From positions 1-64,000 of the forward strand of contig JASANH010001412.1 of assembly GCA_030248295.1 (NCBI GenBank): a stretch of 64,000 nucleotides of DNA, read 5' to 3'. A program made the position numbers and the translations under genes. Positions 1 through 64,000 of this stretch are shown here, in pieces (the first letter of the stretch is position 1; each line of letters begins with the position of its first letter). The DNA comes from Mesodorylaimus sp. YZB2_4 (Eukaryota > Nematoda > Enoplea > Dorylaimida > Dorylaimidae). The notes beneath the pieces were generated by a model. The model saw nothing but the letters and a program-made list of their open reading frames with translations. It was not told where the DNA came from and did not search any database.

Positions 1-84
1 AATTTATCTCTGCCCAAACACTTATCAGTGCACTGAACGGCGAGTACATAAGGAAAACAAGAAACATGAAAACCGTCGAAAGAA

Positions 85-1788
85 CTAAAACTCTGTTGCC
101 AAAATGTGGCTTTTGAACACGTTATAAGATCCAATGGCTACCTCATATGGCATCACTTTTTTATCACGATTCCAGAAGTTCTTTCTCACCGAATATTCAA
201 AACTTTGACCAAAAGTTTCTTTGATAAGACGAGGTAATTTCAAGAAGTGTGCTTGAGTCGTGCGCTCATTATATCTTTGACCCGAATCCACAATGTGAAT
301 GAATCTGCTATTTGTTGGATACGCAGCGTGACCATGGTACAGTTTGTAAAAATGGAGCATCTTCAGATGATTTCGTCTTGTTGATAAAGTATACCAGCCA
401 AGCTCCCTAATCGCTTCCTCGTATGGTTTTATCCAGTCATTGAGAATAGCCCTTGCCGCGTATTTTTGTGCCCGTTCAAGATCATCAATTAAATATTGTA
501 ATGTAGGTGCCCAAGCACAACATCCGTACTCCAGGCAAGGTAGTATACATTGCAAATAAACTGTCTTCAACACGTTTGATGCAAATTTTCCAAATTTCTG
601 TCGAAATGCTCCGATCATTCGACGAGCCTTGTTCGCCGTTTCCTGACAGTGATCCACAAATTGCATCCTTTCGGATAGCAGGACTCCCAAATATTTAACA
701 GTGTCTGTAATAACGATTCGATTGCCATTAAGCGAAACAGTTGGTTGAATTTTCAGTGGCTTAGGGCTTAGACGAAAAATGCATCCTTGCGTCTTGCTCT
801 CATTGAAGGCCAGTTCTAAATCCAAAATCTCACGACTGATAAAGTCAATAGCCGGTTGTAAGTTGGTAGCCACATCATCCAATGAGCAAGCCGGTGAAAT
901 TAGAACTAAGTCATCGGCGTAGGCTTGCAATAAATAGCCAGATTCAATTGGAAAGGCAGCTTGGAAATTTTCGAGAACTGGATTTATAAACGCAATGAAT
1001 AGTGTGGGTGCCAGCACCGATCCTTGAGGCACCCCCGATTCCACTGGTGTCGATTCCGATGCACAGTTATCGACACATGTAAACTGTGAACGGTCTTGCA
1101 AATACGATGCTAGCCATTGCAATAGACGAGGAGATAGGTGATGATAATGTTCCAAGATTTCCAATAGCCGTTTGTGAGACACTCTGTCAAAGGCTTTCTT
1201 CAGATGAAAGAAAACTGCTCCAACAGCACGAGAGGCTCGAACATTAAGGCCATCGTGAATCGATTGCGTCAATCTAATCAGTGCTCCAGTCGTTGAGAAC
1301 CGCGGTCGAAATCCGTGTTGATTTGGCGACAATCGTAGACATGGACGCAATATTTGTTGAACATGGCGCTCAAGAATCTTCGATAGTATTGGAAGCAACG
1401 AGATTGGTCGATAGTTCTTGGCTTGATGACGGTCGCCCGGTTTCGGTATTGGGATTACCTTCGCCACCTTCCATGCTTTCGGAAAAACTCGCTCAACTAG
1501 CGAGCGGTTACACAATGCCGTAAGAGCTGGAGCAATGGACGAGGCAATGTTTCTGAGAATAGGCGCAGACAGTCCATCAATGCCAGGAGCACTTTGAATA
1601 CGGAGAGTTGCTAGTTGTCGATGCACGAAACTAAATGAGACGTCACAATCGTAATAATCTCCATTATCAAGAGGAGGTGGAGAATATGGGCTGCCCATGG
1701 TTTGGTTGAAATTTCTTTGAAATGACGTCTGCAACAATGCAGCTTTCTCGGCCGATGAAAAATGCGATTTGTTGAAATCGTCAATCAA
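85..1788 (-). pseudogene. LINE ORF2 3' part: reverse transcriptase with damaged active site
   Basis: An open frame of 567 codons that begins with TTG, not ATG, so it is best read as the continuation of the upstream endonuclease after a frameshift. Visible blocks are SAPGIDGLSAPILRN, KNYRPISLLPILSKILE, the palm motif VFFHLKKAFDRVSH (about residue 195), GVPQGSVLAPTLF and AYADDLVLIS (about residue 290), then the LINE tail with LEYGCCAWAPTLQYLIDDLE. The first catalytic Asp expected in xxDLxKAFD is His here (codon CAT at 1204-1206), a one-base change from GAT. The family requires that Asp, so this copy is probably inactive even apart from the frameshift. Confidence 0.88.
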
Positions 1789-2921
1789 GGGAGGAATTGA
1801 TCGATCATCTGGACTAAAACGTCGATAGGCTCCCAGAAGTCAGCAGGCGATTTAGCCTCCGAGAATAATCGATCAATGTACTGACGTTTCGCTTTACGAA
1901 CATCCTTCTTCACTTGCCTACGTAGCCGACTGAACCAACCAAAATCTTTGATGTCGTTTGACTTCTTCCATTTCCAGTAGGCGTGATTCTTCTCACGAAT
2001 TAGGCGAAGCAATTCTGAGGCAATCCACGGATGCTGCTGGCTTCTTTGGACAGAACGGCGTGGAATAATTTCTGTGATTACCTTGGTGATCCTGTCCATA
2101 AGCCGATTACAAGCTTCATCCACATCTGACGCTGAGTTGACCAGGTGTAGGCTCTCTTCAGCTGATATCCTACGATTCACTTCCTTCCAATCAACACGTC
2201 GTATACACCAAGCGAGACGTTGATCAGGAAAGTTCGCTTTCGGTCGATTCCCCAAGCTAATCGATAATACATCGTGATCAGAAGAATCAATAGGTGACAA
2301 TACTTTTGTTTCACGATGCCTTTGACCATCCCCAATAATCGCCAGATCCAATAAAGTACGATTTTTCCTTGTGGGCACAGTGACGCTTTGCGTGGCGTCC
2401 AGGCTACTAATGAGATCAAAAACTGCTGTTCGGGCAGGTGAATGAAGTAATAAATCGGCGTTAAAATCTCCCACAATGACCAATCGATGAAACTGGTGTC
2501 TAAACGCACGTTGACAATAATTCAAAAGCGCGTGAATTGCCGCTGGACATTGCTTTGGAATGTACACTGTCAACAGAACAACTGACTCTTTACCAGTTCC
2601 AATTCGAAGGGCTAGAATTTCCAAGTCCTCTCGGCCGATCCCTAAATCATTTGCAGACTTCAATTGAACAACTGGAAGCGTTGACTTAATGAAAGTCGCA
2701 ATGCCACCACCACCAGATTTCCTGTCCCGCCGATAGACATTGAAATCACGTAAATTTTGCAAGAGGAAATCATCCGATACAGAATCGTCGATTTTTGTTT
2801 CAGCAATGCTAAGAATATCAAATGACTGCTCGATAATTACTGGATGGATGTAATCAATTTTCCCTCTTATACCATTAACATTAGAAAAACCGATTCGAAG
2901 AGAAGACGTTGCTGGTGTCAT
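1785..2921 (-). CDS. LINE ORF2 5' part: APE-type endonuclease
   Basis: 378 residues from an ATG at 2921. The N-terminal about 220 residues match the exonuclease-endonuclease-phosphatase fold used by LINEs to nick target DNA: a start like FSNVNGIRGK, the catalytic Glu in SIAETK, VGDFNADLL in the middle and the closing SSDHDVLSI. A basic linker (RRQVKKDVRKAKRQY) leads towards the reverse transcriptase and the ORF ends at TGA 1785. The in-frame tail after FWEP looks unnatural, while the next frame over the same bases reads into the reverse transcriptase. This points to a one-base loss in the G run near 1831-1834. The endonuclease part itself shows no stop. Confidence 0.85.
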   Translation of the reverse strand: MTPATSSLRIGFSNVNGIRGKIDYIHPVIIEQSFDILSIAETKIDDSVSDDFLLQNLRDFNVYRRDRKSGGGGIATFIKSTLPVVQLKSANDLGIGREDLEILALRIGTGKESVVLLTVYIPKQCPAAIHALLNYCQRAFRHQFHRLVIVGDFNADLLLHSPARTAVFDLISSLDATQSVTVPTRKNRTLLDLAIIGDGQRHRETKVLSPIDSSDHDVLSISLGNRPKANFPDQRLAWCIRRVDWKEVNRRISAEESLHLVNSASDVDEACNRLMDRITKVITEIIPRRSVQRSQQHPWIASELLRLIREKNHAYWKWKKSNDIKDFGWFSRLRRQVKKDVRKAKRQYIDRLFSEAKSPADFWEPIDVLVQMIDQFLP

Positions 2922-3140
2922 ATAAAACCAGTTTCACGTGTCTCTAAGACCAACGTCAGAGCGACCTCTTCACAACCACTCCTGCTGCACCACCGCTGCA
3001 CCCTTGAAACCAAATTCACCACCTTCTCCCCAGGCTAAACACACCTATTAAAAATCAGGAGAATGGCGAGCACCTGAGGTGGGGCTATAAAATTATCGTA
3101 CCCAGAAAGAAGCCACTTAGGCCAGTCCACTTCGACTTAC

Positions 3141-4764
3141 AATAAGCGTGGGGGGATTGACCCGAACTCAGGGGCGTTTGGACTTCAAGCACTTGTCCCC
3201 AGTCGACCACGTTCAGTTCTAGGCGATCCAACATGGACACGATGCTTCCAGGAGACAATGGTCTATTTGATTGGCAGACATAAAAATTGGGAAACCCTAC
3301 GTAATTTCTGATGGGCTTGATCAAGTATGTTTTTTGCCAATCCTTGATAATCGAAGCGGGCACCATCAAACGTTACACAGTGAGGATCCCCGCAACATCC
3401 GCCACAAATGCAGCCTAAAGTTGAGCAGCTATGTTAGATCATTATTAGTTCTAGAGTAAAAACCTTTCATACTAGACTTGCAGATGCATTCTCGCTTGCC
3501 ACTTGCCCTCAGGTCGCTGCACACCGCTGAAATCAAGTTCTCCCCATATTCCTTGCTGCATTTATTTGCGCATTTTGCATCATTCGTTCCATTTTTGCAT
3601 AGCTCATTGCCATACAGTTCGCTCAACTCTCCGATGTCGCAAGACATGCCTAGCACAAAAATGTTAGCGTCACATTAAGAAACAGCACATGTTACTGTGG
3701 CCCCAAGCCCAGACTATTATTTCAATGGGCCTGAGGAAGTGGGACGTATTCGAGTAGGGATCTGCCTTGATCCTGCTGCACAAGCATATCTGAACTAACA
3801 CAACCTACTGTACAACCTGCAGGTCGTTTTAGTTTAGACACTTGTCATGAGACTTTCAGGAAGGCTCCGAGCGGAGAGACGGAAGCCAAACGAGTAGACA
3901 GTCTCGGCTATCCAATACGGCAGGGTTCAAAGCCCGCCCGCCATCGTCCGAGAAAGCCGGTGTCCAGGATGCCCTCGCGTGGAGGTGCTCCTACTGGAGA
4001 GGCGCAGATGGATGCTGTTGTGTGTGCCAGTCCCCGCAAAACCCTGCTCATAAGGTTTGACTGCTGGCCAGCTAGAGGTAAAAAAGGGGAAATTTAAAAA
4101 AAGAGGAGCCTGTGAGGGTCAGATTCATCAGGCGGAGAATGCGACTAAACTTTTAAGAGGTTTTCATCAAAAGGCAACGTTGACAAATCGGTTACCGCCA
4201 AAAACATGCGAGAAAACTGTTATAACTTTTCAAATCGCAAATTATGCTCAACCCTAATTATTCCAAGTAAGTGTTGACCTTGCATTTAACAGTTTTTCAC
4301 ATTTCCTAGGACTATTGTGTTTTTCAAACCTCGATCGAAAATTTTTGCTAAACATTTTTGTTTAAAATCTTTTGCGCCTGCACATCATATTCGAGTTCCT
4401 GTGTCCTACTGTAAGTTTTTCTCAATCCCTTGTCGCTCACTCAAGCCGAGCTGCCCTGCCTGGGTCAGTATTTTGTAATGCCGCTCACCCATGGTTGAAC
4501 CTTGCCTAGTTTCTTAACTGCTGCACAAATGGAGGGTGTGTGATTTCAAATGCTTAAACCAAATCTTATGAATGCAAGATGTTTGACGGAGACTATGCGC
4601 CTGTTCATGATTTTCTGGCATCCATAAGACATCGAACTAGATGAAATATTTATGTCACACACATCTACAACTACTCTGAACATAAAAGTCGAATAACATA
4701 CAGTACCTGCCGTTAGTAAAAATGATGCAGATAACCCGGCGGCGAGAACAAGCAACTGTGCCAT
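3141..4764 (-). CDS. Secreted cysteine-rich protein with VWD domain, partial, one frameshift
   Basis: Assembled from three exons on the minus strand. Exon 1 (4764-4707) gives a signal peptide, MAQLLVLAAGLSASFLLTA. Exon 2 (3649-3464) gives a 62-residue module with seven Cys, including CANKC and ECIC. Exon 3 (3414-3141) opens with GDPHCVTFDGARFDYQG, the signature start of a von Willebrand factor type D domain, and continues with YLIKPIRNYVGFPNFYVCQ in another frame. All introns are phase 1; the second is 49 bases (3463-3415) and ends in TTTAG. A run of six A at 3331-3336 shifts the frame; with five A, exon 3 would also end in phase 1 at GTAAGT. Downstream exons are not seen and LINE sequence follows within about 220 bases. 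It is either a truncated gene or one with a sequencing error. VWD proteins are secreted matrix, mucin or lipoprotein-type proteins; which kind is unknown. Confidence 0.62.
3866..4076 (+). repeat. SINE-like dispersed repeat, copy 1
   Basis: This stretch matches 19322-19545 closely: both contain GGAGAGACGGAAGCCAAACG, then GGGTTCAAAG (a B-box-like word), CAGGATGCCC, GTGGAGGTGCTCCTAC and GTTTGACTGYTGGCCRGC. The 19-kb copy also has a tRNA-like head, so this one is probably a 5'-truncated or diverged copy of the same SINE. Confidence 0.75.
4377..4443 (+). repeat. Short dispersed repeat, partner of 33889-33957
   Basis: About 65 bases from CTGCACATCA through TTCCTGTGTCCTACTGTAAG to TTGTCGCTCACTCA recur inside an intron of the PRKAR1 gene at 33889-33957 in the same orientation, with only a few changes. 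No coding or RNA structure was recognised. Confidence 0.7.
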
Positions 4765-4810
4765 ATCGAGCAATAGTAAAACAGTGGCTTCAAGGACCTT
4801 TGCAGCGTAC

Positions 4811-4818
4811 TATTTATA
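4811..4818 (-). promoter_or_regulatory. Candidate TATA box of the VWD-domain gene
   Basis: TATAAATA on the minus strand, 47 bases before the ATG at 4764. The spacing fits a short 5' leader of about 20 bases. It supports exon 1 as a true first exon rather than a chance signal-peptide-like frame. Based on position and word only. Confidence 0.45.
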
Positions 4819-4824
4819 ATTTTG

Positions 4825-5447
4825 ATCAAAGCCGGTTTTTTTGACGGGAAATTCCAGCTTTGAGCCCACTCAACGGAAAGATTTCGCAATCAACAATGTT
4901 CAACAAAATTCCCAGCAGTTTATTTCAATAATGAATTGCGGAATCATTTCATAATTCTAGGTGCGATTTTGCCGAGTGCCTTGACAATAGTGTGTTCGAC
5001 CAGTCTGTGAGCAACTCTTGCAAAATCTCTGTGCGTGCCATTCTGCTTCGACCGGGACTGATACGTTCGTTGAACATGGTTGATTGCTATGCGTTCGTAC
5101 AGGAAGTACCGTACTGGTAATAAGTACAAAACCGGAATTCTGTCGCGTAAAAAGACAGCTTTACAATCAAGATCAGGAATAGTGTGTACTCCTGCATTTG
5201 ACGATGTGATTATGACTGATTGATGTAATGTGACAGCGTCTTGACTATCGTAATGTAAGAAGTGCGCTGACGATGAAACTGGCTGTGAGTTGGATTTATT
5301 GGTTATAAGAAACTAAGGTAAAGCTAATGCGTGCATCGAGTACAGTGGAAAGTCTGACTAGGTCTCCGTAACATCTGGTTCTGATGACTTGAAGACAAGC
5401 TCATATTTTCAGTGGGAGGCTGCGAACAACATCTTACGTAATAGCTT
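4825..5447. other. Intergenic DNA, nothing recognised
   Basis: Upstream of the VWD gene. Only short frames without conserved motifs or splice context are present. No repeat partner was found in the window. Confidence 0.5.
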
Positions 5448-5560
5448 GGGGCCATCCATAAAGGTCGACCGCACAAAATCTCGATTTTTTGACACCCCCT
5501 GAACGCATGCCGACCACTTCTCGCGAACCCCCCTAAAAAATGGTCGACCACTTCAGCCAT
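5448..5560. repeat. Terminal repeat of a GGGGCCATCCATAAAGG transposon family
   Basis: GGGGCCATCCATAAAGG at 5448-5464 is nearly the same as the terminal inverted repeat of the 1.2-kb element at 26513-27684. TGGTCGACCACTTC-type words further in (5540-5553) may belong to the other arm of a small deleted copy. The outer limit on the right is uncertain. Confidence 0.5.
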
Positions 5561-5689
5561 ACCCCCCTCCCTTCCAAACGCAGTTTTTATTTTCTTGAGC
5601 TTGACAAGGTGCCCTCTCCTTCGAAGACAAATCTTTTTTTGATTCATGGAGCGGATTTCCATTTTGTAAAAGCCTCTACAAACTTTTTC

Positions 5690-6262
5690 TACAACTTTTC
5701 CCCATATTTTTTAAAAAGTTTTGCGGGTTGGGCCGAGCCGTCCCAGTTGTCCATGGGACTTCCAATCATATTAGCTGGCCAGCAGGCATGATATGATAAG
5801 CGGGGCTGCGAGGTGACTAGGGATAGGTGGGGATCCCGATACCATTGGGATTTGACCCCTCCCGATCCCGATCCTGGTCCTGACATTCAGGCATCGGGAT
5901 TCTGCATATAATTATGATATGCATAAGCATGGTGGGTGCACTCTGATCCATCAGATCTGCGATGGAGCAGTAGCGATGAAGCCACAACAGCAACATCGGC
6001 TCAAATCAATAATGATAGCAACACTGATTTTACTTAGCCTAGGCTGACCTTGCTGGACGCGCATCAAAACTGCGACTGTACTCGTCAATTTCAGCTTCTT
6101 CATAATGACTGAAACTCGACCTGATAAAAGCTTTAAAAAACCTGGATGACTACAAAGTGTGCTTTAGTGAGGAAAATAGACTCGTCTCCTTCGTGTGTGC
6201 AAACAATTTACGACCTCAAACAATAAATCCCGATCCTGATCGGGCTTGCCCTGATCTCGATC
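5690..6262. repeat. Composite MITE/SINE-like repeat, copy 1
   Basis: The whole block resembles 16150-16786. It begins with a core containing GCTGGCCAGC (SINE-like, minus orientation). From 5818 follows TAGGGATAGGTGGGGATC, about 420 bases of shared interior (GCTGACCTTGCTGGACG, AAAACCTGGAT, AAAGTGTGCTT), and a GATC-rich right end near 6262. Copy 2 has clear inverted ends, which suggests a MITE inserted next to an older repeat. Confidence 0.7.
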
Positions 6263-6294
6263 GCAGCTAGCGTTGATACAATTTTGGAAAAAAG

Positions 6295-6412
6295 ATTCAG
6301 TTTCAGTTTCAGTTAAGTTAACTGAATCTCCCAATAGATTCAGTTTCAGTTACAATTAACTGGATCTCAAAAGATTCAGTTAACTGAATTAACCTGAATA
6401 ATTCAGTTTTTC
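6295..6412. repeat. TTCAGTT array, left
   Basis: A block of GATTCAGTTTCAGTT words in both orientations, with repeated self-complementary TTCAGTTAACTGAA centres. A second block of the same words lies at 7449-7565. The pair flanks about 1 kb and may be the two ends of one element. Confidence 0.7.
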
Positions 6413-7448
6413 CTTAAAAAGCATTTCGCATCAAGATGTGAACATTTGACGAGAACAATCTCCACTTTTCTGTATTCAAATAACTACTCTTCCGCATTTC
6501 AGACTTTAAACAGCTAACAAGGCGCAGTAAAGACCAAAGTCAACACCAGAGGGTCCTTTAGGAGCACAGCGATGCACGACCATGTCTCGACAGTCCATCC
6601 AACAAATCCGCAGACAGACCAAGCACCTGAACCTTGTAACCGTTCTAATTCTAATGCCATAGCTCATGATTGTAATTTCTTTTGGTCCAAAAGAAAGCTC
6701 TGCGCAAAATATTTAGCTCGTCAGGCCAACTACTCAGCAGAGGTCAGCGGCCGAAGTCCTGCAAATTTTTGGAAACATTCTCGCTTCGTCGGGTCTTCTG
6801 TGCGAAAAAATTCAGAACCAGAAGCCTGGAAGACGGAACCAAGGCCCATAACAGCAGGTTCAGAAGAGCCCTGCGAGTCTTTCTCATCTTTCTGTCGCCT
6901 CGCAACACACGAATTTAAGAAACCCGCAAGATTTTAGGAGCTGACCGCTGCTGACGATAACGTGAATTAAGCATGTCAAGTTCAACTTACTGGTTGGCAA
7001 AGCTTTCTAAGATCAAGAAGATGTAACTTTAACATGTTTGTAATAAAATGATTGAAACTGAAGAAACCCTTTTTCATAAACTGTAGTTACTTTTATTTTA
7101 TGATTCTGTACCGAGTGGTTATCAACATGGCCTCGCCTAGCTTATAACTCTTTCACTCGGCGCTAGCCTGCGGGAAATGATCAAGCACTACAATATTCGT
7201 GAAGATTTTGCAACTTCTCTCTACAGTACATTTGGACCAAAATTCGAATGGATCGATTTTTTAAAGATAACCAGCGTTTGAAGAATAACAGAATACACCT
7301 CCAACTCGCGATTAAAATGATGATTCGAACCAGCAATTCGTCTAGTTGCGTTTCGTTTCTCTTTGAGATCTGCACGAAAATCCGCAAACAGATTACTAAT
7401 TTTCAAAAGAGTAGCAACTCGAAAACTGAATTCAAATGATTCTAAACA
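6413..7448. other. Spacer between the two TTCAGTT arrays
   Basis: Holds a 121-codon open frame at 6572-6937 (+) with no recognisable motif and two overlapping shadow frames. If the flanking arrays are transposon ends, this is the element's interior, but no transposase motif is visible. Confidence 0.4.
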
Positions 7449-7565
7449 GATTCAGTTACAGTTAAATTCAGTTTTGGCGAGGAGATTCAGTTTCAGTTTC
7501 AGTTACAGTTAACTGAATTAAAAAGATTCAGTTAACTGATAGATTCAGTTTCAGTTTCAGTTAAA
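7449..7565. repeat. TTCAGTT array, right
   Basis: Second block of TTCAGTT/AACTGAA words, including TTCAGTTTCAGTTTCAGTT and TTCAGTTAACTGA, with the same lexicon as 6295-6412. Both blocks can form hairpins within themselves and with one another. Confidence 0.7.
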
Positions 7566-8226
7566 ACGCTAATCGCAGCGTTGTCAGATGCAACTAGAAT
7601 TCGCTAGATCTAGCGGATTTTTTGTCCGGCAGAGGGAAAAATAGCGGATTGAGTGTCTTAGCGGAATTTGCAGCTAATTTTGGGGTTTTCAGCGGATTCT
7701 AGCGGATTCGTGCCAATCTATATTCGAGTAGCCAATGCGGGAAGGTTTTTAAACAGCTCGTTCATTTTTCTGCGACTCTTGAAACAGTTTTGTTCGTGCG
7801 TTGAGGCCTGAAGGGTCAGTGTTGACAAGGGATGGAGTAGGCAACACAATAATTTCGACTATGGGCCTATGATTTTGAATAAAAGACAGTATTTGACAAC
7901 AAATTCATAGTTGAGTGCTCAGTCGGTATTACAGTAGGCCTAACCACAGTCGTCCAGCCTTTGGCACGAGTGTGAGTCTCCAAGGCGGTTCCCCTTTCTT
8001 CTGTCCCCCTTGTTTGGTATACAAAAAAATTTCTTTTTTCCCTCCCCCCTGGCCCTCGGTAGCGTCCTTATGTAGTACATGTGCCACACCAACAACGATA
8101 TCTCAACAGCCTGATGTCGTAAGGCAATGAAATTTTGTTTCTTAGCGTAACTATATAGTAGATTAAGTTCTTTCGAAGGAATTTCCAAATCCTATCCTAT
8201 CTCTATCCGTTCGGGCTCCACTCATA
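7566..8226. other. Intergenic DNA, nothing recognised
   Basis: Includes a short TAGCGGATTT-like set of near repeats at about 7605-7700 (AGCGGAT occurs several times). No gene signal was found. Confidence 0.4.
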
Positions 8227-8418
8227 CTAGGACTGCAGGGACGAAAATCCCGACCTGGTTTTATATCTTCGCTATAACTCGCGTACCGTGGGGCCAAAAC
8301 CGATGAAATTCGGTGTGGATATGAGGGACTAGTTGGGGAAGGTGTGTACCGAAAATCTTTTTAAAATCTCTACTGGTTATCCTTCTATGAGCAGAAACGT
8401 GCCCGCGTCACATATGTA
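8227..8418 (+). repeat. Dispersed repeat, partner of 61909-62098
   Basis: About 190 bases match the minus strand of 61909-62098. Shared stretches include ACTAGTTGGGGA, GAAATTYGGTGTGGA, AAATCTCTMCTGGTTAT and AAACGTGCCCGYGTCA. The two copies lie in opposite orientation about 53 kb apart. Confidence 0.75.
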
Positions 8419-9036
8419 TTTGCATGTACCTGTGCATGTAGGTATGTAGGTATGGACCCGATAGATCACAACGCCGATCTGGAGCTGGGTGAGAGCGGGG
8501 AATCCAACTACACTATATGCTCAAACGACAGGGTAACATCACCGCTGGTGCCTTTTGGCAGTTATTTTGACCAGGTACTGCCCCAGATTTTTGCAGGCTA
8601 GTCAGAAGGAGGTCCACTCGGGCAAAGTTATCATTTTTTGCACTTTTGGACCTCATAAAAACCGTCTGGAGAGGCGCAGGGCAGCTTTTTATAGCTCGAT
8701 CGAGTCAGGGAGGTGCGGGGAGCAATGCCTGACCAAAAACTGTCACTTTTTTCAAAAGTTTGAAGTTTTGGTTGTTGTTGGGGGTGTATTTGAACAGAAA
8801 AACTCAAAAAATTTGGAAACGAAGAAAAATTCTGCAGGATATGACTTGGTGGCTCATCGAGGATACAGGGTCACAGGATTCATGGAATTTCTGTTATATC
8901 AATATAAACGCAAAAACCCATGTTTATTTTAAAAATGGCGGTAAATACAAAATGTGGGATTCAACACGTCTACCACATTTTGAAAGCTGTCTCTGCACAA
9001 GAATGACGATGACAGTCATACTTGAAGAATGTTTAT
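8419..9036. other. Intergenic DNA
   Basis: Starts with a short ATGTAGGTATGTAGGTATG microsatellite-like stretch (about 8430-8453). The 125-codon frame at 8555-8932 has no recognisable domain. Confidence 0.4.
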
Positions 9037-9225
9037 CATTATGTCCATGTTTTACCACGTCACCAAACGCTTATGTGCACTCGAGGGTGAAGGTACACAT
9101 TTTACACGAAATGATTTACTGGCCCGCGAGTCGAACACTCGCCCGTAACTGCGCACCCGGCGTGGTGAGAGGCAGACGCCTAACCCACCAGGCCATGAGG
9201 CCGGTGGGTCCGCGGGAGAATGAAA
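9037..9225 (-). repeat. tRNA-derived SINE, copy 1 (Ser/Leu-like head)
   Basis: Read on the minus strand, the head contains TGGCCTGGTGGGTTAGGCG, close to the A-box region of class II tRNAs (Ser/Leu), and a TGTTCGA loop closed by a perfect 5-bp stem GCGAG/CTCGC, as in a T arm. The body CTTCACCCTCGAGTGC.. CATAAGCGTTTGGTGA is shared with 23110-23230; another head lies at 54165-54245. Internal RNA polymerase III promoter boxes are therefore visible. It is a SINE rather than a working tRNA, since the acceptor stem does not close well. Confidence 0.72.
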
Positions 9226-9239
9226 CGAGACTTGAAAAC

Positions 9240-10180
9240 TTTTAAAAAACGGCGCCAAATTCAAATTGAAAAAATTGACTTTTAAAATTGTGTTTATAAA
9301 GAAAAGGTGTATATGAAGAGTGACTGACAATAAGAGCGGACGTTAGAGGAACCGGTTTGCGGAAGCTCGCATCCTTCCCTCATACTCTTTGCGAGCTAGG
9401 CACAAAACGGGGCCGCCGCATGAGCTTTAATGCACATACAGTATCATACAGTGGATACGAGGGAAAATGAGTCAAAAATCCTGTACATCAAAATCACGTC
9501 AAAGCAGTAAAAGCGTGAGACTCACAAGACCAGTAGCATGGAATAACACTTTAACGGCGGGAAATTCAAAGTCAAACTAAAACATTATTTTTGGCTGCTA
9601 CAAAAGCTGCCATGTCTTGCCTGTCTGCCCAAAAAAGAGCGAAATGCTTTAAAAAAGCGTTCTTTCTTTGCATTGTTACTCGAGAGCTAGGATTAAACAG
9701 TAAACACGCAGGTTAAAATTAAAGGATAAAGGATGCACTAAAAATGAGGTTAAAAATGTCATACCGTGAATGACAGCATGAAAAAATTGACTAGAGACAA
9801 TGCTGCAACATACTTTATAAAATTGTGGCGGAACTTTGAATAATGCTTGTCACCCACCATCAAATTTAACTTAGGCACAACATGTTGGAAGTCAATGAGA
9901 CTGCAATAAAAGGGATCCTCATGACATACAGTAATGACCTAATGTTTGCTGAACTCAGTCTACAGTGCAACGTCTAGTCTGAAGGAAAGCCTGTATTTCC
10001 CTGAAACTAGTACCCAGGGCGTCACATCACATCCCTGAAATACTTGTGATGTTCAAACAAGTGCCTAACCTTAGCTAGGCCAGAGAGAGAGATTCAGTGG
10101 AAGACTCGTCATGGTTGTCGGGCGAAAACACAACGGCCACTGCTTCAAATCTTTTGCCCATGCATCGAAGCAAATTTTGA
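9240..10180. other. Intergenic DNA, nothing recognised
   Basis: Contains a GGCGGGAAATTCAAA word at about 9555, typical of nematode spacer DNA. No conserved coding frame was found. Confidence 0.4.
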
Positions 10181-10203
10181 AGAATGGTTCTACTTGCACT
10201 CAC

Positions 10204-10619
10204 GATTGCATGTGCTCAAACGCGGCCAGTCCTCGAGGGGGTATATTAGGTGGGTGGAGAAGGGTCAGGACTGAAAAAAGAGTGAAATTAGCGAAAAATT
10301 CATGAAATGAAACGGGGAAAGGTAGTACATGCGGTTTGATGCGCCTTCGGAGCAGGCCAGTCCAGGCTGACAAAAGGTGATCGAGAAAGATCCCGCCTGG
10401 CTCTGGCTGGTCACATATACTCGCGCTTTTAGGGTTGACAAGTAGACCATAACAACTAGCCTCATTTATGTCACCGGTCATGCCAGATGCTACTTTGAGC
10501 AATGCTGATGCACCAAGGTATTGTTCAGGAAGCAGCGGATCTTGCATGTTTCCGTTCGATGCTTCCGTGATCGTGATAAAAGCAAGCAAGAGGAGCAAGT
10601 CCGGCACCTTATTTCGCAT
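10204..10619 (-). CDS. Possible first exon of a small secreted protein
   Basis: A 138-codon frame from an ATG at 10619 begins with a plausible signal peptide, MRNKVPDLLLLLAFITITEA, and runs to a GTGAGTGC donor at 10203. A TATTTATTA word lies about 50 bases upstream, the same spacing as in the VWD gene. An internal acceptor-like TTTTTTCAG ends at 10273, so the stretch could hide an intron. The sequence has two Cys in the middle and no family match that I recognise. It may be a real secreted-protein exon or a chance frame. Confidence 0.3.
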
Positions 10620-10639
10620 TGAATAAGCCTATCCAGATA

Positions 10640-11110
10640 TCAGGGAATTCGTAATAAATAGGGACTGAGACGTCATTTCCCCTTCGTATCAAATATATTC
10701 TGGTCGACTGTCCACTCGCTATCTCTGAATGCTATGGATATGCGAGTCTTGCGATACAACGTCTGGCGCCAGGGTGATAATCCCTTCAGTTATCGACTAG
10801 ACCCCAAAAGGTGCAAAGCCGCCCAACACTGCAAAAATGTCAGGGCCTTTAGAATGTTCTGGTCTCAAAACTGTAGATCTAGCTTGGTCGCTTCTGCTGA
10901 CAAGACGCATAAATCTTGCAGGTAGATCCTCAAGTAATACTTTCCTGCAAAGCATAATGGCTAAGGAACTTTAGAGAGGTTCCACTTCCACGACTTCCAA
11001 ATGCTTTATTATGGACCAGATAACAAGTTGATGAAATTACAGCGTTTTAGCTTTTAGCCCCAGAGTTCACTAGGCGCTGTACTTAACAAGTACCGTATAC
11101 AATAATAAAA
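10640..11110. other. Intergenic DNA, nothing recognised
   Basis: Only a 63-codon frame without motifs. Confidence 0.35.
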
Positions 11111-11156
11111 AAACTGGGTTATCCACTGCGATAATCCGCAGTGGATAATCCAGTTT
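11111..11156. repeat. Near-perfect 20-bp hairpin
   Basis: Arms 11111-11130 and 11137-11156 pair at 19 of 20 positions around the six-base loop ATAATC; the arm core is TTATCCACTGCG. It is too short for a normal pre-miRNA stem. It could be a small palindromic MITE end or a structured RNA. No second copy was seen. Confidence 0.75.
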
Positions 11157-11159
11157 AAC

Positions 11160-12105
11160 GGCCATATATAGATAAGGAAAAGAAGATTATCCTGTCCTAT
11201 CGACTCCGCACCGACATGCGGCAACAGAAAGACAATGCGGGTGCGTTCCAAAAGCAAAGGCTAGCGTGGACGCATCGACAAATGTTTGTCCACGTTCATA
11301 CACGCAACAAATAGGTCATTATCTCATGTATAAATCATCAGACTGAGCCAACTCTCATGAACAGTTTCAGCTTCAAATAGTTGTCATTACAATTTTCCTG
11401 TCTGAAGTTGCATATCTCAGTTCTTGGGCAATCTGACAGACGGCAGAACCTCACGACTCACTGACTCACGACAAAGAGCTAAAACACTGATTTTAGAATA
11501 TGCCTCAACAGGGACTGACCGAGAGAAAAAAGTTTTCCTGTACGGAAACTGAAAATATTATCTGTTACTATACCTGTTGTGTGCCCAGCATTCCGAGCAT
11601 ATGTCACCTAGACTCCTCGCCCAATTCTGCCTCGGCTCTGCTGGATGATCTGAGGATATGTGGAGAACATCTGCAGCACGAGAACACCAGTGCTCACCAA
11701 ACTCCAGCGCAGACCAAAATTCCATCCATGGGATGAGTCACCAATTCATCTTCAATTCAACAAAGCTACTAATATTTATGGACATAAATTCCATGCATCG
11801 GCACTCAAAACAATTTCGTTGTGCCCTCTTGCTGCTAGAAGGTCTCGCGAAGCTGCACATTTGTCAAAACTCCAGCCTGAGTAGGAGACTGTGCAATTGG
11901 AGGGGGGGGGGGACCTGTCCTGCAAGTATAATAACATTTTTCGCAACACAGTCCCTGAAATATCCACTATGCAAGAGCTGCTGATGTGAGCATTTTCTAG
12001 CAGCCACCTTCCCCAAGCAGTACCCAGCTGTGCCCAGACGCCTTCCCCCCAGTCAGTGCTCCTCACTTGGCGCTGGTTTTTCTCTCGAGAGGTGTTCCGC
12101 CAATC
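11160..12105. other. Intergenic DNA, no firm gene
   Basis: Several overlapping frames (11500-12066) on both strands lack recognisable domains. A G10 run lies at about 11901-11911. Confidence 0.35.
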
Positions 12106-12109
12106 GGCC

Positions 12110-12262
12110 TACATACTTGTACAGTACAAGCTCGACTGACAATCGATACTTTGCATGAAGACGGCAGCTGGGAGCTTTACTCGTCAGAGTTATGTTGCAG
12201 CCATGAACTAGGTCGGAAAGCTTGGTTCGCCGCGCCTGGGTTATTGCAGCGGTGCGAAAGCT
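12110..12262 (+). repeat. Dispersed repeat, ACTAGGTCGGAA family
   Basis: Shares GACTGRMAATCGATACT, CATGAACTAGGTCGGAA and GGTGCGAAAGCT-type stretches with 55145-55310 (+). Related stretches lie at 48500-48620 (-) and 37320-37410 (-). Two of the four copies lie inside introns. Confidence 0.6.
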
Positions 12263-12264
12263 CC

Positions 12265-14108
12265 ACCTGACACTCACTCCAGTAATACATACTATCCCAG
12301 TCGTATGACTTAATAAAGATCTAGCATTGCTGAGTAGTGTTCGTTTCTGCAGGGACCGCGCAGGGGTGATTCGAACCTAGTACTCAGGAGGTACCCCCCG
12401 CCCCGCCCCCTAGACGGGAGGGGTATCACAGGAGGAATCGGCATCATGGCTTCTACTCAATTTAAAACCTGTTGCCATCCATAATTCGGGACTGATTCCC
12501 GCGAGCGAGAAGCCCAAGTTACATAGTTGCAAGTCTGGCTGGCGGAGAGTCTGGCTTTTGTCCCCACAATGCAATGTGAATAAAATGAAATCAAAACATG
12601 AGCCTTGCGATTCTAGATCGACTGACCAAGGAGCCGTAACCCCTCAGTCGTGGCCCATGGCGACTGGAACCCAAATCATAACGTTGATGTTTCACAGCAG
12701 GTGCAGTCCTAGACTCGTCTCAAGTCAGAGTTTTTGTCCCGACTTCGCTTGGCCATTCTCTGCAACGCCCGTCGGGGGGGTTGGAAAAAAGAATGAACTA
12801 CATCAAGGCAAATATGCCAAGGAGAGAAATACGTACAATAAAAAAATTCACCTCTTGCAATGATTAAAATACAACAGGTCTTTTTAGATGATCCGTAGCC
12901 ACTGCTTACGATTAGAATAACCAGATATCGTTCTGCATGCTCCATCATCGGGGAAAAGTTCCTGTGAATCAATGCAAATGTGTTTGCAGAAACTCATTCC
13001 CCCGCTAAATTTAGGCGCTATTTACAATTCACCACGCGCAATATAAATAAAACTGTTTCATTCTTTCAAGAGCGCTATTTCGTATTCAGCTGACTCACTC
13101 TTTTCGAGTCTTTTCGCCTTTTACACTTTTTCTATCTCGGTATTTGTCACATTTTTATTAAATACTCGACCTATTCTTCAAAGGTCGTACACGGGGCGTA
13201 TTTCATCCGAGGATCCATTTTGGTATGCAGTAAGTGCCCGATGTCGCGGCTCTCGTGATCATGACCTTTCCTTGTTCTCATCAACTCATCACATCACCTG
13301 TCAGTAACCTTTCCAACGGCTATTCCTGAAACGATTCAGCTTCCCATTTGTACATTCTAGCGCTCTCTTTGCTTCTAACCCAAACAAATTTCTTTTTCTA
13401 TCTACATTCCATTCTCTATAGCTGTTTTGTACCTATTAGCTGTAGGATGATATTTTAGTGTGCAGTACAACGGGGAAGCCAGCTGTGTTCTCTTCTGTAG
13501 GGAAACATCAGTACACCCGATAACTGAATGTATGTATACTTTGCTTTTGTTGTACCAGCACAAATCCTGCTGCCATACACACGCTTATTAGAAATGGCCG
13601 CACGCTCGCGGAATGATTCAATGTTGGGCCAACCTTACAGTTATATTTGAGGGGAACAAAGGGTTTCAGGCACTCGTGGACCAAACCCAATGTGTACCTG
13701 ATTCATGTAGCATAATTATGCGTTAGGACTTACAAAAGAAAAATTGCCATTGTACCACGAGGCAGAGCTAGACCACATTTTGATGCAGGACGATGTAACC
13801 TGGGTGAGTTAGCTGTGTTACTGTTTACTGTTCGTGAAACGATGGCAGAGCGTCTAGCGTGTTTCATCCAAGGATAAGCGACCGGCATCAATAACTGGGA
13901 AGACTACTCACTTCTTCGCGGCCTAGTCGCCACCCTCGCCTGGTCGTAACCGTCGGGCAAACATAGCTCATCTCTTTGTGATTGATAAGATACAGTGTAG
14001 TAAGCCTTATCTACGCCCACTCTCCGACCCGGTACCTATCCCCTTACGACTGCACACACTCTGTCCGTGTACCTGCCAACACCGCTTCGAACTTTTTCTA
14101 ATCGACAC
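12265..14108. other. Intergenic DNA upstream of the fukutin-like gene
   Basis: GC-rich clusters at 12390-12420, next to a GGTTCGAATCACC word on the minus strand near 12370 (B-box-like, isolated). The last 150 bases before 14109 probably hold the promoter and leader of the fukutin-like gene; no TATA box stands out. Confidence 0.35.
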
Positions 14109-15779
14109 ATGTCTTTGCTGACATCTCTCGTTGCCCCTTTTCGAATATGTGTCCGACGAATTCGTGTTGCAAGACTACTCACTTTTGTACTCGCCCTCAT
14201 TGTATTGGCACTTTTTATATTCGTTACGATGCATCGGACATGGAGAACAGATGACAAGAAAATACAAACGGAAGAATCAGTAAGAATCGATTCGGAGTCG
14301 GATGAAAGATTTCTTATCGAACCAGAGATCACGGAATCAACAAAAATCGATCTGATCGATTTACCAGCCCTTCTCCGAGATATGCATCGATATTCCGATT
14401 TTCGACTAGTCCTATTGGATCCTGATATGTTGTTCGAAAATTATTCTTTTCCCAACGAAACTTACGATAATACAATACCAAATAAAATTTTTACGTTTGG
14501 AATTTTTGAAAAAGATGGCGCTAAATTTGAGCAATTTTATAAAAATTATTTATCCACATCCGGTGATCGATATCGATTGATTACTGCGCGAGGAATCGAT
14601 TTTCGACAAATGCGTAGTAAAAAATCCAAGTCGACTTATCGAGAAATTCTTACACACTATTTCTTGTTTATCGATCCAAATTTATATAAATCATCAATAA
14701 TTTTACATTTGGCAGTTATTTTTCCACGACACAATTTCTTTTGGATATCCGATTTACAAGAATCGATTTTCTCATCACCGGAATTTCGATTTTTAGCTCA
14801 CTCCAAATACGCTATTCCCTTACCCATGGCTGTCGAATCATTCGAGTGCGCCAATTATAGCTTCGCCATCGATTATCGGGCCGTCGCTGATCGATCGATC
14901 AACAATCCATCAAATGACCCGATCGATGGTCTGATCAATTTGTGCTCATCGAATGACTTGGATTTTTATTTGTGGCAACTCCCTCACTCTCGACTCCACG
15001 AGTGCCATTTCAACGATATCGTGTACCCATTCCGGGCTCGTTTCTCCCACATGGGTCAACTGGACAATATCAGCGCGCAGGCCGAGGCTCTGGGCGAGAT
15101 TATGCGCATCAGCAAACGTCAGCGTATTCCGACCAGCATCATAAGCGGCACTTTGTTGGGCTGGTATCGACAGTGCGATTACATCGTCGAGTCGAAGGAC
15201 ATCGACACTTATATTATGGCCGACGAGTACAAATATGATTTCTTCCGTGAATTATTCGGAAGTCCCTCATTAGCATTGACTCTGCGATTGGGCACATTGG
15301 ATGTGGGATTGGAATTTCGTACATACGGCAGAAATAAAGGGGTGTGGTTGGATGTGTTTTTAATGTACCCCCAAGGAAAAAATCAAACGTGCACTTACAT
15401 GTGGGCCAATCGATATTGGTATCAAACATCGTATCCACTGCGAACGGGGGTCTGCTCTGCGGAATTATTCGGTGTACTCACTTACATTCCTTGCAATTAT
15501 GCCGATTATGTAAAGGCCGACTACGGCAACGATGGATGGTTCGCCCCGAATAAGGGATCGACTTATGCAAACATAAATATGAAATATATCACAAAATTCC
15601 CAGAAACTGATGAACCCTTTATGCATTTTCGATATGCGAAAGGCGGATGCACGCAACCAGACGAATTGTGGGGCTGTGATGATATGCCAGTGGGGGCAAA
15701 GAATTCGTATCTGTATCAGCAATACATGGCGAAGAGGCAAAGTACAACGAAAAATTGGAGAATAACAAACCATCATTGA
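14109..15779 (+). CDS. Fukutin-like / LicD-family type II membrane protein
   Basis: A single exon of 556 aa. The frame is open back to 14067, but the first ATG is at 14109, which I take as the start. A basic N-terminus is followed by one hydrophobic segment at about residues 22-41, giving a Golgi/ER type II topology. A long luminal region leads to ISGTLLGWYRQCDYI (about residues 342-356) and KDIDTYIM with a DxD pair near 364-366, the nucleotidyltransferase-type core of fukutin, FKRP and LicD. The C-terminus has NADYVKADYGNDGWF-like aromatic motifs and paired Cys. The family transfers phosphoribitol-type groups to glycans such as dystroglycan; nematodes have expanded members of unknown substrate. 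Third codon positions are AT-rich except for a GC-rich patch at 14980-15240. A diverged copy of its 3' end lies at 17201-17430. Confidence 0.85.
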   Translation: MSLLTSLVAPFRICVRRIRVARLLTFVLALIVLALFIFVTMHRTWRTDDKKIQTEESVRIDSESDERFLIEPEITESTKIDLIDLPALLRDMHRYSDFRLVLLDPDMLFENYSFPNETYDNTIPNKIFTFGIFEKDGAKFEQFYKNYLSTSGDRYRLITARGIDFRQMRSKKSKSTYREILTHYFLFIDPNLYKSSIILHLAVIFPRHNFFWISDLQESIFSSPEFRFLAHSKYAIPLPMAVESFECANYSFAIDYRAVADRSINNPSNDPIDGLINLCSSNDLDFYLWQLPHSRLHECHFNDIVYPFRARFSHMGQLDNISAQAEALGEIMRISKRQRIPTSIISGTLLGWYRQCDYIVESKDIDTYIMADEYKYDFFRELFGSPSLALTLRLGTLDVGLEFRTYGRNKGVWLDVFLMYPQGKNQTCTYMWANRYWYQTSYPLRTGVCSAELFGVLTYIPCNYADYVKADYGNDGWFAPNKGSTYANINMKYITKFPETDEPFMHFRYAKGGCTQPDELWGCDDMPVGAKNSYLYQQYMAKRQSTTKNWRITNHH

Positions 15780-15981
15780 GGTCGCTCTCGAAATGACAAA
15801 AAGCCATTTTGTGCATTGCACATTTCATGACTTTGTGGCACGAGAAAGGTTAGCATAGGGTGCAGTGGGTGCACTCACAACTAGTGGATGCTGTACCTTA
15901 ACTCGAGTCCAAAATCATTCTTGTATTAAAATTTCTAGTAATTACTTCTTCCAGATTTTTAGAAAAAAAGGTGTCATGAAA

Positions 15982-15987
15982 AATAAA
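15982..15987 (+). terminator. Candidate polyadenylation signal of the fukutin-like gene
   Basis: AATAAA about 200 bases after the stop codon at 15779, in AT-rich DNA. It is the first such hexamer downstream. Confidence 0.45.
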
Positions 15988-16149
15988 TGTTTCATGGTCC
16001 TTAGATAACGACCAGTCCATAACAGACCAGTCATACCAAAACAAAAAGCCTGAGCGCTTGTAACTTGCACAGCGAGACATCTTTTTTGGAAAAAGACTAC
16101 TTCGGATAAATCGTGTTTATTAGGTTTCATTCGATCAGTTTCCATTAGG

Positions 16150-16786
16150 CCAACATTTTTTAAAATTTGTGTAGGTTTGAACCCCCGCCGCTCTATTTTC
16201 CCCATTGGACTTTCAACCCGTTTTGCCTTAGCCGGCCAGCAGTCATGATGTGGTGAGCTAGCTAGGTCGAGAGGTGACCCTATCACGGCAGGTTCCCTCT
16301 GCGCGTCTCCCTCCGCTATAAGTCCTAATGATCGGAGCGTCCGGAACGTCAGGGGTAGGGATAGGTCGGGATCGGGATCGGATCTGATCCCGATCCTGAC
16401 ATTGAGGCGCCGGGATTCTTCATATAATTATATAGACATAAGCGCACTAGGCACGCTCTGATCAATCCCATTTGCGATGAAGCAGTAGCAGCAGTAGCGA
16501 TGAAGAGGCGACAGCAACGTCAGCTTAAATCGATGATAACGATAGCGACACTGACTTTGCGTAAACGTAGGCTGACCTTGCTGGACGTGTATCGAAAGTG
16601 CAAATCAACTGAACCATCTCAGCTCATATATCTTCAGTATAATGCTTGAAAATTAGCCTAAGAAAAAGCTTTTTAAAAACCTGGATTACTAAAGTGTGCT
16701 TAAGTGGGGAAAATAGATTCATAGGAAAAACAGAAAAATGCACAAAATCCCGATCCCGGAAAAAGGTGATCCCGACCTATCCCTAA
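16150..16786. repeat. Composite MITE/SINE-like repeat, copy 2 with clear inverted ends
   Basis: From 16356, TAGGGATAGGTCGGGATC faces its reverse complement GATCCCGACCTATCCCTA at 16768-16785, giving inverted ends about 430 bases apart. The interior matches copy 1 at 5818-6262 and partly 53424-53745. The flank 16150-16260 carries GCCGGCCAGCAGTCATGA (minus-strand SINE core) and a GGGGTTCAAACCT B-box-like word, also as in copy 1. Confidence 0.75.
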
Positions 16787-17200
16787 TGAGGGAAGTTGGG
16801 GAAGACTGGATGAAGAGATGAGCAGGCGAGCAGGTTCTGTCAGAGGCGCGGGAGAGTAAAATTAGTAGGCATGCCCGCCAGATGCGCGTGCAACTTGAAG
16901 ACACACTAGCTGATTGTGAGCAAGCAAGGTTTTCTCTAATGTACACTAGAGGGAACGTGCAACAGTTTTTCGTCTCATTTTATCGCAGAAGCTTTATAAA
17001 AAAGTCCTATCAGTGAGTTAAGCTTACAGAACTTGTCGAGTTAAGCTAACACAGGGTGTGTTTATCAGCGCTATTTATGCGGTGTTTATGGTAAAACGAA
17101 ACGGTCTCTCTCACCCTGCCCTGGATTTGTCTGCACTGCCCAGCACACCACACCACCCCATTCCCAACACTGCTGCAGACTTGACCCCCTCCATCCTACA

Positions 17201-17430
17201 TCAAAAAATTTCCAAAAACTGATGAGCTCTTCAGATATTTTTGATATAGGAAAAGAAAATGCAGACGACCAGATGAGTTGTGGGGCTGTGACGAGGTGCT
17301 GTTGATGGCACAGAACTCTTCTCTGTATCAGCAATATGCAGTATGGCGAAGAGACGAAGTGCAGCAAAAAAATAGATGAAGACCAGTTCTAATACTGTAA
17401 GTCACTAGAAACGACAAAATGTCATTCTGC
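17201..17430 (+). pseudogene. Broken copy of the 3' end of the fukutin-like gene
   Basis: Matches about 15598-15805 of the upstream gene: CCAAAAACTGATGA, GAYGARTTGTGGGGCTGTGA, TCTGTATCAGCAATA and GGCGAAGAGRC are all shared in order. Small indels break the frame, and most of the coding region is missing. The similarity continues past the stop codon into the 3' UTR, so this is a DNA-level duplication rather than a processed copy. Confidence 0.82.
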
Positions 17431-17439
17431 CACGACTAT

Positions 17440-18078
17440 GCTGGTCTTTTAAACTTTCAAAGAGCTTTAAAGATCATATCAAACCTCATACGCGCGATAA
17501 AGCTATTAAATCCACGAAAATTCGACCAAGCTCCCATGGCACAAAATTCTATAAAACAGTTGCAGAAAACATAACTCCGTTTGTAGGACTCGAAGTTACG
17601 ACTAGAAATATCCGAAATGATGCGGTTCATACAATCGCCCACTAATATTACAGCCAGATTTGTCTATAAACTGATAATTCCCCAAATCATTAAGCCCATG
17701 GTAAAGCTTATAAATAAACACGATTTGGCCCGTTTACAGCGCTCATATAAAGTGGACCAGCCTGCCCTAGCCAAGGCGTCTTCGTACAGACATGGTAAAA
17801 TAATTATTCAAGTACAATCGCACAGCAAACTTATTCGCTCTTTTCAGGTGCTCAATATCACCTTTTTTGAGTGGATCCCAATTAGCAGATTCATATTCCA
17901 AGACGGTCCGACCTAATACATGATTCATACACTCTTTGTAAGGTTCTGTAAAGTTTGTGTTACGGTCTGCGATGCTCCCTTGTGAGCCATCCATGCTTTC
18001 TCTCGTCTCAAATAATAATAATGGGAACTTGACATGCAACTCTACTCTAATTACGAGCAGGAAAAAAGGCCGCATCAA
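17440..18078 (-). mobile_element. LINE fragment: C-terminal tail of a non-LTR reverse transcriptase
   Basis: The minus-strand frame 18078-17767 contains VLGRTVLEYESANWDPLKKG and DIEHLKRANKFAVRLY, the block that follows the reverse transcriptase palm in CR1/Jockey elements. After a frameshift it continues with FIYKLYHGLND, which resembles FYKLYHGHA in the 0-3 kb element. The polymerase core is absent, so this is a 5'-truncated dead copy, the usual LINE outcome. Confidence 0.78.
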
Positions 18079-18084
18079 TGCAGG

Positions 18085-18918
18085 AATCTCATCTCATTCA
18101 TTACACAAGATTGGTTGGGGAAAAACTGCAGAATAGTTGTTGTTTGCCAACGGTCATTGCAAACACCATCAGCTTAGAATGTCAGATCGTATACTTCAGA
18201 TCGGATGATCCGATCCAAATTTTCGTATGGTGATTTTTTGGATCCGATCCAGCCGTGAGGGCAGGATGATTTCACCTATCCAGCGATTCCTGGCTCATCA
18301 TAGATTGTGTCGAGACTGTCAACGAGAAAATCACCCGCTCACGAGGATAAAAGGTGGGGAACGATTTTTTGTTCCACAATTCTGAAGCCCAACTATGCAT
18401 GGCTGCTTTTTCCATTTGGCTCAAAGCATGTGTCGGAGAGTTCAGGACAACGGATTGACTGATTGGTACAAAAACGGGGAATCCAGAAATGTGGAATTGT
18501 CATCAGATGACATCCAAAAACCAGCAAAGGACGAGCAGCAACACCGAAGACGGGGAATCTAGATGATTTCATTGCGCCAGGCCATCCAGGTATGGCAGCC
18601 TCATTGTCCGTTGTAAGCTGCTTGGTGTAAACCGTGGTTTGGTACTTTGATACGCTGGGGTCCAGCAACCCGCCTGGTCGACGCTCTGATATTGGAGCAA
18701 TCGTTGAGGGAAGCCCATCGCGACTTTTGCGGCCAAAACTACGTTGATGATGATAACTTATCGTTAGACCAAATGCATCACTGATTTGAGGCTCCCGCCT
18801 TTTGTTCTGCTCTCGCAAATAACAATACACAGTCTCGCCTGCTGGAAGAGTTACCTCATAATATGCAAACATCCACAAAATTGTACGACCTGGCTGTCTG
18901 GCCATACCACATCAGTCT
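18085..18918. other. Intergenic DNA
   Basis: Two GGATCCGATCC-type words (about 18200-18250) in opposite senses. The 170-codon minus frame at 18393-18905 has no firm domain. Confidence 0.35.
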
Positions 18919-18920
18919 TT

Positions 18921-19987
18921 GGGGCTGTTCCAATACGACGTCGTACGCCTGGGGGGAGGGGGGTCAAAGGTAAAACGATGTCGTTTTTACACTAGGTATT
19001 GCAGCATTTTCCCTCAGGCAGCTTTCGAACTATTCTGCTAGAGCCTAATTACACATGTCAGTTGAGCACAGGTCTGCCTCTTCTGGGTAACCTATTTATA
19101 ATATTTTTTGGTTGTAATAATGTGAATTGGCCAGACTAACGCGTCAGTCTGTTAGAGAAAGCAGGCGGTGGTGCAGTGAGCAATTCAGCATTCGTCTCTC
19201 TGGGAGCTTGGGAGCGAGTGGCTGGGCTCGCACCCTGGGATCGATCATCGGTGATAAAGGTCGGTTTTCAAACCATGAACCCTCGCAGACCTTGCACGCC
19301 AGGCCGTGGGTGACTCACCCGAGGTACTCCGAGAGGAGAGACGGAAGCCAAACGAGAAGACGGTCTCATCGTCAGCTACACAACACCGATAGGGTTCAAA
19401 GGCCACCCGGCACCGTCAGAGGAAGTCGGAGTCCTGTCCAGGATGCCCTTGTGTGGAGGTGCTCCTACCGAGAGACACGCAGCTGCTGTGTGTGCTGGGC
19501 CCCGCGCAGCCCTACTCATAAAGTTTGACTGTTGGCCGGCAAAACGGGCTTCGGCCCACAAATTTTTTTAAAGCAAAAAAGTTACAGTTTGATAGAGAAA
19601 AATGTGCTCCATCAACGTGATATATTCGCTTTGCTTTTATACTGCTTATTCGATTTTTAACAAGTGGGTGCCAAATTCACGAACAATCTTTGAGAATTAA
19701 AAGCGTCGAGCCAAGCTGTGAAACCAAGCACATTTTATCTATACCCAATGGTTACAAAAATATGTTCACTAAATATAACTAAATATCACTGAAAGTTCTG
19801 GGAAACATTGTTGGAACTTGTACCAATATGAGGATGAAAACATGAGCAGCTACGTAGTGAAGTGCGCGATATGTATTAATTCGTGAAAAAAATTTTTTTG
19901 AAGTATGTCAGGCGCAAAACGACAAAATACAGTACGATAGAGGGGGGGGGTGAAAACTTGCATACGACTTCGTATTTTAACGGCCCC
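18921..19987. mobile_element. Non-autonomous DNA transposon with inverted ends
   Basis: The left end starts GGGGCTGTTCCAATACGACG and the right end, read backwards, starts GGGGCCGTTAAAATACGAAG. The arms stay similar for about 28 bases (through GTCGTAYGC), and both go on to a TGTCGTTTT word further in. About 1.07 kb lies between, including a SINE at 19130-19545 and no transposase. No clear target-site duplication was found. Confidence 0.65.
19130..19545 (+). repeat. tRNA-derived SINE, full-length-like copy
   Basis: The head GCGGTGGTGCAGTGAGC with GGGCTCGCACCC about 55 bases later resembles A and B boxes of a tRNA promoter. The body from 19322 matches 3866-4076. The tail TTTGACTGTTGGCCGGC is shared with other repeats in the window (4055, 5776, 16235). 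Confidence 0.65.
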
Positions 19988-19989
19988 TA

Positions 19990-20594
19990 ATCGTCTGAAA
20001 TTGGTTGCAACGAAATCCAAAGTCTATCTAATCGTAAATCCAACAAAGCGGCTGCACGATGTCATGCGGCAACAAAAGCTGCAAATAATCTCTTCGACGA
20101 GGCATGATCACGCGAAAACTTTTAGAACCAAATTCAGGTTGGTCTTTTTACTTGCATGCGAAGTCAATCAAAAACTGGTGCCGTGTAAGTGTGAGCTGAA
20201 GGAACTGCACTGTACGCATATAAATATCTTACTTATACATAGTTCACTGTCTCATTGTCACCAGCGTCGGCTCCATCCGCCTCCCGCGCCATTCGCGCAG
20301 ACATTGCAGGTAGTCATAAAATCATGTGGTAGCCCTTGTTTTAGTAACGTTCCTCAGGTGTGCATCGTGTCTCGTGTCTATATATCCATTTTTGTCACTA
20401 TACTCTGTCCACCACTCCATTCGAAGTTTGACAAAAGAAGAGTTGCGGCAAGGCGGCAAATCCAACTGACCACACGTGCTAATATTTTCATCAAAGTTCA
20501 CTTTTTCGAACCGCTTTCTTTCAGGAAGGCATAGACAAATCAGAACTCGGTATAATCTTTTCCTCCATCCCTTATTTGGAGATATTTGAGTCAA
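19990..20594. other. Intergenic DNA before the GMP reductase relic
   Basis: A 194-codon plus frame at 19950-20534 starts inside the TIR element and has no recognisable domain. The frame is probably chance. Confidence 0.4.
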
Positions 20595-22750
20595 ATGCCT
20601 GAAACCGATACGAATTTGAAACTGGACTTCAAGGACGTCCTCATTCGTCCAGAGCGGACAGAGCTGAAATCCCGCGCCAACGTAGTCTTGGAGTGCGAGC
20701 ACTCATGCGCCCACGCCAAGCAGACCCACAGGGGAATACCCATCGTGGCATCGAATATGGACGCGGTGGGCACATTGGACATGGCACGGGCGTTGGCCAA
20801 GTACGACCTGTTTACAACCGTCTATGATCACTGCCCCAAAGAAGACTGGCTCAAGTTGAAGCATTTCTATGTGGAGCCCAGAGCTCGCAGTCCTGTTTTT
20901 TAGTAACTGGGCCCACCTCTAGAACTGAATGCAGAGAGACCAAGTCTCAAAGAAAATATTTTGTGCCCTTCGCGCGGAAAGTCCATCCAATGCACCAGAC
21001 CTGCGGCCTTGATGATTAGAAATATTCGAAAAAGCAGTGTTATAACCAGCTAAGCTACTATTACGATCGCTATGGATACAAAAGAGCTAACGGAAAATAG
21101 TGATAAAAATCGGTATTACTGATAGGAATTCGAAAAATGATAATTGACTGAAATATCTTTACTTAGCTTACCGATCATCAACGATCGGCTCAGTATGGTC
21201 CGGTAATCGATATGATTGATAGATTAGGTGATTGATCGGTCAAACGATCACAGCGATCAGTGAGTATAGGCGCAGTCTCGGAAAAAATATTTTTTGCCTC
21301 AGTTTGAACGGACTGTTCAAAGTTTTTCTAGGCAGATCGAATCGAAGTTGTCAAAGTCATCGAGTTAGTAAAGTTATCAAAAGTGTAAAACGATAAGAGA
21401 GTCTGATGAAAAAGAACACAAAAACTAATCAGTTGCATAATAGATCAGTCATTCATTAGAGTGGATCACGTCATTAAATCAATTATGAACCGCTGGACCA
21501 TTCTGATAAATAATTTTATAACAACATATTTTGTCGCAGCAGTTATCAAAGTTTTAGCTCAAAGCTAAACACATGCTCTCGCTGTTTCGCATGTAAGACA
21601 GGTTTTTGCGCAAACATGAGTTTTCCTTAGCAGTTTTCTTAGTCCATGGAGTTTTCTTATCGCAATACACGCGGGTATGTAGTTGTCTTATTGAGTTGAC
21701 TTGTCTTATCTTTTATGCAACGGGGCCCTGAGGGGAGCTGGCACGACCTATTTCTCGCATCATACCTTCATACTATGCACAATACACAATGTGAATAGCT
21801 CAGGCTTGGCAATTGTCTTTTGTGTGGCGTCCAGGTGCCGCTCTGCGCATAGTGCATTTCTTCCTTCTTAATATGTTATCATATCATAAACTGGAAGTTC
21901 GTCTGAAATTATCTGACTGCCACTTCAAATCTGTTTCATTGAATACCCCGCTCCATCATCTAGAACTCTTAAAATTCGACCGTGCCACATAAATTTGATG
22001 TCAGGGAACCAGCCACGCACTGCAGAGGTGATCTAGCGAGACGGTCCTGTACCCGTACGTGGACGCCTCATGCTGCTTTGTTGGCACGTGTTGGACAGCT
22101 TGACAGTACTGGGCTAGTTCCCATAAAATAGAAACGTATCATGATCACCTGGCCGCATAGGGTGGGCATGCATTGGGTTTGGTCATTGCAGTTGGGGCTG
22201 CAAAGTGTCGTCTGTTGAGTGGAGCTGGCGTGATCGCTGCGTGACTGCTCAGGCGGCTGCTAAACGACCAAGAACAATGAGAGCGCTAGCTTGCAGCTGG
22301 CAGGCTGGGCTACGGATCTGAGTTCCTGGATAATTCTATCACTGTATAACAGGTTCAGCTACAACAAAAAAATGTGACGCATGATATCTCGCTGTGCTGA
22401 TCAGCCTGATGCATACGTGTTACTGTAGATCTAAAACATCTAAGGTTCCTGTCGCTTGGCCGCTGATCCATCTCAGGAACTGGCGCGGCCTTGATGCGTG
22501 TGCGAAAAACCAGAAAATGTGCAACACGAAATTGGCGGCAAATTCGAATATACATAGATGCTTCGTCACATACGCCCAGGGTTTGAGACGCAAGCGTCCT
22601 CGCGCGTCTTATTTGTTCTGTTCACCTGTCAAGACAGCCATGGAGAAACATGACGGAGAAGTAGCTTCCTATCGAGCCACCGAAGGAAAATTGGTGCTGA
22701 CTTCTTACAGGGGAGATATCAAAAACACGATTCAACAGATTTTCGGTTGA
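20595..22750 (+). pseudogene. GMP reductase, only N- and C-terminal parts remain
   Basis: GMP reductase makes IMP from GMP with NADPH. The first block (20595-20903, ATG start) reads MPETDTNLKLDFKDVLIRP, then KQTHRGIPIVASNMDAVGT and FTTVYDHC, matching residues 1 to about 85 of the enzyme, then diverges into two stops. The second block (about 22605-22750, same strand) reads [20 protein letters not shown] and YRGDIKNTI, matching the region about residues 290-330, and stops early. The central part with the substrate-binding glycine-rich strands and catalytic Cys (about 200 residues) was not found in the 1.7 kb between. Both blocks keep their order and strand, so this is a decayed gene with introns or deletions. 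Confidence 0.8.
20904..22604 (+). other. Gap between GMP reductase fragments
   Basis: I looked here for the missing enzyme exons (dinucleotide-site and catalytic Cys loop) and saw none. The DNA is AT-rich at first, then mixed, with no repeat partner found. Confidence 0.45.
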
Positions 22751-23089
22751 GGTGACCACGCTCGATAACGTTGCGTTTGAGGTGGATTCGTCCTTAATCC
22801 ATGGCCAGGAGTCCTGAGGTAAAGATTCTCGGGATGTCGCTGATTTTGTTGTTGGAGCCGCCATAGTTGAAACGGAGGTGGCTCGGCTGTCAGCGTGTTG
22901 TTGATTCGACTGTGTAGGCCCATCTTGCATGGCGGTACTTGCCGGTGTTGGTGCTGGTACTTGCGATTTCTGGACTCGATTCAGCTCGGCTTGGGGCGAC
23001 TTCGTCGTTTGTACCACTGAATTCGGTGCAGACGGCATCGACGAAACGGCTGTAGGATGAGCGGGCGTTGTATTCTGGTGAAACTGATC

Positions 23090-23235
23090 GTTCATGTTCA
23101 TGTTCATGTTCATGTTTTACCACATCACCAAACGCTTATGCGCACTCGAGGGTGAAGGGACACACACAAATACCGGCCCGCGAACACCCGCCCACGCCCC
23201 CGGAGAGGACCCCCACCCCACCACGCACGGGGGGG
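23090..23235 (-). repeat. tRNA-derived SINE, copy 2, inside Gypsy tail
   Basis: Shares TTTTACCACATCACCAAACG and GCACTCGAGGGTGAAGG with 9044-9100. On the minus strand it ends in a hexamer tail, seen on the plus strand as GTTCAT x4 (23090-23113). The tRNA-like head is degraded and G/C-rich. Confidence 0.68.
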
Positions 23236-23329
23236 CGGCGGGGTGGATCGTGGATCGGCGATTGAGCTGATCGGGATCTTATGCGTTGCTGAATTCATTT
23301 GGACCCTGGATTCTTGGACTTGTCCATCC

Positions 23330-23780
23330 TCTGAATGCTGTGGCATGTCGTGGGCTTGTTCCTGTGCGACTCACGGCAGCATTTGCGTCGCGGGTAAATC
23401 CTCATCTTCGTCATCATCCACTGGAAGAAGTTGCCATGACGCGTAGCATTTCTTCAGACCCTTATTATGCACGAGCTTCGATGTTGCTGTTGGGTTTGTC
23501 TATTCCCTGATAACTGTCGACTCTCGGTGGTTTGACTAATATGACATATGGACCTTCCCTCTTTGGTTGCAACTTTGTTCCCATGCCTTTTAGAACTCTC
23601 TGTAGCCATACTAAGCTCTTAATTGGGAATTCGATGTCATGGCTATTCCGATCGTAGTCCTTTTTCTGTCGTTCCTGAGCTTCCAGCAGGTTCTTCCTGA
23701 TGACTGCTTTTATGAGCTTCAATTCAGCTGCGATTTCATCTGCGAATGTCTTCGGGGTAACAGGAGTCACTGGTTGAACA
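23330..23780 (-). pseudogene. Gypsy integrase C-terminal region
   Basis: AQERQKKDYDRN, SLVWLQRVLKGMGTKLQPKR and EGPYVILVKPP are the chromodomain-like/GPY-type tail of Gypsy integrases. Another frame then gives HNKGLKKCYASWQLLPVDDD and an acidic end. One frameshift separates the two. Confidence 0.8.
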
Positions 23781-23819
23781 GACAGTTCCCCTGGAATGCG
23801 CGGTTCTCATATAAATGAT

Positions 23820-24620
23820 TCGCTAGGGCGAGTACTTCAATGATGCCTGGATCGATGACCAAAATGCAAAAAGGATGAATGGGAGAACCGTATTCCAATA
23901 TTGGACATACTGTTTGATGCAAATACCAAGCATGTTGCCCAGTGCAATAGGCTGATTAGCCCACCGTTGGAGAAGATACCGCGGGGCGGATGGAATAGTC
24001 ATAGGTGCCAGAAACATCAACCCGACGGGTTTCAGCCTCGCCTGGAGGAGTGTATCGAGCCAACGAAGAAAACTGATACGCTGTATGCCAAGGCCAGTCA
24101 AAGCAACCACATACTGCTCCGTGGTTCAGGCGGCCAGTTAAGGCAACCAGACACACTACCTTCTCCAGGCCAAACAACCTACTACAGTAGCACATTGTTG
24201 AATCTCTCCGTCAACCCGTTACACATGGGAATGATATGCAGTCGTGTTCTTCTTCGTGGCATCACAAAGCTTGCATACTTCCTGCATCACGCTGTTCAAA
24301 ACTCAGAGCCTCGATCTGCCACTAGTTCATTGCAACTGCCATAACGACGCAAAATGTGGCGAATGAAGACTGCAGCTTTATTGGCGATTGATGTTGCCTC
24401 GACCCAGCGTGTGAAATAGTCTGTGAAAACGATGATTGTACTGATTGCCTCGTTTTATACCCGGCAAAGGCCCAAAAAGGTCTACTCTGACGCGTCCCCA
24501 TGGTCCAGCCGTTGGAGGTAATGGGTGCAATGGTGACACCTGCTTGTACGTTGGGTCTTGAACTGTGCGCACAGAGGGCACTGATTGACGTAATGCTCGA
24601 CATCTTGAAAATATCCGACC
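23820..24620 (-). pseudogene. Gypsy integrase zinc finger and catalytic core
   Basis: The minus strand shows, in pieces, HYVNQCPLCAQFKTQR (end of the HHCC zinc module), RVDLFGPLPG (first Asp), LVADRGSEF (second Asp), MCNGLTERFNN (Glu) and QYWNTVLPFILFAFWSS. All three DDE residues are still present, but at least three frame changes and a stop after the second Asp block separate them. A 200-base stretch near 23960-24190 breaks the usual order and may be a small insertion. Confidence 0.8.
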
Positions 24621-24885
24621 CAGTAGTATCGCTATGCTATTTTGTCAAAGGTCTTCCCTATACCAAAATGTGCTGCGAATGCGTCACCATGACATTGATG
24701 TAATATGTCCCCGTTCATGCTATGCGGCACAACGATTTGGAACACTGGTTTAGCATTCTTGCTGCAGCGCATCAGGTGCAAAATTACCATCTTTCATCAA
24801 GTACCTTGGTTTTTCGAGCAGAAATCGTTTAGCTATATCCTTATCCGTTGGCAAAATGCGTTGCTCTAAAAATCGATTCCAGCTT

Positions 24886-25375
24886 TTAGACCTGGGTTTG
24901 CCGGCTGGTGCTGCGACAGATCATACAGGCGTGCATTTCATTCCATTTACATAGATCGGCTTGTGGCACTTCTCGCTCGGTGGCTGCGATGGCTGCATCG
25001 TCAATGCTGGCTCGTGAAAGAGCACACACATTTCCATGCTTTCTCCCTGGCCGATACTTTATCTGGAAATGCGTGCCGGTCATACATGCTATCCATTTTG
25101 CAAAACGTCCATCATGAGTCTTATTTTTGAAAATGTGGACTAGTGGCAGATGATCAGAGACGATTCTGAATTTCTGACCATAGATATAGGGCTTGAACAA
25201 TTTGACTGCCCAGTTGACAGCTGAGCCTTCCAGCTCGGTTACTGAATACAAGGTCTCGCTAGGTAACAGTGTTCTACTAGCATAAGCCACGGGGTGTTCG
25301 ACGCCATCATCGCCCTCACCCATGATTATGGCTCCTAAACCTTCCCGGCTGGCGTCTGTCAATATTATGAATGGG
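24886..25375 (-). pseudogene. Gypsy RNase H domain
   Basis: MTDASREGLGAIIMGEG, VAYASRTLLPSETLYSVTEL, FRIVSDHLPLVHIF and IKYRPGRKHGN are the classic Gypsy RNase H blocks. The catalytic Asp of TDAS, the Glu of TELE and the Asp of SDH remain. In the last motif (usually ADALSR) the Asp is replaced: it reads VCALSR. Confidence 0.85.
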
Positions 25376-25379
25376 CGTT

Positions 25380-26512
25380 TGAAATTTGGATATATTAAAA
25401 TTGGCGCGGTGGTTAACTTATTTTTTTAATTCTTCAAACGCTTGCAATATTGAATTTTACATTTTCTTTTGTCAACTCTTAAAGAGGGCTACCTATCCGA
25501 GAGAACTTTTCGATGAAACGCCTGTAGAAAGAACACATGCCGAGAAAACGACGAACAGCTTTTCTATCTTTGGGGATTGGCATTTCCGATATGGCTTCAC
25601 TTTGCTGCTTCAAACCTTCCACTGAGACGATATGGCCCAGGAATGGAATTTGCTTTCCCAAAAAGTTGCATTTCAAGAGCTTGCATCTGAGGTTAACTTT
25701 ATGCAGTCGTTGCAAAACGGCTTCTAGTCGTTTTTAGTGTTCCTCGAAGGTGTCCGCAAAAATCAGGACATCGTCCAAGTAGACTAAACATGTCTTCCAC
25801 ATGATTCCGGACAGCACTGCGCTCGTGACACGCATGAAGACTTCGGGGGCATTGGTCAACCCGAAAGGCAACCTTCTACTGGTAGTGACCACCACCAGGT
25901 ACTCTGAAGGCTGTCTTCTCTCTGTCTCCTTCTTTCAGCTTTATTTGCCAATAGCCTGATTTGAGGTTTAGTGTGGAAAAGAACTTGGCTCCTGATAACG
26001 AGTGTAATAATGTCACGTTGCTGTCCGACGTGACCGCGTGTGGAAAGAAGCAATCTCGAGACCAGCCGCACAAGACGAGAATTATATTACGGTTCTCCCT
26101 ACATCACACCGGTCGCCTGCTCTGGCCGTAGCCCTGGCCGTAGCCCTGGCGAGCAAGCTTCACAATACCGCACACTACACTATATGTATGATGTTTACGC
26201 GGGAGATACGAGCTCAAATGTGACAATAAATCGCCAATGCGTAGCAAAGGAAACTCGTCTCTGATCGTAATTTCATTTAGCTTCCTGAAATCCTTGCAGA
26301 ACCGGTATCGTTCGACTTTTTACGTACTAGACAAATGGGACTGGCCCAAGGACTGTGTGAGTCCTCGATTTGTTCACCTTCTTTCATTTCTTGGATCATT
26401 TTATCGACCATCTGTCTCTGACGGAAGGGTAAATGAGGAGGGGGTTGGTGGATCGGTGGATGTGATTCCGTATAGATAGCATGCTCGATCTCAATGTCTT
26501 CAAAAACCCTCT
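25380..26512 (-). pseudogene. Gypsy reverse transcriptase
   Basis: From its 5' side: HAIYTESHPPIHQPPPHLP, SPWASPICLV, a frame change, FSTLNLKSGYWQIKL, KTAFRVPGGG, then VYLDDVLIFADTFEEH, CNFLGKQIPFLGHIVSVEG and RRFLGMCSFYRRFIEKFS. The first catalytic Asp (xTLDLxSGY) is Asn in this copy; the YLDD box is intact. Several frames are used, so it is dead. The 5' end touches the TIR element at 26513. Confidence 0.85.
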
Positions 26513-27684
26513 GGGGCCATCCATAGAATGTGTGGCTTCAAACTCAGGGTGCTGGTTGCGAAAACACCCCCCTGGGGCCATCCATAAAGGACGTGCACCC
26601 TGGGGGTGGGTGGGGGTCAGCGGAAAGTAGACGGAAGTGGATGGGGGAGGGGTAGGCTGAAGCCAAGTCGACGTCCACTTTACGAAATTGGTGGGAGAAA
26701 TCTCGGAAAATCAGCAAAATTATCATTATATGAAGGTTCTAGATAAAAAATTATAAATATTTGAGTCATCAAGCGTAGATCCAAAGACTCTTCGTCGGGT
26801 GACTACGATCGATTATATTCCAGTTTTAACCTCGATACTAAGATCGATTACCGCCACCGAGCCTGCCGAACTGAACCAAATCGAGCCGAACTAGGAGCAG
26901 CCCGCGTGCCTTGTATTATTTCGCACTGACTGACTGCGCAAAAATATAAACGTTGCTACAACTTGTCCAGTCAATCCTGACTGGCAGCAGGAAAGCTGCG
27001 TTTATTTCGATCCTGGTTCGGTCCTGGTCTGGTCCTGGTTCAGCTGCAAAAGCTGGTTTGATTGAACCTGGCATAGGAGGATCGATACTTCCCCCACTCG
27101 CCATTGTCCGCTGGCGCCAGGGTTATATTTATTTGTTCCGTCTTTGGGACGCCAGAGACGATGCTGAGCAGTGCCAGCATCAACTGATCCGACACTCGGC
27201 GTGGATCCCAATCTCGATGTGGCTGATGCTTCAACAAATAAGATATAAGCATCACTCTAACCCCAACCAACCCTCACCAACCTGCCCTCCTGCAAGCCTG
27301 TTTTCTCGCTGTCACTGTCTATGACCGCTTCGAAAACTCAGCAGAACTAACATGCAGCTAATTAAAGGCGGATTCAATACCAATTTGGGCGAAAAATTAT
27401 GATTTATTAACTGTATGTAGTATGTTAGGCATTTTCAAGCTATACGAGGCGAAAAATTTTAGACGCTAATCCGGCAGATGCAGCAGTCGGAACAGAGTGA
27501 AGACCAATGCCCATCATTTCGGTGGACTGGTCGATGCTGGGAGAAATGCTTTTTAGAATGAATATTTGATATGTAGGGGTCCACTGAAGTGGGAGGGGTC
27601 AAGGCGAAACGGACGGAAGGTGGATAGGGGGAGGGGGAGTCAAGAAAACGCGGTTTTTGGTGGACGTCCTTTATGGATGGCCCC
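26513..27684. mobile_element. 1.2-kb TIR element (GGGGCCATCCATA ends) inside Gypsy
   Basis: The left end GGGGCCATCCATAGAATG and the right end GGGGCCATCCATAAAGGACG (read inwards) face one another, and TCT lies directly outside on both sides (26510-26512 and 27685-27687), as a 3-base target duplication. Removing the element and one TCT makes the Gypsy frame continuous at that point. A second copy of the end, GGGGCCATCCATAAAGG, sits just inside at 26575, so the left end may be doubled. No transposase was seen. PIF/Harbinger elements make 3-base duplications, so kinship to that group is possible. Confidence 0.78.
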
Positions 27685-28030
27685 TCTTCACCAATTTCGT
27701 TAGAAAACTTTTCATGCTGACCTTCTGTTTTTCCGTAAGGTGCGGATTATCGAATTTTATTGTCTGGACTTGCTGTATTAGATCTTTTTTCTTTTCGGGC
27801 TCATTGATAAAATGCAAATCCGTCGGCACTATTTCCGCAACTTCCTCTATGTGGCCCAAAATTAAGCTGATTGGGATTTGTGAGCAATTCATGACTTGGA
27901 TGGGGACGGCACCGTTCCTGACTTTGTTCGTGGAGTGTTCTGGGCAGGTTTGCAATGTTTCACGTCCAGCGAGGGGTTGCTTTCCACCAGTGCATTCAGC
28001 AGTGGCTAGCTGAGAAAACTTTTCCCGCGC
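27685..28030 (-). pseudogene. Gypsy polyprotein segment before reverse transcriptase
   Basis: AGAKALLTQAREKFSQLA then NGAVPIQVMNCSQIPISL match the stretch that links protease and reverse transcriptase in Gypsy elements (typically VPVxVxNxxxxxxxL). The frame reaches the TIR element border and goes on beyond it in the reverse transcriptase. Confidence 0.6.
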
Positions 28031-28035
28031 CTGTG

Positions 28036-28560
28036 TCAGTAGCGCTTTGGCTCCTGCTGTATGTTACTACTGCTGAATTCCAGCCATGGGACTGCTGCAG
28101 ACACAATTGATTCTCCTAAATTTGCGCCTATGACTTTATCTGGATTTACTTCTCGATTTCTTTGACTCCTGCGTTTCCGGCGAGCATATTTTCTCATTAT
28201 TTGTCTCACATAGAATAAGCTGAGAGCGGTACGCGCACGTGGAAAACCGCTTAGTAGGTTCAAACAAAGGTTGATAACTGGCGGAAATATCATTATGGCA
28301 CAGACCAAAAACGTCAGGACTCCGCCAAGCACAAACGGTCTCTTTATCACTGCTGCTTGACCATCCGTTGCTTTTTTTGCCTCCTCTTATTCGATGCGAG
28401 GACGTTGGTCTCGAGGGCCTTTGGGCTCCAACTGGTTCGTATTGTTGCCACCAGGCAAGTTCGCAGCCTATGGTGAATATAAAGACCGCATAAAGCCATG
28501 ACAATGAGAAAAACATTTTTGACAAGGCTTACGTTCGTTATTCTGCTGCTGATCTCCATT
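28036..28560 (-). pseudogene. Hydrophobic frames between Gypsy protease and reverse transcriptase
   Basis: Two minus frames, 28559-28347 and 28350-28036, join with a one-base shift. The first holds a hydrophobic stretch NVFLIVMALCGLYI, the second FVLGGVLTFLVCAIMIFPP, each followed by Arg/Lys-rich segments. A third overlapping frame (28525-28136) also starts with a signal-like stretch, so the true frame is uncertain. Membrane-spanning segments are not usual here in Gypsy polyproteins. They could be a captured host fragment, an older insertion or chance. Confidence 0.35.
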
Positions 28561-28773
28561 AGCTGGCGCGACTGGTTGATTATTTGGCACGTTTATATTG
28601 ACTGGGGCATCTTGATTTGACTGAACGATTGGCGCACTTTCGTTGACTGGTGCGACTGCTGAACTCACGGGCTGAAAATCATTAAATGAAAACGGCTCCT
28701 CTGTGATGTTACACTCAGAACTCAAAAAATCTTCCGATGGGAAGTTTTGTAGTTCTCTTCCTCCAGGGCCTTG

Positions 28774-28925
28774 TTCCACCAAAAGCTGCAAATTGACAAG
28801 TGACAAGTGACAAGTGACCAGTCTTGTCGTGACAAGTCTTTTCAAACTGAGTTCCACAAAAAAACGTAAAGTACTTGTCACTGAATCACTTGTCAGAACA
28901 GTACTTGTCAAAAAAGCTGCAATCA
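28774..28925. repeat. Harbinger left end with CTTGTCA/TGACAAG array
   Basis: At least seven exact TGACAAG or CTTGTCA words, starting with a tandem TGACAAGTGACAAGTGACAAG-like run (28793 on). An inner GAGTTCCAC copy of the terminal word lies near 28848. Such subterminal arrays are the likely binding sites of the element's Myb-like protein or transposase. Confidence 0.75.
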
Positions 28926-28967
28926 GTTGTGTGCTAGGTAAATCGTTTTGCAAAGTTTGCTTTAAAC

Positions 28968-29743
28968 ATGAGTACTTCGAAGAAAACGGCTCTGGCTACG
29001 ACAAAGAAAAAGAAAACCGATACAAATGCGATAAAAGTATTGATTATAAAATAAAATCAGAAATGCAAAGGATTATCTTTTTGGATCATTGGACAATATT
29101 CATACGAAGGAAGCGAGGCAAGGCAAGTGGGAAGAAATTTACGAATACGCTGTGAGTATGGGTTTTATTCTCCCTCCCGATTCGGATCGGACATATTTAC
29201 GAGACACGACATGGCCAAACTGGCGGAAGAGAACTGTAGCAAAAGTCGATGCTGTTCGAAAAACGGGTGGTGTTGGTGGTGAGGAGTCGCAATTATCAGA
29301 TATGCATGAAGCAGTGTTGGATGTAATTGGTCGTGGATCTGCTGCTATGAGCGGAATTCCTGGCACTAGGGAGTCTATGGACGAGAGTGCGGACGCCGCT
29401 GACTGGAACAACAATATTGCTCCAAATGAAGTTGGAGAAGTGGCAGCACTAGCATCTCCTCATCAACAATTAGCTGTGACTGCGACGGTCATGACTGATC
29501 CGCAACAACCGACATTAGCGGGGGAGTCGCACCACCTTTCGACGAGTGCCTCAACATCTGCAGCTGCCAAGAAAAAGCGAAATGGTCAAGAAATCGTCAA
29601 AAAATGTTGATTTAATGGTATTAAAACGAAAAAGGGAAGCATTAAAGATGCAGCATTATGAATTAGCAAATTATAAGCTGAAATTAGAAATTGATGAGCT
29701 TGAGTGCCGTTTGGGATTTCATCTAGCTCAAGTATCCAGCTGA
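28968..29743 (+). pseudogene. Harbinger Myb/SANT-like accessory protein
   Basis: An ATG at 28968 starts a Lys-rich N-terminus (MSTSKKTALATTKKKK). After a frame change, NAKDYLFGSLDNIHTKEARQ and GKWEEIYEYAVSMG form a Myb/SANT-like DNA-binding domain. A Ser/Thr/Ala-rich middle, a second frame change near 29590 and a coiled-coil-like end (LKRKREALKMQHYELANYKL) follow. In Harbingers this protein helps the transposase enter the nucleus and bind the ends. Two frameshifts make this copy defective. Confidence 0.65.
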
Positions 29744-29970
29744 TACTCCAGAATCCTGCGGAATGTTGCAGTATGACGGCTTCTGAGTACATATGACCAG
29801 TACAGTACTCGTACTGTAGTGATGCTGACAAATTCGATGTAGTAAAAAAGTGAATTTATTGGATCAAGCGTTTGCATGCCATAACATTTCACTGGTTTCA
29901 TCATTCATCATGATAAACTACCAAAGTACCTATGAGTGGGAGCCAAATGCTAGGATTATGAGAGCCTCTC

Positions 29971-31002
29971 TTAATCGAAGAAACTGACTAAAGCAGCACG
30001 CCTATTTCGTCCATTCGGATTATCATCACCTATTTCGGTCAAGTCATTGGTTTGCTGTTGTTCAATTTCTCGCATTATAAAATCCACTTCATCTTGAGCC
30101 AATGGTAGGCTTTGTACTGCCAAATTATGAAGCACAGTGCACGCCTTGATCACGTCAGACGCAAATTCTGGGCTCAGTCGCAATTTCTCAAGGCACGCAA
30201 ATCTCTTCTTTTGAACTCCAAAAGCACATTCAGCAACGCGTCTCGCCTTTTTGTGGGCTTTGTTAAATCGCTCTTCTGCCAATGTCATTTCATGTTGCAA
30301 GATAGGAGTGATGAGCCATTCACCAAGTCCATATCCAGAATCTCCCAAGAGGATGTCAAGTCAAATCGTGCTGCTAATGTGCTTAGGCGAAGAACCCGCG
30401 CATCGTTAATGATCCTGGTCGTTTTGTGCTGACGTAATAAAAATGGGAGTCTGGATCAGCAACCATCATGGTATTAATGGAGGATTTTGATGACGGTTAA
30501 CGTATTGGTTTTGATCGATAGATGGTGCCTTGATGTTTACGTGGGATCCATCAATTGCCCCGACACACGAAGGTATTTTGCCCAATTTATAAAATCCAGC
30601 AACAACCGATTCCACATTCTCGGGCCATTTCACTAAAGTGTTGAAATAAAAATCGTTGACTGTACTCACGACTTTGTGTAGAGCACGAGATACTGTCGAT
30701 TTTGCAGGGCCATGAGCATCGCCGACTGTACGCATAAATCCTCCACCGGCGAGATATCGGAAAGCCAAAAGCAGCTGCTGAGTTGGCGACAAAGACATAT
30801 TCATATCTGTATTGTGCTGAAGGCGTTGTCCGATGTCCATTAAAATCTGTTGCACGGTGCCTCGACTAAGCCGAAAACGGGCAATAAAGTCGTCGATTTC
30901 AAAAATGATTCTTGGACGGTAAACTTTCCTTCTCCGAACAGAAATAATATTTTCCTCACCATCATCGCTTTCGCTACTACTACTCATAATAATTGCATAC
31001 AT
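29971..31002 (-). pseudogene. Harbinger transposase (HARBI1-like), frameshifted
   Basis: An ATG at 31002 (or Met at 30987) starts a 178-codon frame with FRLSRGTVQQIL, LAFRYLAGGGFMRTVGDAHG and CVGAIDGSHVNIKAP (first catalytic Asp). Three frame changes between about 30480 and 30350 separate this from VADPDSHFYYVSTKRPGS, NDARVLRLS and GDSGYGLGEWLITPI (second Asp). The last frame ends with RRVAECAFGVQKKRF (catalytic Glu). All three DDE residues are intact, so decay by small indels looks recent relative to the active ancestor. The element moves by cut and paste. Confidence 0.85.
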
Positions 31003-31014
31003 TTTTTAAAGAAA

Positions 31015-31270
31015 ACCGACCATTGTCAAGCGATTCTACGCTCTGACAAGGCTGAGTTAGGGTTGTCAAAATTTTTTAATGTTCTGACAAGTAACCCGCT
31101 TTTACTGACAAGTGGTGGAACTGATCACTTGTAAGCCGCTGAAAATGCACTTGTCCGACAAGTTGCAATTGCTTGTCACCCAGTGACAAGCTTGTCGATT
31201 TAAAAGTTTAGGTGGAACTCATTTACTAGTCAGACCAGCACTTGTCAAGCTTGTCAACACCATGGTGGAA
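31015..31270. repeat. Harbinger right end with CTTGTCA/TGACAAG array
   Basis: At least seven exact TGACAAG or CTTGTCA words plus several one-off variants in 250 bases, mirroring the left end. An inner GGTGGAACTC copy of the terminal word lies at 31211. Confidence 0.75.
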
Positions 31271-31274
31271 CTTG

Positions 31275-31470
31275 CCCGGCGGCGTGATTACCCCCTGGTC
31301 GGGGTTAACGGTTACCCACGTTGTGATTTCGTTCATATATTCAATTCCAAGAATTGAATACTGTGCTCAGAATGATATTTAAATCCACTAACAAAATCGA
31401 CATCGAAATTATTCTGTTTTCAGGTATTGACGAATGCTGGGCAAGGCGGCAGCTGATGCAATATGGTGTT
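31275..31470 (-). pseudogene. Gypsy protease-like end
   Basis: The minus strand reads ILGIEYMNEITTWVTVNPDQ from about 31355, which resembles the ILGxDFL block after the flap in Gypsy proteases. It runs to the Harbinger border. The active-site DTG motif was not seen upstream. Confidence 0.45.
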
Positions 31471-31474
31471 CTTT

Positions 31475-33045
31475 TATGATCGATTCAGGCGAAAATCTGC
31501 GCCCCGACGCCGTAAAATCGATGGTGGCGAAATGGATTTGATGCTCAGGCAAGTAGACTCGCAAAAACCAGCTCGCTTTTAGACCAATTTTCAAAACTTT
31601 GAAGTCGAGTTAGTCGCCAGCTCTATCATTTCAGGACTTTTCGTTGATATAGCAAGATTCAGCATGCTTTGGAGTATGTAAGATCCAGAAAACCAAACCG
31701 TGATTTCGATTTTTCATGGCGCTTTCTCTCTTTTCCGCGCACTCTAATTCTCATGAACTTTGCCGAGCAACATCTTCAAAATACGAATGATGAATGGAAT
31801 AAAGAAAAAATTAAACTCAGTTATTCCCAATCGTTTTTTATGCTCTTTTAGAATATCCATTTGAAATTTAGTTTGCTCCGCTACTTGTTGAGAAAACTAT
31901 CATTTTCTGTACCCCACCCATTTTTGACCGAAATTTCGCGATTTCCGACTTTAACTTGAAATATTTCAAGAACCGCTCGACTTCAAATTTTCTTGATCAC
32001 AGATTCAGAATCATCGTGAAAAACTGATCTACGTTCGTCATTAAAGTCAACGGCTCATAGAAAGGGTTCCCTTTACCTCATTCGGTCGATCCTCACAGAC
32101 TACAGCTCTAAAGCGAAGTTTGCTTTTTACAAGTGCGAAGAAAGCCAGCAAGATGATGCGACAAATTGTTTTCGAATTGTGACGTGACTTTGAGTGACAA
32201 CGAATGGTCGTGCCTGTTTCTAAGGCCCAGCCTACAAATTTTACTGCCCTGACCGTGACCAACGACGCGCCCGTTTACTACCAGGCACCCCACTCACAAT
32301 GTTATTAAATACCTCACATAATACGAGCCACACGAAAGAAGCTAATTTAGTAAAATATGCCTAAAACGCCGACATGTACCATTCACATAATCCATACTAT
32401 CCATATTCTTGTATGCTGCTGGACACCATCACACGCGCACGCTGACAGTAAAACACTGATTAATCAAAGCTTAGTTGCTCGGCTCAACACCAACATAAAA
32501 ATAAATTGGCCAAAAAACCACCCAAAAATATAAACACCGACAAAATGACCTGACTCGGAAAAGTCAAACAATTCATAATTCTCCAATAATATTCTGGGTT
32601 ATCACTGCTCTTCTTAGCCTACTCATCTCGTATCTGCATTGTATCATTCCCATCGCCCATCCACTGACCCCCTATCACTTCAATTTAGCAAAAAACATTA
32701 ATCCTACCCTAACATAATTCTAGCATAACATACTTTGACTTAGCATAACACTATTTTACAATTCATGAGAAGCAGGCCAAACAGTTCATCTCACTCGCTT
32801 CTGATAACCAAAACGCTTCAACTCCCCAAACTCACACTTTGTCACAAATTCCGGAAATAAATGCTTCAAAAAAGTCCAAATTAAAAAAAATGCAAAAACC
32901 AATTATGTTGGAATATAAATTAAATTAAAATTTACCCACAAAAATCATGCTAATTATATTTAGTTTTTCGTCTCGTGAGAAAATACTTTTTCATTGGCTT
33001 TGTTTTTGTCAAAGAAATCGTGTATTCTTCCCAAAATCAATCCAT
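31475..33045. other. Intergenic DNA and 3' region of PRKAR1
   Basis: AT-rich, with short frames only. The segment nearest 33046 should hold the 3' UTR of the kinase subunit gene (minus strand); no classical AATAAA on that strand stands out close to the stop. Gypsy sequence beyond the protease (gag) was not recognised. Confidence 0.4.
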
Positions 33046-36000
33046 TTAAGTCAACAATTGAACGTAACTGTTGTAATTGGAGATGCTACGTTTTAAAATT
33101 TCCGAGCACGGGCCCATTACGCGTTCGAATCGAGCCCGATCTAATTTCACGCATTTCAGCTGAGTCTTAGCTAGAACGGTGGCTGCACGCGGGCGATCCA
33201 ATAATAATGCGATTTCGCCTGCAAAACAATCCAAACCGTTAGCTTTTGACCAGACGAGGAGACTTTGTTGGACTCTAGCAACTGGGTCAACGTGATTAGC
33301 TTAGCTGGTTGGTGCAAGCTACTTTGATATTGTGGCGGCAGCCGAGTACAAGGTGTAGGTGCTCCCAAGGGTAAGCGACAACGCATGAGGGATGACCCAG
33401 GTCAATGTGGCTGTGATCGACACCACGGATGAGCGGCAACGAGTACAAGACCCGTCCATAACCCTGAACAGCTTCAAGTAAAAAATATACTTCTACGAAC
33501 CCTGATTTATTAACAGAACTCATTCAATTTTGTCATTTTACTTGATTTGTTCAAATTGAATTCATAATTCTTTCACAAAAGCATGCCTGCCAAATGCCAA
33601 AAGCCCCTATTTATTTCTGGCGGTCTCTATAATGCGATCAAACTGGGCCTTTATATCCACTTCGAAAGTTGTCTGCCATTCAGATACAAAGGAAAGGTCT
33701 GCTGCAGATTCTTTTTTACTATGCTTATGCTAACCTAGCCAGGAGCCAGCTATGGCGGTTCAAAGTAAGGCCAGCTATGCCTTACCTTGAACCTCCTTGA
33801 GCTAAAGAATGGATATCCACCCACTACATGATAGATACAAAGATGAGTATCTACAAAAACGCCTTGATTCGTACTGGTCGAGGCTCTGCACATCAAATTT
33901 GAATTCCTGTGTCCTACTATACTGTAAGTTTTTCTGAATGCATTGTCGCTCACTCATAATTTAACCGCCAAGTTTTGTATTCTTGACATCTACAATATAT
34001 GACTATCACTCACGCCACTCACACTACTGTATTTTCATATGCCTCACACAATATGACCCACAAAGAAATGCACATGCTTGCGACTGTTATGTTCGTTCAC
34101 ACTGTGAACTACTCGCTTCGTGTATCATTATATTGCAAATTATGCCTAAGAAGCCGCTTAAGCAGATTCTTATCAACTGATAATTTGCCAGTCACGTATC
34201 AGCCCGTCTCGCCAGTGCCGCCAATCCCTTATCAACACTCTTCCCTCTAATCACCGCCACGCCACCCTTATCAACGCACCTGTATCACCTACTCATCAAA
34301 GTAATAAACTACAATCATCAGTCGCTCAAATTATCGATCCAATATCGTTACCCTCGATTGATATATCTTATCACCAAGTGCCTCACTTCTCTATCTTAGC
34401 GCCTAAGCAGTCTTTGCGCATTTTACATCGCTCAGATTTGTTTGCACTCCATACGCCTCCTCTGACCACGCTTGCATTCCCTAAGATTACCCGCATTCAG
34501 TCATCTACAGTCCCAAATTAAAGACGATCAAAGCGCTGTAGTCAGACTTGCAAAAGAAAACCTTTTAAAATTTTGGACGTGTTAATTCATTAGTGTCCCT
34601 GATTGTCAGCAATTTCAAGGTCATCTTACCAAAATAATCCGACGGACCCAGCTGACCGACTTTCTCTGGATCACTATCATCATTTCGCCTTTGGTACACT
34701 TCCGCTTCGCCCTGAAAAATACAGTAAACTTATCAGTCATCACGTCGTTCCACATAGCCCAGATGGCCCTATCTCTACGCACACTCATTCAGAAAACACC
34801 AGGGTCCCGTTTGAGGGGTCCCCTCCGCCTTTTCCTACCTCCACAATAATATAGAACTCATCGCCCGGTTGCCCTTGTTCGACAATTATAGTTCCTTCTG
34901 GGAACGTCACTGGTTCCAAGGCGTCAGCTACCGTCAATCGCTCCCATTTGTCCAAATCCTCTGAAAAATTAAGTGTTAATTACATGGCACAGGACGACAC
35001 TCTGACACCGACCCCCTCACCCATGTCATCGTTCTTTCATAATGAACCCACGTGGCCCCCCTAGTCAGTACACATATCATATAGTCCTTGTTGGCTTATC
35101 TTCAGCCTTTCTGATTAAACAATAATTAACACTGCTGGTCAACATTCGCCACCACGTATTCTCTTCTACTATGCTCTTGCCCACATTCCTGCGTGATTCA
35201 GGTTGAACTGTGACGAAACGACAACCCTTACATCGACTTCCATTACCAAACCACCCCCACAAGACTTTGATTCCCTTAGATTAAGCGAGGACAAGGCAGT
35301 TTCAGTAGCAAAGACAAGCCGATCGTGTCCCTAGCTATCCCTTTCCAACATATCCAACTCGTGCACTCACCCAAGATCTTCACTTTGCTCAACAGTTCGT
35401 CGTACATCTTCCTCTTACGCATAGTGCTACCCATCAATATACGCCGATACGTATCCCGATCCAGAGCCCACAACTTCACGTCCGTCTTGGCCTAGAATCG
35501 CAAAGTGAATTTTAGGACTTTTGTGCACCTTGGTAAATTCGTGTTCTTCATTATCCATAAATAAAAACCTGAAACCAGCAGGTTGCTTTCTCGAGCCCAC
35601 GCATTTACAACTGCAAAACTTATCTTTACTTTAAATGGCTCTGTAAAACACCTGTCCTCCAAGAACCCACCTTTGATTGACGATGCGGTAAAACAAAAAC
35701 ACAGCAACGACCAAATCTTTTATGGATATCTTTCGCCAGTATGAATTGTTTCAAACTCTTCCCCAAGCTGCTGCGTGATTCAGGTTGAACTTGGACGAAA
35801 AGGCGACTTTCCTTCATCAGACAACCCGCAAAAGACGTTGACACTCAGCTATTCACATCTCCCCCGCACAATTGTCTTTCATCATTCCCCTCCTGTCCCT
35901 TACTAATTCTCACTGTTCACCCTGTCACATTCTTCCAACTCTGTCTCGTCCCTCATCCTCACACACACTCCCAAGTACATCTCCATCGCAAGCACCTCTT

Positions 36001-39000
36001 GCACCCCACCTCACCTTAGCCGTAGCAGCCCGGGGCGTTCCATAAATCAACGCCAGTTCACCAAAACTGCCACCGTCACCGATCGATGCTACTTTCTCGC
36101 CGTTCACAAAAAAATCCACGTCGCCAGTATCGATCACGTAAAAATTATCACCTTCCTCGCCTTGATGGATTATAATATCGTCTGCGGGCTTCTCAACCGG
36201 CTCCATAGCGTCGAAAATGTCTCTGAAAAAAAGATGCCCTCACCATAAACAATTTCCCCGATCACACCCACAGTAGTGATAAGACTAGAATTAGGTCATT
36301 GCTCAACCAGTATATCTGCGACGCGTGTCCCCAGCAGCATTCCTGACGGTCGGGAGATCGATACCTCCCCTGGCTGGGAGACGTCAACCTCTCCAGTTGA
36401 TGTTTCTAGGGCATACATAGTCGCGAGACTTGCCTACCTCAGTCGGAGATTTTTGCCCGAGAGACTTCGGCCTCTACTATCTCCCGCCACCTAAGTGCGC
36501 TGGTAACACTATCATCACTGTTTGGGGATGCGCCGCGGATCCACAAGTACCACACTTTTCACTCAACGACTTTCCAGGATTTTTGCATCTTTCCCTCCTC
36601 GCTCTTCTACCACCCACGACAACTCAACATCTTTACTTACTTCTTCTCCGTGTCATCCAAATGAGCAAATAAAACATTGCGAGACATCGAATTCTCCAAC
36701 GCTTTCCTCGTTTCTTCATCTTTTGGAACGACCTAGAAATAACAAACTAAGTCATCAGTTTCCTACATCCCAGTTCATCCAATCGCCTTCACGTTTCTTA
36801 CCTACAGTATCTATAAAGTGAAATACCGGCACCCGTTCCACTTTCTTTACCCCTCTCCTCATTAGTACGCTCTGCAATTACCTTTTTAACATAATTGGTA
36901 ATATCTTCATCAGTATACACTTCGGCCGATACGGCTCCCCGCCGAGCTGGTCGACGTTCAGCCACCACTGGAGCATCTTCCACCACTTCGTCCTCCGGTG
37001 TAGAGATCGCCGGCACTTGGGCAGTCTGCAACCAAAAAACACTTGGTCAGAAATCCAATCCCCGCATTTTATTTTTCAGACGCTGATTGTTATATCTTTT
37101 CTCACAAAACAGTTCCTCTGAGTTATGACATTTGACGGGAGGCTGGCGAACCCTTCCTCAGGGACCACTACAAAAACGCGCGTCAAAAAGAACTGAAAAA
37201 ACCCAAAATCCTGGCACCCCTTCAGTCTCCTTTCCTTTCATCCATCATGAATTCAATGCACATGGTACAATACGCCTGGGTCACGAGACGGAATGACCAA
37301 AAGACCTTGCTACCAGCCAAACCTACCACAACTAACTCTTTCGACCTGGTCCACGGCTGAAACATCACCCGTCAGGATGATCCCAGCTGCGATTGCTTCA
37401 GACCTGGCTGCCTTTACAGGGCAGTTTCCTCTCTAGTCTTTTCTGTCGATGAATCCAGACGCTTTGAAAACAAGTTCAAACATTCTCACCCAATTTCTCT
37501 TTTATCATTACTAACCAATTTATGAACCAAATTTAATTCCATCCCTTCAAAGTTTTCAATCGCCAGCTCCCTTTTCTAGAACCAAATAAGTCAATCCAAA
37601 ACTCTGGAAATTCACCCTCCCATCTCCAAAATCCCCAAGAAGTGCTGAAAGCTAAAAACACTCGTCCAAATCTAATAAAGTCCGAGCCCATCCCCTCCGA
37701 CCTCCAAACAGCACCTCGTCCAAACTCATGGCCTGCACGCCGTCGGGTAGACAATAAAATAAATCGTGTTTTCTACTCGCTCCATTTTTCTTCGTCAAAT
37801 AATCCACGGATGGGCTCTCCATCATTTCTTGATCCGTCATAATCCTTTTTTCCCTAAATTCCGTCTCCTCCACTTCTCCAATCCGTCAAACCTTATCAGC
37901 TCGGTCCGTGAGTCAATTCCAACTCGGACGACTAGCTCGACTGGCGAGAAGGTGCCAACATACGCTCGTTTATTCCCTGCCTCCGACCAGCTCGTCTCCT
38001 TGATAAGAAGGGAATGCAAGTCACTTGGCCACCGACGACCAACTAACGCCCCTTTAGCTTGCTATACAACGCTCCCCTTTCTTCCCACTCCACTACGCGC
38101 CCGTACGGCATCACATTTTTGTCGTGTACACTTCTTCAAGCACACAAAACTTCCGCACGTTTCGTCGTTTATTTACATCGTCACTTTTCTAATACCCCCA
38201 CCCTGTGACGATCAACCGACACGACCATGCGCCGACTAAAGTGCATCCACAAGGAATTTCGAGGATAAATAAAACGAAAACAAGCAAAAAAATCGTTTCC
38301 TCAACCCTCTAAAAAAGACAAACCAAACAAACTACAAAAAATGCAAAAGTCCACAATTCTTGTGTCCTACATGCTCGATGAGCGTGTTTTCTCTTTTTTT
38401 TCTAAAAGCTCGAATGGCACAGGCACCTAAAATTCGCCCATCTTAGACCCCGTTTTTCTTCTTCCCCGACCCCTTTTCGTCGGCTTCTTCTACCATCCAT
38501 TGGTCTCGTCCAGGGTAAATGCCATCAGTGCCTGGCGGCTCGATCGAGTCCGGGCCGAGGGTGCGCAGTGTTAGGAAAATGAACGAGTGACGTTTAGAGA
38601 ACGTCTTTCGCCTCTTCTCCCTCCCAGTTTGTTGAATCGGTTGGCTGCTTCAATTTCGTCACAGCCCGTCGATACGCTGCCGCTTGTGATGGTACAGCAG
38701 TGACGACACTCGAAACCCATTCCTCTACCCGCCTATTTCCTTGCCTTCTCTCAGCATAGCGCGTGTCTTATTGCTTGCCTCACACTCGCCTCCGCTTTTC
38801 TACCCAATTACCTATTAGTACCACTAAAACCTAACGTCGTCTAAACCTCGTCAACATCGAAAAACTAAACACCCCATTTCACTCATTCCCATCACAATCA
38901 CGTAAAAATCGTAGAAAAAACTGAAAGGCATCAAACGAAGCCATTCACTCACGCGCCACACTCCCGGTCGCTGCGAATCCAACTAGCCACACCGGCAATG

Positions 39001-41333
39001 CAGCCAGAAGCAGCTGCGCCAAAACAGAAAAGTAAATTGCAAAATATCAGGTGCAATTTATAAAATTATACAAGAACTGAAAAAACGCTATCGGTGAGGA
39101 GGAAACCGTGGATCATCATAATATTCACGCGTTTAAGGTTATCTGCAGTGCAAAATCTCTTAAACAACGTCTGCATGATATTCTGGCGCCAACAGTGCCA
39201 AATCGACTCAACTGAACATAAACCCTCGATTCCAACCCACTGGACTGGCAAAGCCAGAGTTTTAACTGCCAAATTCGTGTTCTAGGCGGTTTCTGAGCAA
39301 CAGTGTAGCACACCGCCAGGCCAGCCCGCCCGCCCTTTCTATGCAAGCTACAAAATCGACACATATTCAGTCAACACTTCGAATTGTCCAGTGATGTCAA
39401 ACATTTTGAATAGACCTAGCGCACAAAAACCAAACTTTCACACCAGAAAGTGCCCCTTTGGCTCACCGTACTGCAAAGACGACTGGGAAACCACAGAATA
39501 AGTCACGCGATACCCTGCTCCATAAACGAGCGAATCGATCAGCCCAACTCAGCCCCCCCTTTGGACGTCACCTGCAATGCCTTAACATACCTTATTAGGC
39601 ACATCGCTTATCTCCTTAGGAGTATCATTCGTTTTAGGTTTCTTTTTCCTGCCGGCGCCAAGTTTGCTCGCGCAAACGCCCATAATCCTACCATAAATCT
39701 TTCTGCGTCGTTGTCCACAAAAAACAACCGACCACCCCTCGCCGATACCAACATAAGCGTCTAGCTTCAAACGATGTGCACTAGTTCACTATGCACTTTT
39801 TTCTGCATTCTTGATTTCCTCAACAACGCGTGTTCTTTTTTGCCAGCCGCCAGCTTCCATAATAGATTGGTATCCAGCAAAGGTTATAACTCACAACACG
39901 CCCAACTATGGGCATGTTCCCCGCCTTTTATGGCTAATCGATGGGAAATTTTCGTCGCGCAACTAACGTTGCCAAGTGACACCCACTTATCCATTGAACC
40001 CCTATTCCCGGCACGAACGAGCCTACGTGGGGCGAAACAGGGACGAGTCGGCTCCAGTCAGAGTGGTGGAAAGTTCACAATACCCACTAGCTTGTTTAGT
40101 TGGCCCGATCAGTCACGCGCACTCGCCAGCCATCCTGGCTCGCTACTATTCCACTATGGGCATGAATTATGGCCATGTATTAGAGTGTACACATACAGCT
40201 TACGCATATGTACGGCCAGACACGAGTAAGTAAGATTGATAGTCGGTGATAAAATACCAGTTCGTCGCCATTGTTATACCGAGTTCCAGCTCATGAATGC
40301 ATAGTATGCGCCATTGGTGCAACCGGCGACTGCACTGCGCACTAGATGGGCCAACAGCAGTTGAAACAGTGTAGTCGGCGCCCAGTCCCACGTTAACCAA
40401 TTCGCCAGTCCGAGATTCAGCAATGTGGACTGCGAGGGTACTGATCCCGTAATCGATTTGCAAATTGTACAAGGCAGGCCTGACCCCTTTTGCTCACACA
40501 GATATTGGTCAACCATCTCGTACACTTATGTCGAAATCGCATCATGATCAAGTGTGGAGCAGACTAGGTCTGCGCAATTCTGGCAAGATCGATCGCGAGA
40601 AGTGAACTTGACCAAACTACATCGTGAAAAGAGGCAAACCTACGATTCCGATATCTTTATTACTCCTAGCGGACAAAATAGGGCGACCTTTTCCACGCAA
40701 AAGTGTCTAACGAGTAACACGAAGGCTTGGAAAACTGCCTAAATAAACAGTCGATCCATACAAACGGATTTCGAAATTTGATACTCCTGCAGTGGAGAAT
40801 AAAATCGAATATGAGGGAAACTAAGCGAAAGGCCGAAGCTTAGAGAAACAACTACAATGCAAAGGAGGGCTTATCCATAAAATGAATTTTAAATTGCGAT
40901 CGGCTTCATTTGTTCAAGCAGCATGACCCAAGAAATACACAGGATACGAAGCCTCCCCAGCAAAGCGCCAATATAGGCCCGCCCACCCAAAAAGTGCCGC
41001 GCCACGGAATTTTCAATGCCATCCATTCTCCAATCCCAAATTTAGTATCGTCCTTTACCCACTACTACTATCCATTCAAAAAAGATTAGTCTAAGAAAAT
41101 TCCAAATTCTGCACAACACTCACCTGTTTTCCATGTCGACTCCCCGCAGGGCCACCGGCGCCCGATTCTAATCGATGAAAATGATCTTTCAAAAAAGTGA
41201 CCGGATTTTGTGGTTGATGTATGCACAATTGAACAATCGCATCTTTGACTAGTTGCTGAATATTATGACGTTGACAGTATTCTTCGCACGCGCGTAATTG
41301 CGCTTCTTCATGTTGACGAGGCGTTTCCGACAT
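33046..41333 (-). CDS. cAMP-dependent protein kinase type I regulatory subunit
   Basis: Eight exons, 383 aa plus stop, phases all consistent: 41333-41124, 37025-36882, 36732-36641, 36222-36015, 35491-35371, 34960-34839, 34711-34630, 33218-33046. Exon 1 gives the dimerisation/docking domain ([20 protein letters not shown], residues 17-36). Exon 2 gives the pseudosubstrate RRGAVSAE (98-105), with Ala in place of the phosphorylated Ser, which defines type I. Two cyclic-nucleotide domains follow, each with an intact phosphate-binding cassette: [15 protein letters not shown] (202-216) and [15 protein letters not shown] (326-340). The subunit holds the catalytic subunit inactive until cAMP binds; human PRKAR1A has 381 aa and the nematode gene is kin-2. 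Splice sites are canonical GT-AG with TTTTCAG or TTCTAG-type acceptors. The 4.1-kb first intron may hold alternative promoters. It looks fully functional. Confidence 0.93.
33889..33957 (+). repeat. Short dispersed repeat in PRKAR1 intron 7
   Basis: Partner of 4377-4443: CTGCACATCA, TTCCTGTGTCCTACT, ACTGTAAGTTTTTCT and TTGTCGCTCACTCA are shared in order. The copy here has an extra ATACT. Confidence 0.7.
35170..35225. repeat. Intron repeat pair, copy 1 (partner 35755-35808)
   Basis: CTGCGTGATTCAGGTTGAAC followed by GACGAAA occurs here and at about 35769-35800, with a similar CTCTTSCCCA before it. The two copies lie in neighbouring introns on either side of exon 5 of PRKAR1 (introns 5 and 4). 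A local duplication or a small mobile repeat is possible. Confidence 0.6.
37026..41123 (-). other. PRKAR1 intron 1
   Basis: 4.1 kb without a recognisable exon of another gene. A repeat of the ACTAGGTCGGAA family lies at about 37320-37410 (GGCTGAAACATCACCCGTC, AGCTGCGATTGC). C. elegans kin-2 uses alternative first exons; I could not point to one here. Confidence 0.5.
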
Positions 41334-44300
41334 TTCTTTCCAAAAAACTATTATTTTATGGTGATATTTGCCTCGATTTGTTCAGAATTAATGACGAATA
41401 CAACTTAATATATCGCAGATTAAAATAAACCTGACTTTCGGATTGAAAATTGAGCGAGAAGACCTAAAATTGAAAAAAAAAATGCAAAAACTTACAGACT
41501 GTGCACAAACAAAGTCCTACACGCCTACTGCATGTCAAAGAATTTTGCACTGATTGAAACTGCCTGAACAGCATTAGAATAAACAACATTTACTGATTTG
41601 CAATCGAATGCAAGAAATTCTACGAAACAGAAAATTTAGAATTTAGACAAGGTCACTTCCGAGCAAAAGCACAAATTTTGCAAAATCTGGCCTAAGCCGA
41701 GGAGAACGAAGCAAAATAAAAACTAATAGAAATCTTACAGTGCTCCCAGCCTCTCAAAGTCAATCTTTCACAAAACCTGTAAGGAATTCGACAATTGCAA
41801 CGATTTCGAAATCTGGGTTCGCAAAAAGGCTCACCGTCGAGTTAATGGGAAGGAAAAGTTATCGAATTCAACTACATGTAATATCTGCCAAATAATTGAG
41901 CATCGAATCGTGCGTGATTTGTTTACAACGATGAACCTAAATGTCGAAGAGTAGCAAGATGTAACTCGAACAGGAGGAGTTTCCTTGACTTTTTCCAGCC
42001 GCATTGCGCGCGCACACCGAAAACGGAAATAATCTAATTGGGACCATTCCGTTTTCGCGAACGCAATCGCTATCTCAAAGCGACTCGTAGAAAACGGGGG
42101 CAGATTTGGCGGGAATCTGTATTAAGATTGGCACAAAAATAGGAAGATAGGGAAAATAAACATTGGCGAGAAAGAGAAGGCAAGGTGGGTGTGAATATTT
42201 GACAGCCTTGCGGCAATCCAAAATGTGTGGATGTGCTCACAGCTTGCATCAGCTTAGCATGAATATTTCAATATTTTCAAAAAGATTACTTTGTGCTCTC
42301 GGCTTGTTGCTAAAGGTGAGTTCATATTGACAGGTCAAACCAAGCCAACAGAGTCACCTCAGCCAGGTGGCTGACCTGGCATCAGCTAAACCAGCCTAGA
42401 ATTTGAAGGTATGTGCACATGGCACTCGAATTGAGGCTGATGCTGCCAGTGGCTTGTGTGTGCCGCATTCACACTGACTTGCAGCTCGTGCGGTTGGGGA
42501 AGTTATAAAACTTGTGAGAATCCCATACTACCTCGCGCTTTTCATGCTGACATCAGCAGGTCCTGTAAAGTACATAATGGCCAACATCAGGTGGCATTGC
42601 TAGCCACTGTGAGCACAGGTGAGTGGGTTACAAGTTTTCAGCTGTGATTGCATGCTAACCTTGAGTTCATTTCATGATTAAAGTTTGTCAAGCTCGTGTC
42701 TTCTCTTACCAGCCTCTTGCAGAGTGTCTGACTGGTGCCTCGGTCCATCTGCCAAGGATGAACAGAAAGCCGCAGGCTGGCGAAGCTGATCGACCACAAC
42801 CACTCTAGCTTCTGCAGCTCTAATGTGAACGAGGCTAGCAAGGTAGTTGTGCATACGTGGTCACTGCAGCTTCCTCTGTTTGATCGGTGGCCCAACAACC
42901 GCAGCCCATGTGAATCACCGCGTCTGGGAAAAGTAAAAAGTAAAGTCTTTTTAATTTAAACTTAAAATTTTTTTAATTTTTATCGAATAGGAGTTTAAAA
43001 CTTTCAGAAATCTACAGTTATCTCAAATGAATATCTGTTCATATCTTTTTTTAAAGATACGATTTGAATATTCACATCTACAGTATATGAATACCTATCT
43101 TTTTTCAAGATATCAAGACTAGGTGAGTGAGACTCGGGCGGCCTTGCATCCTTTCCGAATAAAATAATATGCGGGTGGCTACATTTTTACGAAAGATTTT
43201 TTTTTTCAGATACTTCGCACTATCTCTTGTATTTTGCAAGAGGTAGTGCATTGTATGAGATGGTCATTCAAAATAAAAATTGATGAAGATTTTTTACACA
43301 CTGTACATACTGTATTGTAGGTTTCACGGAAATACAAGCTCGGTTTTCCAGTTTTCTGTAAAAAAAACCAAAAAATCCAGATAAATTTTCAACAGTCCAA
43401 TGACTTTAGGCGCTGACCATTGCTGACCAGTTGGTTAGACCTCTTTAATATTTTGCAGAGAGCTTTCTTTTGCATCTAGGAACGAAATATAATTCTTAGA
43501 TTTGGTAAGTTCAACTGAAGGGTTTGCAAGGTTCCCTTATCAGATTTTGCAAATGTTTGGAATCGGACGACAGAGATATTAGTGAGAAATGTAGTGGAAA
43601 TATCCGTTTTATAAGGAGTTTGAAGTTGTGGTTGCAGTCATTTACAGAGCAGCATGGATCTTCTTTACTTTGTCAGCTTGTCCAGTACAGTGGATGAGCA
43701 GTGTGGTAAAGCCTTGAGAGGGGCCTGCTTGACGTTCTGGTGAAATCGAATTAATCAGATTGATCAGATTGATCAGATTATGCAAATCTGTTCGACCAAA
43801 GAATGGTGATCATGCTGTAAATCAGAATAGCTGAACTCGGTTTATCAGTGTTTCACTTTTCCGATGCATAAGAACACAAGGTGAGCTGTGCTCGTCAATT
43901 TTATTTCAAGGGTACAGTAATTGCGCTGATTTTTGAAAAAAAGCACTTGACAGAACTTATCGTTAGTGGACGGCAGCAAGTGTTACAAATTTCAAAATTT
44001 TTCCCAAATATTTTCGCGCCTAAGCTTCAACTGTGAATTTTTTTAGGATACGATTCGAATATTTACCTGTGTGTGGCTCCATTTTTCCAGTCACCCCTTT
44101 TTTACCCCGCGTAATTAGTCGCTTTTCAAATCTCCCATGTGAATTTTTTGCTCGAGGATTTTGTCATGATATTTTGATTGCGTCGATGATAATGTGATTT
44201 GGTCATCGATTGATAAAGTGATTACACTGCCGATTTCATCCATCACAAATCATGAGTGTCGAATATCTGGATTGATGAGGCATTTTTAAAAGTGTTTCTG

Positions 44301-44568
44301 ATGTTTTTTTAGGTTCTTGGTGGACAATTCTGTATGTTTAAATTTGCAGTAAGTAGTTTAGTACTTGAAAATCACAAGTGATCGCTGTGCGTTGTCGTTT
44401 TCCCACTGTAGCTTAGCTGGTGGATCCTTTGCAAACATTTCATCTCTCGACGCGCCTCGCCTCGTCTCGTCTCATCAGCTCCATCGTCGCGTAGGTCATA
44501 AGCTCGTTTTTTGTCGAATCACTTGGCATATTATTCCTTTTGCGGATTTCACTTTCGGTGCTTCGAAA
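41334..44568. other. Divergent intergenic region between PRKAR1 and NAP1
   Basis: Must hold both promoters. AT-rich words near 42945-43110 and a triplicated ATCAGATTG near 43755-43780 are visible. Just before NAP1, a CTCG/CTCGTCTCGTCT run lies at 44455-44480, an initiator-like pyrimidine-rich stretch. No third gene was found; the frames at 42456-42898 have no motif. Confidence 0.45.
43395..43560 (+). repeat. Dispersed repeat, GCTGACCAGTTGGT family, copy 1
   Basis: TTTAGGCGCTGACCATTGCT, GACCAGTTGGT and, further on, GTTCCCTTATCAG match 49944-50045 (TTTAGGAGCTGATTACTGCT, GACCAGTTGGT, GTTCCCTTGTCAG). A weaker relative begins at 6934. No ends were defined. Confidence 0.6.
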
Positions 44569-47500
44569 ATGTCTGATATGTAAGTGCCTTCAGCTGTTAG
44601 AGCTTGGATTTTTACCATGCTTTTGATCTGTTTCCACATTTGATAGCTTTCGATGATGATTCCATATTGGAACACCTATTTTGTCACAGAATCGTTTAGC
44701 TTGTGCTTTTTGGTAACCTAATCTTTTCATGCTGTACCTGCAGGTAGGCTATTAGATTTTTGTTAGTATTGTACTCTAGCGTCCGAGCATAGCTGACAGG
44801 CCTATCGAGCAAGGGCGCCTTGATAACTAGTTGCCGTAACAGTAAATTGAAAAATTCAAATTCAAAATATCCCAAAAATGCGCCACTGGCGTTCGGATTC
44901 TTATCTATGTAATGTGTCACCAATACACGTTACAAATGGCGCTTTTTATCACCGGTATCTTCTAACAGTGGAATAAAGCGCCCGTCTCGACCACCCATCA
45001 GAAATTTGCCACCCGCAGTCCTTCCGCTTTCACGGGACGGCCTTTCCCTGGTTGCGGTCTGCAACATGAAGTTGCTAGTGCCATGAACTCGCGTTGAAAC
45101 AGTTATTCCAACTGTTTCATTTTGTCTCGAACGAAGTTTTGGCACTTGTCTACTTCAGCGAGCAACCAAAAATTTTTGAAGTCCGACAGGTGAGAGTGAG
45201 AGAAAAATTATTAAAGTTTTTATTGGTTTTGACCCCTAGGGGTTTTCTGTCGCCATTGGACAACCATCTTACTCGAACACCAGTCTAACCTGGGGTTGTA
45301 TTATTTCGCAAAATTTTTCGGCAGGATTATCGATTGATACAGCTTTATCATAATTGCCTGATTCCATCTTCCTGTTGTCGAATGACGCCTGAAAAACCTC
45401 TGAAGCATCCTAAAACATGGTTTGTTACATAAAGTGTGCCAATTAGAAGAACTGTGTCTCACGACACGCATCGGACACTTGCAACGTTACGTTTCAGGAA
45501 CCAGCGAAAGGTACTATGAATTGGGTTCATGACCCATGAGTGGCCTCTGGCGCTGACCCCCCTCCCCTTGACCGTTTCCACCTTTTTTAAGTTTTACGCT
45601 GCTTGGGCCCACTCAGTCTTCAAATTTTTCTAAAGCACAATTTTGATCGCTTTATCCCATGGAAATTTTGATCGCCGCAGAGTTGGATTGAAGAAAAATT
45701 GACATGACATTTTTTATGTGGTGTTTTATCAGGGAATAATTGGTAAATCGTCTAATTTTCTATCATTTTTCAGATCCGATTCGACTGCAATTTTGGTCGA
45801 AAATATGGAAACGGACGAGAATTCTCCAGTTCGTGATGAAAAATCCAAAAATCACAAATCTTGTAAGTGCATTTTGCTGTTTGTCTTTTTCTATAAATCC
45901 ATATATTTTTTTAGCTCCTGTAAAAACGACACCGAATATGAACTTTGGTGACGAAACGGAACAATACAGGTAACGAGTGTTCCCTATCCGAGGCCTTGGA
46001 CTAGCAGGCTTTAAGTCCATTGCTGCAAAAGATTTTCAGATCCTTGTATGTGTAATTGGTGGTCCCCTCCATGCCTCATGGAAATATGTGAAAGACCCCT
46101 CTTGTACATGTTTTACCCCAAGGTGGCGAAAGCAGTGGGTAGTGAGTAGCGAGCAAGCACGGTTAGCCGAGATGTTCGGTGAAAACGGGAATCATAATTG
46201 CGGGAATGACGGGAAATCTACGTAATTTCTCCTCTCTCTCTCTCTCAGCATCTAGACTGGATTTTGCCCATGCGTTGCCAAGTCTATTATGGCCCTAATT
46301 TTTATCAAGCACTTTCTATTTTCAGTCTTCCGCCCGCTCTTCTTCGTCGAGTTAATGCCTTACGTAAATTGCAATTGGAATCGGTAAATTTGGAGAAGGA
46401 ATTTTTTCGAAAAGTGCACGAGCTTGAATGCGAATACGCTGAACGTATGGCCCCGTTGCATGAAAAGGTACTTGCGGTCTTTAATCCCGCATGCTATTTG
46501 TATAATTTGTACATTTTTTAGCGTAAGCAAATCGTGAGTGGTGTTCACGAACCGTTGGATGAAGAATGCGAATTTTCGGTGCCTTTCGACGAAGAATTTT
46601 TGGCAGTAAGTACCAACATATTTGGCTTTTTGGATGAGTGGTGAGTTGAGTTATGCGCTATCGATTTTTTCCCTGCTTCTTTGCAGGGTTCATACGGGGC
46701 TTGAAAGCTGGGAAAATGGGAAGTTTGGACTCAAAATCAGATAAAATTGTGCGGGTGCATGCCGAGGCCCCAAATTTCGAGTCAGCCACCTCTGCATGTG
46801 TTGATCATGCTGGACGTCAGGGAATCAGTTAAAGTTGATATATTAATGCTGAGAGAGCGAAAAAAATAATCAGGGAAAAATCACATCTGGAAAACCTGGA
46901 AAAATCAGTTAAAACAATTTTCCGCCCCTGTCTAAGGCTAAGTTTCGAAGACTCGAGGAAAGCCCAGTTGCCTTCCAAACCCTTCATGAAATGCTGGTCG
47001 TTGTTGTTTTTACTTGTCGCAGTCAGGGAGGCTGCTTTTCTACCTGGTTGATGGGCATATAAAACGATGTGGACTCCTCTCCTCCCGGGTCCTGCCATAG
47101 CCAGTGTTGCTGGTGGGTTCTGGGAACGGCCAGTCGCACTGGTGGCGGGCATGTCAGGAGTCGAGGATTGCGGTGTACTCATCGTCGCTCAGGGGAGGGT
47201 GCGGGGTCTCGTACGAGCCATGGGTCGAGTGGCTGCGATCTGGCCTATGTGTTTCGGGGTGTTGTCCTCATTACACACATGTCACCGTAAGAGCGTCGCG
47301 ATGTGCGCCGTCAGGAACCCGTCTTACCGAGACTAGTGCTTCGCCGACCAACTTCAAGTGTCAGCTTCAGTAGTTATTTGCGTACTTCTTCTTGATGAAG
47401 ACTTGGAGCCACCAGGATTCGAACTCAGGGCCTTCAGGTCACAAGTCGAAAATCATACCTACTCGTCCATAAGGGCTCGACCACAAGGGCGCGGCCATCA

Positions 47501-50500
47501 TACTTATTCGACCATCATACCATAAGAGCGCGGAGGTTTAAGGTTGAAGGCAGAGAAATAATGTGTGTGACTGGTTCAGGCAAGTGTCTCTGATGCCGTC
47601 ATTATTCTCAACACTAAATATCGGGGCAAAGAACTCGGATTTGTATCAAGAAGCGAATTTTTTAACCAGGGACCAGGCTGAAAAACCTGGAAAAGTCAGG
47701 GAATCTTGGAAGTTGCTGGAAAACCTTGGAAATTTGGACCCAAAATCAGGGAAAACTGAGAGTTGCATTTCGGGTCACCCAGGTTTTGTGGACCTATTCA
47801 TGCTGGAGGTCAGTGAATCAGTTGAAGTTGATTGAGTAGTCTTGGGACAGTGAAAACAATCTGGGAAAAATCAAATTCGTCTGGGAAACCTCAAGTTTTT
47901 GTCTGGGAACCCAGGAATCAGGGAAATCATTTTCCACTTTTTGTATGAACTCTAGGTCGATATAAAGTGAGACGTGAGCAGACACATTTTTGGAAAGCAC
48001 AAACGAAAGAGTGAATAAATTGACTATTTTAGGACGAATTGCAAAAGCAAGAAGCCATAAAGAATGATATTCCCGAAAATGCAAACAAAAATTATTACGA
48101 AAAAGGAATCGACGAATTTTGGTTGACTGCTTTGCGTAATTCGGATTGCGCCGCTCTGACGATTGAGGTTAGTTTTTTTTGTGTAATTATATTTTAAAGT
48201 TATCTAATCCTGCCTTTTATTGTTTTTAGTATCCTCAAGACGAAGTTGTTTTGAAATACTTGACCGACATTGAAGTGAAAACGGAAAAAGATCCGATGGT
48301 GAGTGCAGAAATACTGTACTGTAGAAGACCGTGTGGGGTGGTGAGTCCAGGGTGTAAGGGGCACTGAATGACGGAGGTATACTGAATGGAAGTGGTGGAA
48401 TCCCCCCACCCCCGAGTCGTCAGGGAACATTGTGGGATCAGTGTGACGGGTGTGCGATTCATATTGCATTTTGTGCTTTTATTATACGACCGGGTCCATA
48501 TTCCTGGAGGGAGTGAGCGATGGAGTTTTGCACCACGCTAACAATCCTTGGTAGCAAACCAAGTCTTTCGGCTTAGTCCGTGGCTGAAACATCACCCTGG
48601 CGGGTGGCCCTCCCAGCAGAGCTGCGATTGCAAGTGGAGCCTCTGCACTATCGCATGTGCGTTTTTTGCTGTGGGATAAAGATTGAAGCTTTTTTTTCCA
48701 CTTCAGAAGTTCACGTTGTTCTTCCACTTTGCACCGAACGAATTCTTCACCAATTCGGTCTTGACCAAGGAATACACGTTGAAATGCGAACCGTGCGCTG
48801 ATGATCCGTTCTGTTTCACAGGACCCGAAGTGGTTAGTTCCAAGGGGTGAGTATTGAAGATGGAGTGGGCAAGAAGGGATGGGCTGGTACCAGCATCGAC
48901 CGACCCCAGGGGTGGATCAGTTTCCGATCTGATCCGACTGCTGGATCGGTAACTAAAATTTTTTCCGCTTTGTCTGCTTGAAAATGATAAAGTGTGGCGT
49001 GCTATGATGAGAAAATCCCGGTTTTTCTCTTAAATCAGCATTTAATCCCGCTTTTAGGCGCTGCTTAGCTCACCTAGTATGTCCTTTGGAGTGGTCTGAC
49101 AGAGTGACGGCGAGGAAGCAGAGCAGGCTGGTGTGGAATCGTTGCCAAACACACTATCCCCACCCATCTTTAATTTTTGAAGCGGATCGGGATCAGGATC
49201 TAGGCATAGGGTCGGATCGGTCGATGCTGGCTGGTTGGACGTATGGACTGAACCTGGAGGAGGGACTTGAAAAAGAGTACGGATTATGTGTGTAGCTATG
49301 GGATAAGCGATGTCGTTTCTAGTACATTTTCATGACGGTCAGTGTGCCGAAAAAGTGATTTGCGTATTTATGGATTCGTGCAAATTTTCCCGCAATTTTT
49401 AAATTTGAATTTTTTGCTACTTTTTAACAATGCATGTGTTCAACAAGGGCACCTGCTAGCAATAGTTAACTCGCCCTCTCTGGGTCTATGCGGAAGGGCT
49501 ACCTCACAACAAATATGGGCTAGGTCGGCTGGGTTAAAAGGGGGTTTGAGGGGGGAAGGGGGTAAGGAGGAGGAGGGAGTGGGTAGAGATCAGATCAGAT
49601 CGCCTAAGCCTGATCTGATTACGTTTGAGACGGGTAAGGTTTTGGTCAAGTCGAGTGAATGAGCTGTATGACTGGTTACATACAGCACTGTAGGCTGGCT
49701 GGACATTGGCCTGTGCTTGGAGGCCATGGCTGAACCTGGGGTAGGGGGAGAGGGGTTCGAGAGCAAGGGTTCGATGTCCTGGCCGGCCCAACAGGGGGGT
49801 TTATCCCCCCCGTGCTCGTGTCATTGAGGCGAGGGCAATCGAGGGTTCAGGCTTAGAGTTTGAGCTTCCAGCCCTCGGGTTTGGGGTTTTTTCCTCAAGA
49901 AACCCCCAAAAATCCAGAAGGATTAAAAAATTTCGCATGGCTTTAGGAGCTGATTACTGCTGACCAGTTGGTCTAGGAACATGTTACAATTTTTGGTTTT
50001 GCAAAGTTCGACTAAACAGTTGGCGATGTTCCCTTGTCAGTTGTTCCTAGCTTTCTCTCATTATTGATAAGTTTATTTGTCTTAAAATTTTTAATTTAGC
50101 GAAAAATAAATTTTAACCGCCTAATTTAAAATTTAAAAATGGCGGGAAATAAAAAGTATTATCTCTGCCGCTGGATTTGGTTAATTAGGGCAGATAAAAA
50201 TCGGTGATCACTTTTAGACTGTGGGAAATAGGCAACGCCACGTCAGTAGTCAATGGCGAATGTGCTGATAACAGGTTTCCTTTCTTTTTAGATGCAAGAT
50301 TGATTGGAAAGAAGGGCAGAACGTGACAATAAAGAAAGTGAATAAAGTTCAAAAACACAAGCAAAAAGGCGAGACTCGTGTCGTAACGAAAGAAGTGAAA
50401 GCTGATTCGTTCTTCAATTTCTTCGATCCGCCAGTCGTACCGGAAGGTGATCAGGACGCTACTGTGGTAAGTTGTAGGGAAGTACCGGAGCTCTAAAGGG

Positions 50501-53345
50501 GCGTCAGCTTCTGTTCCGATGCGCAAAAATTGTGTGAACTTTTTTGTGTCCAGGCCAGACATTGGGCAATTGGGCGGAAAAGCTGCCTTTAGAGGGTTTT
50601 TTTAAAACATGAAACGGCAACGCTAATAATCTTCTCCAATTCTATTCAAACCTATATTCTTTCTTGATTTAACTCTTATTAAAAACATGAAAGGTTCAGT
50701 TCAAATTTACAGCTAGCTTTAAACTGGCCTAAGCTTCTAATTTCTAAAAAAATCTGTTATCAGACACCCACAAAGTTAGCCCAGCCACTGTACTCTGACT
50801 AAATGCAGGGCGAGGCTAGGTTGGCTGGGCTCCCTCAGCGACGCACGCTTGAGCGGGTTATACTTCTCTACAATCGATTCGTGAAGTCGAGGGGTCGATT
50901 TCCTGTCGGATTCTATCCTTTCTGTTTTACACTAAAGGCTAGTACTGCATGAACATCCTTATTCGTACTTTGGAGGAATTCAATGCGACTCTTTGTTGCC
51001 TTGAACATAGTTGGGAAACAGTGAGCACTTGCTGCAGTGAGGTCGCAGCTGTCACTGGAGGGTATGAGTACTTTCTGTTTAGCCTAGCCAGCGATACTAG
51101 AACAAAAAATTTAGCTTCTTTGGAGCCAGCTTGCTAATAGCATCGTTTTAGGCCACCAACCTTCTGCAATAGAGCTCATGACTGTCAGCCTCTGCTTGCC
51201 ATATCTTCATTGCTTGAATGAAATAGCTGAGGCAGGGGAAGCCCTGTTAAACTTTTTATCACTAGCGATTCTGTTTGATCATAATTTATTTACAAAGGCT
51301 GCCGAGTGAGCCCAGCCAACCCAGTCTCGCCCTGCATCTAGTCAGAGTGCAGTGGCTGGGCTAACTTTTTCGTTGTATGATAACAGATTTTTTTTAGAAA
51401 TAATACTTTTTCGCACCTGTATTTTGGTTGAGAATTCGGAATATATACAAGAAATTCGCCTTCTACTCCCTCCTTAGCTGACGCAAGGTCATCGGAGGCA
51501 AAATCGTAAGGTCATGGGTCGATTCCCTATCGTATTCTATCCTTTCTGTTTCGTTTCTCTTGCAAAAACGCCTCCACGTTATACTCTTCGTAGTCTATTG
51601 CATATGACTTCTAATAGGTAGGGAGTTTTCACATTGGCAAAGCCGCTGCCGCATTTCTCCCGACAATGGCTCCGCTTCTAGAGCGTCCAGCAAGGACGCA
51701 CGCGTCAAATACTGATGCAGAACTACAGCTTAGCAGCCTCAGTATCCACCAAACCGAAGGTAGTTCACGCGGTTCTAAGGTCCGTAAAAAACCGCTCACG
51801 ATCAGCCCCAGTTTAGCTTTACATCCAAAAAATTGGCCGACCCCGGTCCAAAAACTTGGCCACTCCTGATCCAGTCCGGCCCGACCCGGCTCTTTGAAAA
51901 TCTCAACATACAAAAGATTCCAGCAACGAATTTTCCTCCTATTGCATAACATCACACAGAACACGCGTCTTATCTTCTTGGCTAAACCAAGAAGATAAGA
52001 CCTACGGCAACGGGTAAACCAGCACTTTCGCGCCGCACGGCTAACAAAAATATTCCACCTGCTGGTGGTATCTGTGCTAAAATCCAGTTCTTTGAGCATA
52101 AAAAATTAATTAGCTCGAACCTAAAATCACACCCTCAAAAGAATAACCCCTGATATGAGAGCTTTCAGAAAAACCAAACTTTTTATCTGTAGCTTCAGTG
52201 GTTATTGCTGTGGACTTGTCTTGAGTACTTCGTCGTCGTCTTACGTCGTCATCTCTGGAACAGCAAAACGTGCATTTTGGATCTCGAGAACGGCTAAGCC
52301 ATTTCCAACAAAATTTTGCACGATTATTGGCCATGGCAAACATAGCTTACCCCCAAAATTTTGTGCATTTTTGTTGATTTGCTGTCGAGTTATGAACGAT
52401 CAAAGTTGTCCGCTTAACATTGCGCGTCTGTGTGGCAGGGCTAAACAGGCAGCCACCGCGCCTGTTGATACAGTGCATGCTGAAGGCAACTGACGGAATG
52501 TGAGGCGCTCAGAATTTTTTGGCAATCTAGGCAGATTTCAGGAGCTCAGGCTGGAGAGGCAATGAAATTTAGGAGTTCCTGAGGATAGTCATGATCTTTA
52601 GAAGTGTTGTAGTGGAAACCCTGGATCAGGTACTCGAAGGCATATCAAGCTCCCTGCCCAAGTGGTACTCTGCCGGGCGTGATGACTGCATTTGATTTCG
52701 TTTCAGGATGATAAATTAAGAGCAGAGTTCGAGATGGACACGGAACTTGGCCAGTTCTTTCGGAACACTTTTGTACCGCGCGCCGTCTTGTATTATACCG
52801 GCGAAGCTGGGATGGATGAAGATGAGGTGAGCGGGAGCGGTTCTGGCAAAATAAATGGCCAGTGTACTTGAATATGATGAGAGATCATATCTCGTTAGAT
52901 TGTCTAAAAGATGTTCCGCAGAGAGGTGATTCGGGCACAGTCGTGATAAACAGCGCATACTAGTGTAATAAATAGGTGTGTTTGGCATGCGGAAGGGGGG
53001 GGGTGAATGCATTTGATTGCCTTCGTGAGCCATATATACAGTATGTGCACAGCGCTTCTGGCTGGCTCGTCCATAGCGGACAGGCACAGGGAATTTTATT
53101 TCATGTGGACATTGGAATCTGACTGAAAGCGAAGGAGTAGTGGCGAAATTGTTTTTTATGCTTTTGTTATTTTAGTATGAAGAGGACGAAGAAGACGAGG
53201 ATGAGGTAAGATGTTTGTATTATGTAATCGATGACTTTGTGACTAAGTCATTTTGGTTTTTAAGGAATACGATGACGAGGAGACAGACGAGGACGACAGC
53301 GATGCAGAGAAGGGCGGACACGGAAAGGGGAAAGCGAAGAAGTGA
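44569..53345 (+). CDS. Nucleosome assembly protein NAP1
   Basis: Twelve exons, 376 aa plus stop, phases all consistent: 44569-44579, 45774-45862, 45915-45969, 46326-46467, 46522-46605, 48033-48167, 48230-48298, 48707-48846, 50292-50466, 52707-52826, 53176-53205, 53265-53345. Key blocks are LPPALLRRVNALRKLQLES (from about residue 53), the dimerising helix; KGIDEFWLTALRNSD (exon 6); KFTLFFHFAPNEFFTN (exon 8); KVQKHKQKGETR (260-271), then DSFFNFFDPP (280-289), the histone-binding earmuff end; and an acidic tail that ends GHGKGKAKK. The protein shuttles and deposits histones H2A-H2B and usually has 380-415 aa. Introns of 52, 54, 59 and 62 bases alternate with ones above 1 kb that hold repeats. 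The last acceptor is TTTTTAAG instead of CAG/TAG. It looks functional. Confidence 0.93.
46700..46935 (+). repeat. CTGGAAAA-rich repeat in NAP1 intron 5, copy 1
   Basis: Direct-repeat partner of 47675-47945. Both hold GGGAA/GGAAAA and TTTGGACYCAAAATCAG, CATGCTGGASGTCAG, GAATCAGTTRAAGTTGAT and CTGGRAAAMCT words in order. The unit resembles CCTGGAAAATCAGGGAA minisatellite-like repeats known from many animals. Confidence 0.75.
47405..47480 (-). repeat. tRNA-like segment (SINE head or tRNA pseudogene)
   Basis: On the minus strand GAGCCC pairs with GGGCTC-like ends across about 73 bases, with TGGACGAGTAGGTA as an A-box-like arm, CTTGTGA where the anticodon loop should be and GAGTTCGAATCCTGG as the T arm. 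The T stem is weak and the anticodon stem has a mismatch, so it is more likely a tRNA-derived repeat than a working tRNA. It lies in NAP1 intron 5, antisense. Confidence 0.5.
47675..47945 (+). repeat. CTGGAAAA-rich repeat in NAP1 intron 5, copy 2
   Basis: Second copy of the 46700 repeat in the same orientation, about 0.97 kb away. Internal subrepeats ACCTGGAAAAGTCAGGGAA and TCTGGGAAAxxTC are better preserved here. Confidence 0.75.
48500..48620 (-). repeat. Dispersed repeat, ACTAGGTCGGAA family, in NAP1 intron 7
   Basis: The reverse complement carries GGTGATGTTTCAGCCACGGA, then CTAAGCCGAAAGACTTGGTT and GCGTGGTGCAAAA, as in 55205-55310. Confidence 0.6.
49935..50045 (+). repeat. Dispersed repeat, GCTGACCAGTTGGT family, copy 2, in NAP1 intron 8
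   Basis: Partner of 43395-43560 in the same orientation. Followed by a nematode-like AAAATGGCGGGAAAT spacer word at about 50136. Confidence 0.6.
50742..51399. mobile_element. TIR element of about 650 bp in NAP1 intron 9
   Basis: Inverted arms of about 95 bases: 50742-50840 (TTAGCCCAGCCACTG, TGCAGGGCGAG, TTGGCTGGGCT) faces 51295-51399, which holds their reverse complements in mirror order with few mismatches. The arms begin ATTTCTAAAAAAATCTG. There is no transposase. A clear target duplication was not found. Typical of a MITE or foldback element. Confidence 0.78.
51462..51555 (+). repeat. tRNA-like SINE piece in NAP1 intron 9 (partner 50865-50930)
   Basis: CCTTAGCTGACGCAAGG (A-box-like) precedes CATGGGTCGATTCCCTATCG (B box GGGTCGATTCCC) and TATTCTATCCTTTCTGTTT. 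The last 45 bases match 50885-50930, inside the TIR element, in direct orientation. Confidence 0.55.
51969..52003. repeat. Perfect 15-bp hairpin in NAP1 intron 9
   Basis: GTCTTATCTTCTTGG is followed after CTAAA by its exact reverse complement CCAAGAAGATAAGAC. It is too short for a pre-miRNA. No second copy was seen. Confidence 0.75.
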
Positions 53346-53423
53346 CAAGTGAGTGGGGTGGGACTTATGATTAGGGGATTCAAGGTCCGGATGAAATTAG
53401 ACTTGCAAACAGAGTAACGATAG

Positions 53424-53745
53424 GTCGGGATCGGAATTTTCGCATTTTTCTCTTTTTTGAGTACATTTTCTTCACCAAAGTGCTTTTTGAGTCATGCACC
53501 TTGTTTTAAACGTCTCTTTTCGGTTATCGATCATTTTATATAAACTGAAATTGACCAATAAATACTATCGGTACGGCTTAAACACGCCGGAACGTATAGT
53601 AGATAAGCCATGCAATGCTTCCTCCCAACTCTAGAACTGCCACTAGCTATGATACAACAGGCAGTACCCTCCAGCCTAGAGTGCTATTATTTGTGCAAAA
53701 ACTCGATGCCTTGACATCAGGATCAGGATCCCAACCTAAACAGAG
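53424..53745. repeat. MITE copy 3, downstream of NAP1
   Basis: GATAGGTCGGGATCGG with TTTCGCATTTTTCTCTTTTT matches the right end of the 16356-16785 element read backwards. GATCAGGATCCCAACCTAAA near 53722-53742 stands for the other end. Shorter and more diverged than copies 1 and 2. Confidence 0.55.
53557..53562 (+). terminator. Candidate polyadenylation signal of NAP1
   Basis: AATAAA about 210 bases after the stop codon. It lies inside the MITE copy 53424-53745, so the 3' end of NAP1 may be supplied by a repeat. Confidence 0.4.
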
Positions 53746-53749
53746 CATC

Positions 53750-55140
53750 AGTCCATTATATAAGAATTAGACTCTACCCCTTGGAGTTCAGGTGTAAAAT
53801 GTGAATAATGTGTTGTGGCTTATCACATTTAGGGCTCGTGCCAAAGACGGTAGCTTGGAGTGGTAGCCAATCAAACGGAGTGGTTTGTCAGTGTTGGGGC
53901 ATTATATACCTGTGTGGGTAAGAGTTGATGGTAAGCTTAACCAGTGCTTTATTTGAGTCATGTCCTGGGTATCTAAATGGCGAACTTATGGACTAACCTG
54001 TTTTCTGTATTTTCTGGGTGACAATCTGAGCCACGTTTTTTTGCCTTTTTTTGATCTAATGCATGCGACTGGTGGGATTTTTAAATTCTGACTGTGGATG
54101 ATGGTGTTTTGTGATTTCGATGACCTTGCGATGGTGTGATGGTGTAGAAGAAAAAATAGAGACGACTGATGCAGTGCATCTGACACTCGCCCGTAACAGC
54201 GCATCTGAAGAGGAAGTCGCCTCCTAACCTACAGGGCACGAGCCCAGCCAGATCTATATACAGTACTCCGTGCTGAGATATCGTTTCTGCACTTGAATTC
54301 CATCTCTTATTTACTGTCTTTCCAAGAAGCTCTTCCCAATTTGATAATAAAATTTTGGCATGTCAGTGGGAAAAAAGCTACAGCAAACCTGACTGAGCTT
54401 CAAGTTTTTAAGACACCCTGAGACACTGTCCGAGGGCACTTACGACTGTGATTAGAGGCATATTAGATGGAGAGACTTTCGAGTACACGTGCAGCTCATA
54501 GCACATTTCTAGGCCAGACACCGTTTCTTTATTGAACAGGCTTGCTACAGTTGACCACATCCGCTTCCCACCTGATTGCTCTGCGCGGGGAAGAAGCTAC
54601 GTGCAAAATAGAAGAGAATGTGGGACTAACCAGCTTTATGTGACGTATCCACTGACCTATGAAAGCCCCGCCCATCTATGGTGCGACAAGAAGAGGATGG
54701 AACTTACTTCCGCCTTGGCTCGCCCCGCGCACTGCCTTCAATATGCACGTTCGGACTGGCCTTGTTATCGTATTCACTAGCTAGGACGATGGGCAATGTG
54801 ATCAGGCAAGGTCAGGTCCTCTGATCAAATAAGGTCCTGAGCAAATGGCTGCCTAATTTTGCTGATGATCTACGCCATCCAACCAAAAGCAAGCAAGAGA
54901 ACGGCTACTTTGCGGCTCTGCTTCGAACAATGGACTTCGATAGACTGGCTTATCAATGGACGTTCAGAGTAACCGCTGATCCGAATCGATCATGTTTCCG
55001 AGTTCAATGTTCTCCTGTTACATATTTTCCTGAATAGTTTATTTTGAATATTAATATTATCCTGATAAAAATTTTATCTCATCCCTTATCATTTACTTTG
55101 AGAAGGGAGATCAGAGAACGTGGTCGCAGTTAAATCGATC
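53750..55140. other. Intergenic DNA
   Basis: No gene found. Contains the SINE head at 54165-54245. The frame at 54532-54780 has no motif. Confidence 0.4.
54165..54245 (-). repeat. tRNA-derived SINE head, copy 3
   Basis: On the minus strand, CCCTGTAGGTTAGGAGGCG and GCGCTGTTACGGGCGAGTGT match the head of the 9-kb SINE (CCTGGTGGGTTAGGCG, GCGCAGTTACGGGCGAGTGT). Confidence 0.6.
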
Positions 55141-55144
55141 GAAT

Positions 55145-55310
55145 TGGCTAGCCGCGATCAGTATGTAGAAACCGACTGGAAATCGATACTCTGCACGAAG
55201 CGACCCGTCATGGTGATGTTTCAGTCATGGACTAGGTCGGAAGACTTGCTTGGGGGTTTTTGCGTGGTGCAAAAGCTTCACCGTTCGCTGCCTCCGGTGA
55301 TGCGGGCCCA
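55145..55310 (+). repeat. Dispersed repeat, ACTAGGTCGGAA family
   Basis: GACTGGAAATCGATACTCTG, GTGATGTTTCAGTCATGGAC and TAGGTCGGAAGACTTG show the fullest form of the family also seen at 12110, 37320 and 48500. Confidence 0.6.
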
Positions 55311-55429
55311 GTCGTGTACTGTACAAGTGTATCAGCCAGAAAGGCACGCTCACAGACTCGCTGGTAGTGCAATCACATCCTCAGCCCAAGGGATGTCAGA
55401 TCATCTTGCCAACACCGTCAGTTACGACC

Positions 55430-56640
55430 TTATCAGTGCCTTATCTCATCAGTTATCAGTTGGGTTACAAGAAATGGATCGATTAAAAACCTCTGATAAG
55501 AAATTTCGATAAGTTTAACTCCCATGATTCGAATGCCTACCGTCGTTTTTCGTATTTTCTTCAAGATATATCTGCAATCTACAACTCGAAATGCAAAAAA
55601 CTGGGGGGGGGGGGGGGGGGAGCGTATCATTTGACAGTCATTGTATGGCTCAATTGAAATTAGAATGCATTTTTGCTGTCGGAGTGACAATATCATAAAG
55701 ACATGAACGGAATTATTCCGGGGAAAATTTGTTCACCAATATAATCCTTATTTTACTGCATAAAACAGCAGGTGCCAGTTATCACCAGTGGCAATCTGCG
55801 GTGCTGAACTTCCACCTTATCAGTTGACCAGTGATACCATGAAGTGATTTTTCAAAAGTGCCTTCGTAAGATAAAAATATGATCATCGACTGTGGTGATA
55901 AGACGACTGATCAGGTAAGAGGATATTACTGATAAGGGTGTCATGGTATCTGCCTATCGTGAGTGGGCATTAGGGCAGATCGAAATGAGAGTGGGAGGGT
56001 GTGCTCACGACGGGATGTGTTATGAAACGAAGGAGAAATGTCATGTCGACGAGCGAATGGGTTCCGTGTGTTCGTGTTCACACTTGGCGCTAGCTTGGAT
56101 AAGGCTTCGAGGTTTGAGCTTTGTTCTTGGTTGCCATTCACTGCTCAATTTAAAACTTTAGATTTTTCTCCTTTTTGCGCTTGCAGCGATTTCTTATCAG
56201 CGAGAAAAATGTTGTAAAAAAACTTTATTAGCTATGAAAATCAGTGGCCATGTTTATCATGCCGTTAGTCTGTTCGTGCATGCGTGCCAAGAATTTATGC
56301 TCTTGATCTGAAAATAGCCGCGTTTCTTGTTATTGTTCAACTACTGACGACGGGTCCCTTTTTGGTTTTTCCCACTGTTCTAATTTGTGCTGTCGGTGAC
56401 AGCGCATCACCTCGTTAGCTTGAGTAGGTGAGGCTTCGTTAAATTTTTTGTCCGAACCTCTTATCACTGGCTGTCAATATTTTCCTTTTTCGCATAGATT
56501 TGTTTTATCAGTGCAGTAATATCGGCCCGTAATTAGCGTTTATCGCCTTATCAGTTTGCAATATTTGGCTCTATATTTTTATCAACACTGGGTGGTACAG
56601 CGGGCATGTTGGTTTGGCCACAGATAAGTTATCAATGTCC
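55430..56640. promoter_or_regulatory. Cluster of TTATCA/TGATAA (GATA-type) words
   Basis: I counted at least 14 TTATCA or TGATAA words in 1.2 kb, many as CTTATCAGT or ACTGATAAG. This is the preferred site of nematode gut GATA factors (ELT-2 type). More occur at 56735, 57325-57350 and 58867. It could be an enhancer or a decayed tandem repeat that carries the word. Confidence 0.35.
55603..55620 (+). repeat. G18 homopolymer
   Basis: Eighteen G in a row. Could form a G-quadruplex or be an assembly/sequencing artefact. Confidence 0.9.
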
Positions 56641-56644
56641 TTCC

Positions 56645-59600
56645 GACTCTCTGAAGATGCTCTACGTAGTTTCACTCCTTCCCGTCACCCTGTAGAATAC
56701 TTGCCTGACCACGGGGGTAGGGAATTCGGTTTATCAATGTCATTACAGCCCTGCTGACTGTGCGCCCTAAAAATAATTCTTCTCAAGTTACATTTTATGT
56801 CTCAAAAAGGTCTAGCTTTTTGGACCTATGGCTTTATATTGGCCCATTTGAAAAGCACGCGATGAACTTTGATAGTTTTTGAGTCTAGTATATTAGACAT
56901 CGGCCGATAGCCCTAAAACGATTTTGCTTACTGTATTAGCTGATTCTGGAGACATAAAAATTCAAATCGTCAGCTACCCTACCCGTCCACACGAGCGACC
57001 AAAAAAAGGTGTCGTCCAGGTACCAGCATCCGCAGACACGTTAGGCTCGATGTTATCAGAAGACGTATCGGGATCAGACACGGGGCTTATACGAAGGGAA
57101 TACAATGGCGATGTTCGATTTAGGTATTCAGCATAAAGTGCCTAAAATATCACAGGTTTCCAACGCATCTTCAAGACTATCTAAAATTGAAAGTCAAAGT
57201 CACTCGCTTCTCTTGGAGGGAATCACCCATGAGCACATGGACGTGTATATGTGGGGCTTATAACTGCTTGTGAGAGGGACCACCAAATGCATGAATCCGG
57301 TAGACCTTGATAAAATTCCTTAGTAACTGATAAAAAAAGTTATCACTGCCTCTTTGCTAACAGGTGGTAAGAGGAGTGGGAAGTCCACACTGGTGTGGGT
57401 TGCATTCAGTCGATAGGCTGCTCGACTCCAAGGCTAAGTCTCCTCTGGTCATCTAGGGGATAAAAATACGGGATGATTGTTTTACTGAAGATCCCGTAGA
57501 TTCTGGCTTCTTTCTGCCCCCTCATCATCATCATCAGTTACTCCTTACTCAAGCAGATATGCACTTGACGGGTAACAAGGGTGAGCCCTGGGTGCTTTTT
57601 CAAACAACATCCCGACTTGGTCTAACATTGAACGAACCTACGATTGTTCTCGAAAACAAGAACCTATCTTGTTATGGAATATGCCGTATCCATCGCACCC
57701 CTAATAACATCCTATCATCGTCATTGCTAACTAATACCCCTCCCCCTTGACGTCAGTGCCTATTGCGTCTTGAGTAATCCCCCAGGTCGATGAAGAGGGA
57801 ATCACAACATAATCTATCCATCATTTTATGACCACTATACTGTAGCTCCTATTTACTGATCACTATTACCTCTCTCTGACAGGCCCAATACCTTTCTTCC
57901 GTAGCGTGACATAAACGGCATCCTGTCGATTGGTCCCCCCTTGAGGGCACGGACTGGTCAGTTATCACCAGAAACATTCAGCTGCCTTTCCTGACAGGAA
58001 TACCAAAAGAGGCGACAGCACTTTTTCACCTGCGTGACACGCCCGTTCTACGTGCGTGGTACTTGTTATACAGTCCCCCACCATCGCGCAGCAGATAGCC
58101 GATGGACGTGTGTCGGCAGGGAATCATGTAATTATGGGCTGGGACATACCCGGCCCCCTCTTCCCAGCTACGTGCAGGTGCTACTTGCAGTTGCCAGCTA
58201 TCGATCAGCAAGCCAAGTCCTCAGAATCTCTCCCCTGTCCCTTCACCCACACACGGCTAGCTGGGTGAGGAAGACGTGCGCTGCCTGAAAACTTCACATC
58301 TTGCGACTACATATTATCCAAAAAGAGAGAAAAGAATGCCATTTTTCTAGAAGTGTGAGAGAATGTCGGTGAATGCACTTCCTTCCTTTCGCTAGGTCCA
58401 ACACATCTTGTCTCGTCTCCTTTCCCTTTGTGCCAATCTTAGGAGTAGGGCACAGTCATGTTTTGCATTCTTTCGGCATGCCCTTACATTGCACGAACAC
58501 GTGCCCATGACGGCCGAACAAAGTGCTGGGTTCGTTAGCTTGTCTTCTTCCATTTGCACTTAAAAAACACATTTCTTCCCCTCTTATCTTATCCCTTCGA
58601 CGATATTTGCAAGCTTCGTCTATTGGCTTTGATGAATGTCGAGTTTTTTTTGCAAGGAAGGATGGATAAAAAAGTGCAGGAAAAATGTAAGGAAGTTGAA
58701 AAGTTCACGCTTGACTTCGGGTGCAGAAGAAGCATGTGTAGCAGAAATGTATGTGGCCAATCCTTTCAGCTTATCGATTTTGGCACCCACGCCGCTGGCC
58801 CTGGTAGTGCAAGTATTGATAAGAACTCGCTTCCTTCTCTTCTTCACATTGCCCTTCTCAATATGAGTTTATCATAAGCCTGCACCGCACCGCCCACGTC
58901 ATCGCTATCCAGGCCAGTGCACTTGGTGCCTCTCCAACAGCAACAGCAAGCCTGCAAGTCGCCTAGACCTATCCGCCACGCACAGCCAGTCTCGATGACT
59001 GCTCGAGCGAGTCTTCGAACTCAGGATCAGAGCGGGCACGGCACGCCTATTCGGCTTCTTGCCACGCAGGGGTGTGCTGAAACGGAAGCAGCCTTCTCTT
59101 ACTAGTCGACCAGAAACTCGACGAATCAATACTTTTCTGTCGCGCTTTCCGAACTATCGAGCGAACCCAACTGGCGCATTCGAGCGCTGGAATCGAAGAG
59201 AGTGGTGAAAGGTATTCGGGCTGGCAGTCGAGTTCAATGCCGAGGCCAGTCTTTTTTTCTGTTTGTACAATAGTAAATGCAATTTTGCGTGACACTGAGC
59301 GCGCAAGAGATCAGTTTGCGCGTGTCGCGGTATTCGGGCCAATGTAAAGTAGGTATCGTATTTCCTCCACAAATGCCACCTTTTCATCTCGTTGTCTTCT
59401 TCAGGTGCAGCTTCCTTTGTTATTTTTTGATTTTCTATTCCATCGCACAATATTTTTGTGCAAAAAATATTTCTCGCTTCGCTTATCGGGCGCCTTGTGT
59501 TTTTGCCCTTCTAAGTCATCCATTATGTCCAGACTGAAGACAGGGAGTCGAGCCTCGGGTACATCCTGTTCCAGTGATCAAAACTTCGGCTACTTTTTTC

Positions 59601-60900
59601 AACGTAAAATTACAGAATACTGCGTTTGGCATTCCGCAATAAAAGACGCACCCATAAAATTGGTTTTCAATTTTACTTGTCTATTTTTCAACTTGCGTGG
59701 ACTCTTTTCAGATACAGTTCCGTTTTCTACCGTGTCTTGTCAAATTTCGAGCGTGGTAGGAATTGTATCATAGCCAAACATATACCTTAGTCAGTCGTAC
59801 ACTTTGTTTCCTCTTTTGTCTTTTATGCACAAGAATAAACTACTGCATGAGCGAAAAATATACAGGGTTTTGGACTCATATCAATCTTTGAAAACCTCTT
59901 GACAACTAGTTTTCCATTGTTTTCCTACTTGCTCTGGCCCGTATCCTGGTGTGAGAACATTTCCGTGCGTATCACAGTTTGTACCCAAGTATGATTGTAG
60001 CTAGCCTTTATGGAGGCAACTAATTGCGCGAGTCCAGGACGTTATTCTCATGCGCAGTCCGGAATACGAGAATGATCAGATGGCAATGCATGCCATTTCG
60101 CCAATCGTAGACCCACTTCCTAAACTGGTGCAGTGCAGTGCGCTGCAACTGCACTATCGATCTCAACCTCCTTTTCTTCGAGCACTTTCCACTGTACTCT
60201 GCAAGACTACACGCGGGTGCATGTCGGCCCGCCGAGTAGACGAGGTATGTCGCCAACTGGAATATGCATATTGCATACAGAAAAGTGATTAGATATGGTC
60301 CGTACATGCGCAGAGGAAACAGGATTCGCTCTTCCCCATGATCCTAGTCTGTAGATAAACCAGAAAGAAAGTATCGTCTCTCAATCTGTATTTATAGCCG
60401 ACCAACAACCAGAAATTGTCAACTACACTCAAAGAAAGAAGCCTAACCCAGTCCACCTATGCGCTATGTATTGAAAGAAAACAGAGTCCATAACTTTTGA
60501 AAAGGAGAATTTCCATTGTTGATGATTTTTTTCTTTTTAACATTTTATTGGTCATATACGTCAAGAAATTAGAATTTACTTGAAATTAACGTTATTCTTC
60601 GTAAAGTCATTTCCAATTTTTGTGAAATTAATTTTGAATTTCCCGCCACTTCATTATTAACAGCTGGAGGAAAATATATGTGGGAATTTCTGCTAAATTT
60701 TGAAATCTGACTTCTGAATTTCAGATTATACACCCAATTTAAATGTAAACCCTCGAAAAGACTAAAACGGCTAAAAACTACAGTAATCTATGAAATGGTT
60801 AAATTCTATGTATTTAATAAAATCGATAAAATTTGATAACTTAATTATTTTTAAAAATAACGAGTGGAGAAAGAAACAAAATTGATGAGATTTTGTTTGC
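56645..60900. other. Long intergenic stretch, no gene recognised
   Basis: Many frames of 60-120 codons on both strands without conserved motifs. The 70-codon frame at 56924-57136 and the 80-codon frame at 60050-60292 (with a GTATGT donor-like word at 60246) are the least repetitive but match nothing I know. A (CTCATCATCAT)-like run lies at 57520. Confidence 0.4.
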
Positions 60901-60911
60901 CTAAGTTCTAA

Positions 60912-61302
60912 ATGTACTATTGGTCTTCCCCAACCCCACCTCTGTTCACTTCATCGACGGTCCCTTATTCATCCCTTTCATCATTACCCGCTACGTGCGC
61001 GGCGATCATTAAAGCAGGACCTTCGGCTACTGCAAATACCCCGACATCAAGTGTTGGTGCAACGATCGGAAGAATAAATACCAGGAATATCTCTGGCTTA
61101 CACCACCAACAGCATCAAGGTCGAGACCGAATTTCATCACCAACGACAACAGGAGAAACAGACAACAGGTCACAGGGGCATCACCGAGTGGTGCATGATG
61201 AGCTGAAATGGAACATTGGCAGACAAGACAACAACAACGAAACAATTATGAACACACGTGGTACAAACAATTCAAACGCCTGGTCTTATCTGACTTTACC
61301 CA
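60912..61302 (+). CDS. Possible coding exon, low complexity
   Basis: An open frame from an ATG at 60912 through a Ser/Thr/Asn-rich stretch (SPTTTGETDNRSQGHHRV) to a strong donor, ACG/GTAAGTTTT at 61303, after which a typical nematode-like intron start (GAATTTGGCGCC) follows. Composition (Gln, Asn, His, Thr) fits a disordered region of a regulatory protein. No domain was recognised and no partner exon was found downstream, so it may be a first exon running out of view or chance. Confidence 0.3.
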
Positions 61303-61908
61303 CGGTAAGTTTTGAATTTGGCGCCAAAATCTTGTTGATTTTGTTTGCAAAATAGTACAAGATAGGCAATCAAATACCGTCAAATACTGATCGCGAATGT
61401 TTGATGACTGCTTTCGTAACAGGCGCTGATACGCAGGACTCGTCTACGCGCCTAATCTTTACGTTTCAAATAAAGATATAATTTTCCTGGTATTTTTGGG
61501 TCTTTATAGATGAAATTAGAGAAAGGGTAGTGAAGTAGGACTTTTAGAGTGTAGCTCACTGGAAAGTAATCTTGTCAACCCAGTTTGATCGGAGAAAGTG
61601 GAGAGAGTGGAGAGTCAGAGCTATCAAAATCCCAGGGTTCAGATAAAAATTAGCTGATTACAAAAGAAGGGCATTTCGTTGTTTTCAAGAGATGCTTCAA
61701 TTTGTGTTGTACCTGTCTTTTTTCCTGTTTCTTCTCTTGACACTCATAGGACTAGACTCTGACAACAGACCAATGAGCCAAAACAAAAAAAAAAGACACC
61801 CGTGAAGTCAACTGGTATCCGACAGTCCGTCGGTTTGTGGCCTAGAGTAACCGAGGGCACAGACTGCCCAATCAGTGTCACACTTGCTACACGATATTTG
61901 GTGCCAAA

Positions 61909-62098
61909 TTTGGATATATGACACGGGCACGTTTGTGACCATAAAAGAATAACCAGGAGAGATTTCGAAAAGATTTTTGGCATACACCATCCCCAACTAG
62001 TCTTGCGTGTCCACACCAAATTTCATTGATTTTGGCTGCGTGATTCGCGATTTATAGCAAAAAAAGTAAGCGTAGGATTTTCGCCCGCCCCTAGTGCG
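61909..62098 (-). repeat. Dispersed repeat, partner of 8227-8418
   Basis: Matches the 8-kb copy in opposite orientation: CTAGTTGGGGATGGTGT, AAATTTGGTGTGGACA and AAACGTGCCCGTGTCATA on the minus strand. No known family recognised. Confidence 0.75.
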
Positions 62099-62109
62099 AG
62101 TGGAGCACG

Positions 62110-64000
62110 GCGGAAAAAGAATTCGTAAAATCCTCTAGTGTAACTTAATCTGGTGTAAAGCGAAATTTGATTGCTCTACGACATCAGGCTGTTGGGATAT
62201 CATTGTTGGTGGAACGTACCACGTGAGGGACGCTACAGCGCCCCATCGATAAACGGTAGAAGTGCATCATATTCTTTGATTTTTGTCATTTTTGTAAAGA
62301 ACTTGGCAGATTTCACAAAAAACCAAATTTTTAGCAATAATAAAGGAAATGATTAAAAGTTTTACATTTAGTAAATAGTTAGGGACAATGCTGACGAAGC
62401 ATTGAACATAGAGAACATTATTTAGGACTAAGTTTATTTGTTCATCCGATGGGGATGTGTGGGGCGCCGTAGCGGACTGGTCAATATTTGTTGTATCCCT
62501 CGTCGAGCTTGGCACGTTTTGTTGTGAGTGGTCGAAACGTGGATTGAGCGGGGCCCTGGCCAGCGTTGCCTGCTTCTGAGGTCCATGTACACTGAATCGT
62601 GCCACCCCGTCCCTTACCCTTACACCTGTTGATTAAACTTACTGCGTCAGGGAGGTGCCACCGATGATGACTGGTGTTCGTCATTTCCGCGTTCCTCTCC
62701 AGCCAAGCTGCTGTCTGTACACGTTGGTCTGTGCTCCTTCGACACTGTTTTCGAGTGGCTTGGTGGGCTATATTTGGAGTCGCATTCTACCCTACCGGGA
62801 ATAGTTACCATTTACGCGGATTAGGTGTTGCAGGCGCGATTAGATCAGATGGCTCGAAGGTGAGAAGGAAAATGCTTATGTACGATTGGCGCAGTTGGTG
62901 TTCTTCTCGTCCACATGATCAATTAATGCTGATAAAGGACAAACGCGTCAGGTTCTGCTCATGCGACAGTCACGATCCCGAGGTTACGCAATGTGCCCAG
63001 TAGAAAATACCAGGTACGACACTCTGTCAAGAAAATTCAGCCAATAAAATGAGTGTCCTCGGGATAGCGTCTGACTATTCATTCGCCAGAAAATGTCCTA
63101 TGCTTTAACATGGGGGCGTCACGAGCGCCACCTATCGGAGGTCTTGTATGGCTATCTAACACATCGACATTGGCTAGAAAGCAATTGTTATTCCAAAACC
63201 GATTTCCAGATCTTGGTTTCCTTGAGTTGATTGTTCCCAGTGCTGCTCTTGCGTCTGCTTGGTTCCTCTTCATGGCCTTTTCCCATGCCTAAAAAGTTGT
63301 GGTGTTGAAGACGTTATTGGAGACTTCGCGAATAATCTACACTTTTTCCGCCGTCACTATTTTCATCAAATTGTGTTTTGCTGTACTGTATTTGTCCTTA
63401 GACACTAATTTGCTATTTTTAATTTGAAGTCGAGTCGCCTACTGTCCACTTACGACCACAATGTTTTTAAATCTTCTAGCGATTGTGTCGCCCACCTACT
63501 TTTGCCTGCACCGATTGCCTTTATTTGTGTCGCCTTTTCGCCCATGCAAATATTTTTGCTTTTAAGAAATCCTAATGTTTTGAAGAGAAATAAGCCAACT
63601 GCTGCAATTTCTCAATTCCACTTAATCGTCTCTGGAATGCAGCACATATTATTTACGGAGAAAATAGGACGTAGTTTGAATATTTGCTGGCCCGGGGGGG
63701 GGGGGGGGTAAACGGTTTAATAAATTGGAGCCATAATTATGTGTTAATATCAGTGATAGAAGGTCACAGACCAAATTCAAGGATTAGGTGCTTGACAGAA
63801 ACTGTAAGCAGGACCCGTTTGAGATGTTTCACTTAGTCAATTTATGCACTTACTGGCCTCTGATTTACGTTCTGATCAGTAGATAAGGTCGAATCGAAAT
63901 TCCCCACAGTACTACGAATGACATGTCTTCAAAAATCAACTAAATTGGCGAGCTCTGAAAAAATGAGTCTCTGAGAATGTCTACACCTCCATTGTATTAA
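62110..64000. other. Intergenic DNA to the window end
   Basis: Frames at 62267-63003 and 63424-63711 lack motifs. A G15 run lies at 63694-63708. No gene can be supported. Confidence 0.4.

Follow-up and report, generated by a model that had tools for sequence, protein, structure and literature searches.

A probably decayed member of a family of secreted VWD-domain proteins at the start of a Mesodorylaimus contig

We conclude that positions 3141 to 4764, on the minus strand of the 64,000-nucleotide stretch of DNA analysed here (the window), probably hold the 5′ half of a gene that belongs to a secreted-protein family and decayed recently, with an orphan pair of exons at the start of another contig, C156, as its putative 3′ half. 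The hidden gene is a real member of that family, in which a small cysteine-rich head is carried on a VWD domain. The window copy is probably without this protein product, and any RNA made from it would probably be removed by nonsense-mediated decay. The genome searched was a 145-Mb assembly of 1067 contigs, in which contig C263 begins with the window; its genes and introns are of animal type.

Little is at stake in the window locus itself, which is most likely a decaying copy, and the interest lies with the family. VWD units are known chiefly from long mucin-like chains; in this family, a short head rich in cysteine is combined with one VWD-C8-like unit at 15 or more loci, with visible gain and loss.

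Gene model and family

Three gene pieces can be read from the minus strand of the window, namely an ATG with a hydrophobic exon, a seven-Cys exon, and a GDPH-type VWD exon. They are preceded by a TATA-like box (TATAAATA, 4811–4818), which lies 54 bases 5′ of the ATG; in the relatives L045, L047, L049, L054, and L055, TATA-like boxes precede the candidate ATG, at −97 to −142. Exon 1 (4707–4764) comprises the start codon and the signal peptide MAQLLVLAAGLSASFLLTA(G), and it ends at a weak phase-1 donor, G|GTACTG, at 4707/4706. This donor was rejected by the donor filter, which chose instead another donor of that phase, six bases further downstream. When the sequence 5′ of exon 2 was scanned in 13 relatives, a signal-peptide-like exon with a phase-1 donor was found just upstream in six of them (L045, L047, L049, L051, L052, and L054), with the candidate exons ending 28–49 bases before the scanned exon 2 edge; in L055 to L058, the scan gave a hydrophobic start and donors of poorer quality, and in L048, L050, and L053 it gave nothing near exon 2. 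Exon 1 is the weakest part of the gene model, though it is plausible.

Intron 1 of the window copy (3650–4706) is about 1.06 kb long and has an interspersed repeat inside it. This dispersed repeat (3864–4088) has copies, 76–91% identical, next to several family members and in the window at 19327–19540.

Exon 2 (3473–3649) encodes the seven-Cys module, with a Cys spacing of 13-8-3-12-10-1, and ends in phase 1. The initial annotation had placed its donor at 3464/3463, which adds nine bases; TCTA|GTATGA, at 3473/3472, is the donor in agreement with the relatives, since exon 2 in the main group of relatives ends as CK-L-A|GT in phase 1, at the same place as in the window. Intron 2 (3415–3472) is 58 bases long. 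Exon 3 (3141–3414) encodes the first half of the VWD domain (CICGGCCGDPHCVTFDGARFDYQG...) and, read on the minus strand from 3414, gives GDPHCVTFDGARFDYQG / CICGGCCGDPHCVTFDGARFDYQGLAK. The acceptor of this exon is in phase 1 and precedes GDPH by 23 bases in all 15 copies. The start of intron 3 (2938–3140) extends for about 203 bases, after which a retroelement begins.

The seven-Cys exon matches at least 14 other loci in the assembly, ten of the 14 with E-values from 9.4e-12 to 9.6e-7 and four with E-values from 0.002 to 0.06, and a GDPH-type VWD exon lies downstream at all 14. Therefore, the gene model is not a product of chance, and the secreted VWD gene with phase-1 junctions between exons 1, 2, and 3, as first proposed from the window alone, is borne out. 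The order of parts in the family is signal peptide, seven-Cys module, VWD, and C8-like domain; in the relatives, exon 3 is followed by the second half of the VWD domain (VNG... or similar) and then by the C8-like exon. The combination of a short Cys module with VWD directly after the signal peptide, which had been described as uncommon, is indeed present, but it is not a one-off, as it recurs at 15 loci or more and continues into the C8-like domain.

Stops or frame breaks occur in four of the 14 relatives (L046, L048, L056, and L057), and decay is thus usual in this family. The subgroup L055–L058 (two loci on C742, one each on C621 and C174) appears very similar by eye, with DYHG or DYHN replacing YQG and with several stops, and its members are possibly recent segmental copies or haplotypes. 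In L054 (C112:60500-70400, at about 3600–4100), the C8-like exon is followed by a long open frame rich in Gly, Asn, Ser, and Arg. No single closest relative of the window copy emerges: before the frame break described below, identity is 69% to L054 and 64–68% to seven others, and after it, identity is 51% to L050 and L053, 40% to L054, and 36–49% to the rest.

Frame breaks in exon 3

The frame of exon 3 is broken near an A run, as the initial annotation had reported: the zero frame is family-like before the run, and the +1 frame (YLIKPIRNYVGFPNFYVCQSN...) is family-like after it. The A6 run, within GCA AAA AAC, occupies 3330–3335 rather than 3331–3336, and the first break lies here or close by. 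The zero frame stops after 49 codons.

It was also proposed that one extra A accounts for the exon, since with A5 it would end in phase 1 like the others. This does not hold, because the homologous donor is in phase 0 in 12 of the 13 relatives that have this intron (the exception is the broken copy L048, and L054 lacks an intron there). The window donor, ATT|GTAAGT, lies 251 bases (2 mod 3) past the G of GDPH, and the last bases before it, CT[C/T]ATT|GTAAG, match those of L051 in phase 0. Given that the next intron of the family is in phase 0, there must be a second frame break in exon 3, between about 3186, where the last clearly family-like codons are found, and the donor at 3141; a C6 run (3150–3155) lies in that stretch. 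A single extra A as the whole explanation is therefore ruled out. Taking more than one disabling change relative to intact relatives as the mark of a pseudogene, exon 3 as assembled carries two.

Differences at codon positions 1, 2, and 3 were counted against eight of the 14 relatives. They amount to 21–24, 12–20, and 32–37 in exon 2, to 5, 7–8, and 13–19 in exon 3 before the break, and to 19–22, 13–20, and 18–32 in exon 3 after the break, where comparison with some relatives gives little or no third-position excess (for example, 19/14/18 against L053). This excess suggests, weakly for the part after the break, that the frames were under selection for a long time and were lost recently.

The contig end and the competing explanations

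A non-LTR retrotransposon (LINE) occupies positions 1–2937 on the minus strand, within intron 3 and in the orientation of the gene, and no more than a few bases separate its 3′ end from the start of contig C263. Its ORFs span 2933–1785 and 1839–85. The last 700 bases have seven other full-span matches that are 96–99% identical, and three copies share 2937 as their first base.

An orphan second half of a VWD domain and a C8-like exon stand at the start of contig C156, at 845–1176 and 1639–1851. In the first of these (L026 845–1176), the frame is broken between 1024 and 1027, and there is an in-frame TAA. Further, an ORF of 591 amino acids at window positions 14004–15776 (plus strand) has a 95.6% identical DNA copy on C156 (L060 1467–2951, minus strand), in the orientation expected if the two contigs abut or if tandem copies flank the joined gene. 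No Pfam family scored over its cut-off for this ORF (best E 0.031), which presumably resembles fukutin/LicD-type proteins. We infer that the C156 orphan is likely the 3′ half of the window gene. The adjacency of C156 and C263 is putative; inspection by eye of window positions 2938–2960 and the first bases of C156 showed no target-site duplication. Contig C84 was considered as the owner of the C156 half and set aside: its exon 3 is almost like that of L052, but the C156 exon is only 48% identical to L052 over 46 residues.

Elsewhere in the window, ORFs are present at 20556–20900 (plus strand), 24889–25425 (minus strand), and 29974–31005 (minus strand), which we take to resemble GMP reductase, a Ty3-type reverse transcriptase/RNase H, and a Harbinger-type transposase, respectively. 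The GC skew is strong, at −0.27 to −0.29, over the 8 kb from 32001 to 40000, unlike the rest of the window.

Against decay, the A6 and C6 runs, which are the longest homopolymers in exon 3, have the two breaks beside or around them, as would be expected of sequencing errors, and exon 3 is near a contig end. Alternatively, then, the gene might be intact and both breaks might be consensus errors at these runs, which we consider possible but do not favour, giving it a modest chance of being correct. The third-position excess, which points to a long-selected frame, and the clean exon 2 are consistent with such errors, and one extra base within an A run is private to L064, a sister copy of the adjoining retroelement, which shows that errors or mutations of this type do occur in the assembly. 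However, the window copy of the same retroelement, compared with up to five sister copies over 2211 columns that include seven runs of five or more, shows no private inserted base, one private deleted base, and 11 private substitutions. Relatives also carry A5, A6, and C5 runs in frame, the A6 run being in L046, which is broken elsewhere. Moreover, the C156 piece, if it belongs to the same gene, has its stop codon and frame break away from long runs.

It is improbable that the locus is instead a truncated working gene from which a short secreted peptide, consisting of the seven-Cys module and the start of the VWD domain, is still made. The TATA-like box, the signal peptide, and all seven Cys are intact, and the 49 codons of zero frame before the stop in exon 3 would allow such a product, but the second break and the downstream retroelement speak against it. 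In addition, the stop precedes at least one intron, and nonsense-mediated decay is expected of an RNA with a stop upstream of an intron.

Programmed slippage at the A run, whether ribosomal or transcriptional, was rejected as the main reading and is very improbable indeed: GC A AAA AAC is an in-register canonical −1 heptamer, of the A_AAA_AAC type of the classical slippery-site rule, but the direction is wrong, as the −1 frame stops after two codons (HT*) and the family-like frame is +1, the site lacks a run of five or more in all 14 relatives, and the second break would need a second event. Among the three options offered by the initial annotation, the young pseudogene is favoured, slippage is unsupported, and assembly error is the lesser possibility.

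The cysteine-rich module, the VWD unit, and known systems

We aligned 14 copies of the module, leaving out that of L046 as broken; the copy in L045 lacks the fifth Cys and has Trp there. The Cys spacing is 11-14, 4-8, 3, 12, 10, 1 in 13 of these 14 modules, and the same number show the CS-alpha-beta spacing CxxxC ... C ... CxC. The order C..C..CxxxC..C..CxC is that of CS-alpha-beta peptides. When seven Cys are placed at random in 56 residues, the two key gaps arise in 0.9% of cases.

Searched against Pfam, seven of the 14 modules matched SLR1-BP (best E 1.3e-4), three matched SCRL (best E 0.44), and one matched Defensin_5 (E 0.008), while the window's own module matched none of the three. Two module scores, 19.6 and 16.7 bits, are below the curated cut-off of 22.7 bits. 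Defensin-type matches were absent from five shuffles with Cys fixed and from five full shuffles. However, one full shuffle matched an unrelated zinc-binding family at E 7.6e-4, and one real module matched a Colipase-like family at E 0.01 instead of giving a defensin-type match; therefore, little weight can be given to matches near 1e-3. Searching the PDB with a module profile gave nothing at E-values up to 10, and a PDB sequence search with one spliced relative gave nothing meaningful. The defensin-like reading of the module, suggested by the Cys spacing and the weak profile matches, is thus a lead and not a finding.

The VWD domain (PF00094) scores 20.3 bits (E 7e-4) in the window exon 3 alone, under the Pfam cut-off of 22.9 bits, and 44.8 and 39.8 bits in two hand-spliced relatives. 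A VWD search across the genome gave 28 matches at E ≤ 1, the weakest of which was the window exon (16.9 bits, E 0.6). For C8 (PF08742), four exons were scanned: those on C112, C156, and C299 score 22.2, 19.1, and 18.9 bits, all under the cut-off of 23.7 bits, and that on C27 has no C8 match. We use the label C8-like because three of the four exons match, and these do so below the cut-off.

The GDPH motif, followed by FDG..F.YQG, is present in the window. In FCGBP, the Asp and His of GDPH are required for Asp-Pro self-cleavage, which is assisted by a Gln at Asp+14, that is, Q4094, 14 residues past D4080 (PMC10880436). The window copy and the relatives L045 to L053 retain the Asp, Pro, and His as well as a Gln at Asp+14, and in L054 the YQG sits one residue further on.

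Judging from sequence, intact members are probably extracellular, disulfide-rich proteins, in which a VWD-C8-like unit directly follows a defensin-like knob about 55 residues long. Their GDPH site and helper Gln are predicted to be set up for spontaneous Asp-Pro cleavage. By analogy, such cleavage would put the knob on a separate small chain that may remain held by disulfides. It is doubtful, and has only a small chance of being right, that the whole expanded family should be read in this way, as CS-alpha-beta knobs on self-cleaving GDPH VWD-C8-like units that yield two disulfide-held chains, with the knob freed on reduction and with the window copy, cut after the knob, as an intermediate towards a free secreted peptide. 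If the head does have a CS-alpha-beta fold, the family would connect D units of the mucin type with defensin-like peptides, and a simple test of release would be offered by the GDPH site. Among the papers listed by literature searches, none was recognised, from its title and the beginning of its abstract, as a description of a defensin-like head on a VWD domain.

Three known systems can be compared with the family. The two best VWD matches of the genome in the profile search, L001 and L002, which we take to be vitellogenin-like VWD proteins, have the VWD domain in common with it, but none of the 15 matches to the seven-Cys module lies on their contigs, C293 and C154. CS-alpha-beta defensin-like peptides (SLR1-BP, SCRL, and Defensin_5) share the Cys order of the module, whereas the module has seven Cys, not six or eight, and is fused to VWD rather than free. 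The D assemblies (VWD-C8-TIL-E) of VWF, mucins, FCGBP, and BMPER differ from the family in that the latter has the seven-Cys module ahead of VWD, a C8 match under the Pfam cut-off, no TIL or E domain by Pfam in two spliced relatives whose 3′ ends were followed only partway, and, in the C742/C621/C174 group, DYHG or DYHN where YQG stands. Nevertheless, the family likewise has a VWD domain and then a C8-like domain, the GDPH site is common to both, and the Gln that lies 14 residues after the Asp in FCGBP is shared by the window copy and L045 to L053.
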